From Tomitella cavernea (GTDB taxonomy: Bacteria > Actinomycetota > Actinomycetes > Mycobacteriales > Mycobacteriaceae): a DNA stretch of 37,377 bases. The stretch covers positions 1-37,377 of the forward strand of contig NZ_JAENKO010000044.1 in assembly GCF_016599145.1 (NCBI RefSeq), in the 5' to 3' direction. Shown piece after piece: positions 1 to 37,377 of the stretch. Numbering within the stretch: the stretch's first letter is position 1; each line of letters opens with the position of its first letter. A program made the translations under genes and the position numbers. A model generated the notes under the pieces. That model did no database searches. It saw only the letters and a program-made list of their open reading frames with translations, and was not told the origin of the DNA.

Positions 1-585
1 GGGCACAGCCGGCGCCGTTCCCACCGGCGTGGGCGGCGCCGCGCCGGGCGGATCGCGGCGACGCTGTGCATCACCGCGGCATGCGCCGCCCCCGCACTCG
101 GGGTGCCCGCTTCGCCTCCTGCGGCCGGCACCGCCGGTCCCGGGCAGGCCGGCACGCGGCCGGCCGTAGCTCGGCAGTCCGTCTATGACTGGCCCCTGGG
201 GGGCGTCCCGGAGGTGACGCGAGGGTTCGACAAACCGGACTTCCGGTACGGACCGGGCCATCGGGGGGTGGACCTCGGCGCGGCGCCGGGCGTCCCCGTG
301 CTCGCCGCCGGCCCGGGGATCGTCGCCTTCGCCGGCCCGGTCGCGGGGCGGGATGTGGTGTCGATCGACCATCCGACGGGCCTGCGCACCACGTACGAGC
401 CGCTGACACCGGCGTTGCACGCGGGCGATCCCGTCGCCACGGGCACCGTGATCGGCCGGCTGTCCGCGGGGCACGCGGGATGCCCGCGCGCGGCGTGCCT
501 GCACTGGGGCCTGCGGGACGGCGAGGACTACCTCGACCCGCGTTCGCTGCTGGGCACGATCACCGTCCGGCTGCTGCCCGTGTAG
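1..585 (+). CDS. M23-family (LytM-like) metallopeptidase, 5' end outside window
   Basis: This is a secreted peptidoglycan-peptidase-like protein. The reading frame is open from base 1, so the true start lies upstream. The first residues form an Arg-rich stretch followed by a hydrophobic Ala-rich segment (about bases 50-105), which looks like a signal peptide. An Ala/Pro/Gly linker follows, then a compact M23 domain. The first zinc-binding motif is present as HRGVD (HxxxD). The second motif, normally HxH, reads CLH before WGL, so the second zinc ligand is kept but the catalytic first His is Cys. I recall the same CLHWG form in other actinobacterial homologues of this locus (M. tuberculosis Rv2891 region), so it may be a subfamily trait. 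It converges with xerC, with 22 bases between the stops. The family call is firm; hydrolytic activity is uncertain. Confidence 0.88.
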   Translation, partial: GHSRRRSHRRGRRRAGRIAATLCITAACAAPALGVPASPPAAGTAGPGQAGTRPAVARQSVYDWPLGGVPEVTRGFDKPDFRYGPGHRGVDLGAAPGVPVLAAGPGIVAFAGPVAGRDVVSIDHPTGLRTTYEPLTPALHAGDPVATGTVIGRLSAGHAGCPRAACLHWGLRDGEDYLDPRSLLGTITVRLLPV

Positions 586-607
586 CCGGCCGCTGCGGGG
601 AGCACGG

Positions 608-1609
608 TCAGGCCCTGGGGTGCGCCCTGTCATGCACCGCCCGCAGCCGCGCCACCGACACGTGCGTGTAGAGCTGTGTCGTACTGAGGCTCGCGTGCCC
701 GAGCAGCTCCTGGACCACGCGCAGATCCGCGCCGCCCTCCAGCAGGTGGGTGGCCGCGGAATGACGCAGCCCGTGCGGGCCCATGTCCGGCGCGCCGGGG
801 ATCGCGGCGACCACCTGGTGCACGGCCGTGCGGGCCGCGCGCTGGCCGAGCCGTCCGCCGCGCACCCCCAGCAGCAGCGCCGCGCCCGAGTTCGCGGTGG
901 CCAACACGGGACGGCCGTGGCCCAGCCACTCGTCGAGCGCCGCCTGCGCCGGGGCGCCGTACGGCACCACGCGCTCCTTGTCTCCCTTGCCGATCACCCG
1001 CACCACGCGGCGTTCCATGTCGACCGAGTCGATGTCGAGGGAGCACAGCTCGCCCACGCGGATCCCTGTGGCGTAGAGAAATTCGACGATGAGCCGGTCG
1101 CGCAGCGCTACCGGGGCGCGTTCACGGGCGCCCGACTCGGCCGCGGCAAGCGCATCGGCCGCCTGCTCCGCGCCCAGCACCGGAGGCAGAGTCCGGTACG
1201 GCCGCGGCGCCGCCAGGCGCGTGCCGTCGTCGGACTCGACCAGCCCTCGGCGGGATGCCCACGACACGAAGGTCCGGGCCACCGACGTGCGCCGCGCCAG
1301 AGAACTGCGCGCCGCACCCGCCGACGCCGATTCCGCGAGCCACCCGCGCAGAACCGCCAGCGACAGCGCGTGCAGCAGCACCCGCCCGTCGCCCGTGCTC
1401 CCGTCGCCCCCCTCGTGCGCGCGGACCGCGTAGCGCAGGATCGACTCGACGTCGCGACGGTAGGCGCGGCGCGTATGCGGCGACAGGCCTCGCTCGTACT
1501 CGAGGTGCGCGCCGAACTCGTCCACGACGCCCGCCAGATATGCCGGCAGCGGGTCCGCGGCCGGGTCCCGCCGCACCCGTTCGGCACTCGACAGTGACGG
1601 CATGCTCAC
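608..1609 (-). CDS. xerC: Tyrosine recombinase XerC
   Basis: Site-specific tyrosine recombinase that, with XerD, resolves chromosome dimers at dif. The 333 residues comprise an N-terminal SAM-like core-binding domain (about 20-125) and a C-terminal catalytic domain. The catalytic set is complete: Arg184 in TGIRVGEL, Lys208 in GKGDKE, His279 and Arg282 in HGLRH, His305 in LLGH and the nucleophile Tyr314 in TQLYTH. The N-terminus is longer than in many XerC proteins and carries an acidic/Gly insert near residues 65-76. The start is a GTG at 1609, with an in-frame ATG two codons later; both lie inside a small inverted repeat. Its position near dprA and yifB matches the mycobacterial xerC (Rv2894c) rather than a phage integrase. 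Confidence 0.93.
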
Positions 1610-1617
1610 AGCATGCC
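1599..1617. promoter_or_regulatory. 7-bp perfect inverted repeat at the xerC start, upstream of the MFS gene
   Basis: GGCATGC (1599-1605) and its exact reverse complement GCATGCC (1611-1617) are separated by five bases. The repeat covers the xerC start codon on the minus strand and lies about 45 bases before the efflux-pump start on the plus strand. It could be an operator in this divergent gap or an mRNA hairpin over the xerC start. No regulator gene is adjacent. Confidence 0.35.
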
Positions 1618-1660
1618 ACCGGTGTCACGGGAGGGGCGGCGGTGGAGCACAATCGGCGCA

Positions 1661-2896
1661 ATGCCCCAGACGACCCCGCCGGCTGGACCGACGCGCGCGA
1701 TCCCGGTGCGGACCCTGTTGACGCTGGCACTGCTGTCTGCGATCGCTCCGCTGGCCACGGACATGTACCTGCCCGGGCTTCCGCAGGTGGGCGTCGACCT
1801 GGCCGCGGACGATGCGCTGGTGCAGCTCACGCTGATGACGTTCATGCTGGGACTCGCGGCGGGGCAGCTCGCCATCGGGCCGTTGTCCGACGGCCTCGGG
1901 CGGCGCCGGCCGCTGCTCGCCGGCACGGTGCTGCTGGCGGCGGCCGGACTCGCGTGCGCACTGGCGCCGTCGATCACGGTGCTGGTCGTCGCACGATTCC
2001 TGCAGGGGTTCACCGGTGGCATCGGCGTAGTCCTGGCGCGTGCGGTGATCGCCGACCGCACCTCCGGCGACCGGGCGGCCCGGCTGTTCAGCATCATGAT
2101 GATCATCACCGGGGTGGCGCCGGTGGTCGCACCGCTCGTGGGCGGCGCGCTCGTCGGCCCTATCGGCTGGCGCGGCGTGTTCTACGTACTCACCGGCCTC
2201 GCCGTGCTCATGCTGTTGTGTGCGTGGCGTTTCGTGCCGGAGTCGCTGCCGACCGCCCGCCGGCATCCTGTCGAACCGCGCGCCGTGGGGCGGAGCATCG
2301 GCGCGGTCCTGACCACACGCGTCTACCTCGGCTACGCCGCGACCTTCGCGGCGGCCTTCGGCGCGCTGTTCGGCTACATCTCGGCGTCCCCGTTCATCCT
2401 CCAGGACATCATGGGCTACTCCCCCGGGGTGTTCTCGTTGTTGTTCGCCCTCAACGCCGTCGGCCTCACCGGCGCGAACGCCGTCAATTCGCGCCTGATC
2501 GGGCGCTTCCGGCCGCACACCTTGCTGTCCTTAGGGGTCTGGTCGCTCGTCGCGGTCTCCGCCACGATGCTCGCGGTCGTCCTGGCCGACTTCGACGCGC
2601 GATGGCCGCTGCTCGCCGTGATGTTCCTGCTGACGTGCTCGATCGGCTTCATCTTCGGCAACGCCACCGGGCTTGCCCTCGACGCCGTGCGGACCAGGGC
2701 GGGAACGGGCTCGGCGGTGCTCGGCGCATTGCAGTTCACCGTGGGCGCCGTCGCCGCGCCCGTCGTCGGCCTCGGCGGCGGGGCGACGGCGATGCCCATG
2801 GCGATCACCGTCGCCGTGTCCGCGTGCTGCTCGGCGGCCGCGTTCAGCACCACGGTCTCCAGGCGGGGACGCCGTCGTGCCCTCACCCGCGGCTGA
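1661..2896 (+). CDS. MFS drug-efflux transporter, Bcr/CflA-like
   Basis: Inner-membrane drug:proton antiporter of the major facilitator superfamily, about 411 residues with about 12 hydrophobic segments. The first transmembrane segment is followed by TDMYLPGLP, a hallmark of the Bcr/CflA (DHA1) group. The loop between segments 2 and 3 carries GPLSDGLGRRRPLL, the MFS motif A. A long cytoplasmic linker (about residues 195-215) divides the halves. I prefer the ATG at 1661, just before the first transmembrane segment. An in-frame ATG at 1613 would add 16 poorly conserved residues and lies in the inverted repeat beside xerC. The gene is divergent from xerC and convergent with dprA, and I do not expect it in the conserved order, so it is probably an insertion. 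The substrate cannot be inferred. Confidence 0.88.
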   Translation: MPQTTPPAGPTRAIPVRTLLTLALLSAIAPLATDMYLPGLPQVGVDLAADDALVQLTLMTFMLGLAAGQLAIGPLSDGLGRRRPLLAGTVLLAAAGLACALAPSITVLVVARFLQGFTGGIGVVLARAVIADRTSGDRAARLFSIMMIITGVAPVVAPLVGGALVGPIGWRGVFYVLTGLAVLMLLCAWRFVPESLPTARRHPVEPRAVGRSIGAVLTTRVYLGYAATFAAAFGALFGYISASPFILQDIMGYSPGVFSLLFALNAVGLTGANAVNSRLIGRFRPHTLLSLGVWSLVAVSATMLAVVLADFDARWPLLAVMFLLTCSIGFIFGNATGLALDAVRTRAGTGSAVLGALQFTVGAVAAPVVGLGGGATAMPMAITVAVSACCSAAAFSTTVSRRGRRRALTRG

Positions 2897-2925
2897 GCGG
2901 CGCCCCGCCTCCTCGCCGGTTGCGG

Positions 2926-4128
2926 CTAGCGCGCGGCCGGTCCGTCGGCGCGCACCAGTGCCCAGTCCTCGCCGGCACGGACCGCGAGCCCGGCGAGCTC
3001 GAGGACCGCCAGCGCGCCCATGGTCTCGTCCAGACTCACTCCGGCCTCGACGGAGACCTCCTCGCTGGGTCGGGTGCCCCGCGCGGGCAGCCCGTCGTGC
3101 ACGGCGAGCTGCACGGCGGTGAGGCCGTCCGTCGGCCGGGCGCACCCGTCGGCACCCGGCGGAGCCCCGAGCGCGCCGAAGGGCCCCGCCACCTCCATCA
3201 CGTCCTCGGCGTCCGTGGCGAGGTTGGCGCGGTCCTGCCGCAGGAGCATGTGGCAGCCGACGGACGTCGCGGATGTCACCGGACCCGGCACCGCCAGCAG
3301 ACTCCGGCACATCCGCTCCGCCCAGCCGGCGGTGTTCAGCGCCCCGCTGCGGCGCCCGGCCTCCACCACCACGGTGGCGTCCGTCAGGCCCGCCACCAGG
3401 CGATTGCGCGCGAGGAAGCGGTGCCGCCCCGGAGCGACACCGGGCGGATACTCCGAAAGCACCGCGCCGGCCTCGGCGATCGCGCGCAGCAGCCGCGCGT
3501 GCCCCGCAGGGTAGGCCCGGTCCACGCCGCAGGCGAGGATCGCGACCGTCGTCCCCCCGGCGCCCAGGGCGGCCCGGTGCGCGGCACCGTCGACACCGTA
3601 GGCCGCGCCCGAGACGACCAGGTAGTCCTGCGCGGCGAGGTCCCCCGCGATCTCTGCGGTGACGTGCTCCCCGTATCCGCTCGCCGCGCGGGTGCCGACG
3701 ATCGCCACCGCCCGCGATTCCAGACGCTCGAGACCCATGGCACCCACCGTCCACAGCGCCACCGGCGGCGATCCGTCCACGGCGGCGCCGGGCAACCCGA
3801 ACTGCTGCGTGCGCAGCAGCGGCCATTCGTCGCTGTCGCGGGTGACCAGCCTCCCGCCGAGTCGCGCGATCACCGCCAGGTCGCGCTCGGCGACGTCGGT
3901 GGCATACCGGGCGCGCGTCGCCGACGCGACCGCGTCCGGCAGCCCCGCCCGGGAACGGACCGCCTCCGCGGCCGCCTCCGGATCTCCGCGATGGTCCTCC
4001 TCGATGAAGGACAGCAGTGCGCGGCACGGCGCCTCCGCCACGCGGGACAGGTATGCCCACGCCGCTGCCCGCCTGCGTGCGGCCGGCCCACCGCGGGGGC
4101 AGGCCGTCGAATCTGTGTCGATGTTCAT
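2926..4128 (-). CDS. dprA: DNA-processing protein DprA
   Basis: DprA/Smf loads RecA onto incoming single-stranded DNA and shields that DNA during transformation; many non-competent bacteria also keep it. The 400-residue protein has an N-terminal helical region, then the Rossmann-like domain with VAIVGTRAASGYG (residues 141-153) and SGAAYGVDGAAHR (173-185), the family's nucleotide-fold and SGxAxGxD motifs. A winged-helix-like C-terminus (about 340-400) completes it. The chosen ATG at 4128 overlaps the yifB stop by four bases (ATGA), indicating translational coupling. The yraN-yifB-dprA order is conserved in actinobacteria. No other competence genes appear in the window. Confidence 0.93.
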   Translation of the reverse strand: MNIDTDSTACPRGGPAARRRAAAWAYLSRVAEAPCRALLSFIEEDHRGDPEAAAEAVRSRAGLPDAVASATRARYATDVAERDLAVIARLGGRLVTRDSDEWPLLRTQQFGLPGAAVDGSPPVALWTVGAMGLERLESRAVAIVGTRAASGYGEHVTAEIAGDLAAQDYLVVSGAAYGVDGAAHRAALGAGGTTVAILACGVDRAYPAGHARLLRAIAEAGAVLSEYPPGVAPGRHRFLARNRLVAGLTDATVVVEAGRRSGALNTAGWAERMCRSLLAVPGPVTSATSVGCHMLLRQDRANLATDAEDVMEVAGPFGALGAPPGADGCARPTDGLTAVQLAVHDGLPARGTRPSEEVSVEAGVSLDETMGALAVLELAGLAVRAGEDWALVRADGPAAR

Positions 4129-5633
4129 GCCGCGCTCCTGTCCCGCAGATACAGCGCCGTCGCAGTGTCGTCGACCGTCGGTACCGTGTGCCCGGCCAGA
4201 TCGGCGAGCGTCCACGCGACCCGCAGGCAACGGTCGACGCCGCGCGGGGTCAGCCGGCCGCGCCGCAGAGCAGTCTCGATAGGCGCCCGCGCCGGCGCGG
4301 GCGGCCGGAACTCCCTGCGCAGCACCGAGCCTGGCACCGCACTGTTGGTCGTCCACCCGCGGTCCCGCCAGCGTTCGGCCGCCGCGGTGCGTGCCGCAGT
4401 GACCCTCTCGCGCACCCGGACGGACGTCTCCCCGGGCTCCGGCGTCAACATTCCGCCGGTCGGCCGGCGCAGCATCAGGCGCAGGTCGACCCGGTCCAGC
4501 AGCGGCCCCGACAGCCTGCCGAGGTATCGGCGTCGGACAGTGGGGGTGCAGACGCAGTCGACGTCCTTCGCCGGTGCGCACGGGCATGGATTGGCCGCCA
4601 GCACCAGCTGGAACCGCGCGGGATATCGGGCGACTCCGTCGCGCCGGGCGATCCGGACCTCGCCGTCTTCGAGCGGGGTGCGCAGCGCTTCGAGGACAGT
4701 CGGCGGCAACTCGGCGCATTCGTCGAGGAACAGCACCCCGCGATGCGCGATGCTCACCGCCCCGGGCCGCGCATAGCCGGACCCGCCGCCGACCATGGCG
4801 CTGACACTGGTCGTATGGTGCGGCGCGACGAACGGCGGATGCACCACACGCGGCACCGCCGCCGTGAGCAGCCCGGCTGTCGAGTGGACCGCGGTCGCCT
4901 CGAGGCTCTCCTCCTCCGTGAGTGCCGGAAGGATTCCCGGCAGTCTTTGTGCCAGAAGTGTTTTCCCTACTCCGGGGCTCCCCGTGAGCATGAGATTGTG
5001 CGCACCGGCCGCAGCGATCTCCAGCGCGCGACGCGCCTCGAGCTGGCCGACGACGTCCGACAGGTCCGCCACGTCCGCCGGCGCGGGTGCGGGCGACGGG
5101 CCCGGCGACGCGAGCGCGGTACGGCCCCGCAGCCACGCGGCGAGCTCGGCCAGGTGCACGGTGCCGTGCACCGCGATGCCGCGCACGGCCGCGGCCTCGC
5201 CGAGATTCTCCGAGGGGACCACGACGGATCGGCAGCCCGCATCACGCGCGGCGAGGACCGCCGGCAGCACCCCGCGGACGGCGCGGACGCGGCCATCGAG
5301 GGCGAGTTCTCCCAGGAGCACCGTCTCGCGGAGCCGGCCGGCGGGCAGCCCCGCCTGCGCGTTCAACACGGCGCATGCCAGAGCCAGATCGTAGAGAGAA
5401 CCGACCTTGTGCAGAGTGGCCGGAGAGAGCGCCAGCACAACCTTGGTGCGGGGCCACTGCTCCCCCGCGTTGGTCACCGCGGCGCGGATGCGGTCACGCG
5501 CTTCCTGCAGCGCCGTGTCCGGCAGGCCGACCAGGTGCACCCCGGGCAGGCCACCGCCGACATCGGCCTCCACCTCGACGATGTGCCCCGTCAGCCCGGT
5601 CAGCGCCACGGAGTACGCCCGGCCGAGCGCCAT
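4125..5633 (-). CDS. YifB/ComM-family AAA+ ATPase (Mg-chelatase-like)
   Basis: AAA+ ATPase of the YifB/ComM family. ComM is a hexameric helicase that promotes branch migration during natural transformation. The 502 residues start with the ChlI-like N-terminal domain (about 1-170). Then comes the ATPase core with Walker A GSPGVGKT (218-225), Walker B LFLDE (301-305), and the Cys-rich NPCPC...CVC segment near residues 350-365 that is typical of the family. An SGPLLDRVDL motif and a C-terminal helical domain follow. The start ATG at 5633 shares one base with the yraN stop, and the end overlaps dprA by four bases, so the three genes form one operon. Names used for it include yifB and comM. Confidence 0.93.
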   Translation of the reverse strand: MALGRAYSVALTGLTGHIVEVEADVGGGLPGVHLVGLPDTALQEARDRIRAAVTNAGEQWPRTKVVLALSPATLHKVGSLYDLALACAVLNAQAGLPAGRLRETVLLGELALDGRVRAVRGVLPAVLAARDAGCRSVVVPSENLGEAAAVRGIAVHGTVHLAELAAWLRGRTALASPGPSPAPAPADVADLSDVVGQLEARRALEIAAAGAHNLMLTGSPGVGKTLLAQRLPGILPALTEEESLEATAVHSTAGLLTAAVPRVVHPPFVAPHHTTSVSAMVGGGSGYARPGAVSIAHRGVLFLDECAELPPTVLEALRTPLEDGEVRIARRDGVARYPARFQLVLAANPCPCAPAKDVDCVCTPTVRRRYLGRLSGPLLDRVDLRLMLRRPTGGMLTPEPGETSVRVRERVTAARTAAAERWRDRGWTTNSAVPGSVLRREFRPPAPARAPIETALRRGRLTPRGVDRCLRVAWTLADLAGHTVPTVDDTATALYLRDRSAA

Positions 5634-6088
5634 CAGAGAACACCTACAAAGTGCTCTACGTAGGCGGTGTCATCGGTGACGACCACGCCGACCACGTCGA
5701 GACGCACCTCGTCGACCGACCACGACTGCTCGCTGAGCCAGCGGGCCGCGAGCCTGCGCAGTCTGCGCGCCTTCGCCACCGTCACCGCCTCCGCCGGGGA
5801 GCCGAACGCGTCGCCGCGCCGGGTCTTGACCTCGACGAACACCACCGCATCGCCGTCCATGGCGACGATGTCGAGTTCTCCCTCCCGGCAGCGCCAGTTG
5901 CGCTCGAGCACCGTCATCGCGTCCTCTTCGAGGTACGCGGCCGCGACGTCCTCGCCGAAGCGCCCCAGTTCACGTGCCGTCCATGCCGCCGCGCCCGGAG
6001 CGGGCGTGTGCCAGACGGCTCCGCCGCTCCCCGGATCTTTGCGGGTCTCCAGCGTCTGTGCGCTCCCCCATGCCTGTACGCGGTACAT
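5633..6088 (-). CDS. yraN: YraN/UPF0102 family nuclease-fold protein
   Basis: Small protein of the UPF0102 family with a predicted Holliday-junction-resolvase-like endonuclease fold; its cellular role is unsettled. The conserved core begins at ELGRFGEDVAA (about residue 40). It carries NWRCREGELDIVA and VVFVEVKTR, giving the E...D...ExK pattern of the fold. The N-terminus is about 35 residues longer than in mycobacterial homologues. The ATG at 6088 is nevertheless supported by a purine-rich GAGGGGGG Shine-Dalgarno sequence just upstream, and I see no later start before the core. It is the first gene of the yraN-yifB-dprA operon. Confidence 0.9.
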   Translation of the reverse strand: MYRVQAWGSAQTLETRKDPGSGGAVWHTPAPGAAAWTARELGRFGEDVAAAYLEEDAMTVLERNWRCREGELDIVAMDGDAVVFVEVKTRRGDAFGSPAEAVTVAKARRLRRLAARWLSEQSWSVDEVRLDVVGVVVTDDTAYVEHFVGVL

Positions 6089-6111
6089 CCCGCCCCCCTC
6101 GTGTCACACGC

Positions 6112-6134
6112 GGCCGGCGCGTGCGACGCCGGCC
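6112..6134. terminator. GC hairpin between DUF2469 gene and yraN
   Basis: Eight-base perfect arms GGCCGGCG (6112-6119) and CGCCGGCC (6127-6134) enclose a 7-base loop. It lies 24 bases upstream of yraN on the coding strand and has no T-tract. It could be a weak terminator or a leader structure. Confidence 0.35.
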
Positions 6135-6240
6135 GGCGGCATCATCGGACGATGCCGTCGACAACGATCCTGCCCGGAGAGCGCACCCGTTCCGGGGCCG
6201 AACGCGCACCCGGACGAAATCTGTGGAGTACCGATCCGAT

Positions 6241-6249
6241 TGTGGATAA
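6241..6249 (-). promoter_or_regulatory. Perfect DnaA-box match
   Basis: TGTGGATAA on the plus strand is TTATCCACA on the minus strand, the consensus DnaA 9-mer. A second, degenerate copy (TGTGGAGTA) lies about 20 bases upstream near 6220. Both sit in a 298-base intergenic gap with no gene. One perfect box can occur by chance, so binding is only a possibility. Confidence 0.35.
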
Positions 6250-6303
6250 CCCGGCGTACGCGGCCGTCCGCGGGCAGTGTCGCGCCGGCAACGTGGTAGG
6301 GCG

Positions 6304-6339
6304 GCCCCGCCGCCCGCGCACTGCGGGACGGTGCGGGGC
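6304..6339 (-). terminator. Candidate terminator hairpin downstream of the DUF2469 gene
   Basis: The outer arms GCCCCGC (6304-6310) and GCGGGGC (6333-6339) enclose inner arms CCCGC (6313-6317) and GCGGG (6323-6327), making a long GC stem. It begins 48 bases after the DUF2469 stop in the direction of transcription. There is no U-tract, as is common for actinobacterial hairpins. The rest of the gap 6089-6386 holds no gene I can recognise. Confidence 0.45.
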
Positions 6340-6386
6340 GGGGCAATGCTGGTCGCGGCTGTGCTGGCCGAGGAGGGGCCGGACGG

Positions 6387-6710
6387 CTACCGCCCGAAGT
6401 CGCCGCCCTCGGGCAGGTCGAGGTCGGGCTTGTCGACCTCTTCGATGTTGACGTCCTTGAAGGTGAGCACCCGGACGTTCTTGACGAACCGGGCGGGACG
6501 GTACATGTCCCACACCCAGGCATCCGACATCCGCAGCTCGAAATAGACCTCACCGTCCGCGTTACGCGGCAACAACTCGACCGAGTTGGCCAAGTAGAAC
6601 CGCCGCTCGGTCTCCACCACGTAGGTGAACTGCCCGACGATGTCCTTGTACTCCCGATACAGCGAGAGTTCCATCTCGGTCTCGTACTTCTCGAGGTCCT
6701 CGGCACTCAT
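6387..6710 (-). CDS. DUF2469 family protein
   Basis: A 107-residue cytoplasmic protein of unknown function, very conserved in actinobacteria (M. tuberculosis Rv2901c family). The N-terminus MSAEDLEKYETEMEL and the segment DIVGQFTYVVETERRFY match what I recall of this family almost word for word, which fixes the ATG at 6710. A longer in-frame extension exists upstream but is low-complexity. A GGGAGGAG sequence lies about 15 bases before the ATG, somewhat far for a Shine-Dalgarno. It follows rnhB on the same strand, as in mycobacteria. I see no catalytic motif. Confidence 0.92.
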   Translation of the reverse strand: MSAEDLEKYETEMELSLYREYKDIVGQFTYVVETERRFYLANSVELLPRNADGEVYFELRMSDAWVWDMYRPARFVKNVRVLTFKDVNIEEVDKPDLDLPEGGDFGR

Positions 6711-6792
6711 GGGTGCTGTTGTGCTCCTCCCGTGACTCCGTTGCGGCGCGGCCGCCGGTCTGCCCGCGACGCGCACGGGCCCAGACCCCAGA

Positions 6793-7524
6793 CTAGCCTT
6801 GCGCCGCGCGTGACCCGTCCACGGCGGCCCCCGTCGCGCAGCGCGCGGACAGCGAGGCGATGTTCGCGTAGGAGAAGCGGTGCACACGGCTGGGCCCCAG
6901 CTCCTCGAGCGCGGCGCGGTGCGCCGCCGTCGCGTACCCCTTGTGCACGGCGAATCCGTATCCGGGCACGTCCCCGTCCAGCGCGACCATCGCCCGGTCC
7001 CGTGCCACCTTGGCCAGCACGCTGGCGGCCGCCACGCATGCCGACGCCCCGTCGCCCCCGATCACCGACAGCGACGCCGACGGCATGCCCGCGACACGGA
7101 AGCCGTCCGTCAGCACGTACCCGGGCGGCTGTCCCAGCCCGGCGACCGCACGGCGCATCCCCTCGATGTTCGCGGCGTGCACGCCGGAGCCGTCCACCTC
7201 GTCCGGACCGATGAAAACGATGGCGTGCGCGACGGCCAGCCGCTGGATCATCGGGAACAGCTGCTCCCGTGTGCGCGCAGTGAGTCGTTTGGAATCGCCG
7301 AGCCGGGCCAGGGCGGCATGGCGCCGCGGGCCCAGTATGCACGCCGCCACCACCAGCGGCCCGGCGCAGGCGCCCCGGCCGGCCTCGTCGACGCCGGCCA
7401 CCGGCCCCATGCCCGCCCGGTACAGCGCGGATTCCATGGCGCGCAGCCCCGACGCGCCGCGCACGGCGGTGCGCGGCGGCCACCGCGCATCACGCCCCGC
7501 GATGCGGCGCCCCGTCCCCGTCAT
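6793..7524 (-). CDS. rnhB: Ribonuclease HII
   Basis: RNase HII removes ribonucleotides and RNA primers from RNA:DNA hybrids. The 243 residues contain GVDEAGRG (Asp46, Glu47), Asp140 in YVLTDGF and Asp176 in KVARD, the full DEDD metal-binding set, plus the GRG substrate-recognition motif after the first acids. The N-terminal 35 residues before the catalytic domain are Arg-rich and variable. The start at 7524 lies 24 bases after the lepB stop, so the two are probably co-transcribed; lepB-rnhB-DUF2469 is the mycobacterial order. Confidence 0.93.
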
Positions 7525-7548
7525 GGCCGTCCCGTCACGACTGCGCCG

Positions 7549-8445
7549 TCATGACTGGGGGTCGGGCGACGGGATCGAGCCGATGCGGCTGAACGGCAGC
7601 ACGATCCACCGCGCCTTGCCGATGATGTTGTCGACGGGCACGGTCCCCGATGCCGCATCGCCCATGTGGTAGCGGGAGTCCGCCGAATCGGTGCGGTTGT
7701 CGCCCATCACCCAGACGTGGTCCTTCGGCACCGTCACCGGCCCGAAGTACGGCCCCTGGCAGGGCGAATCCGCACCGGGCAGCGACGTCGGCGGATTCTT
7801 CACGTACGGCTCGTCGAGCAGTTCGCCGTCCACGGTGACGCCCTTGTCCTGCGGAAGGCACTGCACCGTCTGCCCTTCCACCGCGATCACCCTCTTGACC
7901 AGGTCGTTCTCGTCCGGAGGTACGAGGCCGATGAACGAACCGACCTCCTGCAGCCCGCGGATGAAGGTGTTGGACGAACGATTGGAATCGAAGTGCTCGT
8001 TCCACGAGGGCGGTCCCTTGAACACCACCACGTCGCCTGGCCGCGGATCGGTGAAGCGGTAGGTGAGCTTGTCGACCACGATGCGATCGCCCGTGCAGCC
8101 GGGGCACCCGTGCAGGGTGGTCTCCATCGACTGCGAGGGGATCAGGTAGACGCGCGCCACGAACGTCTGCAGCAGGACGCTGAGCACGACCGCGACGACG
8201 ACGAGGATGCCGATCTCCCGCACCGCGCGGACGAACCGGCGCGGCTTCTTCTTGCCGCCATCGGATTCGCCATCGGCACCGGACCCGTCACCGGTGCCGC
8301 CGTCCGCCGCGCCCGGCACCGCGCCGGGCTCTGCCCCTGCGTTGTCCGGCCGGTCCCGATACGCGCCATCCGCAGCACGCTCGTGCTGCGGATGGTCGTG
8401 TGGCCCGTTGCGGGCGGATCCGTGGGGCGTCGTTTCGTCGGTCAC
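7549..8445 (-). CDS. lepB: Signal peptidase I
   Basis: Membrane-bound serine/lysine protease that removes Sec signal peptides. The 298-residue protein begins with about 70 hydrophilic, Gly/Asp/His-rich cytoplasmic residues ending in KKKPRR. One transmembrane segment follows (about 79-97). The catalytic domain has the nucleophile Ser106 in IPSQSM and the general base Lys184 in LVKRVIAVEG; GDNRTDSADSR provides the last conserved box. A pair of Cys in HGCPGC just after the Ser motif is typical of actinobacterial LepB. It lies between rplS and rnhB, as expected. Confidence 0.95.
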   Translation of the reverse strand: MTDETTPHGSARNGPHDHPQHERAADGAYRDRPDNAGAEPGAVPGAADGGTGDGSGADGESDGGKKKPRRFVRAVREIGILVVVAVVLSVLLQTFVARVYLIPSQSMETTLHGCPGCTGDRIVVDKLTYRFTDPRPGDVVVFKGPPSWNEHFDSNRSSNTFIRGLQEVGSFIGLVPPDENDLVKRVIAVEGQTVQCLPQDKGVTVDGELLDEPYVKNPPTSLPGADSPCQGPYFGPVTVPKDHVWVMGDNRTDSADSRYHMGDAASGTVPVDNIIGKARWIVLPFSRIGSIPSPDPQS

Positions 8446-8486
8446 TACGACAGGCTAGACGACGCTCCGCCGGCTTTCGGCGCGCG

Positions 8487-8828
8487 TCAGCGCTTCTCCT
8501 TGATCTTGGCGGCCTTGCCGTGCAGATCGCGCAGGTAGTAGAGCTTGGCGCGGCGCACGTCACCGCGGGTGACGACCTCGATCTTGTCGATGTTGGGGCT
8601 GTGCACCGGGAAGGTGCGCTCCACGCCGACGCCGAAGGACACCTTGCGGACGGTGAAGGTCTCGCGGATGCCGCCGCGCTGACGCCGGATCACGACGCCC
8701 TTGAAGACCTGCACGCGCTCCTTGGAGCCCTCGATGACCTTGACGTGCACGTTGAGGGTGTCGCCGGGGCGGAAATCCGGGATGTCGTCACGCAGCGACG
8801 CGCTGTCGATTGAGTCCAGGGTGTTCAT
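8487..8828 (-). CDS. rplS: 50S ribosomal protein L19 (bL19)
   Basis: Protein of the large ribosomal subunit near the interface with 30S. The 113-residue sequence has the family hallmarks: the FRPGDT segment, the [10 protein letters not shown] loop and the basic tail [22 protein letters not shown] (split here: RRAKLYYLR then DLHGKAA then KIKEKR). The length is normal. It starts 265 bases from the tex stop, and that gap probably contains its promoter. lepB follows 41 bases downstream on the same strand. Confidence 0.97.
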
Positions 8829-8943
8829 CGTCGATCCATCCTTGTCAGATGCGCTCGAGCAGAGGAACCCGGCGGCCGAGGCTCGACCGGTTCATGCTCC
8901 GAATCAGTATGTGCGCTGCCCCCGCATGCAACCGGAGGACCGT

Positions 8944-8974
8944 GCGCCCCGAGGACGCAGCCCCGCCGGGGCGC
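8944..8974 (-). terminator. GC hairpin between tex and rplS
   Basis: GCGCCCCG (8944-8951) pairs perfectly with CGGGGCGC (8967-8974) across 15 bases, and a smaller GCCCC/GGGGC stem is nested inside. It lies about 120 bases after the tex stop and 116 bases before the rplS start on the same strand. It could end tex transcription or belong to the rplS leader. I see no other feature in 8829-9094. Confidence 0.4.
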
Positions 8975-9094
8975 GCGGCGGCATGCGGCGGACGCGGACG
9001 CACCGCACCCGCCGCAGGCAACCACGTCATTGTGCCAGAACAGACGCTGGCCCGCGAAATCACCCCTTGCCGGCCGGGTTGACCGGGATCGGGT

Positions 9095-11614
9095 TCAGCG
9101 CAGCCCGGCACGGCGGAGCGCGTCGGCCATCGCACCGCCGCCGTCGCCGCCCGCGGATCGCTTGCCCCGGCCGCCGCTCCCGTCCCGGCCGCCCGCGCGC
9201 TTTCCGCCGTCGCCTTTGCCCTTACCGCCAGCGCCCTTCCCGCCAGCGCCCTTCCCGCCGGGGGTGCGGGCACCGCCGCGCGACCCCGACTCGTCGTCGA
9301 GGCGCAGGGTGAGGCTGATGCGCGAACGTTGCTCGTCGACATCGAGCACCTTCACCTTGACGACCTGCCCCGAGGACACGACCTCGTGAGGGTCCGAAAC
9401 GAACCGGTCCGACATCGCGGAGACGTGCACGAGACCGTCCTGGTGCACGCCCACGTCGATGAACGCGCCGAACGCGGCGACGTTGGTGACGACCCCCTCG
9501 AGGACCATGCCGGAACGCAGGTCCGTGATCTTCTCCACGCCCTCGGCGAAGGACGCCGTGACGAACTCGGGCCGCGGGTCGCGCCCGGGTTTTTCGAGCT
9601 CGGCGAGGATGTCGGTGACTGTGGGCACGCCGAAACGCTCGTCCGCGAAGTCCTGCGGCCGCAGCCCCCGCAGCAGCGCGGACCGCCCCATCAGGCCCGG
9701 CACGTCGTGGCCGGTGGCCTCGATAATGCGCCGCACCACCGGATACGCCTCGGGGTGCACCGCCGATGCGTCGAGCGGGTCGGTGCCCGCGGGGATCCGC
9801 AGGAACCCGGCGCACTGCTCAAACGCCTTGGGGCCCAGCCGGGCCACGTCGAGGATCTCCTTGCGCGTGCTGAACGGACCGTGGGCCTCGCGGTGCGCCA
9901 CGATGTTCTCGGCCAGCGTCGTCGCGATCCCCGACACGCGTCGCAGCAGCGGCGCCGACGCGGTGTTGACGTCGACGCCCACCGCGTTCACGGCGTCCTC
10001 CACCACCGCGTCGAGGCTGCGCGCGAGCTTCGTCTCGGACACGTCGTGCTGGTACTGCCCGACGCCGATGGATTTGGGCTCGATCTTGACGAGCTCGGCG
10101 AGCGGGTCCTGGAGCCGCCGGGCGATCGACACGGCGCCGCGCAGCGACACGTCGAGGCCCGGGAACTCGCGGGCCGCGTACTCGGACGCCGAATACACCG
10201 ACGCCCCCGCCTCGGACACCACCACCTTGCGCAGGTGCGCCGCATCCCCTGCCTTGGCTCGCGCGTGAATCCCGGCGAGCAGCTCGGCCGCCAGCACGTC
10301 GGTCTCCCGCGAGGCGGTGCCGTTGCCGATCGCGATCAGCTGCACGCCGTGCTTGTCGATCAGCGCCGCGAGCGCCGCGACAGCCTGGTCGTGACGCCGC
10401 TGCGGCGGGTGCGGGTAGACCGTCGCCGTCTCCAGCAGCTTGCCCGTGCCGTCGACGACGGCAACTTTGACACCGGTCCGGAAGCCCGGATCCAGTCCCA
10501 TCGTCGCGTGATTGCCCGCCGGGGCCGCGAGCAGCAGGTCCTTGAGGTTCTGTGCGAACACGTCCACCGCGGCGGACTCGGCGTTCTGCCGCAGCCGCAG
10601 CCGCAGGTCGATGCCCAGCGACAGCATGAGCTTGGTCCGCCACGCCCAGCGGACGGTGTCGGCCAGCCAGCCGTCCGCCGCGCGGCCGCGCGAGGCGATC
10701 CCGAACCGCGCCGCGATGGCGGTTTCGTACACCGACGCCGGCCTTGCGGCCGGGTCCGCCGCCGCATCGGCCTCCCCCGGCTCCGGGTCGAGGGTCACAC
10801 GCAGGACTTCCTCCTTCTCCCCGCGGAAGACCGCGAGGATCCGGTGCGAGGGCAGGGTGGTGAACGGTTCGGAGAACTCGAAATAGTCGGAGAACTTCGC
10901 CCCGGCCGTCTCCTGGCCGTCGCGCACCGCGGTGGACAGGCGCCCGCGGCCCCACATCGTCTCGCGCAGCTCGCCGACCAGGTCCGCGTCCTCTGCGAAA
11001 CGTTCCACCAGGATGGCCCGGGCGCCGGCGAGTGCGGCGGCGGCGGCGTCGACGCCTTTGTCCGCGTCGACGTACCGCGCGCCGGCCGTGTCCGGGTCGG
11101 TGTCGGGTTCGGTGAGCAGCAGCTCGGCGAGCGGCCCGAGGCCCGCCTTCCGGGCGATCTGCGCCTTGGTCCGCCGTTTGGGCTTGTAGGGCAGGTAGAT
11201 GTCCTCCAGCCGCGATTTGGAGTCCGCGGCGACGATGGAGTCCTGCAGCGCGGCGGTGAGCTTGCCCTGCGACGCGATGGATTCGAGCACGACGGCGCGC
11301 CGCTCGTCCAGCTCGCGCAGGTACCGCAGGCGCTCGTCGAGCCGCCGCAGTTCGGTGTCGTCCAGGCCTCCCGTGGCCTCCTTGCGGTAGCGGGCGACGA
11401 ACGGCACCGTGGCCCCGTCGTCGAGCAACGCCACCGCCGCGGCGACGCGGGATTCTGCCACCCCGAGCTCGCCGGCCACCCGCACCGTGACCGCCGGCAG
11501 CCTGCCCAACGCGGCCGAGGCCTGCGCGGCCGGATCACCCGCGGCCGGGTCGTGCGTCGCCGGTGCCCCCATCGCGGCGGTGTGCTTCGTCTCGGGCGTG
11601 TCGGACACCGTCAC
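9095..11614 (-). CDS. tex: Tex-family RNA-binding transcription accessory protein
   Basis: Tex is a cytoplasmic nucleic-acid-binding protein related to eukaryotic Spt6. The 839 residues show the N-terminal helical Tex domain with [16 protein letters not shown] and [15 protein letters not shown], then a YqgF-like RNase-H fold (GLDPGFRTG...[12 protein letters not shown]). Helix-hairpin-helix segments ([16 protein letters not shown]) follow, and an S1 domain starts near [17 protein letters not shown]. The last 60 or so residues are a Gly/Lys/Arg-rich tail with a tandem GGKGA repeat. I chose the GTG at 11614 because it overlaps the trmD stop as GTGA and has GAAGGGGG seven bases upstream. Another GTG lies two codons later, and a much longer frame upstream is only trmD read in another phase. 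Its joining to trmD is not the order I recall from mycobacteria. Confidence 0.93.
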
Positions 11615-12402
11615 CCGGGCCCCCTTCGTGTCGTCGGTCGTGTTCGGTCCGCCTCCGCCAGCAGGGCGTGGTCGGCCGGGCCCAGTTCCGCGGACTCGAG
11701 CAGTTCCGGGCGCCGCGCCGCCGTGCGTAGCAGAGACTGCTCCCGCCGCCAGCGATCGACCCGCATGTGGTCCCCGGACAGCAGGACCTCCGGCACGTCC
11801 AGGCCCCGCCACGAGTGCGGCCGGGTGTAGCTGGGGCCCTCGAGCAGCCCGTCGGAAAACGAATCATCCTGGTGCGAATGCGCGTTGCCCAGCACGCCGG
11901 GACGCAGCCGGGCCACCGACTCGATCATCACCATGGTGGCGACCTCGCCGCCGATCAGCACGTAGTCGCCGATGGAGACCTCCTCCACCCGCATCCGCCG
12001 CGCGGCGTCGTCGATCACCCGCTGGTCGATGCCCTCGTACCGGCCGCAGGCGAAGACGAGGTGGCGTTCCTTCGCCCACCGCTGCGCTGTCGCCTGGGAG
12101 AACGGCCTGCCCGCGGGGCTGGGCACGACGAGCAGCGCGCCGCCGGGACAGACGTCGTCGAGGGCGGCGCCCCACACGTCCGGCTTCATCACCATGCCGG
12201 GCCCCCCGCCGTACGGCGCATCGTCGACGGTGCGGTGGACGTCGTGGGTCCACTCGCGCAGGTTGTGCACGCGGATCTCGACCAACCCGCGCGCCGACGC
12301 CTTGCCCAGCAGCGACGCGCGCAGGGGCTCGAGGTACTCGGGGAAGATCGTGACGATGTCGAAACGCGCGGGAGGCTCCGCCGGATGCCCGGCGGCCGTC
12401 AC
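11611..12402 (-). CDS. trmD: tRNA (guanine-N1)-methyltransferase TrmD
   Basis: TrmD methylates G37 of tRNAs that read CNN codons, using S-adenosylmethionine, and prevents +1 frameshifting. The 263 residues contain the SPOUT trefoil-knot motifs [11 protein letters not shown] and [22 protein letters not shown] and [18 protein letters not shown], also typical, fix the identity. The chain begins with about 12 extra residues before [10 protein letters not shown]. The start overlaps the rimM stop by four bases and the stop overlaps the tex start by four, so rpsP-khpA-rimM-trmD-tex reads as one operon. Confidence 0.96.
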
Positions 12403-12998
12403 TGCCCGTCCCCCGGCGCGGCATCGGGCGCCGCCGAGTCCGCTTCGGCGAAATCGAGCAGCCCACGCGGCGGGTCCACACGGACGAAACCGTCTGTGAG
12501 GGACACCTCGGTGACGATCGCGGAGACGAACGGGACGAGCACCTCGCCCGGGTCCGCCGGAGCCCCGTCGCCGTGCTGATCGTCGGGTTCGCGCCGGATT
12601 GCGAGAAGTTCGCCCCCGGCCGTGTGCACCACCTCGGTGACGGTGCCCAGGCGTGCGCCGTCCTGCAGCCGTGCTTCAAGGCCCTCGAGTTCGTGATCGT
12701 AGAACTCGTCGGGGTCCGTCGAGGGGGGAAGGTCGGCGCTGTCGACCATGAACAGCGTGCCGCGCAGCGCGTCCGCCGCAGCCCGGTCCGCCACGCCGGC
12801 CAGACGCAGCAGAAGCCGCCCGGCGTGCTCCCGGGCGGCTTCCACCGTGTACTCCTGTGTCGCGGACTCGCGCGGGCGGCGCCCACGCAGCACCGACCCC
12901 ACCGCAAAGCGTTCGTCCGGCGTATCGGTCCGGATCTCGACGGCGAGCTCGCCGCGGATGCCGTGCGACTTGGCGACGCGCCCGATCACAAGCTCCAT
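12399..12998 (-). CDS. rimM: Ribosome maturation factor RimM
   Basis: RimM assists assembly of the 30S head and binds ribosomal protein S19. The 199-residue protein starts [21 protein letters not shown], here given in two parts ([13 protein letters not shown], then IRGELAVE), the standard N-terminus. The PRC-barrel-like C-terminal domain contains [11 protein letters not shown] and ends in [10 protein letters not shown] plus a short Ala/Asp-rich tail. The stop overlaps the trmD start by four bases (GTGA). It lies 93 bases downstream of khpA in the same direction. Confidence 0.96.
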
Positions 12999-13091
12999 GA
13001 CAGTGTCCGTCCTCTGCTGCTCAGCTCGTGCGTGCGCCGCTCCGCGCGGTACGGGCCCGGCGGCCAGGTGCGATCTCAGCGGTGGCGCATC

Positions 13092-13337
13092 TCAGCGGTC
13101 GGTGTCGACGACATCCACGCGGATGCCGCGACCCCCGACGCTGGAGACGACCGTCCGCAGCGCGGTGGCCGTGCGCCCGCCGCGGCCGATGACCTTGCCC
13201 AGATCGTCCGGGTGCACATGCACCTCGACCGTCTGTCCGCGGCGGTTGCTGACGAGGTCCACCTGGACGTCGTCAGGATTGTCCACGATGCCGCGCACCA
13301 GGTGGTCCACGGCGTCCGCGACGACCTCTGCGTTCAC
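13092..13337 (-). CDS. khpA: KH-domain RNA-binding protein KhpA
   Basis: Small single-KH RNA-binding protein (81 residues) of the KhpA/YlqC family; in Firmicutes it pairs with KhpB/EloR in RNA control and cell elongation. The GXXG loop is visible as VIGRGGRTA, flanked by the KH helices. The GTG start at 13337 overlaps the rpsP stop by four bases. The rpsP-khpA-rimM-trmD order is conserved widely, which supports the call. M. tuberculosis Rv2908c is the counterpart I would expect. Confidence 0.94.
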
Positions 13338-13804
13338 TTGTCCGCGGCCTCGGCGGCCTCGTCGGACTTGGACTCGCCGGCGGGCGCCTCGTCCGCCGCG
13401 GCCTCGTCGGACTTCTTGGCGGGCTTCTTCTTGGCGGTGACGGCCTCGGTGACCGGGGCGCTCTCCGCCTCGGCCAGCGCCGCGTTGAACAGGTCCAGCT
13501 TCGAGGGCTTGGCCTCGGCGACCTTGAGGGTGCCCTCGGCGCCCGGCAGGCCCTTGAACTTCTGCCAGTCGCCGGTCACCTTCAGCAGGCCCAGCACCGG
13601 CTCGGTGGGCTGCGCGCCGACGCTCAGCCAGTACTGCACACGCTCCGAGTCGATCTCGATGATGCTCGGCTCTTCCTTGGGCTGGTACCGGCCGATGGTC
13701 TCGATGGCGCGGCCGTTGCGGCGGGTGCGCGCGTCGGCCACGATGACGCGGTACTGGGGGGTGCGGATCTTGCCGAGTCGGGTGAGCTTGATCTTGACAG
13801 ACAC
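13334..13804 (-). CDS. rpsP: 30S ribosomal protein S16 (bS16)
   Basis: Small-subunit protein needed for 30S assembly. The first 85 or so residues are a standard bS16, with [25 protein letters not shown] and ETIGRYQP. About 50 more residues form an Ala/Glu/Lys-rich tail with the patches [12 protein letters not shown] and [12 protein letters not shown]. Such tails are common in actinobacteria. The GTG at 13804 is preceded by AAGGAG nine bases upstream. It is the first gene of the operon that runs through khpA, rimM, trmD and probably tex. Confidence 0.96.
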
Positions 13805-13928
13805 TGCTGTGGTCTCCTTGATGATGTCACGTGCAATTCAGCGGCGCCCCACGGCTCGGGACACCCGGTTTTGCCTCTTTCCTGTGACCGCCGCGCGGCA
13901 CGGAACCGGAAGCGGCGAGCGCCTGACA

Positions 13929-13956
13929 TTCTGCCAGAACCCCCGCGGCGGCAGAA
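13929..13956 (-). terminator. Candidate terminator after the ffh-amidohydrolase operon
   Basis: TTCTGCC (13929-13935) and GGCAGAA (13950-13956) form 7-base perfect arms around 14 bases. The hairpin starts 19 bases after the amidohydrolase stop in the direction of transcription and precedes the rpsP promoter region. No strong U-tract follows. Confidence 0.5.
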
Positions 13957-13974
13957 ATCCGACCGTCCGCCGCG

Positions 13975-15126
13975 CTAGGCGTGCACCGCGGGGGCGACCG
14001 GCACCCCGCCCGCGACGACGAGAGCGGGCGCACGGAGCACGCCCGGGTCATCACGCGGGTCGGCGGAATAGACCACAAGGTCCGCCCGCGACTCCTCGCG
14101 GTCCAGACCGTAGAGCCCCCCAGGGGACTCGTCCGCACCGGTGAGCCACCGGCGCCCGCGCCACGACGCCGCGGCCACCGCGCCCTCGGTGCCGAGGCCG
14201 GCCGCGGCCAGCGCCTCGACCTCGTCGACGATGCGGCCGTGGTCGATCATCCCGCCGGCGTCCGTCCCCGAATACACGGGAATCCCCGCGTCGAGCACCG
14301 AACGCATAGTCTCGCCCAGCCGCCTGTGCAGCGCCCGCATGTGCCGCGCGTAGTGCGGATAGCGCGTGGCACTGTCGGCGATGTCCGGGAAGTTGGCGAT
14401 GTTGATCAGCGTGGGGACCAGCGCGGTGCCCCGGCTGCGCATCATGTCGATGGTGTCGGCGGTCAGCCCCGTGCCGTGCTCGATGCAGTCGATGCCGGCG
14501 CGCAGTAGGCCCGGCAGCGCATCCTCGCCGAACACGTGCGCGGTGACCCTCGCCCCGACCGCATGTGCGCGGGCAATGGCCTGGGCAAGGATGTCGTCGT
14601 CCCAGAGCGGAGCCAGGTCTCCGACCGACCGGTCGATCCAATCGCCCACGAGCTTCACCCAGCCGTCACCGGCGCGCGCCTGCTCCTCGACCGCGTCCGG
14701 CAACTGCGCCGGATCGTCGAGGGCCAGCCCGAGCTCGCGCAGGTAGCGTTTCGGCCGCGCCAGGTGCTGCCCGGCGCGGATGATCCGCGGCAGGCCCGGG
14801 ACCTCGTCGAGGCCCCGCGTGTCGACGGGCACGCCGCAGTCGCGGACCAGCAGCACCCCGCGGTCGCGTTCGAGGCGCGCCTGCGCGAGGCATTCGTCGG
14901 GGCCGACGCCGCGGCTGCCGCGCCCGACGCCGACGTGGCAGTGCGCGTCCACCAGGCCGGGGAGCAGCCAGCCCCCGTCGCAGAGGTCCCGCGCACCGGC
15001 GACCGGCGCGGTGGAGAGCCGTCCGCGGTGCAGATACCACTCGACGCGCTCGCCGCTGGGAAACGCGGTGCCCCGGATCCGCCACGGACCCTCGTCCCCG
15101 GGGCGCGGCGCGGCGGCCCCGGTCAC
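13975..15126 (-). CDS. Amidohydrolase superfamily protein, imidazolonepropionase/prolidase-like
   Basis: Cytoplasmic metal-dependent hydrolase with a TIM-barrel fold; the substrate is unknown. The 383 residues contain LVDAHCHVG (HxH metal ligands, residues 62 and 64), GWVKLVGDW (likely carboxylated-Lys bridge), VTAHVFG, CIEHGTG and YSGTDAGG. Together these are the metal-binding His/Lys/His/His/Asp set of subtype-I amidohydrolases. The GTG start overlaps the ffh stop by four bases (GTGA), so it is co-transcribed with ffh. A homologue sits beside ffh in mycobacteria (Rv2915c), so this is the conserved neighbour rather than an acquisition. Confidence 0.88.
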   Translation of the reverse strand: MTGAAAPRPGDEGPWRIRGTAFPSGERVEWYLHRGRLSTAPVAGARDLCDGGWLLPGLVDAHCHVGVGRGSRGVGPDECLAQARLERDRGVLLVRDCGVPVDTRGLDEVPGLPRIIRAGQHLARPKRYLRELGLALDDPAQLPDAVEEQARAGDGWVKLVGDWIDRSVGDLAPLWDDDILAQAIARAHAVGARVTAHVFGEDALPGLLRAGIDCIEHGTGLTADTIDMMRSRGTALVPTLINIANFPDIADSATRYPHYARHMRALHRRLGETMRSVLDAGIPVYSGTDAGGMIDHGRIVDEVEALAAAGLGTEGAVAAASWRGRRWLTGADESPGGLYGLDREESRADLVVYSADPRDDPGVLRAPALVVAGGVPVAPAVHA

Positions 15127-16712
15127 TTCGCCTTGCCGTCCTGTCCGGGCAGTTTGAGCTGGGACAGGTCGATGCCCTCGAGGCCCGGGGGCGTCTCGTC
15201 GAGGCCCTTCGGCATTGACGACAGGTCCGGCATCCCGCCTGGCATCCCCGGGAATCCGCCCGGCATGCCGCCGGGGAAACCGCCCTTGACCTTGGGCGGT
15301 GTGGGTCCGCGTCCCGTTTTCTTGCCCTTCTTCCCCTTCTTGCTCCGCTTGCCTTTGCCCTTGCCGAAGCCGCCCGGGCCGCCCATGCGGCCGGCCATGG
15401 CCGACATCATCTTGCGCGCCTCGAAGAACCTGTCGACGAGCTGGTTGACCTCGGTGACCGTCACCCCGGACCCGTTGGCGATGCGCAGGCGGCGCGAGCC
15501 GTTGATGATCTTCGGGTTGTCGCGCTCGGCCGGGGTCATGCCGCGGATGATCGCCTGGACCCGGTCGAGCTGCTTCTCATCGACCTGGCCCAGCGCCTCC
15601 TTCATGTCCCCGGCGCCGGGGAGCATGCCGACGAGGTTGGCCAGCGGCCCCATTTTGCGGATGGCCATCATCTGCTCGAGGAAGTCCTCCAGCGTGAGCT
15701 CGCCGCTGCCGATCTTCTGCGCCGTGGCTTCGGCCTGCTGCGCGTCGAAGACCTGTTCCGCCTGCTCGATCAGGCTGAGCAGGTCGCCCATGCCCAGGAT
15801 GCGGCTCGACATGCGGTCCGGGTGGAACACGTCGAAATCGCCGAGCTTCTCGCCGGTGGAGGCGAACATGATCGGGCGGCCGGTCACCTGCCGGACGCTC
15901 AGCGCGGCGCCGCCGCGCGCGTCGCCGTCGAGCTTGGTGAGGACCACGCCCGTGAACCCGACACCCTCGCGGAAGGCGTCCGCGGTGCTCACGGCATCCT
16001 GGCCGACCATGGCGTCCAGCACGAACAGGACCTCGTCCGGCTGCACGGCGTCGCGGATGTCCGCGGCCTGCTTCATCAGCACCTCGTCGACGCCCAGCCG
16101 TCCGGCGGTATCGACGATGACGACGTCGTGGACCTTGGTGCGGGCCTCGTCGACGCCCGCGCGCGCCACGGCGACCGGGTCGCCGACGCCGGCCCCTTGC
16201 GCCTCGCCCTCGCTGCTGGCCCCTGGGTGCGGCGCGTACACGGGCACCCCGGCCTGCTCGCCGACCACCTTGAGCTGCGTGACGGCGTTGGGCCGTTGCA
16301 GGTCGCAGGCGACGAGCATCGGGGTGTGCCCCTGCGCGCGCAGCCACACCGCCAGCTTGCCGGCCAGCGTGGTCTTGCCCGCACCCTGCAGGCCCGCGAG
16401 CATGATCACCGTGGGCGGCGTTTTGGCCAGGTTCAGCCGCCGGGTCTCGCCGCCGAGGATGCCGATGAGCTCCTCGTTGACGATCTTGACCACTTGCTGC
16501 GCCGGGTTGAGCGCGCCGGAGACCTCCGCCCCCTTGGCGCGTTCCTTGATGTTCTTGATGAACTCGCGGACCACGGGGAGCGCGACGTCGGCCTCGAGCA
16601 GGGCCAGGCGGATCTCGCGGCAAGTGGCGTCGATATCGGCGGGCGACAGCTTGCCCTTGCCGCGCAGGTCCTTGAGCGACGAGGTGAGTCTGTCGGAGAG
16701 GGATTCGAACAC
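15123..16712 (-). CDS. ffh: Signal recognition particle GTPase Ffh
   Basis: Protein subunit of SRP, which binds 4.5S RNA and signal sequences and delivers ribosomes to FtsY. The 529 residues show an N domain, then the G domain with GLQGAGKT (107-114), DTAGRLGVDE and TKLDGDARGG. The Met-rich M domain contains LRIANGSGVTVTEVNQL, the RNA-binding stretch. The tail is Gly/Lys/Met/Pro-rich. The start is the GTG at 16712, giving MFESLSDRLTSS as in other Ffh proteins, with GGGAG eight bases upstream. An open extension further upstream has no Ffh similarity. Confidence 0.97.
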   Translation of the reverse strand: MFESLSDRLTSSLKDLRGKGKLSPADIDATCREIRLALLEADVALPVVREFIKNIKERAKGAEVSGALNPAQQVVKIVNEELIGILGGETRRLNLAKTPPTVIMLAGLQGAGKTTLAGKLAVWLRAQGHTPMLVACDLQRPNAVTQLKVVGEQAGVPVYAPHPGASSEGEAQGAGVGDPVAVARAGVDEARTKVHDVVIVDTAGRLGVDEVLMKQAADIRDAVQPDEVLFVLDAMVGQDAVSTADAFREGVGFTGVVLTKLDGDARGGAALSVRQVTGRPIMFASTGEKLGDFDVFHPDRMSSRILGMGDLLSLIEQAEQVFDAQQAEATAQKIGSGELTLEDFLEQMMAIRKMGPLANLVGMLPGAGDMKEALGQVDEKQLDRVQAIIRGMTPAERDNPKIINGSRRLRIANGSGVTVTEVNQLVDRFFEARKMMSAMAGRMGGPGGFGKGKGKRSKKGKKGKKTGRGPTPPKVKGGFPGGMPGGFPGMPGGMPDLSSMPKGLDETPPGLEGIDLSQLKLPGQDGKAK

Positions 16713-16748
16713 CGGTTGCGCTCCCGTTCGCTTGCTCTGGTGGTGTAT

Positions 16749-16780
16749 CGGGGTGCCGCACGCAGGACTGCGGCACCCCG
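16749..16780 (-). terminator. 11-bp perfect hairpin between glnB and ffh
   Basis: CGGGGTGCCGC (16749-16759) pairs with GCGGCACCCCG (16770-16780) around a 10-base loop. It is the strongest short stem in the core region. It lies 90 bases after the glnB stop and 37 bases before the ffh start on the same strand, consistent with termination of the amt-glnB transcript. It lacks a U-tract, and a role in the ffh leader is also possible. Confidence 0.6.
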
Positions 16781-16869
16781 ACAGCCTAGCGAGTGCGCCG
16801 CCGCCGCCGCGCGGGCGCACCGCACGGGCCCTTCCCGCCGCTCCCCGGCGGGATCACGCCCCGGCCGAA

Positions 16870-17223
16870 TCACACCGCGTCCGCGCCCTGCTCCCCGGTG
16901 CGCACACGCACCACCTGCTCGACCCGGGTCACCCACACCTTGCCGTCGCCGACCCGGCCGACGTCGCCGTCACCGGACCGGGCCGCCGCGACGAGCGCGG
17001 CGACCACCGCGTCGACGGCGGTGTCGGCGACGACCACCTCCACCTTGGCCTTCGTGTGCATGTCCACCGCGAACTCGCTGCCCCGGTAGAGCTCGGTGTG
17101 CCCTTTCTGCCGTCCGCGGCCGCGCACTTCGGTCACCGTCATCCCATGCACCCCCGCGGCGCTCAGCGCCGCCTCGACCTCATCGAGCGCCACGGGGCGG
17201 ATGATTGCGGTCACGAGCTTCAC
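16870..17223 (-). CDS. glnB: Nitrogen regulatory protein P-II (GlnB/GlnK)
   Basis: Trimeric P-II signalling protein that senses ATP/ADP and 2-oxoglutarate and blocks AmtB. The 117 residues begin MKLVTAIIRP. The T-loop segment GRQKGHTELYRG contains the Tyr that is uridylylated or adenylylated in relatives, and VGDGKVWVTRVEQVVRVRTGE is the C-loop (here VGDGKVWVT and EQVVRVRTGE). The GTG at 17223 has AAGGAG five bases upstream; longer open frames upstream are not P-II-like. It lies 101 bases downstream of amt on the same strand. The glnD gene that normally follows is absent; ffh comes next. Confidence 0.95.
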   Translation of the reverse strand: MKLVTAIIRPVALDEVEAALSAAGVHGMTVTEVRGRGRQKGHTELYRGSEFAVDMHTKAKVEVVVADTAVDAVVAALVAAARSGDGDVGRVGDGKVWVTRVEQVVRVRTGEQGADAV

Positions 17224-17324
17224 GTGGACTCCTTCGTCGTGGCCCGAGGGCGGGGGTTCCGGAAGCGCCGGGGACGCTGTCGCGACGACCGGCGCCATGT
17301 GCAGCGGCGCCGCCGGCGTGGGCC

Positions 17325-18812
17325 TCACGACGGCCCGCGCCTGCCGCCGGTCACCGCATACTCACGATCCTGCCCCGCTGCGGCCGGTTCGGCATCCCGG
17401 ACGCCGGACTCCGCGGCGGAATGGCCGATGCCGGCGTGCCCGGGACCGGACACCTGCCGGCCGGCGGCGCGGCCCCAGTCGTAGGCGGACTCGGCGTGCT
17501 GGCTCAGATCGATCCCGGCGATCTCGTCCTCCGGGTCCACCCGCAGCCCCATGCATGCCCGCACCGCCAGAGCGATCACCGTCGTCGCGACGGCAGCGTA
17601 GGCCATCACCGCCGCCGCGCCGACGGCCTGCCGCCACAGCTGGTCGGCCCCGCCGCCGTAGAACAACCCGTCCACGCCGGTGGGCGCGGCGGACGTGGCG
17701 AACAGCCCCACCAGCAGCGTTCCGATGAGCCCGCCGACCAGGTGCACACCGACCACGTCGAGCGAATCGTCGTAGCCGAGGCGGAACTTGACGCCTACCG
17801 CCAGGGCGCAGGCCGCACCCGAGGCCACGCCGATCACCAGCGCCCCCACCACGTCGACCGACGCGCACGCGGGGGTGATGCCCACCAGGCCCGCGACGAC
17901 CCCGGAGGCCGCGCCCAGCGTGGTGTGGTGGCCGTCGCGGACTCTCTCGACCACAAGCCAGGCGAGCATGCCGGCGCAGGCCGCCACGATCGTCATCACC
18001 AGGACCGACGCCGCCGCGCCGTCGGCCGCCAGCGCGGACCCGGAGTTGAATCCGATCCACCCGAACCACAGCAGCGCCACGCCGACCATCACCAGTGTCA
18101 GGTTGTGCGGCCGCGACGGGTGCGTGCGCCACCCCCGGCGCACGCCGAGCACCGTCGCGAGCACCAGCGCCGCCACGCCGGCGTTGATGTGCACCGCGGT
18201 GCCGCCGGCGAAATCGATGGCGTGCAGGTCCGAGATGATCCAGCCGCCCTCGTCCGAGACCAGGCCGTCCGCGGCGAACACCCAGTGCGCCACCGGAAAG
18301 TACACGAGGACCGCCCAGATCCCCGCGAACACCAGCCATGCGGAGAATTTCATCCGGTCCGCGACGGCCCCGGAGATCAGCGCCACCGTGATCGAGGCGA
18401 ACATGAGCTGGAAGATCACGAAGGCCGCGGCCGGGATGGTGCCCACCAGCGGGGCGTTCCCCGCCCCCTCGGGCAGAATGCCGCCGAGCGCGGCGAAGTC
18501 GAACGGGTCGCCGATGACTCCGCCGAGCGAATCGCCGAACACCGCCGAGAAGCCGAAAAGCACCCAGAGCACCCCGACGACACCGAGCGCGCTGAAGCTC
18601 ATCATGATCATGTTCAGTACGCTTCGCGCCCGCACCATGCCGCCGTAGAAGAACGCGAGTCCCGGCGTCATCAGCATGACCAGCCCCGCGCTGATCAGCA
18701 CCCACGCCGTATTCCCCGGGTCCGGCACCCCCGCCCCGAGCGCCTGCAGCACGACCCCGTCCGGGGCGACCGCCTCCCACCCCGATCCCGTCATCTTCGA
18801 CACGCGGACCAC
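17325..18812 (-). CDS. amtB: Ammonium transporter Amt
   Basis: Trimeric membrane channel for ammonium. The 495 residues contain 11 or so hydrophobic segments. Conserved features include GLAFFYGGMVR after the first segment, VADRMKFSAW with the conserved Asp, DFAGGTAVHINAG with the first pore His (about 208), and GVHLVGGLIGTL with the second pore His. The cytoplasmic C-terminal tail (about 75 residues) is hydrophilic and longer than in E. coli. The GTG at 18812 follows GGGAGG closely; a GTG at 18803 and an ATG at 18794 are alternatives. The order amt-glnB indicates the usual functional pair, with P-II plugging the transporter when nitrogen is plentiful. Confidence 0.95.
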   Translation of the reverse strand: MVRVSKMTGSGWEAVAPDGVVLQALGAGVPDPGNTAWVLISAGLVMLMTPGLAFFYGGMVRARSVLNMIMMSFSALGVVGVLWVLFGFSAVFGDSLGGVIGDPFDFAALGGILPEGAGNAPLVGTIPAAAFVIFQLMFASITVALISGAVADRMKFSAWLVFAGIWAVLVYFPVAHWVFAADGLVSDEGGWIISDLHAIDFAGGTAVHINAGVAALVLATVLGVRRGWRTHPSRPHNLTLVMVGVALLWFGWIGFNSGSALAADGAAASVLVMTIVAACAGMLAWLVVERVRDGHHTTLGAASGVVAGLVGITPACASVDVVGALVIGVASGAACALAVGVKFRLGYDDSLDVVGVHLVGGLIGTLLVGLFATSAAPTGVDGLFYGGGADQLWRQAVGAAAVMAYAAVATTVIALAVRACMGLRVDPEDEIAGIDLSQHAESAYDWGRAAGRQVSGPGHAGIGHSAAESGVRDAEPAAAGQDREYAVTGGRRGPS

Positions 18813-19001
18813 CGTCCCTCCCGGCCGGGACCGTGCCCGGCCGTGTCATGCGGAGGGGGGCCTGCCGCGGGATGCGGCTTCGACGATCGCAACACGCCTC
18901 GGCCCCGACTCCGTCCAACTCCGTCGGAACCATCCTGCGCAACCCGTGTTACGGGCCCGGGGGCGTCGTGTTGCGGCTGTGCAAACTCTGCAGCCTGACG
19001 T

Positions 19002-19017
19002 GTTACTTCTCTGTGAC
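19002..19017. promoter_or_regulatory. Possible GlnR-type half-box upstream of amt
   Basis: GTTAC, six bases, then GTGAC on the plus strand reads GTCAC-N6-GTAAC on the minus strand. This is close to the actinobacterial GlnR unit GTNAC-N6-GAAAC. It lies about 190 bases upstream of the amt start and 12 bases after the ftsY stop. Only one unit is clear. Control of amt-glnB by GlnR is known in relatives; binding here is inference. Confidence 0.35.
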
Positions 19018-19028
19018 GCGCGGTCGGG

Positions 19029-20546
19029 TCACCCCAACAGCGCGTCCACGAACGCGCCCGGGTCGAAGGGCGCGAGGTCGTCCGGCCCCTCCCCCAGGCC
19101 GACGAGCTTGACCGGAACGCCCAGCTCGTGCTGCACCTGGAACACGATGCCGCCCTTGGCGGTGCCGTCGAGCTTGGTCAGCACGACCCCGGTGATGTCG
19201 ACGACCTCGGCGAACACCCGGGCCTGCGTGAGGCCGTTCTGCCCCACCGTGGCGTCGAGCACCAGCAGCACCTCGTCCACGGGCGCCTTCTTCTCCACGA
19301 CGCGCTTGACCTTGCCGAGCTCGTCCATCAGACCGGTCTTCGTGTGCAGCCGGCCCGCGGTGTCCACCAGCACCGCGTCGACGCCCTGTTCGATGCCACG
19401 TGCCACCGCGTCGAAGGCCACCGCGGCCGGATCGCCGCCCTCCTTGCCGCGGACCACCTCTGCGCCGACCCTGTCGGCCCAGGTCTCGAGCTGGTCGGCG
19501 GCGGCCGCGCGGAACGTGTCCGCCGCGCCCAGCAGGATGCGCCGGCCGTCCGCGACGAGCACCCGCGCGAGCTTGCCTGTCGTCGTGGTCTTGCCGGTGC
19601 CGTTGACGCCGACGACCAGCAGCACCGCGGGGCTTCCGCCGTGCGGCAGCGCCCGCACCGACCGGGCGTTGGCGGTCTGCAGCTCGTCCACCAGCACCTC
19701 GCGCAGCAGCGCGCGCGCCTGCTCCTCCGTCCGCACCGAGCGGGTCGCCATCTGATCGCGCAGCCGGTCGACGATCTTCTCCGTGGTGGCGGCACCGAGG
19801 TCGGCGATGATGAGCGTGTCCTCGACCTCCTCCCACGCGTCCTCGTCCAGGTCGCCGCCGCCGAGCAACCCGAGCAGCGACTTGCCCACCGCCGATTGCG
19901 AACGGGACAGGCGGCCGCGCAGACGCTCGAGCCTGCCGTCGGTGGGCGCGATCTCCTCTGTGGGCGCGGCCGGGGCCTCGGCTTGCTCCGGGACGGCTGC
20001 AGTCTCCGGCTCCGCCGCGGGGGCAGGCGCTTCCACGGGCGCCTCGGGCTTTGCCGGCGCCACGGGCTCGGCAGGCGCCTCGGGTGCGGCAGGCGCCTCG
20101 GGTACGGTCTCCGCCGGCGGCGCGGTCGCCTCCACGGGGGCCGCAGGCTCTTCGGGGGCGACCGGTTCCGTCGGCGCTGCCGGAGCCGCAGGCGTCTCCT
20201 GGACGGGCGGTGCGGCAGGCTCGGGCTGAGCGGCCGGAGCCGTCGGCGCAACGGGCTCCACGGACTCCGCGGGAGCGGCCGGCGGCTCGGCCCGCGGGGC
20301 GGGTTCCGGTTCCCCCGGCCGCTCCGGCGCCGCCACACCACCGGAGCCCTCGCTGAAGTCGAACCCGGACGAGGTCGTATACCCCCCGGGCTTCGCCTTG
20401 CGCTCCTCGATCCCGGCATCCGGCGGCGGGTTGAAGCTGATCTGCCGGCGCCGGTAGAGCACCGCCCCGGCGACGATGGCGATGACGACCAGCGCCGCCA
20501 CGACTGCGATGACGATCCAGAGTGCTGAGTTCACGCGCCCCATCAT
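19029..20546 (-). CDS. ftsY: Signal recognition particle receptor FtsY
   Basis: Membrane-associated SRP receptor GTPase. The 505 residues start with one transmembrane segment (about 9-31) and a RRR stop-transfer patch. A 150-residue acidic, Pro/Ala/Glu-rich A domain built of short PEAPAAP-like repeats follows. The NG domain has GVNGTGKTTTTGKLA, DTAGRLHTKT and TKLDGTAKGG. In E. coli the A domain has no true transmembrane helix, whereas actinobacterial FtsY often has one. The start is one of two adjacent ATG codons at 20546 and 20543. It normally sits next to smc; here an oxygenase gene lies between them. Confidence 0.96.
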   Translation of the reverse strand: MMGRVNSALWIVIAVVAALVVIAIVAGAVLYRRRQISFNPPPDAGIEERKAKPGGYTTSSGFDFSEGSGGVAAPERPGEPEPAPRAEPPAAPAESVEPVAPTAPAAQPEPAAPPVQETPAAPAAPTEPVAPEEPAAPVEATAPPAETVPEAPAAPEAPAEPVAPAKPEAPVEAPAPAAEPETAAVPEQAEAPAAPTEEIAPTDGRLERLRGRLSRSQSAVGKSLLGLLGGGDLDEDAWEEVEDTLIIADLGAATTEKIVDRLRDQMATRSVRTEEQARALLREVLVDELQTANARSVRALPHGGSPAVLLVVGVNGTGKTTTTGKLARVLVADGRRILLGAADTFRAAAADQLETWADRVGAEVVRGKEGGDPAAVAFDAVARGIEQGVDAVLVDTAGRLHTKTGLMDELGKVKRVVEKKAPVDEVLLVLDATVGQNGLTQARVFAEVVDITGVVLTKLDGTAKGGIVFQVQHELGVPVKLVGLGEGPDDLAPFDPGAFVDALLG

Positions 20547-20621
20547 CGCAGCAGCCTCGGACCGGCGTCACATCCGCTCCGGCGCCCGGACACCCGCACA
20601 CCCGCCGGATGGACGGACCTC

Positions 20622-20657
20622 TTGCATGCGACATTCAGTCACACTAAAATGTGTGAC
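20622..20657 (+). promoter_or_regulatory. Promoter with overlapping palindromic operator for the oxygenase gene
   Basis: GTCACAC (20638-20644) and GTGTGAC (20651-20657) are exact inverted copies separated by TAAAAT. TAAAAT matches the sigma-A -10 consensus at five of six bases. TTGCAT at 20622 lies exactly 17 bases upstream as a weak -35. A repressor on the palindrome would therefore cover the -10 element. The 7-6-7 shape suits TetR or FadR-type dimers; no regulator gene is adjacent. Confidence 0.6.
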
Positions 20658-20694
20658 ACGGATAACGTTCGATCGACCGCTTCGGGAGGACGGC

Positions 20695-21714
20695 ATGACT
20701 CTCCAGGATTCCGACACCGTGGTGGACCGCCGCGCGGCGCACGCCCCCGGCCTGTCGCCGCAATACCGGCGGATGCTGCGCACGCTCTCCGAAGGATCGG
20801 TGGACAAGCACTTCCATCCCTATCTCGACATCGACTGGGACAACCCCGCGCTGGCGCTCGATCCGCAGGATCCACGCTGGGTCCTCTCCCCGAAGATCGA
20901 CCCGCTGGGCGCCACGCAGTGGTACCAGGAGCAGCCGCTGGACAGGCGGATCGCCATGGGCCGCTGGCGCCAGGCCAATGCGATCAAGGTCGGCGCATCC
21001 TTCGAGACCATCCTCATCCGCGGCCTCATGCACTACGTGACGGCGCTCCCGAACCACTCGCCCGAGTTCCGCTACTGCCTCCACGAGATGACCGAGGAGT
21101 GCAACCACATCCAGATGTTCCAGGAGCTCGTCAACCGCATCGGCGTCGACGTACCCGGGATGCGGCCGGCGTTCCGGCGCGCCTCCCCGTTCATCGGCCT
21201 GGCCGGCGGATACGCCTTCGTGGTCCTGTTCATCGGCATCCTCGGCGGCGAGGAACCCATCGACCACTACCAGAAGTCTCTGCTGCGCCACGACGTGGAA
21301 CTCCCGCCACTGGTCCAGCGGGTCATGCAGATCCACATCGCCGAGGAGGCGCGGCACATCTCCTTCGCCGGAGATTTCCTGCGGACGCACATGCCCCGCA
21401 TGGGCCGCGCCTCGCAGGCCACGTGCTCGGTGCTCTTCCCGTTGGCGATGCGATGGCTGGCCGGGGAGATCATGACCCCGCCCAAGGAGTTCGCCCGCCA
21501 GTTCGACATCCCTGACGCGGTCATCCGCGAGGCGTTCTGGGACAGCCCGCGTTCGCGTCAGATCATGTCCGGCTACTTCGACGACATGCGCACGCTGGCC
21601 GACGAGCTGGGCCTGATGAACACGGTCTCCCGGCGGCTGTGGCGCCGGCTGGGGATCGACGGCCGCCGCGCCCGGTACCGCGGCGAGCCCGACCGGCGCG
21701 ACTTCGCCGCCTGA
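20695..21714 (+). CDS. AurF-like di-iron oxygenase (ferritin-like fold)
   Basis: Likely a soluble non-haem di-iron enzyme related to the N-oxygenase AurF (p-aminobenzoate oxygenase family); the substrate here is unknown. The 339 residues carry the expected ligand pattern: Glu104, Glu135 and His138 (ExxH in TEECNH), Glu186 or Glu187, and His214-Glu218-His221 (HxxxExxH in IHIAEEARH). The extra His of HxxxExxH is characteristic of AurF. The ATG at 20695 has GGGAGGA four bases upstream. The gene stands alone on the plus strand between ftsY and smc and has its own palindrome-covered promoter. A desaturase-like role is the main alternative. Confidence 0.8.
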   Translation: MTLQDSDTVVDRRAAHAPGLSPQYRRMLRTLSEGSVDKHFHPYLDIDWDNPALALDPQDPRWVLSPKIDPLGATQWYQEQPLDRRIAMGRWRQANAIKVGASFETILIRGLMHYVTALPNHSPEFRYCLHEMTEECNHIQMFQELVNRIGVDVPGMRPAFRRASPFIGLAGGYAFVVLFIGILGGEEPIDHYQKSLLRHDVELPPLVQRVMQIHIAEEARHISFAGDFLRTHMPRMGRASQATCSVLFPLAMRWLAGEIMTPPKEFARQFDIPDAVIREAFWDSPRSRQIMSGYFDDMRTLADELGLMNTVSRRLWRRLGIDGRRARYRGEPDRRDFAA

Positions 21715-21750
21715 CCACGCACCGGCCCGGGCGACGGCTGACCGGAAGAC

Positions 21751-24700
21751 CTACCCGGTGACGGGCACGTCCCCCAGGTCCACTCCGCGCATGCGCTGGG
21801 AGATGACCTGGGTGATGCCGTCACCGCGCATGCTCACCCCGTAGAGGGCGTCCGCGACCTCCATCGTGGACTTCTGGTGCGTGATGACGATGAGCTGCGA
21901 ACGCTCGCGCAACTGCGTGAACAGGCTGATCAGGCGGTTCAGGTTGACCTCGTCGAGGGCGGCCTCCACCTCGTCCATGACGTAGAACGGAGACGGCCGT
22001 GCCCGGAAGATCGCGACGAGCATGGCCACCGCGGTGAGCGACTTCTCCCCGCCGGACAGCAACGACAGCCGTTTGACCTTCTTGCCCGGCGGACGCGCCT
22101 CCACCTCCACGCCGGTGGTGAGCATGTCGTCCGGGTCGGTGAGCACCAGGCGCCCCTCGCCCCCGGGAAACAGCGTGGCGAACACGTCGACAAACTCGCG
22201 CTCCACGTCCGCGTAGGCGTCGGTGAACACCTGCAGGATGCGCGCGTCCACCTCGTCGACCACGTCGAGCAGATCCTGGCGCGCCTTCTTCACGTCCTCG
22301 AGCTGCGTGGCGAGGAAGCTGTAGCGCTCCTCCATCGCTGCGAACTCCTCGAGCGCGAGCGGGTTCACCTTGCCGAGAGTGCGCAGGTCCTTCTCCGCCT
22401 GCTTGGCCCGGCGGACCTGCGTGGCACGGTCGAACGGCATCGGCGCCGGCGCCACCACCTGTTCCCCCCGCTCGCGGGCCTGTTCGTACTCGGCCCACTC
22501 GAGCTCGGACGGCGGCAGCGGAACGTGCGGACCGTATTCGGCCACCAGGTCGTCCGGAGCCATGCCGTTCTGTTCGAGGATCTGCTCCTCAAGTTGTTCG
22601 ATGCGCAGCGCGATCTTCGCCCGCGCCATCTCGTCGCGGTGCGCCGCGTCGGTGAGCGTGTGCAGCGTCTGCGTCAGCTCCGTCACGCGCCCCCGCGTCA
22701 CCCGCACGCGCTCGGACCGCTCGACCCGCTGTGCCTCCAGGCCGTCGCGCTCCTGCGCGGCCGACGACACCTCCGCCGCCAGCCGCTCCGCGACCACCAT
22801 CCCCGTCTCGGCGACAGCTGTGGCGACGCCGGCAGCCCGCCGGCGCCGCAGCCGGGCGCGCTCGGCCCGTTCCCGCGCCTGACGCTCGGCCGCCGCCGCG
22901 CGCCGCAACCCATCGGCCCGCCCGCGCCGCGCCGCCGCACGCTCCTCCGCGGTCCGCAGCCCCAATCGGGCCTCCACCTCCATCGCGCGGGCCTCAGACA
23001 CAGCGGCCACCGCGTCGTCCCGCGCCTCGGCCAGCGCGCCGTCGCCCGCCTCCTGCTCATCGTCGCCGGGAACGGACTGCTCGGCCAGGCGCAGCCGTTC
23101 CTCCAGTCCGGTCAGCGCGGCGACCGTCTCCTCGCGGCCCGCCTCGGCCTCCCGCCGCTGCGTGCTCAGTCGTCCGTGTTCGGCCTCCGCGGCACGGGCG
23201 GCCTGCCCGAGCCGGCCGAGCTGTTCGTACACCGCCGACATGGCCGCGTCCGACTCCGTCAGGGCCGCGAGCGTCACCTCGGCGTTCTCGCGCCGCACGT
23301 CCGCCTCGGCCACCGCCCCGGCCAGCGCTGCCGCGAGCTCCTCGGCGCGCGCGGACGCGGCCACCGCGGCCTCGCCCGCCTCGTCCACCGCGGCCTGCAC
23401 CTCGAGCATGCTCGTGGCGGACTCCGAACCGCCCACCGACCAACCGTGGCCCACCAGGTCGCCGTCGCGCGTGGCGACGCGCACCGCCGGTGACGCCCCG
23501 ACCGTGCGGAAGGCCGCCGCCAGGTCGTCGGCCACCGCTACCCGCGAGAGCAGCGAACGCACCGCCACGCCCAGGTCGCCGTCGACGTCCACCAGGGTTT
23601 CCGCCCACACCGCACCCCCTGCGAGCGCGCCGTCGTCGGACCCCGGCGCAGGCCCGGCCTCCGCCGGGGTGCCGGCCGGGGTGATGAACGCGGCCCTGCC
23701 CGCCTCGCCTTCCTTGAGCGCCGCGATGGCGCGGGCCGCCGCATCCGCGTCGCGCATCGCCACCGCCTCCGCCGCGGGTCCGAGCGCCGCGGCGACGGCC
23801 CGCTCGTATCCGGCCCGCACGCGCATGCGCTCCGCGAGTCTGCCCACCACGCCATCGGCGGAACCCTGCGCGGAGTCGGCTGCGTCGGTCGTGGCGGCGG
23901 CGCCCGCAGCGTCACCGAGACCTGCCCGCTCGAGCAGCCATGCGGCACCGTCTTTGCGCGCCAGGCTCATCTCCAGCGCCTCGATACGCGCCCGGAGCGA
24001 GACCACCTTCTGCTCCGCCTCCCGCTCGCCGGCGCGCAGCTCGGCAACCCGCGCCTCGGAAGCCTCGAACGCCGCGGCGGCGTGCTCGTGCCGCTCGTCG
24101 AGGGCGGCCTCATCGCCCTCCAACTCGTCCGCCTGCGCCTGCGCCTGCGCGAACTCGTCGTGCGCCGCCGCGGCGCGCTCGTGCGCCTGCACCATCGCCT
24201 CGGTGAGGCGCGTCACCTCGGCGTCCACCGATTCCGTGCGGCTGCGCAGCGTGTTCACCTCGCCCACGAGGCGCGCGAGGCCCTCCCGCCGGTCGGCCAC
24301 CGCCCGCACCGCCGCCACGTGGGCGCGCTCGGCCTCCGCGGCGACCTGCTCGCGCTCGTCCAGAGCCTCCCGCGCGGCGGCGAGCACCTCGGCCGCCGAT
24401 TCCACCGTCTGCTCCAGCTCGGCCTCTTCCTCGGCCGCACGCTCCGCCTGCCGGTCGAGCTCGTCCGGATCACGCCCCGGCGCGTGCTGCTGCTCCGTGG
24501 CGAGAGTGGCCGCGCGATCATGTGCGATCCGGACGGTGGCGTCGACCCGCTCCGCCAGCGCCGACAGGCGGAACCAGGACTGCTGCGCCGCCTTCGCCTC
24601 CGGCTCCAGGCGGGCGAGCGCCTCTTCGTCCTCCGCGAGCCGCCCGGCGGCGTCGTCCAGCTCCGCCTGCGCGGCCTCGAGCTGCGCGCGCAGCTCGGCC

Positions 24701-25443
24701 TCCTGCGCAGCCCCCTGCTCCATCTCGGCGCGCCGCGCCACCAGGTCGTCCGCCGCCAGCCGCAGGCGCGCATCGCGCAGGTCGGCCTGGACGGTCTGCG
24801 CCCGGCGCGCCACCTCTGCCTGGCGGCCGAGCGGCTTGAGCTGCCGCCGGAGCTCGGTCGTCAGGTCCGTCAGCCGGCTGAGGTTGGCCTGCATCGAGTC
24901 GAGCTTGCGCACCGCCTTCTCCCGGCGGCGGCGGTGCTTGAGCACCCCGGCGGCCTCTTCGATGAAGGCCCGGCGCTCCTCCGGACGCGATTCGAGGATC
25001 CCGGTGATGCGGCCCTGACCGACGATCACGTGCATCTCGCGGCCGATGCCGGTGTCGCTGAGCAGCTCCTGCACGTCCATCAACCGGCACGACGAGCCGT
25101 TGATCTCGTACTCGCCGCCGCCCTCGCGGTACACCCGGCGGGTGATCGACACCTCGGAGTACTCGATGGGCAGGGCGCCGTCCGCGTTGTCGATGGTCAG
25201 GGTGACCTCGGCGCGGCCCAGCGGGGAACGCCCGGACGTGCCGGCGAAGATCACGTCGTCCATCTTGCCGCCGCGCAGCGCCTTGGCCCCCTGCTCGCCC
25301 ATGACCCAGGTCAGCGCGTCGACCACATTGGACTTGCCGGAGCCGTTCGGCCCCACGACACACGTGATCCCGGGCTCGAACCGCAGCGTGGTCGACGAGG
25401 CGAACGACTTGAAGCCTTTGAGCGTGAGGCTCTTCAGATGCAT
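21751..25443 (-). CDS. smc: Chromosome segregation protein SMC
   Basis: Structural-maintenance-of-chromosomes ATPase that condenses and segregates DNA with ScpA/ScpB. The 1230 residues show Walker A GPNGSGKS (31-38) and two long Ala/Glu/Arg-rich coiled-coil arms. A hinge lies roughly at 510-680, with [12 protein letters not shown] at its start and [13 protein letters not shown] at its end. The signature [13 protein letters not shown] lies near 1130 and Walker B with D-loop ([13 protein letters not shown]) near 1155. The ATG at 25443 ([14 protein letters not shown]) is the standard SMC start; nine extra upstream codons are not conserved. It converges with the oxygenase gene (36 bases between stops) and follows acyP in the same direction. 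Confidence 0.97.
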
Positions 25444-25527
25444 CCGCCACCGCTCCCGGAGACGACGCATCCGCTCTCGACGATCATGGTCCTGAACCTT
25501 ACCGGCAGGTACCGGCTACGGCGGCGC

Positions 25528-25821
25528 TCATCGTTCGACGAACCCGTCGAGCCCGCCGCGCGGCGCGCCCCACGAGGCGACGACGTTGTCGACCCGCCCG
25601 GGCGTGCCACCCGACGCGAGCAGCTCCAGCAGCCGTCCGCACGCGGCCGACGGCCCCTCGGCGACGACGAGCACGCGCCGGTCCACCGTGTTCGTGGCGC
25701 TGCCGGCGAGCCCGAGCTCGAGCGCCCGCGACCGCGTCCACCAGCGGAAGCCGACCCCCTGGACATCGCCGTGCACCCACGCCGTCAGGCGCGCGGGGTC
25801 GGGTATCGGGTCGGAGGTCAC
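25528..25821 (-). CDS. acyP: Acylphosphatase
   Basis: Small enzyme (97 residues) that hydrolyses carboxyl-phosphate bonds. The active-site signature VQGVGFRWW carries the phosphate-binding Arg, and the catalytic Asn lies in GSATNTVDR. The GTG start at 25821 overlaps the osmC stop by four bases (GTGA), so the two are translationally coupled. acyP directly before smc is the mycobacterial arrangement (Rv2922.1c). Eighty-four bases without a gene separate it from smc. Confidence 0.93.
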   Translation of the reverse strand: MTSDPIPDPARLTAWVHGDVQGVGFRWWTRSRALELGLAGSATNTVDRRVLVVAEGPSAACGRLLELLASGGTPGRVDNVVASWGAPRGGLDGFVER

Positions 25822-26261
25822 GAATCCACCTGGATCTCGAGGTCCACCTCGGCGCCCCGCTTGACGGTGCGCCCCACCGTGCACACGCGGTCGACCGCGC
25901 GCTCGACCACCACCAGCAGCCGCTCCCGCGCGTCGGGCGTGAGCTCGCTGAGGTCCAGCTCGAGGACCTCGCTGAGCACCGGGTACCACTCGTTGTCCCG
26001 GTCCGCATCCCCGGACACGCGGACCGTGGCGTCGTAGTCGTCCCCCAGCCGGCGCGAGAGCGGCTTGTCCGAGCTCATCGCCGTGCATCCGGCCAGGGCG
26101 ATCTTGAGCAGCTCGCCCGGGGTGAACACGCCGGGCACGTCCTCGGAACCGATGAGCACCTCGGCCCCCCGTGAACTGCGGCCCGTGTATCGCCTGGTGC
26201 CCGTGCGCTCCACCTGGAGTTCGGTGTGCGCGGGGGCGTCCTGTTCAGTCATGTCCGACAT
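25818..26261 (-). CDS. OsmC/Ohr-family peroxiredoxin-like protein
   Basis: Probable thiol-dependent hydroperoxide reductase of the OsmC/Ohr superfamily (147 residues). Two redox Cys are visible in family positions: ALAGCTAMS near residue 60 and VCTVGRTV near residue 125. The ATG at 26261 has GGAG seven bases upstream; a second ATG three codons later is possible. Homologues sit next to acyP in mycobacteria (Rv2923c). It is the last gene of the conserved block, and everything to its right is accessory apart from an fpg remnant. Confidence 0.9.
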   Translation of the reverse strand: MSDMTEQDAPAHTELQVERTGTRRYTGRSSRGAEVLIGSEDVPGVFTPGELLKIALAGCTAMSSDKPLSRRLGDDYDATVRVSGDADRDNEWYPVLSEVLELDLSELTPDARERLLVVVERAVDRVCTVGRTVKRGAEVDLEIQVDS

Positions 26262-26337
26262 TGTTCCACTCCGGGGCCGTTCCACCGGTGCATGCAGACG
26301 CCGCGGAGGCGAGAACAAAGCCGCGCGTCGTCGGCGG

Positions 26338-27594
26338 TCACCCCTTCCCCGAACCGGCCGGGCGCGTCGCGCGGGCCACAGCGTCCAGGCGCGGCGCGAT
26401 CCCGCCGGCCATCATGGCGATCTCTCGCTCGCGGATACCGTTCGCGCGGGCCGCCTCCTTCCACCCCGTCAGCGCACGTGCAATGAAGCCCATCCGTTCC
26501 CGAGCCTGACCGGGCGTCAGACCGCATTCCTCAGCGAACGCGAGCAGTGCGTCAATCTCATCCGGCAGACCGTCCGCGCCCATGATCGACGTCGACCGGG
26601 TCTGCCACGGGTCCGGGTTGGGATTCACATCGAATGCAGGACTCAGCGTCCAATAACCTCGCTCGGCGAGGAAGCCGTGATTGCGCAGATGATCGTCAGT
26701 GTTCCCCAGCGCCACGGAAGCGACGACGCGGTCGAAGAGCTCGCGGTGGTCCGCCTTCACGGAAAGCGAGAGATCGCGGACGGCCTCGGCGATCTCGGCG
26801 TAGTCGCGACGGTCACCGTCCCACACGCTCAGCGCGGTCATCGCGCTGATGTAGCCGACGCGAAGACCCTCGTCGGTGCGGTCGAATCGCCGCAGCACGA
26901 GCACACTGCGCTCGCCCACTCGCGCGAGCCGTCGCGTCGGTGTCCGGATGCCTGCGGATTCCAGCAGATCCAACGCGGTCGCCTCCCAGGCCATGACATC
27001 CCACTGGTCGCTGCCATGCGGGAACTTCGCGATCGCCAGCGCGCCATCGTCCAGGCGCACGGACGCTTTGGGGCGCGCTCCACCCAAGCCGGTCGTGCCC
27101 GTGTCGAGCAGCTTCTTCACGGCGGCCGCCGGATCCTCGTCCGTGGCGAGCGCGTCGGAGGCGCGCAGCAGCTCCGGGAGCGACACCAGCGGTGGAACAT
27201 CCGACGGTGGGCCGACGAACGCCACGCTGCCTGCGACCCGATACCGCAGATCTCCTTGACGTGTGTCGCCACTGACTCCCAGGAGGAAGTCGAGGTCGTC
27301 GAGACGGCGCGGCACTCGTTGCTCCGCACGGGCGCGGGCACGCTCCGCCTTCTCGATGAGGTTCCGGCCCCAACGGTCGGGGGCACTGTCCGCGAATGCC
27401 CGCACGAGCCCGGGCTGGTGCTGCACCCCCGACACGAGGGGCAGAGCGGGGTCGATACTCGTCCCGTCGTGCGCCAGATAGCCCGGATCGTAGAGGAATG
27501 TGGTGGATATCCGTCCGCGGTGCCTCGTGAAATGCGCCTGGCCCACCACGACCGGTCCTCCCGCCCTGTCGGCGTAGACCTCGACGGTGGTCAT
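26338..27594 (-). CDS. hipA: HipA-type serine/threonine kinase toxin
   Basis: HipA toxins phosphorylate glutamyl-tRNA synthetase or similar targets and induce dormancy; the HipB partner neutralises them. The 418 residues have a HipA N1 subdomain (VEVYADRAGGPVVVGQA) and then the kinase fold. Visible features are the Gly-rich ATP loop GLGGARPKAS (169-178), Lys190 in AIAKF, catalytic Asp300 with Asn305 in NTDDHLRN, and the metal-binding Asp322 in AFDV. These correspond to Asp309, Asn314 and Asp332 of E. coli HipA, so the enzyme looks intact. The ATG at 27594 overlaps the hipB stop (ATGA). The pair lies at the break in synteny after osmC, which suggests horizontal arrival. Confidence 0.92.
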   Translation of the reverse strand: MTTVEVYADRAGGPVVVGQAHFTRHRGRISTTFLYDPGYLAHDGTSIDPALPLVSGVQHQPGLVRAFADSAPDRWGRNLIEKAERARARAEQRVPRRLDDLDFLLGVSGDTRQGDLRYRVAGSVAFVGPPSDVPPLVSLPELLRASDALATDEDPAAAVKKLLDTGTTGLGGARPKASVRLDDGALAIAKFPHGSDQWDVMAWEATALDLLESAGIRTPTRRLARVGERSVLVLRRFDRTDEGLRVGYISAMTALSVWDGDRRDYAEIAEAVRDLSLSVKADHRELFDRVVASVALGNTDDHLRNHGFLAERGYWTLSPAFDVNPNPDPWQTRSTSIMGADGLPDEIDALLAFAEECGLTPGQARERMGFIARALTGWKEAARANGIREREIAMMAGGIAPRLDAVARATRPAGSGKG

Positions 27595-27878
27595 CGTGCG
27601 CGCTTCTTCGCGAGATTGCCCGCCCGTAGCCGACCGATGTCGCTGCCAAGCGGGTCTACCGCCTCGACGACCTGCCCGAGCACGCCGAGGGCGCGAAGCA
27701 CCTGAGCGACGTTGCCGAAGCCCACACCTGCGTTGCCGGATTCGATCTTGCGCAGGGTGTCGCGGGTGATACCGGCGCGCTCCGCCACCTGCTGGGCGGT
27801 GAGCCCCAGCACCATGCGCCAACCACGCACATGCTCGCCGAGCTCCGTGAGTTCACGGTCGATCCGGTATCCAGCCAT
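27591..27878 (-). CDS. hipB: HipB-like Xre-family antitoxin and repressor
   Basis: DNA-binding antitoxin of 95 residues. The helix-turn-helix is clear in LTAQQVAERAGITRDTLRKIESG (LTAQQVAERAGIT and DTLRKIESG), followed by helices and a basic tail. It should bind HipA and repress the hipBA promoter. The ATG at 27878 has AGGAG six bases upstream, and the end overlaps hipA by four bases. Two operator-like repeats lie immediately upstream. Confidence 0.9.
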   Translation of the reverse strand: MAGYRIDRELTELGEHVRGWRMVLGLTAQQVAERAGITRDTLRKIESGNAGVGFGNVAQVLRALGVLGQVVEAVDPLGSDIGRLRAGNLAKKRAR

Positions 27879-27894
27879 GCCACACTCCTGATGC

Positions 27895-27941
27895 TATGAC
27901 GAGGGTAGCAGGCGCAACTGATAGTTATGGCGAGAGTCATA
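27895..27941. promoter_or_regulatory. Candidate hipBA operator repeats
   Basis: TATGACGAGGGT (27895-27906) and TATGGCGAGAGT (27926-27937) match at 10 of 12 bases and are 31 bases apart, three helical turns. The second copy continues into CATA, making TATG-N8-CATA. That is the same layout as the known E. coli HipB site TATCC-N8-GGATA. They end 17 bases before the hipB start on the coding strand. Sequence and position are seen directly; binding is inferred. Confidence 0.6.
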
Positions 27942-27954
27942 TCCGTACCGTCGG

Positions 27955-28195
27955 TCAGAGCCTCACGCACACGGTGTCGAGAACATCCGGCAGGCCCCGC
28001 AGACCCATCGCACATGACCGGCTCGACAGTCCTGAGGAGCCGAGCCGCAACGTGGAGTTGGTGTCTTCCGGGTCCATCTCGACGAGGATGTCGATGCCGA
28101 TGTCGGAGTCGGAGTCGGCGTGCGCGGTGCCACGAGCGACGGAGCCGAGGCGAGTGATACGACCGGAGATTGGCGCTACAGATTCCAGGCAGCGA
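27955..28195 (-). pseudogene. Remnant of an MNT-type nucleotidyltransferase
   Basis: On the minus strand, directly after the fpg stop, a frame reads LGSVARGTAHADSDSD and then IGIDILVEMDPED. This is the GS-x10-DxD core of minimal nucleotidyltransferases (MNT/MntA, often antitoxins of HEPN toxins). There is no start codon and no N-terminal helix before the core. The sequence after it is no longer family-like before the stop at 27955. It therefore looks like a truncated gene. The stretch between it and hipB holds the hipBA operators. Confidence 0.55.
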
Positions 28196-28374
28196 TCAGG
28201 AAAGTTTCCGCTGACACCTCGGGCAGAAGTAGCTCGAGCGGTTCATGAACTGCGCCCGTGCGATCGGCGTGCCGCACCGCTCGCACGGCTCCCCTGCCCG
28301 CCCATAGGCGTTGAGGCTGCGGGAGAAGTATCCCGACTCCACGCCATTGATACGTTGACGTATAGCGAGTCGAA
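28196..28374 (-). pseudogene. fpg: 3' remnant of fpg (formamidopyrimidine-DNA glycosylase), truncated and frameshifted
   Basis: The minus strand encodes [17 protein letters not shown], then [17 protein letters not shown] and [13 protein letters not shown], ending in KLS and a stop at 28196. This is the C-terminal zinc finger of Fpg/MutM with all four Cys. Just upstream, in another frame, FDSLYVNV continues the Fpg sequence. One missing base near 28348-28352 therefore separates the two parts. The upstream 220 or so residues, including the catalytic N-terminus, are absent. In mycobacteria fpg follows the osmC-like gene, so this is probably the native gene, broken when the region to the right was inserted. 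Confidence 0.85.
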
Positions 28375-28416
28375 TGGTCAGTCGAATGGTCAGTCGAATG
28401 GCGATTCAATGGCGAT
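28369..28416. repeat. 12-bp tandem repeat at the broken end of fpg
   Basis: GTCGAATGGTCA occurs twice exactly (28369-28380, 28381-28392). A third copy follows with two changes (28393-28404), then a degenerate fourth (28405-28416). The array begins where fpg homology stops and may have grown from the junction sequence. No gene is visible from here to 28534. Confidence 0.8.
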
Positions 28417-28534
28417 CAGACTCGCGCTCGGACTCCGACGGTGACCGGACACGCTGAGACCTACAGTACCGATCTTGGACCTGAACGCCTCTGACGTCCT
28501 TGAGCCAAGCCCATGAGAGAACACATCCTGGGCC

Positions 28535-28876
28535 TCACTTGGCCGTCGCGCCACCAATTCTGGCCCTCTTCCGCTTCGCTTCGCGCTCCAGAAGGTGCGC
28601 GAGGAAGACCTTCCGGATGGCGCGCTTCTGCTCGTCCGTCAACGGCTGCGCCGTTGCACGAATCTTGCGCACGTGCTCCTTACGTGCGGTAACGCCGGAC
28701 ACATCGTCGAGATCTCGGACTCGAACCCAGGTCGTGAAGACCCAGCGTCCATCGATGTCGCTCGAGGTCAATCGCATCTCGAGCTCACCCTGCTTGACCC
28801 ATCGTCGGATCTTCGAGGTGCTGCAGTGGTAGCGCTCGGCCGCGGCGGCGACGTCGATCCATTCCTCTTCGGGCAT
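28535..28876 (-). CDS. Small helix-turn-helix protein, MerR/excisionase-like
   Basis: A 113-residue basic protein. The N-terminal half, EEWIDVAAAAERYHCSTSKIRRW (EEWIDVAAAAERYH and CSTSKIRRW) with VKQGEL, is a winged helix-turn-helix of the HTH_17/excisionase type. The rest, with DGRWVF and a long charged helix ending in KRKRAR, is probably DNA-binding. I chose the ATG at 28876 because GGAGGAG lies six bases upstream. A longer frame upstream contains no recognisable domain and runs into the divergent gene's promoter. It could be a directionality factor of a mobile element or a local regulator; no integrase is visible. Confidence 0.7.
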   Translation of the reverse strand: MPEEEWIDVAAAAERYHCSTSKIRRWVKQGELEMRLTSSDIDGRWVFTTWVRVRDLDDVSGVTARKEHVRKIRATAQPLTDEQKRAIRKVFLAHLLEREAKRKRARIGGATAK

Positions 28877-28950
28877 CAGGGTCTCCTCCAGATCTCGTGG
28901 GCATCCAGAGAAGGACTCGATGGCTATCACGGCTCCGAACGCATAAATGT

Positions 28951-28972
28951 GACTCATAGTCCGTGGACTCAT
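28951..28972. promoter_or_regulatory. Repeat and palindrome between the divergent regulators
   Basis: GACTCAT occurs at 28951-28957 and 28966-28972, 15 bases apart. Between and overlapping them is the palindrome AGTCC-GT-GGACT (28958-28969). The site lies 28 bases before the Xre start and 75 before the other gene's start, a natural place for an operator. Only position and symmetry support it. Confidence 0.4.
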
Positions 28973-28999
28973 CGTCAGCGTATCGGAATCGTCTAATGC

Positions 29000-29224
29000 A
29001 TGACCATCCCGGCGCATCGCATCGCTTTCGGCGAGCACCTTCGCGATCTGCGCCGCGAGCACGGATGGGCGTCACAGGAGGCCTTCGCCCACCACGTCGG
29101 GCTCGATCGCACCTACATCAGCGGCTTGGAGCGCGGAACCCGCAACCCGACGCTTGATGTCCTCGTCAAGCTCGCCCGAGGCCTCGACGTCACCCCATCG
29201 GATCTGCTCGCGACCGTCGAGTGA
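29000..29224 (+). CDS. Xre-family transcriptional regulator
   Basis: A 74-residue single-domain Xre/Cro protein. The helix-turn-helix runs from GEHLRDLRREHGWASQ through EAFAHHVGLDRTYISGLERG to RNPTLDVLVKLARGLD. It has no other domain. The ATG at 29000 has no obvious Shine-Dalgarno, so the message may be leaderless, which is common in this group. It is divergent from the excisionase-like gene and convergent with the HEPN gene, so it may regulate its neighbours. Small Xre proteins of this kind often accompany restriction and defence loci. Confidence 0.85.
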   Translation: MTIPAHRIAFGEHLRDLRREHGWASQEAFAHHVGLDRTYISGLERGTRNPTLDVLVKLARGLDVTPSDLLATVE

Positions 29225-29324
29225 TCCATAGACGTCGTCAGTCCTTCGCATGGATCGGCAGACCGAAGTGCCGCGCATCTCGCGTAGCCGCCCCCTCCCC
29301 TCCTCATTTCCGAGTAGTACCCAA

Positions 29325-29339
29325 CCTCGGCACGCGAGG
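29325..29339. terminator. Small hairpin between convergent xre and HEPN genes
   Basis: CCTCG-GCACG-CGAGG forms a 5-base stem with a 5-base loop in the 158-base gap between two converging genes. It has no T-tract. It may be a weak shared terminator. Confidence 0.25.
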
Positions 29340-29382
29340 CGAGAGGGTGGCGAGGCGCTCTAGCTGAACGGCGACAAAGCAA

Positions 29383-30597
29383 TCAAGCGCTGGTACGCAC
29401 AGCCGACGACATGAGCCGGTCGGCATAGCCGATGAGGCTCGTGACCAGCATGAGAACCTGCACGCAGTTGCGCTTGCTAAACTGGCGCGAAGAGACGCCG
29501 TGGACGCTCGCGTGGCGCGAGTAGTACCGAGGGACTTCGTCGCCCTTGTGCTTCCAGAACTGCTCGTGGGCGTTCCAGATCGGCAGCCAGACCATGGCCT
29601 CGTGGACGCCCATCTCGTCGATGGCGTCCGGCACGTCCGCGCCCTTCTTCCGATTGGTGATGAGCCGTCGAGCCGCCTGGTCGGGATAGAAGCGGTAGAT
29701 CAGGGTGTCGAGCGTGACCGTGAACATGGCCTGGGCGGAGCGGGCGTGCCCCGCCCGCATCGCGCCGAGGCCGTCGAGCGCGAACCTCAGCTCGTCGCCG
29801 ATCACTGCGCCGTCTACCTGCTCGAGCACGACGGAGCAATCGTCGATGATCGACTTGTAGCAGTCGCCGAGCACCCGTCGGCGAGCCGAGCGGTCTTGTC
29901 CGCGGAGCAGACGCAACGCTGTGCGACCGCGCGGCACCAGATAGAGCGGGATGCCCTCCTGTTCGAGGAACTCGTGCACTTGATGGGCCCTGATCTCGTC
30001 TGCGTGGCCCCTCAGATTTGACGGGAGGAGCGCACGGTTGAACCCCCGCAGCAGTTCCGGGTCGAAAAGCGGCTTCAGGGAGCCGCGCAGCCCATCGAGC
30101 ATCGCGGATTGCTGACTCGAGATCTGCTTGAGCATCGACTCGATCGCTGGGCTGACTCCAACGCCCTTCAGCGCCGGGAAGTCGATCATCGGAGCCGTGA
30201 ACGTCGGGAGGCTCGCCACAATCGACGCCATCTGCGACTGGACCCGCTCGCTGTATGGCTCGAGCGTCTTGTTGACCAGTGGGTCGTAGTCGGGCAGCGC
30301 CGACTTAATCTGCTCCTGGAGGCGTCGGTTCAGCGGCCCCATGACGTCCCGCGCGTACGTCGAGGAATCCGGGAGCATCGCCTTCATCCGCGCTCGGATG
30401 GGCTCGAGTATCTTCGCGATGGCGACGTCCATACCGGGCATCAACGACTGCGCGAACCCTGCCGGCAGTCGGAAGTCGGCAGTGGGCGACGAGCCTGTGT
30501 CTGCCAGCGGAGTATCCGCGCCGTCGACCGATGCTTCTCCGTCCTCGCCCGGCTCCCGCTCGCGCCCCTTCTCGAGTATCTCGTCGTCGTTAGTCAT
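29383..30597 (-). CDS. HEPN-domain protein, putative RNase effector of a two-gene defence module
   Basis: A 404-residue protein I cannot name. Residues 1-45 are acidic and disordered-looking, and 50-200 are amphipathic helices. The C-terminal third resembles HEPN proteins: a helix with AGHARSAQAMFTVTLDTLIY (about 282-301), then SRHASVHGVSSRQFSKRN. The segment R361-HASV-H366 fits the HEPN RX4-6H RNase motif in its common RHxxxHG form. The gene starts five bases after the stop of the GHKL-nuclease gene on the same strand, so the two are co-transcribed. I infer an RNA-cleaving or abortive-infection effector triggered by the upstream ATPase. A non-catalytic adaptor role is possible. Confidence 0.65.
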   Translation of the reverse strand: MTNDDEILEKGREREPGEDGEASVDGADTPLADTGSSPTADFRLPAGFAQSLMPGMDVAIAKILEPIRARMKAMLPDSSTYARDVMGPLNRRLQEQIKSALPDYDPLVNKTLEPYSERVQSQMASIVASLPTFTAPMIDFPALKGVGVSPAIESMLKQISSQQSAMLDGLRGSLKPLFDPELLRGFNRALLPSNLRGHADEIRAHQVHEFLEQEGIPLYLVPRGRTALRLLRGQDRSARRRVLGDCYKSIIDDCSVVLEQVDGAVIGDELRFALDGLGAMRAGHARSAQAMFTVTLDTLIYRFYPDQAARRLITNRKKGADVPDAIDEMGVHEAMVWLPIWNAHEQFWKHKGDEVPRYYSRHASVHGVSSRQFSKRNCVQVLMLVTSLIGYADRLMSSAVRTSA

Positions 30598-30602
30598 TTC
30601 AT

Positions 30603-32645
30603 CTAGCTCGACGGGAGGCCGAGTCGGTCGAAGAACGCCCTGTTGCGCTCCGTGGCCGCGTTGACCAGCCCGTCGAAGCTCATGACCTCGATGTAGGCCT
30701 TCGCCGCATTGTTGTAGCCGAAGTACCCGAGGCCATCGTGAGTGGGACGCAGGTCTGAAATCTCGCAGCGCTCGATCATCTTCTCCGTGAGGTCAGCGAT
30801 GATGTAGCAGAATGCTGGCGGCTCCTGAGCCGGCGGGATCGGTCGCCCCGTCGCGGTCATCACGCCGCCGGCGCGGATTCGCTTCACGTAGTCGAGGCAC
30901 TGCTGGATAGGGTTCTTGGCCTCCGTGGCGTCCTTGCGCATCGGGCGCTTGATCTCGACCACGACGATCGACGGCAGCGGAAGCTTCTCCCCCTCCGCGG
31001 CGAGCACCGGCGCATCGATAAGCCGAGTCGCGAGGATGTCAGGCTCCTTCGTCGACTCGGACCCAGTGACCGGCATGCTCTTGAGCGTCTTGTCGGAGGC
31101 GAGGTAGTCGTGGAACGCGAGCCGCTCGTCAATGATCCACAGGTTCGAGCCATCGGAGGCGACGTCGTTCGACTCGGTGCGCATCGGGACGATCAACGAG
31201 TGGATCGCGTCCTCACGGCTGTACCTACCGTCCCTGTCTGCGCGGATCAGCCGTCCAAGCAGGTCCAGTACCGTGCGGCGACGCGAGACGTACGCGGCCA
31301 GGTCGGACTGGTTGATCTCACTGACCGTCGTGAGGTAGCCGTCGAGCCGCTCCTTGAAGTCGTCCGCAGGCTCCGCCTCAGCCTCAGCGAAGATCTCCTG
31401 CCCCTTCACGAACGCTTCAGACTCGATCTTCTTCAGGTGCTTGTGGAGTTGCAGCTCGAGATCCTGGTCATTGACCGACGGGTCTACCGTGATGCCGCGT
31501 TCCTCGATCTTGGCTAGTACGGGCCGGTACCGCGGGGCTCGCTTGGTCACGAAGTCGTGGACGCGTTGCTTGCCCTGCTCGCGGGCCGACTCGAGGGGGT
31601 CCTTCAGGATCTCCGCCACCTCCTCGAGGACGGCCTCGCGGATATCATCTAGCGAGATGTCGTCGACGAGCGGCTGACCGGATATCCGGTCGCTGATGTC
31701 GAAGGCCGTCCGGTCGGAGCGCACCCGATCATCGAGGAAGTCGGAGGTCAGGTAACACGCGTAGACGAACTCCCCGGAGGCGTCGTCCGCGAGCCTGCCG
31801 TGAAGCCCCGGCACTTTTCCGCTCAGGTTCTCGTCGATGACGACACGGCTCGCCGCGCACCAGTGCAGACGTGGAAAGGAGTTCCGCGCCGTCGCCTTCA
31901 GCCGGAGGTTGAGCATGTCGAACTTGTGGCCCTTGACCTCGATCGTCGACGAAGTCATCGCCGAGTCGACGAACTCGTCCATCAAGCCCGCCAGAGACAC
32001 CAACTCCTCGTCGTCCGTGACCGTCACGACGGGGGCACCTCCGGGGCGGAGGAAGTACCAGATGCAGTGCTCGAAGATCTCTCGCGCGATAGCGTCGACG
32101 CCCTTCGGAGCGTTCTGCTGAAAAGACTTCTTGAAGCCGTCGAGGCTGATGACCGCTCCGGGGCGGGAGAAACCCTCTGCCTCCCCGTTGGGCTCGACCT
32201 CTTGAGCTACAGAGAACCTGAACTGAAGGCCGTGGAGCTTCCCATCGCCGTCCTCGTACGCGCTGCGGACCGACACCTTGTCGAACGCCTTCAGCCAGAG
32301 CAGTCGCCCAACGCCGCGGCAGCCGAGGTCGGCCTTGAAGTCGCTGTCGAGCGTTTCGAAAGAGGACATGTTCCGCGGTGTGAATCCCACACCGTCGTCC
32401 GAGACAGTGAACCCGATAATCGGCTTCTTGGGGGCGCGCCCGGGGCCCGTTGGGCCGAGGTCAAGCTCAGCCTGAGTGTCGCGGCACACTCTCACGTCGA
32501 TCCGGCCTGGATCGTCGGAACCGCCGGGCCGCGCGTCGATCGCCTGTATGGCATTGACGATGGCCTCGAGCAGAGGGAGGAGCGCGTGGCTCTTGGGCAA
32601 GCTCGTGTTCCGGACCCTACCCGCGAGTGATGTCGTGAGTGCCAT
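30603..32645 (-). CDS. GHKL ATPase fused to a PD-(D/E)XK nuclease domain
   Basis: A 680-residue protein with two recognisable parts. The first is a GHKL (Bergerat) ATPase with N-box LLEAIVNAIQAID (Glu27, Asn31), SDDGVGF (Asp84-x-Gly-x-Gly) and GCRGVGRLLW (108-117). The arrangement recalls MutL/MORC-like ATPases, and a transducer-like region and helical linker follow to about 480. The second is a nuclease-like domain with EPDIL (Asp536), VVVEIKRP (Glu564, Lys566) and the helix motif QQCLDY (Q582-x3-Y586). Together they give a PD-(D/E)XK core with QxxxY. I chose the ATG at 32645, preceded by GAGGGAGGGAAGG. The frame stays open upstream into an Xre-like remnant, so a longer product is conceivable. 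It is the first gene of an operon with the HEPN protein. I infer DNA cleavage controlled by ATP-driven dimerisation. Confidence 0.8.
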   Translation of the reverse strand: MALTTSLAGRVRNTSLPKSHALLPLLEAIVNAIQAIDARPGGSDDPGRIDVRVCRDTQAELDLGPTGPGRAPKKPIIGFTVSDDGVGFTPRNMSSFETLDSDFKADLGCRGVGRLLWLKAFDKVSVRSAYEDGDGKLHGLQFRFSVAQEVEPNGEAEGFSRPGAVISLDGFKKSFQQNAPKGVDAIAREIFEHCIWYFLRPGGAPVVTVTDDEELVSLAGLMDEFVDSAMTSSTIEVKGHKFDMLNLRLKATARNSFPRLHWCAASRVVIDENLSGKVPGLHGRLADDASGEFVYACYLTSDFLDDRVRSDRTAFDISDRISGQPLVDDISLDDIREAVLEEVAEILKDPLESAREQGKQRVHDFVTKRAPRYRPVLAKIEERGITVDPSVNDQDLELQLHKHLKKIESEAFVKGQEIFAEAEAEPADDFKERLDGYLTTVSEINQSDLAAYVSRRRTVLDLLGRLIRADRDGRYSREDAIHSLIVPMRTESNDVASDGSNLWIIDERLAFHDYLASDKTLKSMPVTGSESTKEPDILATRLIDAPVLAAEGEKLPLPSIVVVEIKRPMRKDATEAKNPIQQCLDYVKRIRAGGVMTATGRPIPPAQEPPAFCYIIADLTEKMIERCEISDLRPTHDGLGYFGYNNAAKAYIEVMSFDGLVNAATERNRAFFDRLGLPSS

Positions 32646-32908
32646 GGCCTTCCCTCCCTCGACCGTTGATACAACTCTAGCGGCGACCACCGACACGAAG
32701 GCGCGCCCCTGAGGTCGGAGAGACTCGCACAGTCGACCTGTGTCCCTGAGCTCGAGCGTCAAGCCAAGTGCCTGCGCAACCTTCGCAATAGCCTCGGTTG
32801 TCGCGACGTTGTTCACCTCGACCCCCGCGATAGTCGGACGGGGAGCCCGGCCTCATCTCCGAGCTGGACCTGCGACCGCTCCTGTACTGAGCTTCGCACG
32901 ACGTGCAC
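32646..32908 (-). pseudogene. Frameshifted Xre-type regulator upstream of the GHKL gene
   Basis: Reading leftwards from a GTG at 32908, one frame gives QVQLGDEAGLP. After a one-base slip in the GGGG run at 32840-32843, the next frame gives RPTIAGVEVNN and VATTEAIAKVAQALGLTLEL. Joined, they form a typical Xre helix-turn-helix (the usual GLSRPTI needs one more base). The second part has no stop and continues in frame into the GHKL ORF. Either the regulator has decayed and its end has merged with the next gene, or there is a sequencing error in the homopolymer. Confidence 0.6.
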
Positions 32909-32921
32909 TCACCTTCATCAG

Positions 32922-32939
32922 TACAAGCGAACGTTTGTA
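32922..32939. promoter_or_regulatory. Inverted repeat upstream of the arsR-type gene
   Basis: TACAA (32922-32926) and TTGTA (32935-32939) are perfect inverted copies eight bases apart, with AACGTT inside. The repeat ends 34 bases before the ArsR-family start and also lies in the divergent gap towards the Xre remnant. It is a plausible autoregulatory site. Confidence 0.5.
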
Positions 32940-32973
32940 ATAGCTTGGACTTGTTCGAGCAAGGAGGGCTCCA

Positions 32974-33309
32974 ATGCTGTCCGAGACCAAGGTCGACTTT
33001 GACCTAGCACTGCGCGCGCTGGCCGACGTGAACCGACGTGCAATCCTTCGCGTGATTCGCACCAGCCCACGGCCGGTCGGAGTGATTGCGAAGGAGGTCG
33101 AGCTGTCGCAACAGACGACCTCGCACCATCTTGGCGTGCTTCGCAATGCCGGCCTCGCGCTCGGCACTCGCGAGGGCACTCGTCATCTCTACGCGATCGA
33201 CACCGACGGACTGGCGGCGGTGCGCTCGTATCTGGATGACTTCTGGCCCTCGAGATTGGCCGACCTCAAAACCGCCGTCGAGTCGCGACAGGAGGGCCCT
33301 CATGGCTGA
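32974..33309 (+). CDS. ArsR-family winged-helix transcriptional regulator
   Basis: A 111-residue DNA-binding repressor. The winged helix is clear in LADVNRRAILRVIR and VELSQQTTSHHLGVLRNAGL, followed by TREGTRHLYAID. No metal-binding Cys motif is present, so it is not a classical metal sensor. ArsR proteins of this type are usually paired with an SRPBCC protein. The next gene is exactly that, overlapping by eight bases. AGGAGGGC lies just before the ATG. It probably controls its own operon through the inverted repeat upstream. Confidence 0.9.
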   Translation: MLSETKVDFDLALRALADVNRRAILRVIRTSPRPVGVIAKEVELSQQTTSHHLGVLRNAGLALGTREGTRHLYAIDTDGLAAVRSYLDDFWPSRLADLKTAVESRQEGPHG

Positions 33310-33736
33310 GTTCCGAGACTTCATCGACATAGAGGCTCCACCGGAGACAGTGTTCGAGTACCTGATCACGAACGACGGCATGACGGCCTGGATGGGGCAG
33401 TACGCCGACCTTGACCCGACGCCAGGGGGCAAGTTCGCCGTCGACATAGCTGGACACCCCGTACGGGGCAAGTACCTACATGTCGAGCCCCCGAGCCGCG
33501 TGGTGATGAGTTGGGGCTTCGCCGGAAGCGAGGACCTACCAGAGGGATCCTCGACAGTCGAATTCCGCCTCACCCCGATCGGCGGCGGGACTCGAGTCGA
33601 TCTGCGCCATTCCGATCTGCCCGACAGCGAGGTGCGTGGCCACGCCGACGGGTGGGCGAACTTCCTGCCCCGTCTCGCCATCGTCGGAGCCGGCGGCAAC
33701 GCCGGGCCGGACGGCTGGCAGCCGCTCACGGACTGA
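33302..33736 (+). CDS. SRPBCC/AHSA1-domain protein
   Basis: A 144-residue protein of the START/Bet v1-like AHSA1 group. It shows IEAPPETVFEYLI and NDGMTAWMG at the N-terminus, then GGKFAVDI, PPSRVVMSWGF and a C-terminal helix with GWANFLPRLA. These proteins have a hydrophobic pocket, but the ligand is usually unknown. The start at 33302 overlaps the ArsR gene by eight bases. The pair ArsR-SRPBCC is common in actinobacteria. Confidence 0.87.
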   Translation: MAEFRDFIDIEAPPETVFEYLITNDGMTAWMGQYADLDPTPGGKFAVDIAGHPVRGKYLHVEPPSRVVMSWGFAGSEDLPEGSSTVEFRLTPIGGGTRVDLRHSDLPDSEVRGHADGWANFLPRLAIVGAGGNAGPDGWQPLTD

Positions 33737-33777
33737 CCACCCACGCCGCGTCCGCGGCACGAACCAAGGAGAATCCC

Positions 33778-34137
33778 ATGACCCAGGACAATGCGTACGA
33801 CACCGTGCAGAAGTATCACCGCGCTTGGACGAGCGGCGACATCGACACGGCAATGAGCTACGTTGCGGACGACGTTGCCTGCCGAGCTCCCGGCGTCGAT
33901 TTGGACGGCAAGGACGCCTACCGCGGGTTCATCGGCGGCTTCGCCCCGATGCTCACCGGCATCGGAGACATCGCCGAGTTCGTCGACGAAGACCGCGTGG
34001 CACTGTTCTACTACCCGCAGACCATGTCGACCTCCACCACTCCGGCAGCCGAGTTCTTCACCGTCAAGGACGGAAAGATTACCGAGAGCGTGCTCATCTT
34101 CGACCGGCTCTCCTACGGCCCGCCCGAGCAGGCCTGA
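33778..34137 (+). CDS. SnoaL-like/NTF2-fold protein
   Basis: A 119-residue protein with the nuclear-transport-factor-2-like fold: YHRAWTSGDIDTAMSYVADDV at the start (YHRAWTSGDIDTA, then MSYVADDV), GKDAYRGFI, and DGKITESVLIFD at the end. Some relatives are small-molecule isomerases or cyclases, many are uncharacterised, and no catalytic residues can be assigned. AAGGAG lies nine bases before the ATG. It lies 41 bases after the SRPBCC gene in the same direction, so it belongs to the operon. Confidence 0.83.
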   Translation: MTQDNAYDTVQKYHRAWTSGDIDTAMSYVADDVACRAPGVDLDGKDAYRGFIGGFAPMLTGIGDIAEFVDEDRVALFYYPQTMSTSTTPAAEFFTVKDGKITESVLIFDRLSYGPPEQA

Positions 34138-34152
34138 ACCGGAGGGCAGATC

Positions 34153-34500
34153 ATGACTCCCGAACAGACTGTCCTCGTCGAACGCGTCCGTGCCCTGATC
34201 TCCGACGAACCGGTGTTACGTGAGGTCTCTATGTTCGGCGGCAGATCCGTGATGGTGAACGAGAAGATGATCGTCAGCGCCTTGAAAGACGGCGGCCTTC
34301 TCGTCCGGGTCAACGCGGACCAGCACGACGGCCTTCTGGGCCGACCGGGTGCCGTGCAGGCAGAGATGGGGCCAGGCCGCGACATGGGACCCGGCTGGAT
34401 CGAAGTCGCAGCCGACGCGATCAGAGACGACGAGCAGTTGTCGTCCTGGATCGGGATCGCGATGGACTACAACCGGATCGTGACCGGCGGGCACCCATGA
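34153..34500 (+). CDS. TfoX N-terminal-domain protein
   Basis: A 115-residue protein consisting of the TfoX-N domain alone. VREVSMFGG-like residues (LREVSMFGGRSVMVN) and LLVRVNADQHDGLL are diagnostic, and RDMGPGWIEV follows. Full-length TfoX regulates competence in gammaproteobacteria, but stand-alone domains in actinobacteria have unknown roles. GGAGGG lies about eight bases upstream of the ATG. The end overlaps the next gene by four bases (ATGA). Confidence 0.85.
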   Translation: MTPEQTVLVERVRALISDEPVLREVSMFGGRSVMVNEKMIVSALKDGGLLVRVNADQHDGLLGRPGAVQAEMGPGRDMGPGWIEVAADAIRDDEQLSSWIGIAMDYNRIVTGGHP

Positions 34501-35012
34501 GCACGTTCCAGGGTCTTCCACCGGGCCTGTTCACCTTCTTCACAGAGCTGGAGGCCGACAACTCGAAGGCGTTCTGGCAGGCAAACAAGAGCCGCTGGGA
34601 GCGCGACGTCCGCGCGCCGATGCGCACGTTGCTCACCGAGCTCTCCGACGAGTTCGGCGCGTTGCGCATGTTCCGCCCGAACCGGGACGTGCGCTTCTCC
34701 GCGGACAAATCTCCCTACAAGCTTTGGACAGGCGCGACCAGTGAAGCTCAGGCTGTCGGCGGCATCGGCTATTACCTCGAAGCCTCCGCCGAGGGCATCG
34801 TCACTGGCTACAGTGCCATGCTCATGGCCCCGGATCAGTTGCGTCGGTACCGCGCCGCGATAGACTACGCGAGGAGCGGCAACGAGTTCGAGCACCTGAA
34901 CCGCACCCTCGCGGCAGAGTCGCATCCGGTTTCGCATGGTGCTGAGGAACCATTGAAGACCGCGCCGCGGGGCTACTCAACGGACCATCCCCGTATGAGT
35001 GTGCCAGCCTGA
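34497..35012 (+). pseudogene. DUF2461 protein, 3' end truncated by an IS21 element
   Basis: The frame encodes 171 residues, of which the first 166 belong to the DUF2461 family of unknown function. LFTFFTELEADNSKAFW, RFSADKSPYK and LKTAPRGYSTDHPR are typical. Homology stops at DHPR (34994), where a full protein continues for about 40 residues. The last five codons and the stop come from the inserted element. The ATG start overlaps the TfoX-N gene. Truncation after this conserved segment probably destabilises the product. Confidence 0.82.
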
Positions 35013-35058
35013 AGTGGCCCCACCTGACCTGGCAGTGCTGGCCTGAAATGGCCCCACC
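35001..35058. repeat. Left-end transposase-binding repeats of the IS21 element
   Basis: Two 24-base direct copies (35001-35024 and 35035-35058) differ at three positions and share the core GCCTGAA-N-TGGCCCCACC. They start 34 bases apart. Multiple terminal repeats are typical of IS21 ends. Confidence 0.8.
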
Positions 35059-35121
35059 CTCGACCGACCATCTCTAGCCTTTCGTCTTGTCCGACCAAAG
35101 ACATTGACGAGAGGCCAGGGA

Positions 35122-36696
35122 GTGAAGGAACGATCGAGAGTGGAGCAATACGAACGTATCCGACGCGATCGACGCGATAAAGGCATGTCGATCCGCAGAC
35201 TCGCCGAGACCCACAAAGTTCACCGCCGCGTTGTGCGTCAAGCACTCGCCGACGCGGTGCCCCCGCCGCGTAAGTCCCCCGATCGGGTCTCGCCGGCACT
35301 CGGTCCGTACGAGGACACGATCCGCCGGTGGCTGACCGAAGATCTCCAGGCGCCGAAGAAGCAACGCCATACCGCCCGTCGTATCTGGCAGCGGCTACTC
35401 GACGAGGAAGGAGCCGCGGTGGCTGAATCGAGTGTGCGCAACCTCGTCGCCCGCCTGCGGAGCGAGATCGCTGGCGAGCAGGTGCAGGTCATGATCGCCC
35501 AGACCCACGGCCCCGCCGAGGAAGCCGAGGTCGACTTCGGCGAGTTCACCGCGGTGATCGCCGGGACCGCGATGCGTCTGCACATGTTCTGTATGCGCCT
35601 GTCGCATTCGGGCAAGGCCGTGCATGTTGCCTACGCGAACCAGGCCCAGGAGTCGTTCCTCGACGGGCACGTGCGGGCGTTCGAGGCGTTCGGTGGGGTG
35701 CCGACCGGGCAGCTGCGCTACGACAACCTGACCGCGGCGGTGATCCGCGTGGCTCTGGGACGCGAACGGTTCGAGCATCCCCGGTTCATCGCTTTGCGCT
35801 CGCACTACGGCTACGACTCGTTCTACTGCATTCCCGGTATCGACGGGGCGCATGAGAAAGGCGGCGTCGAAGGGGAGATCGGCCGGTTCCGGCGCCGGCA
35901 CCTGACACCGGTGCCCCGTGCCGCATCGTTGGCTGAACTGAACGTCATGCTCGCCGCCGCGGATACCGCCGACGACGACCGGCGCATCGCCGCACGGGCC
36001 GAGACCGTCGGCGCGGCCGCCGCACGCGAGCTCCCGATGCTCGCTGCCCTGCCGGCTGAGCCGTTCGACGTGGCCGCGGCCCTGTCGTGCCGGGTCGATA
36101 CGAAGGCGCGGATCTGCGTGCGCCAGTCGTATTACTCGGTGCCGGCCCGGTATGCCGGGCGGCGGATGTCGGTGCGCCTTGGTGCCGCCATGATCGAAGT
36201 ACTCGATCCCGATGCCGGTGTGACTGCTGGGCGGGTGATCGCCCGGCATACCCGGTCGTTACACAAGGGCAGCGAAGACCTGCTGCTCGATCATTATCTG
36301 GAAGTCCTGCAGCGCAAGCCCGGGGCGCTGGGCGGGTCGACCGCGCTGGCAGCCGCCCGCGCCCGCGGCGTATTCACGTCCTCTCATCAGCGGTTTTGGG
36401 ATGCCGCACGCAAGGCCCTCGGCGACGGGGCCGGTACCCGCGCTCTGATCGAGGTTCTCCTTTTGCACCGCACCATGGCCGCCGAGGTCATTGAGGCGGG
36501 CATGACCGCGGCCAGAAAGGCGGGCCTGTTCACCGCGGAGGTGGTCGCCGTCGAAGCCCGGCACGCCGCCGACGCGGCGCGGCCGGCCGCCCCGGTCGTG
36601 ACGGTCGCCGCTGCGGCGGCCGAAGCCGGTGAACGGCCAGTACCGTCACTGACCGGCTACGACCGGCTCCTCGACGCCGAGCAGGTGAGCGCATGA
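35122..36696 (+). CDS. istA: IS21-family transposase IstA
   Basis: DDE transposase of 524 residues counted from the GTG at 35122. The N-terminus has a helix-turn-helix (GMSIRRLAETHKVHRRVVRQ), and the retroviral-integrase-like core carries Asp138 in AEVDFGEF, Asp201 in RYDNLT and Glu250 in KGGVEGEIGRF. A beta-rich domain (QSYYSVPARYAG) and a C-terminal helical tail follow. GAGG lies seven bases before the GTG; a TTG six codons earlier is an alternative start. All catalytic residues are present, so the protein looks functional. Confidence 0.93.
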   Translation: MKERSRVEQYERIRRDRRDKGMSIRRLAETHKVHRRVVRQALADAVPPPRKSPDRVSPALGPYEDTIRRWLTEDLQAPKKQRHTARRIWQRLLDEEGAAVAESSVRNLVARLRSEIAGEQVQVMIAQTHGPAEEAEVDFGEFTAVIAGTAMRLHMFCMRLSHSGKAVHVAYANQAQESFLDGHVRAFEAFGGVPTGQLRYDNLTAAVIRVALGRERFEHPRFIALRSHYGYDSFYCIPGIDGAHEKGGVEGEIGRFRRRHLTPVPRAASLAELNVMLAAADTADDDRRIAARAETVGAAAARELPMLAALPAEPFDVAAALSCRVDTKARICVRQSYYSVPARYAGRRMSVRLGAAMIEVLDPDAGVTAGRVIARHTRSLHKGSEDLLLDHYLEVLQRKPGALGGSTALAAARARGVFTSSHQRFWDAARKALGDGAGTRALIEVLLLHRTMAAEVIEAGMTAARKAGLFTAEVVAVEARHAADAARPAAPVVTVAAAAAEAGERPVPSLTGYDRLLDAEQVSA

Positions 36697-37253
36697 GTGC
36701 CACCGGAAAAGCTTCAGGGTCGGCGGGTCTGGCGGTGGGCGCGTGGAGCGATGAGGCCGCCGCTGCCGCGATCGCCTCTGCCGCAAAGGTGCTGCGGCTG
36801 CCCACCGTGGGCGCACATGCCCAGGAGCTGGCCGCGGCGGCGGTGAAACAACGCCTGTCGCATCTGGGGTTCCTCGCCGAGGTCCTCACCGCCGAATGCG
36901 ATGAACGCGACGCGCGGATGCGGATCCGCCGGGTGCGCGAAGCGAAGTTCCCGCGCACCAAACGCCTCGCCGATTTCGACGCGGCCCGGCTGCCGGACCT
37001 GCCCGCAGCCGCGCTGGCGCACCTGGCCGGCGGCCGGTGGATCGACAAGGGCGAACCGCTGGTGTTGCTCGGCGACTCGGGCACCGGCAAAACCCATCTG
37101 CTGATCGCGCTGGGCACCGCGGCGGCCGAACAAGGACGCAGAGTGCGGTATGTGACGACCGCCGCACTGGTCAATGAGTTGGTCGAGGCCGCTGACGACC
37201 GGCAGCTCTCCCGTGTGGTCGGCCGCTACGCCCGGCTGGACCTGCTCTGTTGA
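36693..37253 (+). CDS. istB: IS21-family helper ATPase IstB, truncated
   Basis: AAA+ transposition helper related to DnaC. The 186 residues include the N-terminal helical region and Walker A GDSGTGKT (127-134). The protein ends in YARLDLLC, immediately before the expected Walker B Asp-Glu, because a second insertion sequence supplies the stop. Normal IstB has about 250-270 residues, so sensor and arginine-finger parts are lost and the ATPase should be inactive. The ATG overlaps the istA stop by four bases. I expect the rest of istB beyond the second element. Confidence 0.9.
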   Translation: MSATGKASGSAGLAVGAWSDEAAAAAIASAAKVLRLPTVGAHAQELAAAAVKQRLSHLGFLAEVLTAECDERDARMRIRRVREAKFPRTKRLADFDAARLPDLPAAALAHLAGGRWIDKGEPLVLLGDSGTGKTHLLIALGTAAAEQGRRVRYVTTAALVNELVEAADDRQLSRVVGRYARLDLLC

Positions 37254-37377
37254 TGGCGCTCATCGATTTTCCCCAGAGTTGCTCGGTGAAGTTCCCCAGG
37301 GTCGCGAGGCTAGGTTAGCCGAGGTTGGTGCCGGTGGTGGCGCGGCGGATTTCTTCTGCGGCGGCGTGGTGGTTGCG
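37251..37377. mobile_element. Second insertion sequence, left end only
   Basis: From about 37249-37251 the sequence departs from istB. TTCCCCAG occurs at 37269-37276 and 37292-37299, 23 bases apart, which resembles repeated IS21-type terminal sites. A coding frame on the minus strand begins inside and runs off the window. It probably belongs to an IS21-like group different from the first element. Confidence 0.65.
37315..37377 (-). CDS. C-terminal end of a second transposition gene, partial
   Basis: The minus strand encodes NHHAAAEEIRRATTGTNLG and a TAA stop at 37315. This is the tail of a protein whose start lies outside the window. The position, ending about 60 bases inside an element end with repeated sites, fits the last gene of an insertion sequence, perhaps IstB. 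Only 20-21 residues are visible, so the family is not settled. Confidence 0.6.
   Translation of the reverse strand, partial: RNHHAAAEEIRRATTGTNLG

Follow-up and report, generated by a model that had tools for sequence, protein, structure and literature searches.

Two adjacent genes in a 37,377-nt contig of Tomitella cavernea (NZ_JAENKO010000044.1; this whole stretch is referred to as the window) raise the question of whether a GHKL ATPase-nuclease (gene A) and a protein ending in a HEPN-type motif (gene B) together form an undescribed defence system, as an earlier note on the sequence had proposed. We confirmed both minus-strand open reading frames and the 5-base spacing between them described in that note (Table 1), and compared each gene with its relatives in genome contigs, plasmid and phage records, and viral contigs.

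Table 1 Features of the A-B locus and its surroundings in the window.
Feature	Position	Strand	Description	Basis
Gene A	30603..32645	minus	ATG start, 680 aa; GHKL-S5 ATPase with predicted C-terminal Shedu-like PD-(D/E)XK nuclease	
Gene A segments (approximate)	residues 1-357; 332-466; 478-660		GHKL+S5; helical linker; nuclease	
Gene A nuclease residues	E478, D536, E564xK566, Q582			
A-B gap	30598..30602	minus	5 bases, A stop to B start; probable module-exchange junction	
Gene B	29383..30597	minus	ATG start, 404 aa; probable HEPN RNase, RX4H motif RHASVH at 361-366; no named family	
Xre relic	32646..32816	minus	N-terminally truncated, open in A's frame	comparison with L001/L002
hipBA	26338-27878			
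Xre gene	29000-29224			
IS21-type element	about 34996-37253			

Reading frame, domains and kinship of gene A

We found A at 49 loci in the genome contigs searched, up to 93% identical to the window's copy, and the pairs compared gave dN/dS values of 0.08-0.23, indicating purifying selection; the A reading frame is therefore real, far beyond chance. A longer frame opens at GTG 32816 (737 aa). We rejected this codon as the start, since close relatives begin at the residue of the window's ATG, and since the 57 added codons look like the C-terminal part of an Xre gene whose intact form lies upstream of A in Enemella evansiae (L001) and Nonomuraea ceibae (L002). In these two loci, a 69-aa HTH_3 gene lies 88 nt upstream of A (Pfam HTH_3, E 6.1e-15 and 2.1e-15), and the window's relic had no Pfam match; decay of an Xre gene ahead of A best accounts for the longer frame. 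A GGAGGG stretch was seen by eye 5' of A's ATG, and some distant relatives start, in the alignment, a few residues before its position.

Alignment of 17 diverse A members revealed that the GHKL residues (E27/N31, D83xG85xG87, G108/G111/G113) and the nuclease residues E478, D536 and E564xK566 are invariant in all 17, in agreement with the earlier description of a GHKL ATPase joined to a PD-(D/E)XK nuclease. HATPase_c was matched at E<=1 by 14 of the 17 members (window A, E 0.043; Pfam), and structure comparison of a model showed that the ATPase part has a fold match to MORC/Hsp90/GyrB, with an S5 domain C-terminal to GHKL. The Foldseek and VIA matches cover mainly residues 1-357 and are uninformative on the nuclease part, which is poorly modelled (pLDDT <50 at residues 458-558); there, the conserved motifs predict a C-terminal RE-fold nuclease with E-D-ExK. 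A profile of this nuclease aligned with SduA_C in hhalign with a probability of 94 (E 1.5e-7, catalytic columns aligned), and of 94.2 when the GHKL-bearing row was removed. The window's A alone had no Pfam SduA_C match at E<=1, and SduA_C (DUF4263) was matched at this threshold by 2 of the 17 members (best E 6.7e-4). Tiamat was rejected as A's home, because PADLOC TmtA, which we take to be the Tiamat protein, was matched by 1 of the 17 members (0.0027) and not by the window's A.

Judged by its motifs and profile kinship, A appears to have the GHKL-Shedu (paraMORC3) architecture and so would represent no undescribed kind of system. The GHKL+S5+RE-fold nuclease architecture of paraMORC3 was described in 2008 (Iyer, Abhiman, Aravind, PMC2292703), and A resembles that description in its E-D-ExK residues, its patchy distribution, and its occurrence beside restriction-modification (RM) genes or standing alone; the assignment is by architecture and motifs. 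According to the same source, paraMORC3 is prevalent in proteobacteria and bacteroidetes, whereas A belongs here to a large actinobacterial branch. Similarly, VcSduA, a GHKL-type Shedu (type I-D) tested against phage in 2025, is reported to protect without a partner gene, in a manner that requires E27 and K557, and its authors took the growth curves to mean direct phage restriction (PMC12137116). A has E27 and K566, and shares with VcSduA an N-terminal GHKL ATPase with its catalytic Glu at residue 27, a middle domain and, as profile kinship suggests, a C-terminal Shedu-superfamily nuclease of PD-(D/E)XK type, all in a single gene; the two are likened by described organisation and residues, and A differs in having B directly behind it in the window. 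The kinship with paraMORC proteins suggested earlier was thus borne out, but the proposal of a candidate undescribed defence system was not, since A's architecture was already described as paraMORC3 and phage defence has been shown for VcSduA (PMC2292703, PMC12137116).

Gene B and a probably exchangeable slot behind A

Alignment of 17 divergent B proteins revealed a variable N-terminus, which in relatives sometimes contains repeats, and a conserved C-terminal domain, with only four invariant residues overall (P192, P222, R361 and H366). R361 and H366 are the R and H of the RX4H motif that had been noted at the end of B, and the residue following R361 is H or N throughout. HEPN RNases are described as having a catalytic Rx4-6H motif with a polar residue after R (PMC3710099), a pattern that B shares. 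Because R and H of RX4H are among only four invariant residues, B is likely, though unproven, to be a HEPN protein. No family was matched by B in Pfam, PHROGs or PADLOC, nothing better than E 0.05 was obtained against NCBIfam and PDB sequences, and no HEPN family was among the matches in a Pfam scan of the 17 members at E<=5; against four Ymh HEPN proteins, the sole HEPN family tried by profile, the hhalign probability was 0.3. The match to a named system that the earlier note had asked about exists in part, for A, through its GHKL-Shedu/paraMORC3 architecture (PMC12137116, PMC2292703), but not for B, which has no named family.

B is likewise under purifying selection (dN/dS 0.14-0.24 in the pairs compared). 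Fourteen plasmid records from Streptomyces, Dietzia and Nocardia carry relatives of it, as do 11 of 394 genomes of the class, the window's own and 10 others; tblastn found none in phage records, and a search of viral contigs seeded by exact peptide patterns found no close relatives of B or of one of its Dietzia relatives. No A was seen beside the distant B relatives, and inspection by eye revealed no recurring neighbour there.

We searched for B behind A at 98 other A loci (45 genome-contig loci, 14 plasmid/phage records and 39 viral contigs, with A's 3' end matched and on the plus strand) using tblastn with the window protein, which a very distant B could escape. B was found at four of them, in Zhihengliuella (L026), Actinomyces (L028), Rothia (L029) and Brachybacterium (L036), and was not found at the other 94; 11 of the 98 span <1.2 kb beyond A (L025, L072, L088, L093, L100, L103, L107, L108, L113, L115, L123). 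Among the 394 genomes of the class, A occurred in 5, B in 11 and both in 1, which is the window's own (the two counts apparently come from the same draw, and not every row was checked). The co-occurrence survey proposed in the earlier note therefore gave a divided answer: the pairing is rare, yet it recurs outside the window's genus in four named genera and is no single accident, but with B at 4/98 loci and both families in 1/394 genomes, neither family needs the other. In L028, A is intact and the adjoining B is frame-broken; this break may be a sequencing error. In L036, a 1.7-kb insert divides A, and B is cut short.

Comparison of A and B histories indicated that B has moved. In a tree of 53 full-length A proteins (viral contigs and L036 excluded), L001, the 93%-identical relative without B, is the sister of the window's A (support 100/99), and two changes of the B label are required on this tree; B must have been gained or lost two or more times in all, either by separate linkages to A or by a loss followed by a regain. 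At the DNA level, the window's A tracks L001 (82-98% per 60 nt) up to about its last 20 nt, and from there through the stop, the gap and B the window resembles L028/L036; few informative sites within A's last codons place this breakpoint. The window and L028 share 63% in A and 84% in B's C-terminal part, and L026 and L028 share 90% in A and 77% in B's C-terminal part. Since the relationships of B are discordant with those of A, B moved behind a different A and both frames were left open; the window's B appears to have been attached to an A of other descent, either at A's stop codon or no more than ~20 nt from it.

The same slot holds other genes elsewhere. In L001, it is occupied by UzuA of Uzume (PADLOC, E 2.2e-91), 25 nt past A's stop; L005 retains a 39-aa UzuA scrap, and in Acinetobacter (L069) a DUF3800 gene overlaps A. 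These occupants argue for a swappable slot. UzuA is unrelated to B and has a sub-threshold GIY-YIG match (E 0.0011); Uzume is listed among systems of unknown mechanism (PMC10482375).

Proposed mode of action

We read the locus as a GHKL-Shedu encoded by one gene, with an exchangeable defence module attached, rather than as an obligate two-gene system. On balance, A is probably complete in itself as an ATP-gated DNA nuclease of GHKL-Shedu type, with B as a probable HEPN RNase second layer that A does not require. This reading follows from the A loci at which B was not found, from the sister locus lacking B, and from the intact A beside a broken B in L028; furthermore, VcSduA, of the same organisation, protects alone (PMC12137116). 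The analogy of MutL, gyrase and MORC suggests how A might act: on binding ATP, its GHKL-S5 module would shut as a dimeric clamp on DNA or a phage complex, and the closed clamp would license the C-terminal nuclease to cut phage DNA. B would be a distinct HEPN-like RNase unit acquired at the position immediately following A. The two genes would share a transcript, probably with translational coupling, and B would contribute a further, RNA-cutting layer (dormancy or abortive) that is dispensable for A's own activity. More tentatively, the locus could be a two-layer operon in which the GHKL-Shedu clamp attacks phage DNA and the same recognition unleashes the HEPN RNase, with B, UzuA and DUF3800 being swapped through recombination near A's stop.

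An obligate two-component abortive system, in which A would sense phage DNA and switch on the B RNase so that the cell is halted, or in which B would be restrained by A, seems to us unlikely, although several observations speak for it. The gap is only 5 bases, and no RBS-like stretch was seen by eye before B. The pairing recurs in the window and four named genera (L026/L029 being near-copies), and B was transferred to another A lineage, the breakpoint falling close to A's stop and both frames remaining open. This recurrent capture, together with the purifying selection on both genes, suggests that the arrangement is kept, which gives the obligate pair some standing. There is also precedent for combining GHKL and HEPN in an RM context, as Ymh HEPN domains fused to paraMORC ATPases are on record in RM loci (PMC3710099), whereas B is a separate, unfused gene. 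However, B was not found at 94 of the 98 other A loci (11 of the 98 with <1.2 kb beyond A), its relatives occur without A, with the two families coinciding in a single genome of 394, UzuA takes B's place behind the closest A, and A is intact in L028 where B is broken. The 5-base spacing and the repeated gain or loss of B (at least two events) would be expected equally from a functional partnership and from simple capture.

What is novel at this locus is B and the swappable slot, A being an actinobacterial member of a known GHKL-Shedu kind; within the open-licence PMC literature, our search found no paper pairing a GHKL-nuclease with a separate HEPN gene. If the single-gene reading is right, GHKL-Shedu extends to a large actinobacterial branch, of which the PADLOC library used here missed the window's A, and the locus draws attention to a HEPN-like family, so far uncharacterised, whose N-termini are variable and sensor-like. 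It would also offer a natural experiment, in which related A proteins with B, with UzuA or alone could reveal whether single-gene immune nucleases recruit second effectors.

Genomic surroundings of A

A is patchy and mobile, and at times adjoins type I restriction genes. In addition to the genome contigs, it was found in 63 plasmid records, 1 phage record and 40 viral contigs, and in only 3 of 101 related genomes, with the window's own counted. Some loci appear to be duplicates: L007/L051 and L047/L052/L053 are apparently the same contigs, L086, L087 and L099 seem to repeat L016, L011 and L021, and the A proteins of the near-copies L026 and L029 are 98.5% identical.

All-against-all comparison of flanking ORFs revealed type I RM clusters at 8 of 48 A loci (L049 excluded as a fragment; Hsd identities assigned by reading) and none at the other 40. 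Annotated plasmid records name type I RM genes beside A (L066, L067, L068, L078); an hsdR-ATPase-hsdM-hsdS run leads straight into A in L067, and in L068 such a run is followed by a Shedu gene and then by A. In Vibrio fluvialis, a Shedu gene directly overlaps A (SduA_C, E 1.3e-25), and no relatives of the L068 Shedu gene were found in the viral contigs. RM, Shedu, CBASS-like, SIR2, Abi or TA/VapC-type genes lie near A in 9 of the 14 plasmid/phage records opened. RM genes are absent at most A loci. Genes near A (<3.5 kb, B excluded; 115 of 216 drawn at random) matched 160 PADLOC models at E<=1e-10, vs 32 for far genes (>6.5 kb; 115 of 157), the genes being called by our own GC3 script, the counts referring to redundant models rather than to a number of proteins, and the far set including RM genes; this excess weakly supports a defence setting for A.

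These neighbours bear on the alternative that A is part of, or a helper to, restriction-modification, with B incidental; DNA looping between recognition and cutting sites was the role proposed for paraMORCs in 2008 (PMC2292703). The adjoining clusters and the hsd runs of L067 and, with a Shedu gene between, L068 would fit such a role. We nevertheless consider it quite improbable, since 40 of the 48 loci are without a cluster, the ORFs read or scanned in the window between 26000 and 37377 included no recognisable RM gene, and VcSduA is reported to act alone (PMC12137116).

Very unlikely is the explanation that the genes are degraded island cargo without present function here, or that A serves DNA repair rather than defence, a mismatch-repair role having been suggested for versions in non-RM contexts (PMC2292703): the truncated Xre relic, the nearby IS21 element and the damaged L036 locus point that way, but both ORFs are intact with all active-site residues kept and low dN/dS, and A is patchy and carried on plasmids and viral contigs, unlike repair genes. 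A toxin-antitoxin pair was rejected, as there is no small antitoxin and A is the larger enzyme, with its own predicted nuclease.

The hipBA, Xre and IS21-type genes that had been cited as a defence setting are present in the window. A tRNA scan of the window found none, and a scan of 28800-33100 limited to sigma-70-type promoters and to terminators gave neither. The IS21 element appears to interrupt DUF2461 at about 34996. The continuous match to the chromosome of a congener stops near 28063, after hipBA, with a further 166-bp block to 28374, and A and B lie within the variable stretch beyond it.

Genes in the slot behind A and the site upstream

The slot behind A, the gene for the window's GHKL ATPase with a C-terminal Shedu-like nuclease, seems to accept different defence genes. 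In Enemella evansiae (L001), where A is 93% identical to the window protein, it holds UzuA, the Uzume protein, and at L005 a scrap of UzuA lies in the matching position. At L037, A is followed by a DUF3644-like protein; DUF3644 proteins are putatively HEPN-like.

A conserved gene whose protein holds MEGKDYVM.DGDVVEFR, which we take to be ychF, lies immediately upstream of A in L026 (Zhihengliuella), L028 (Actinomyces), L029 (Rothia) and L033; the site behind this gene is an integration spot common to two families.

Coordinates of features in the window and at other loci
Feature	Location	Remarks
UzuA (Uzume)	L001:12063-12872	25 nt past stop of L001 A
DUF3644-like protein	L037:12416-13390	~366 nt past A; PADLOC matches DUF3644, HEC-08, PDC-S64
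hsdR, AAA ATPase, hsdM, hsdS, Shedu, A	L068:4625-8019	Vibrio fluvialis plasmid; single run
Distinct GHKL + SduA_C protein	L152:73-2043	
DUF2461 gene	window 34497-35012	
IS21-type istA/istB element	window 34996-37253	

Other contexts of A and of Shedu nucleases

On the Vibrio plasmid, the Shedu gene and A overlap by 4 nt; the cluster also occurs in Salinivibrio (L067), where it lacks the Shedu gene. Phage vB_RanS_PJN03 (L077) encodes a 26% identical relative of A adjoining an integrase, and its annotation as N-acetylmuramoyl-L-alanine amidase is probably a misannotation.

The L152 protein, which carries GHKL and the Shedu nuclease domain SduA_C, does not match A in tblastn at E ≤ 1, and its weak profile match to A was confined to GHKL. 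This difference from A suggests that GHKL and Shedu nuclease were joined more than once.

Distant B relatives and the window's IS21-type element

Distant relatives of B, the probable HEPN protein, at L170, L171 and L175 carry N-terminal tandem repeats (unit WMPPDLLAGFKTQ at L170) resembling fast-evolving sensor regions.

In the window, the IS21-type element, 84% identical to one located elsewhere in a congener, apparently cuts the 3' end of the DUF2461 gene.
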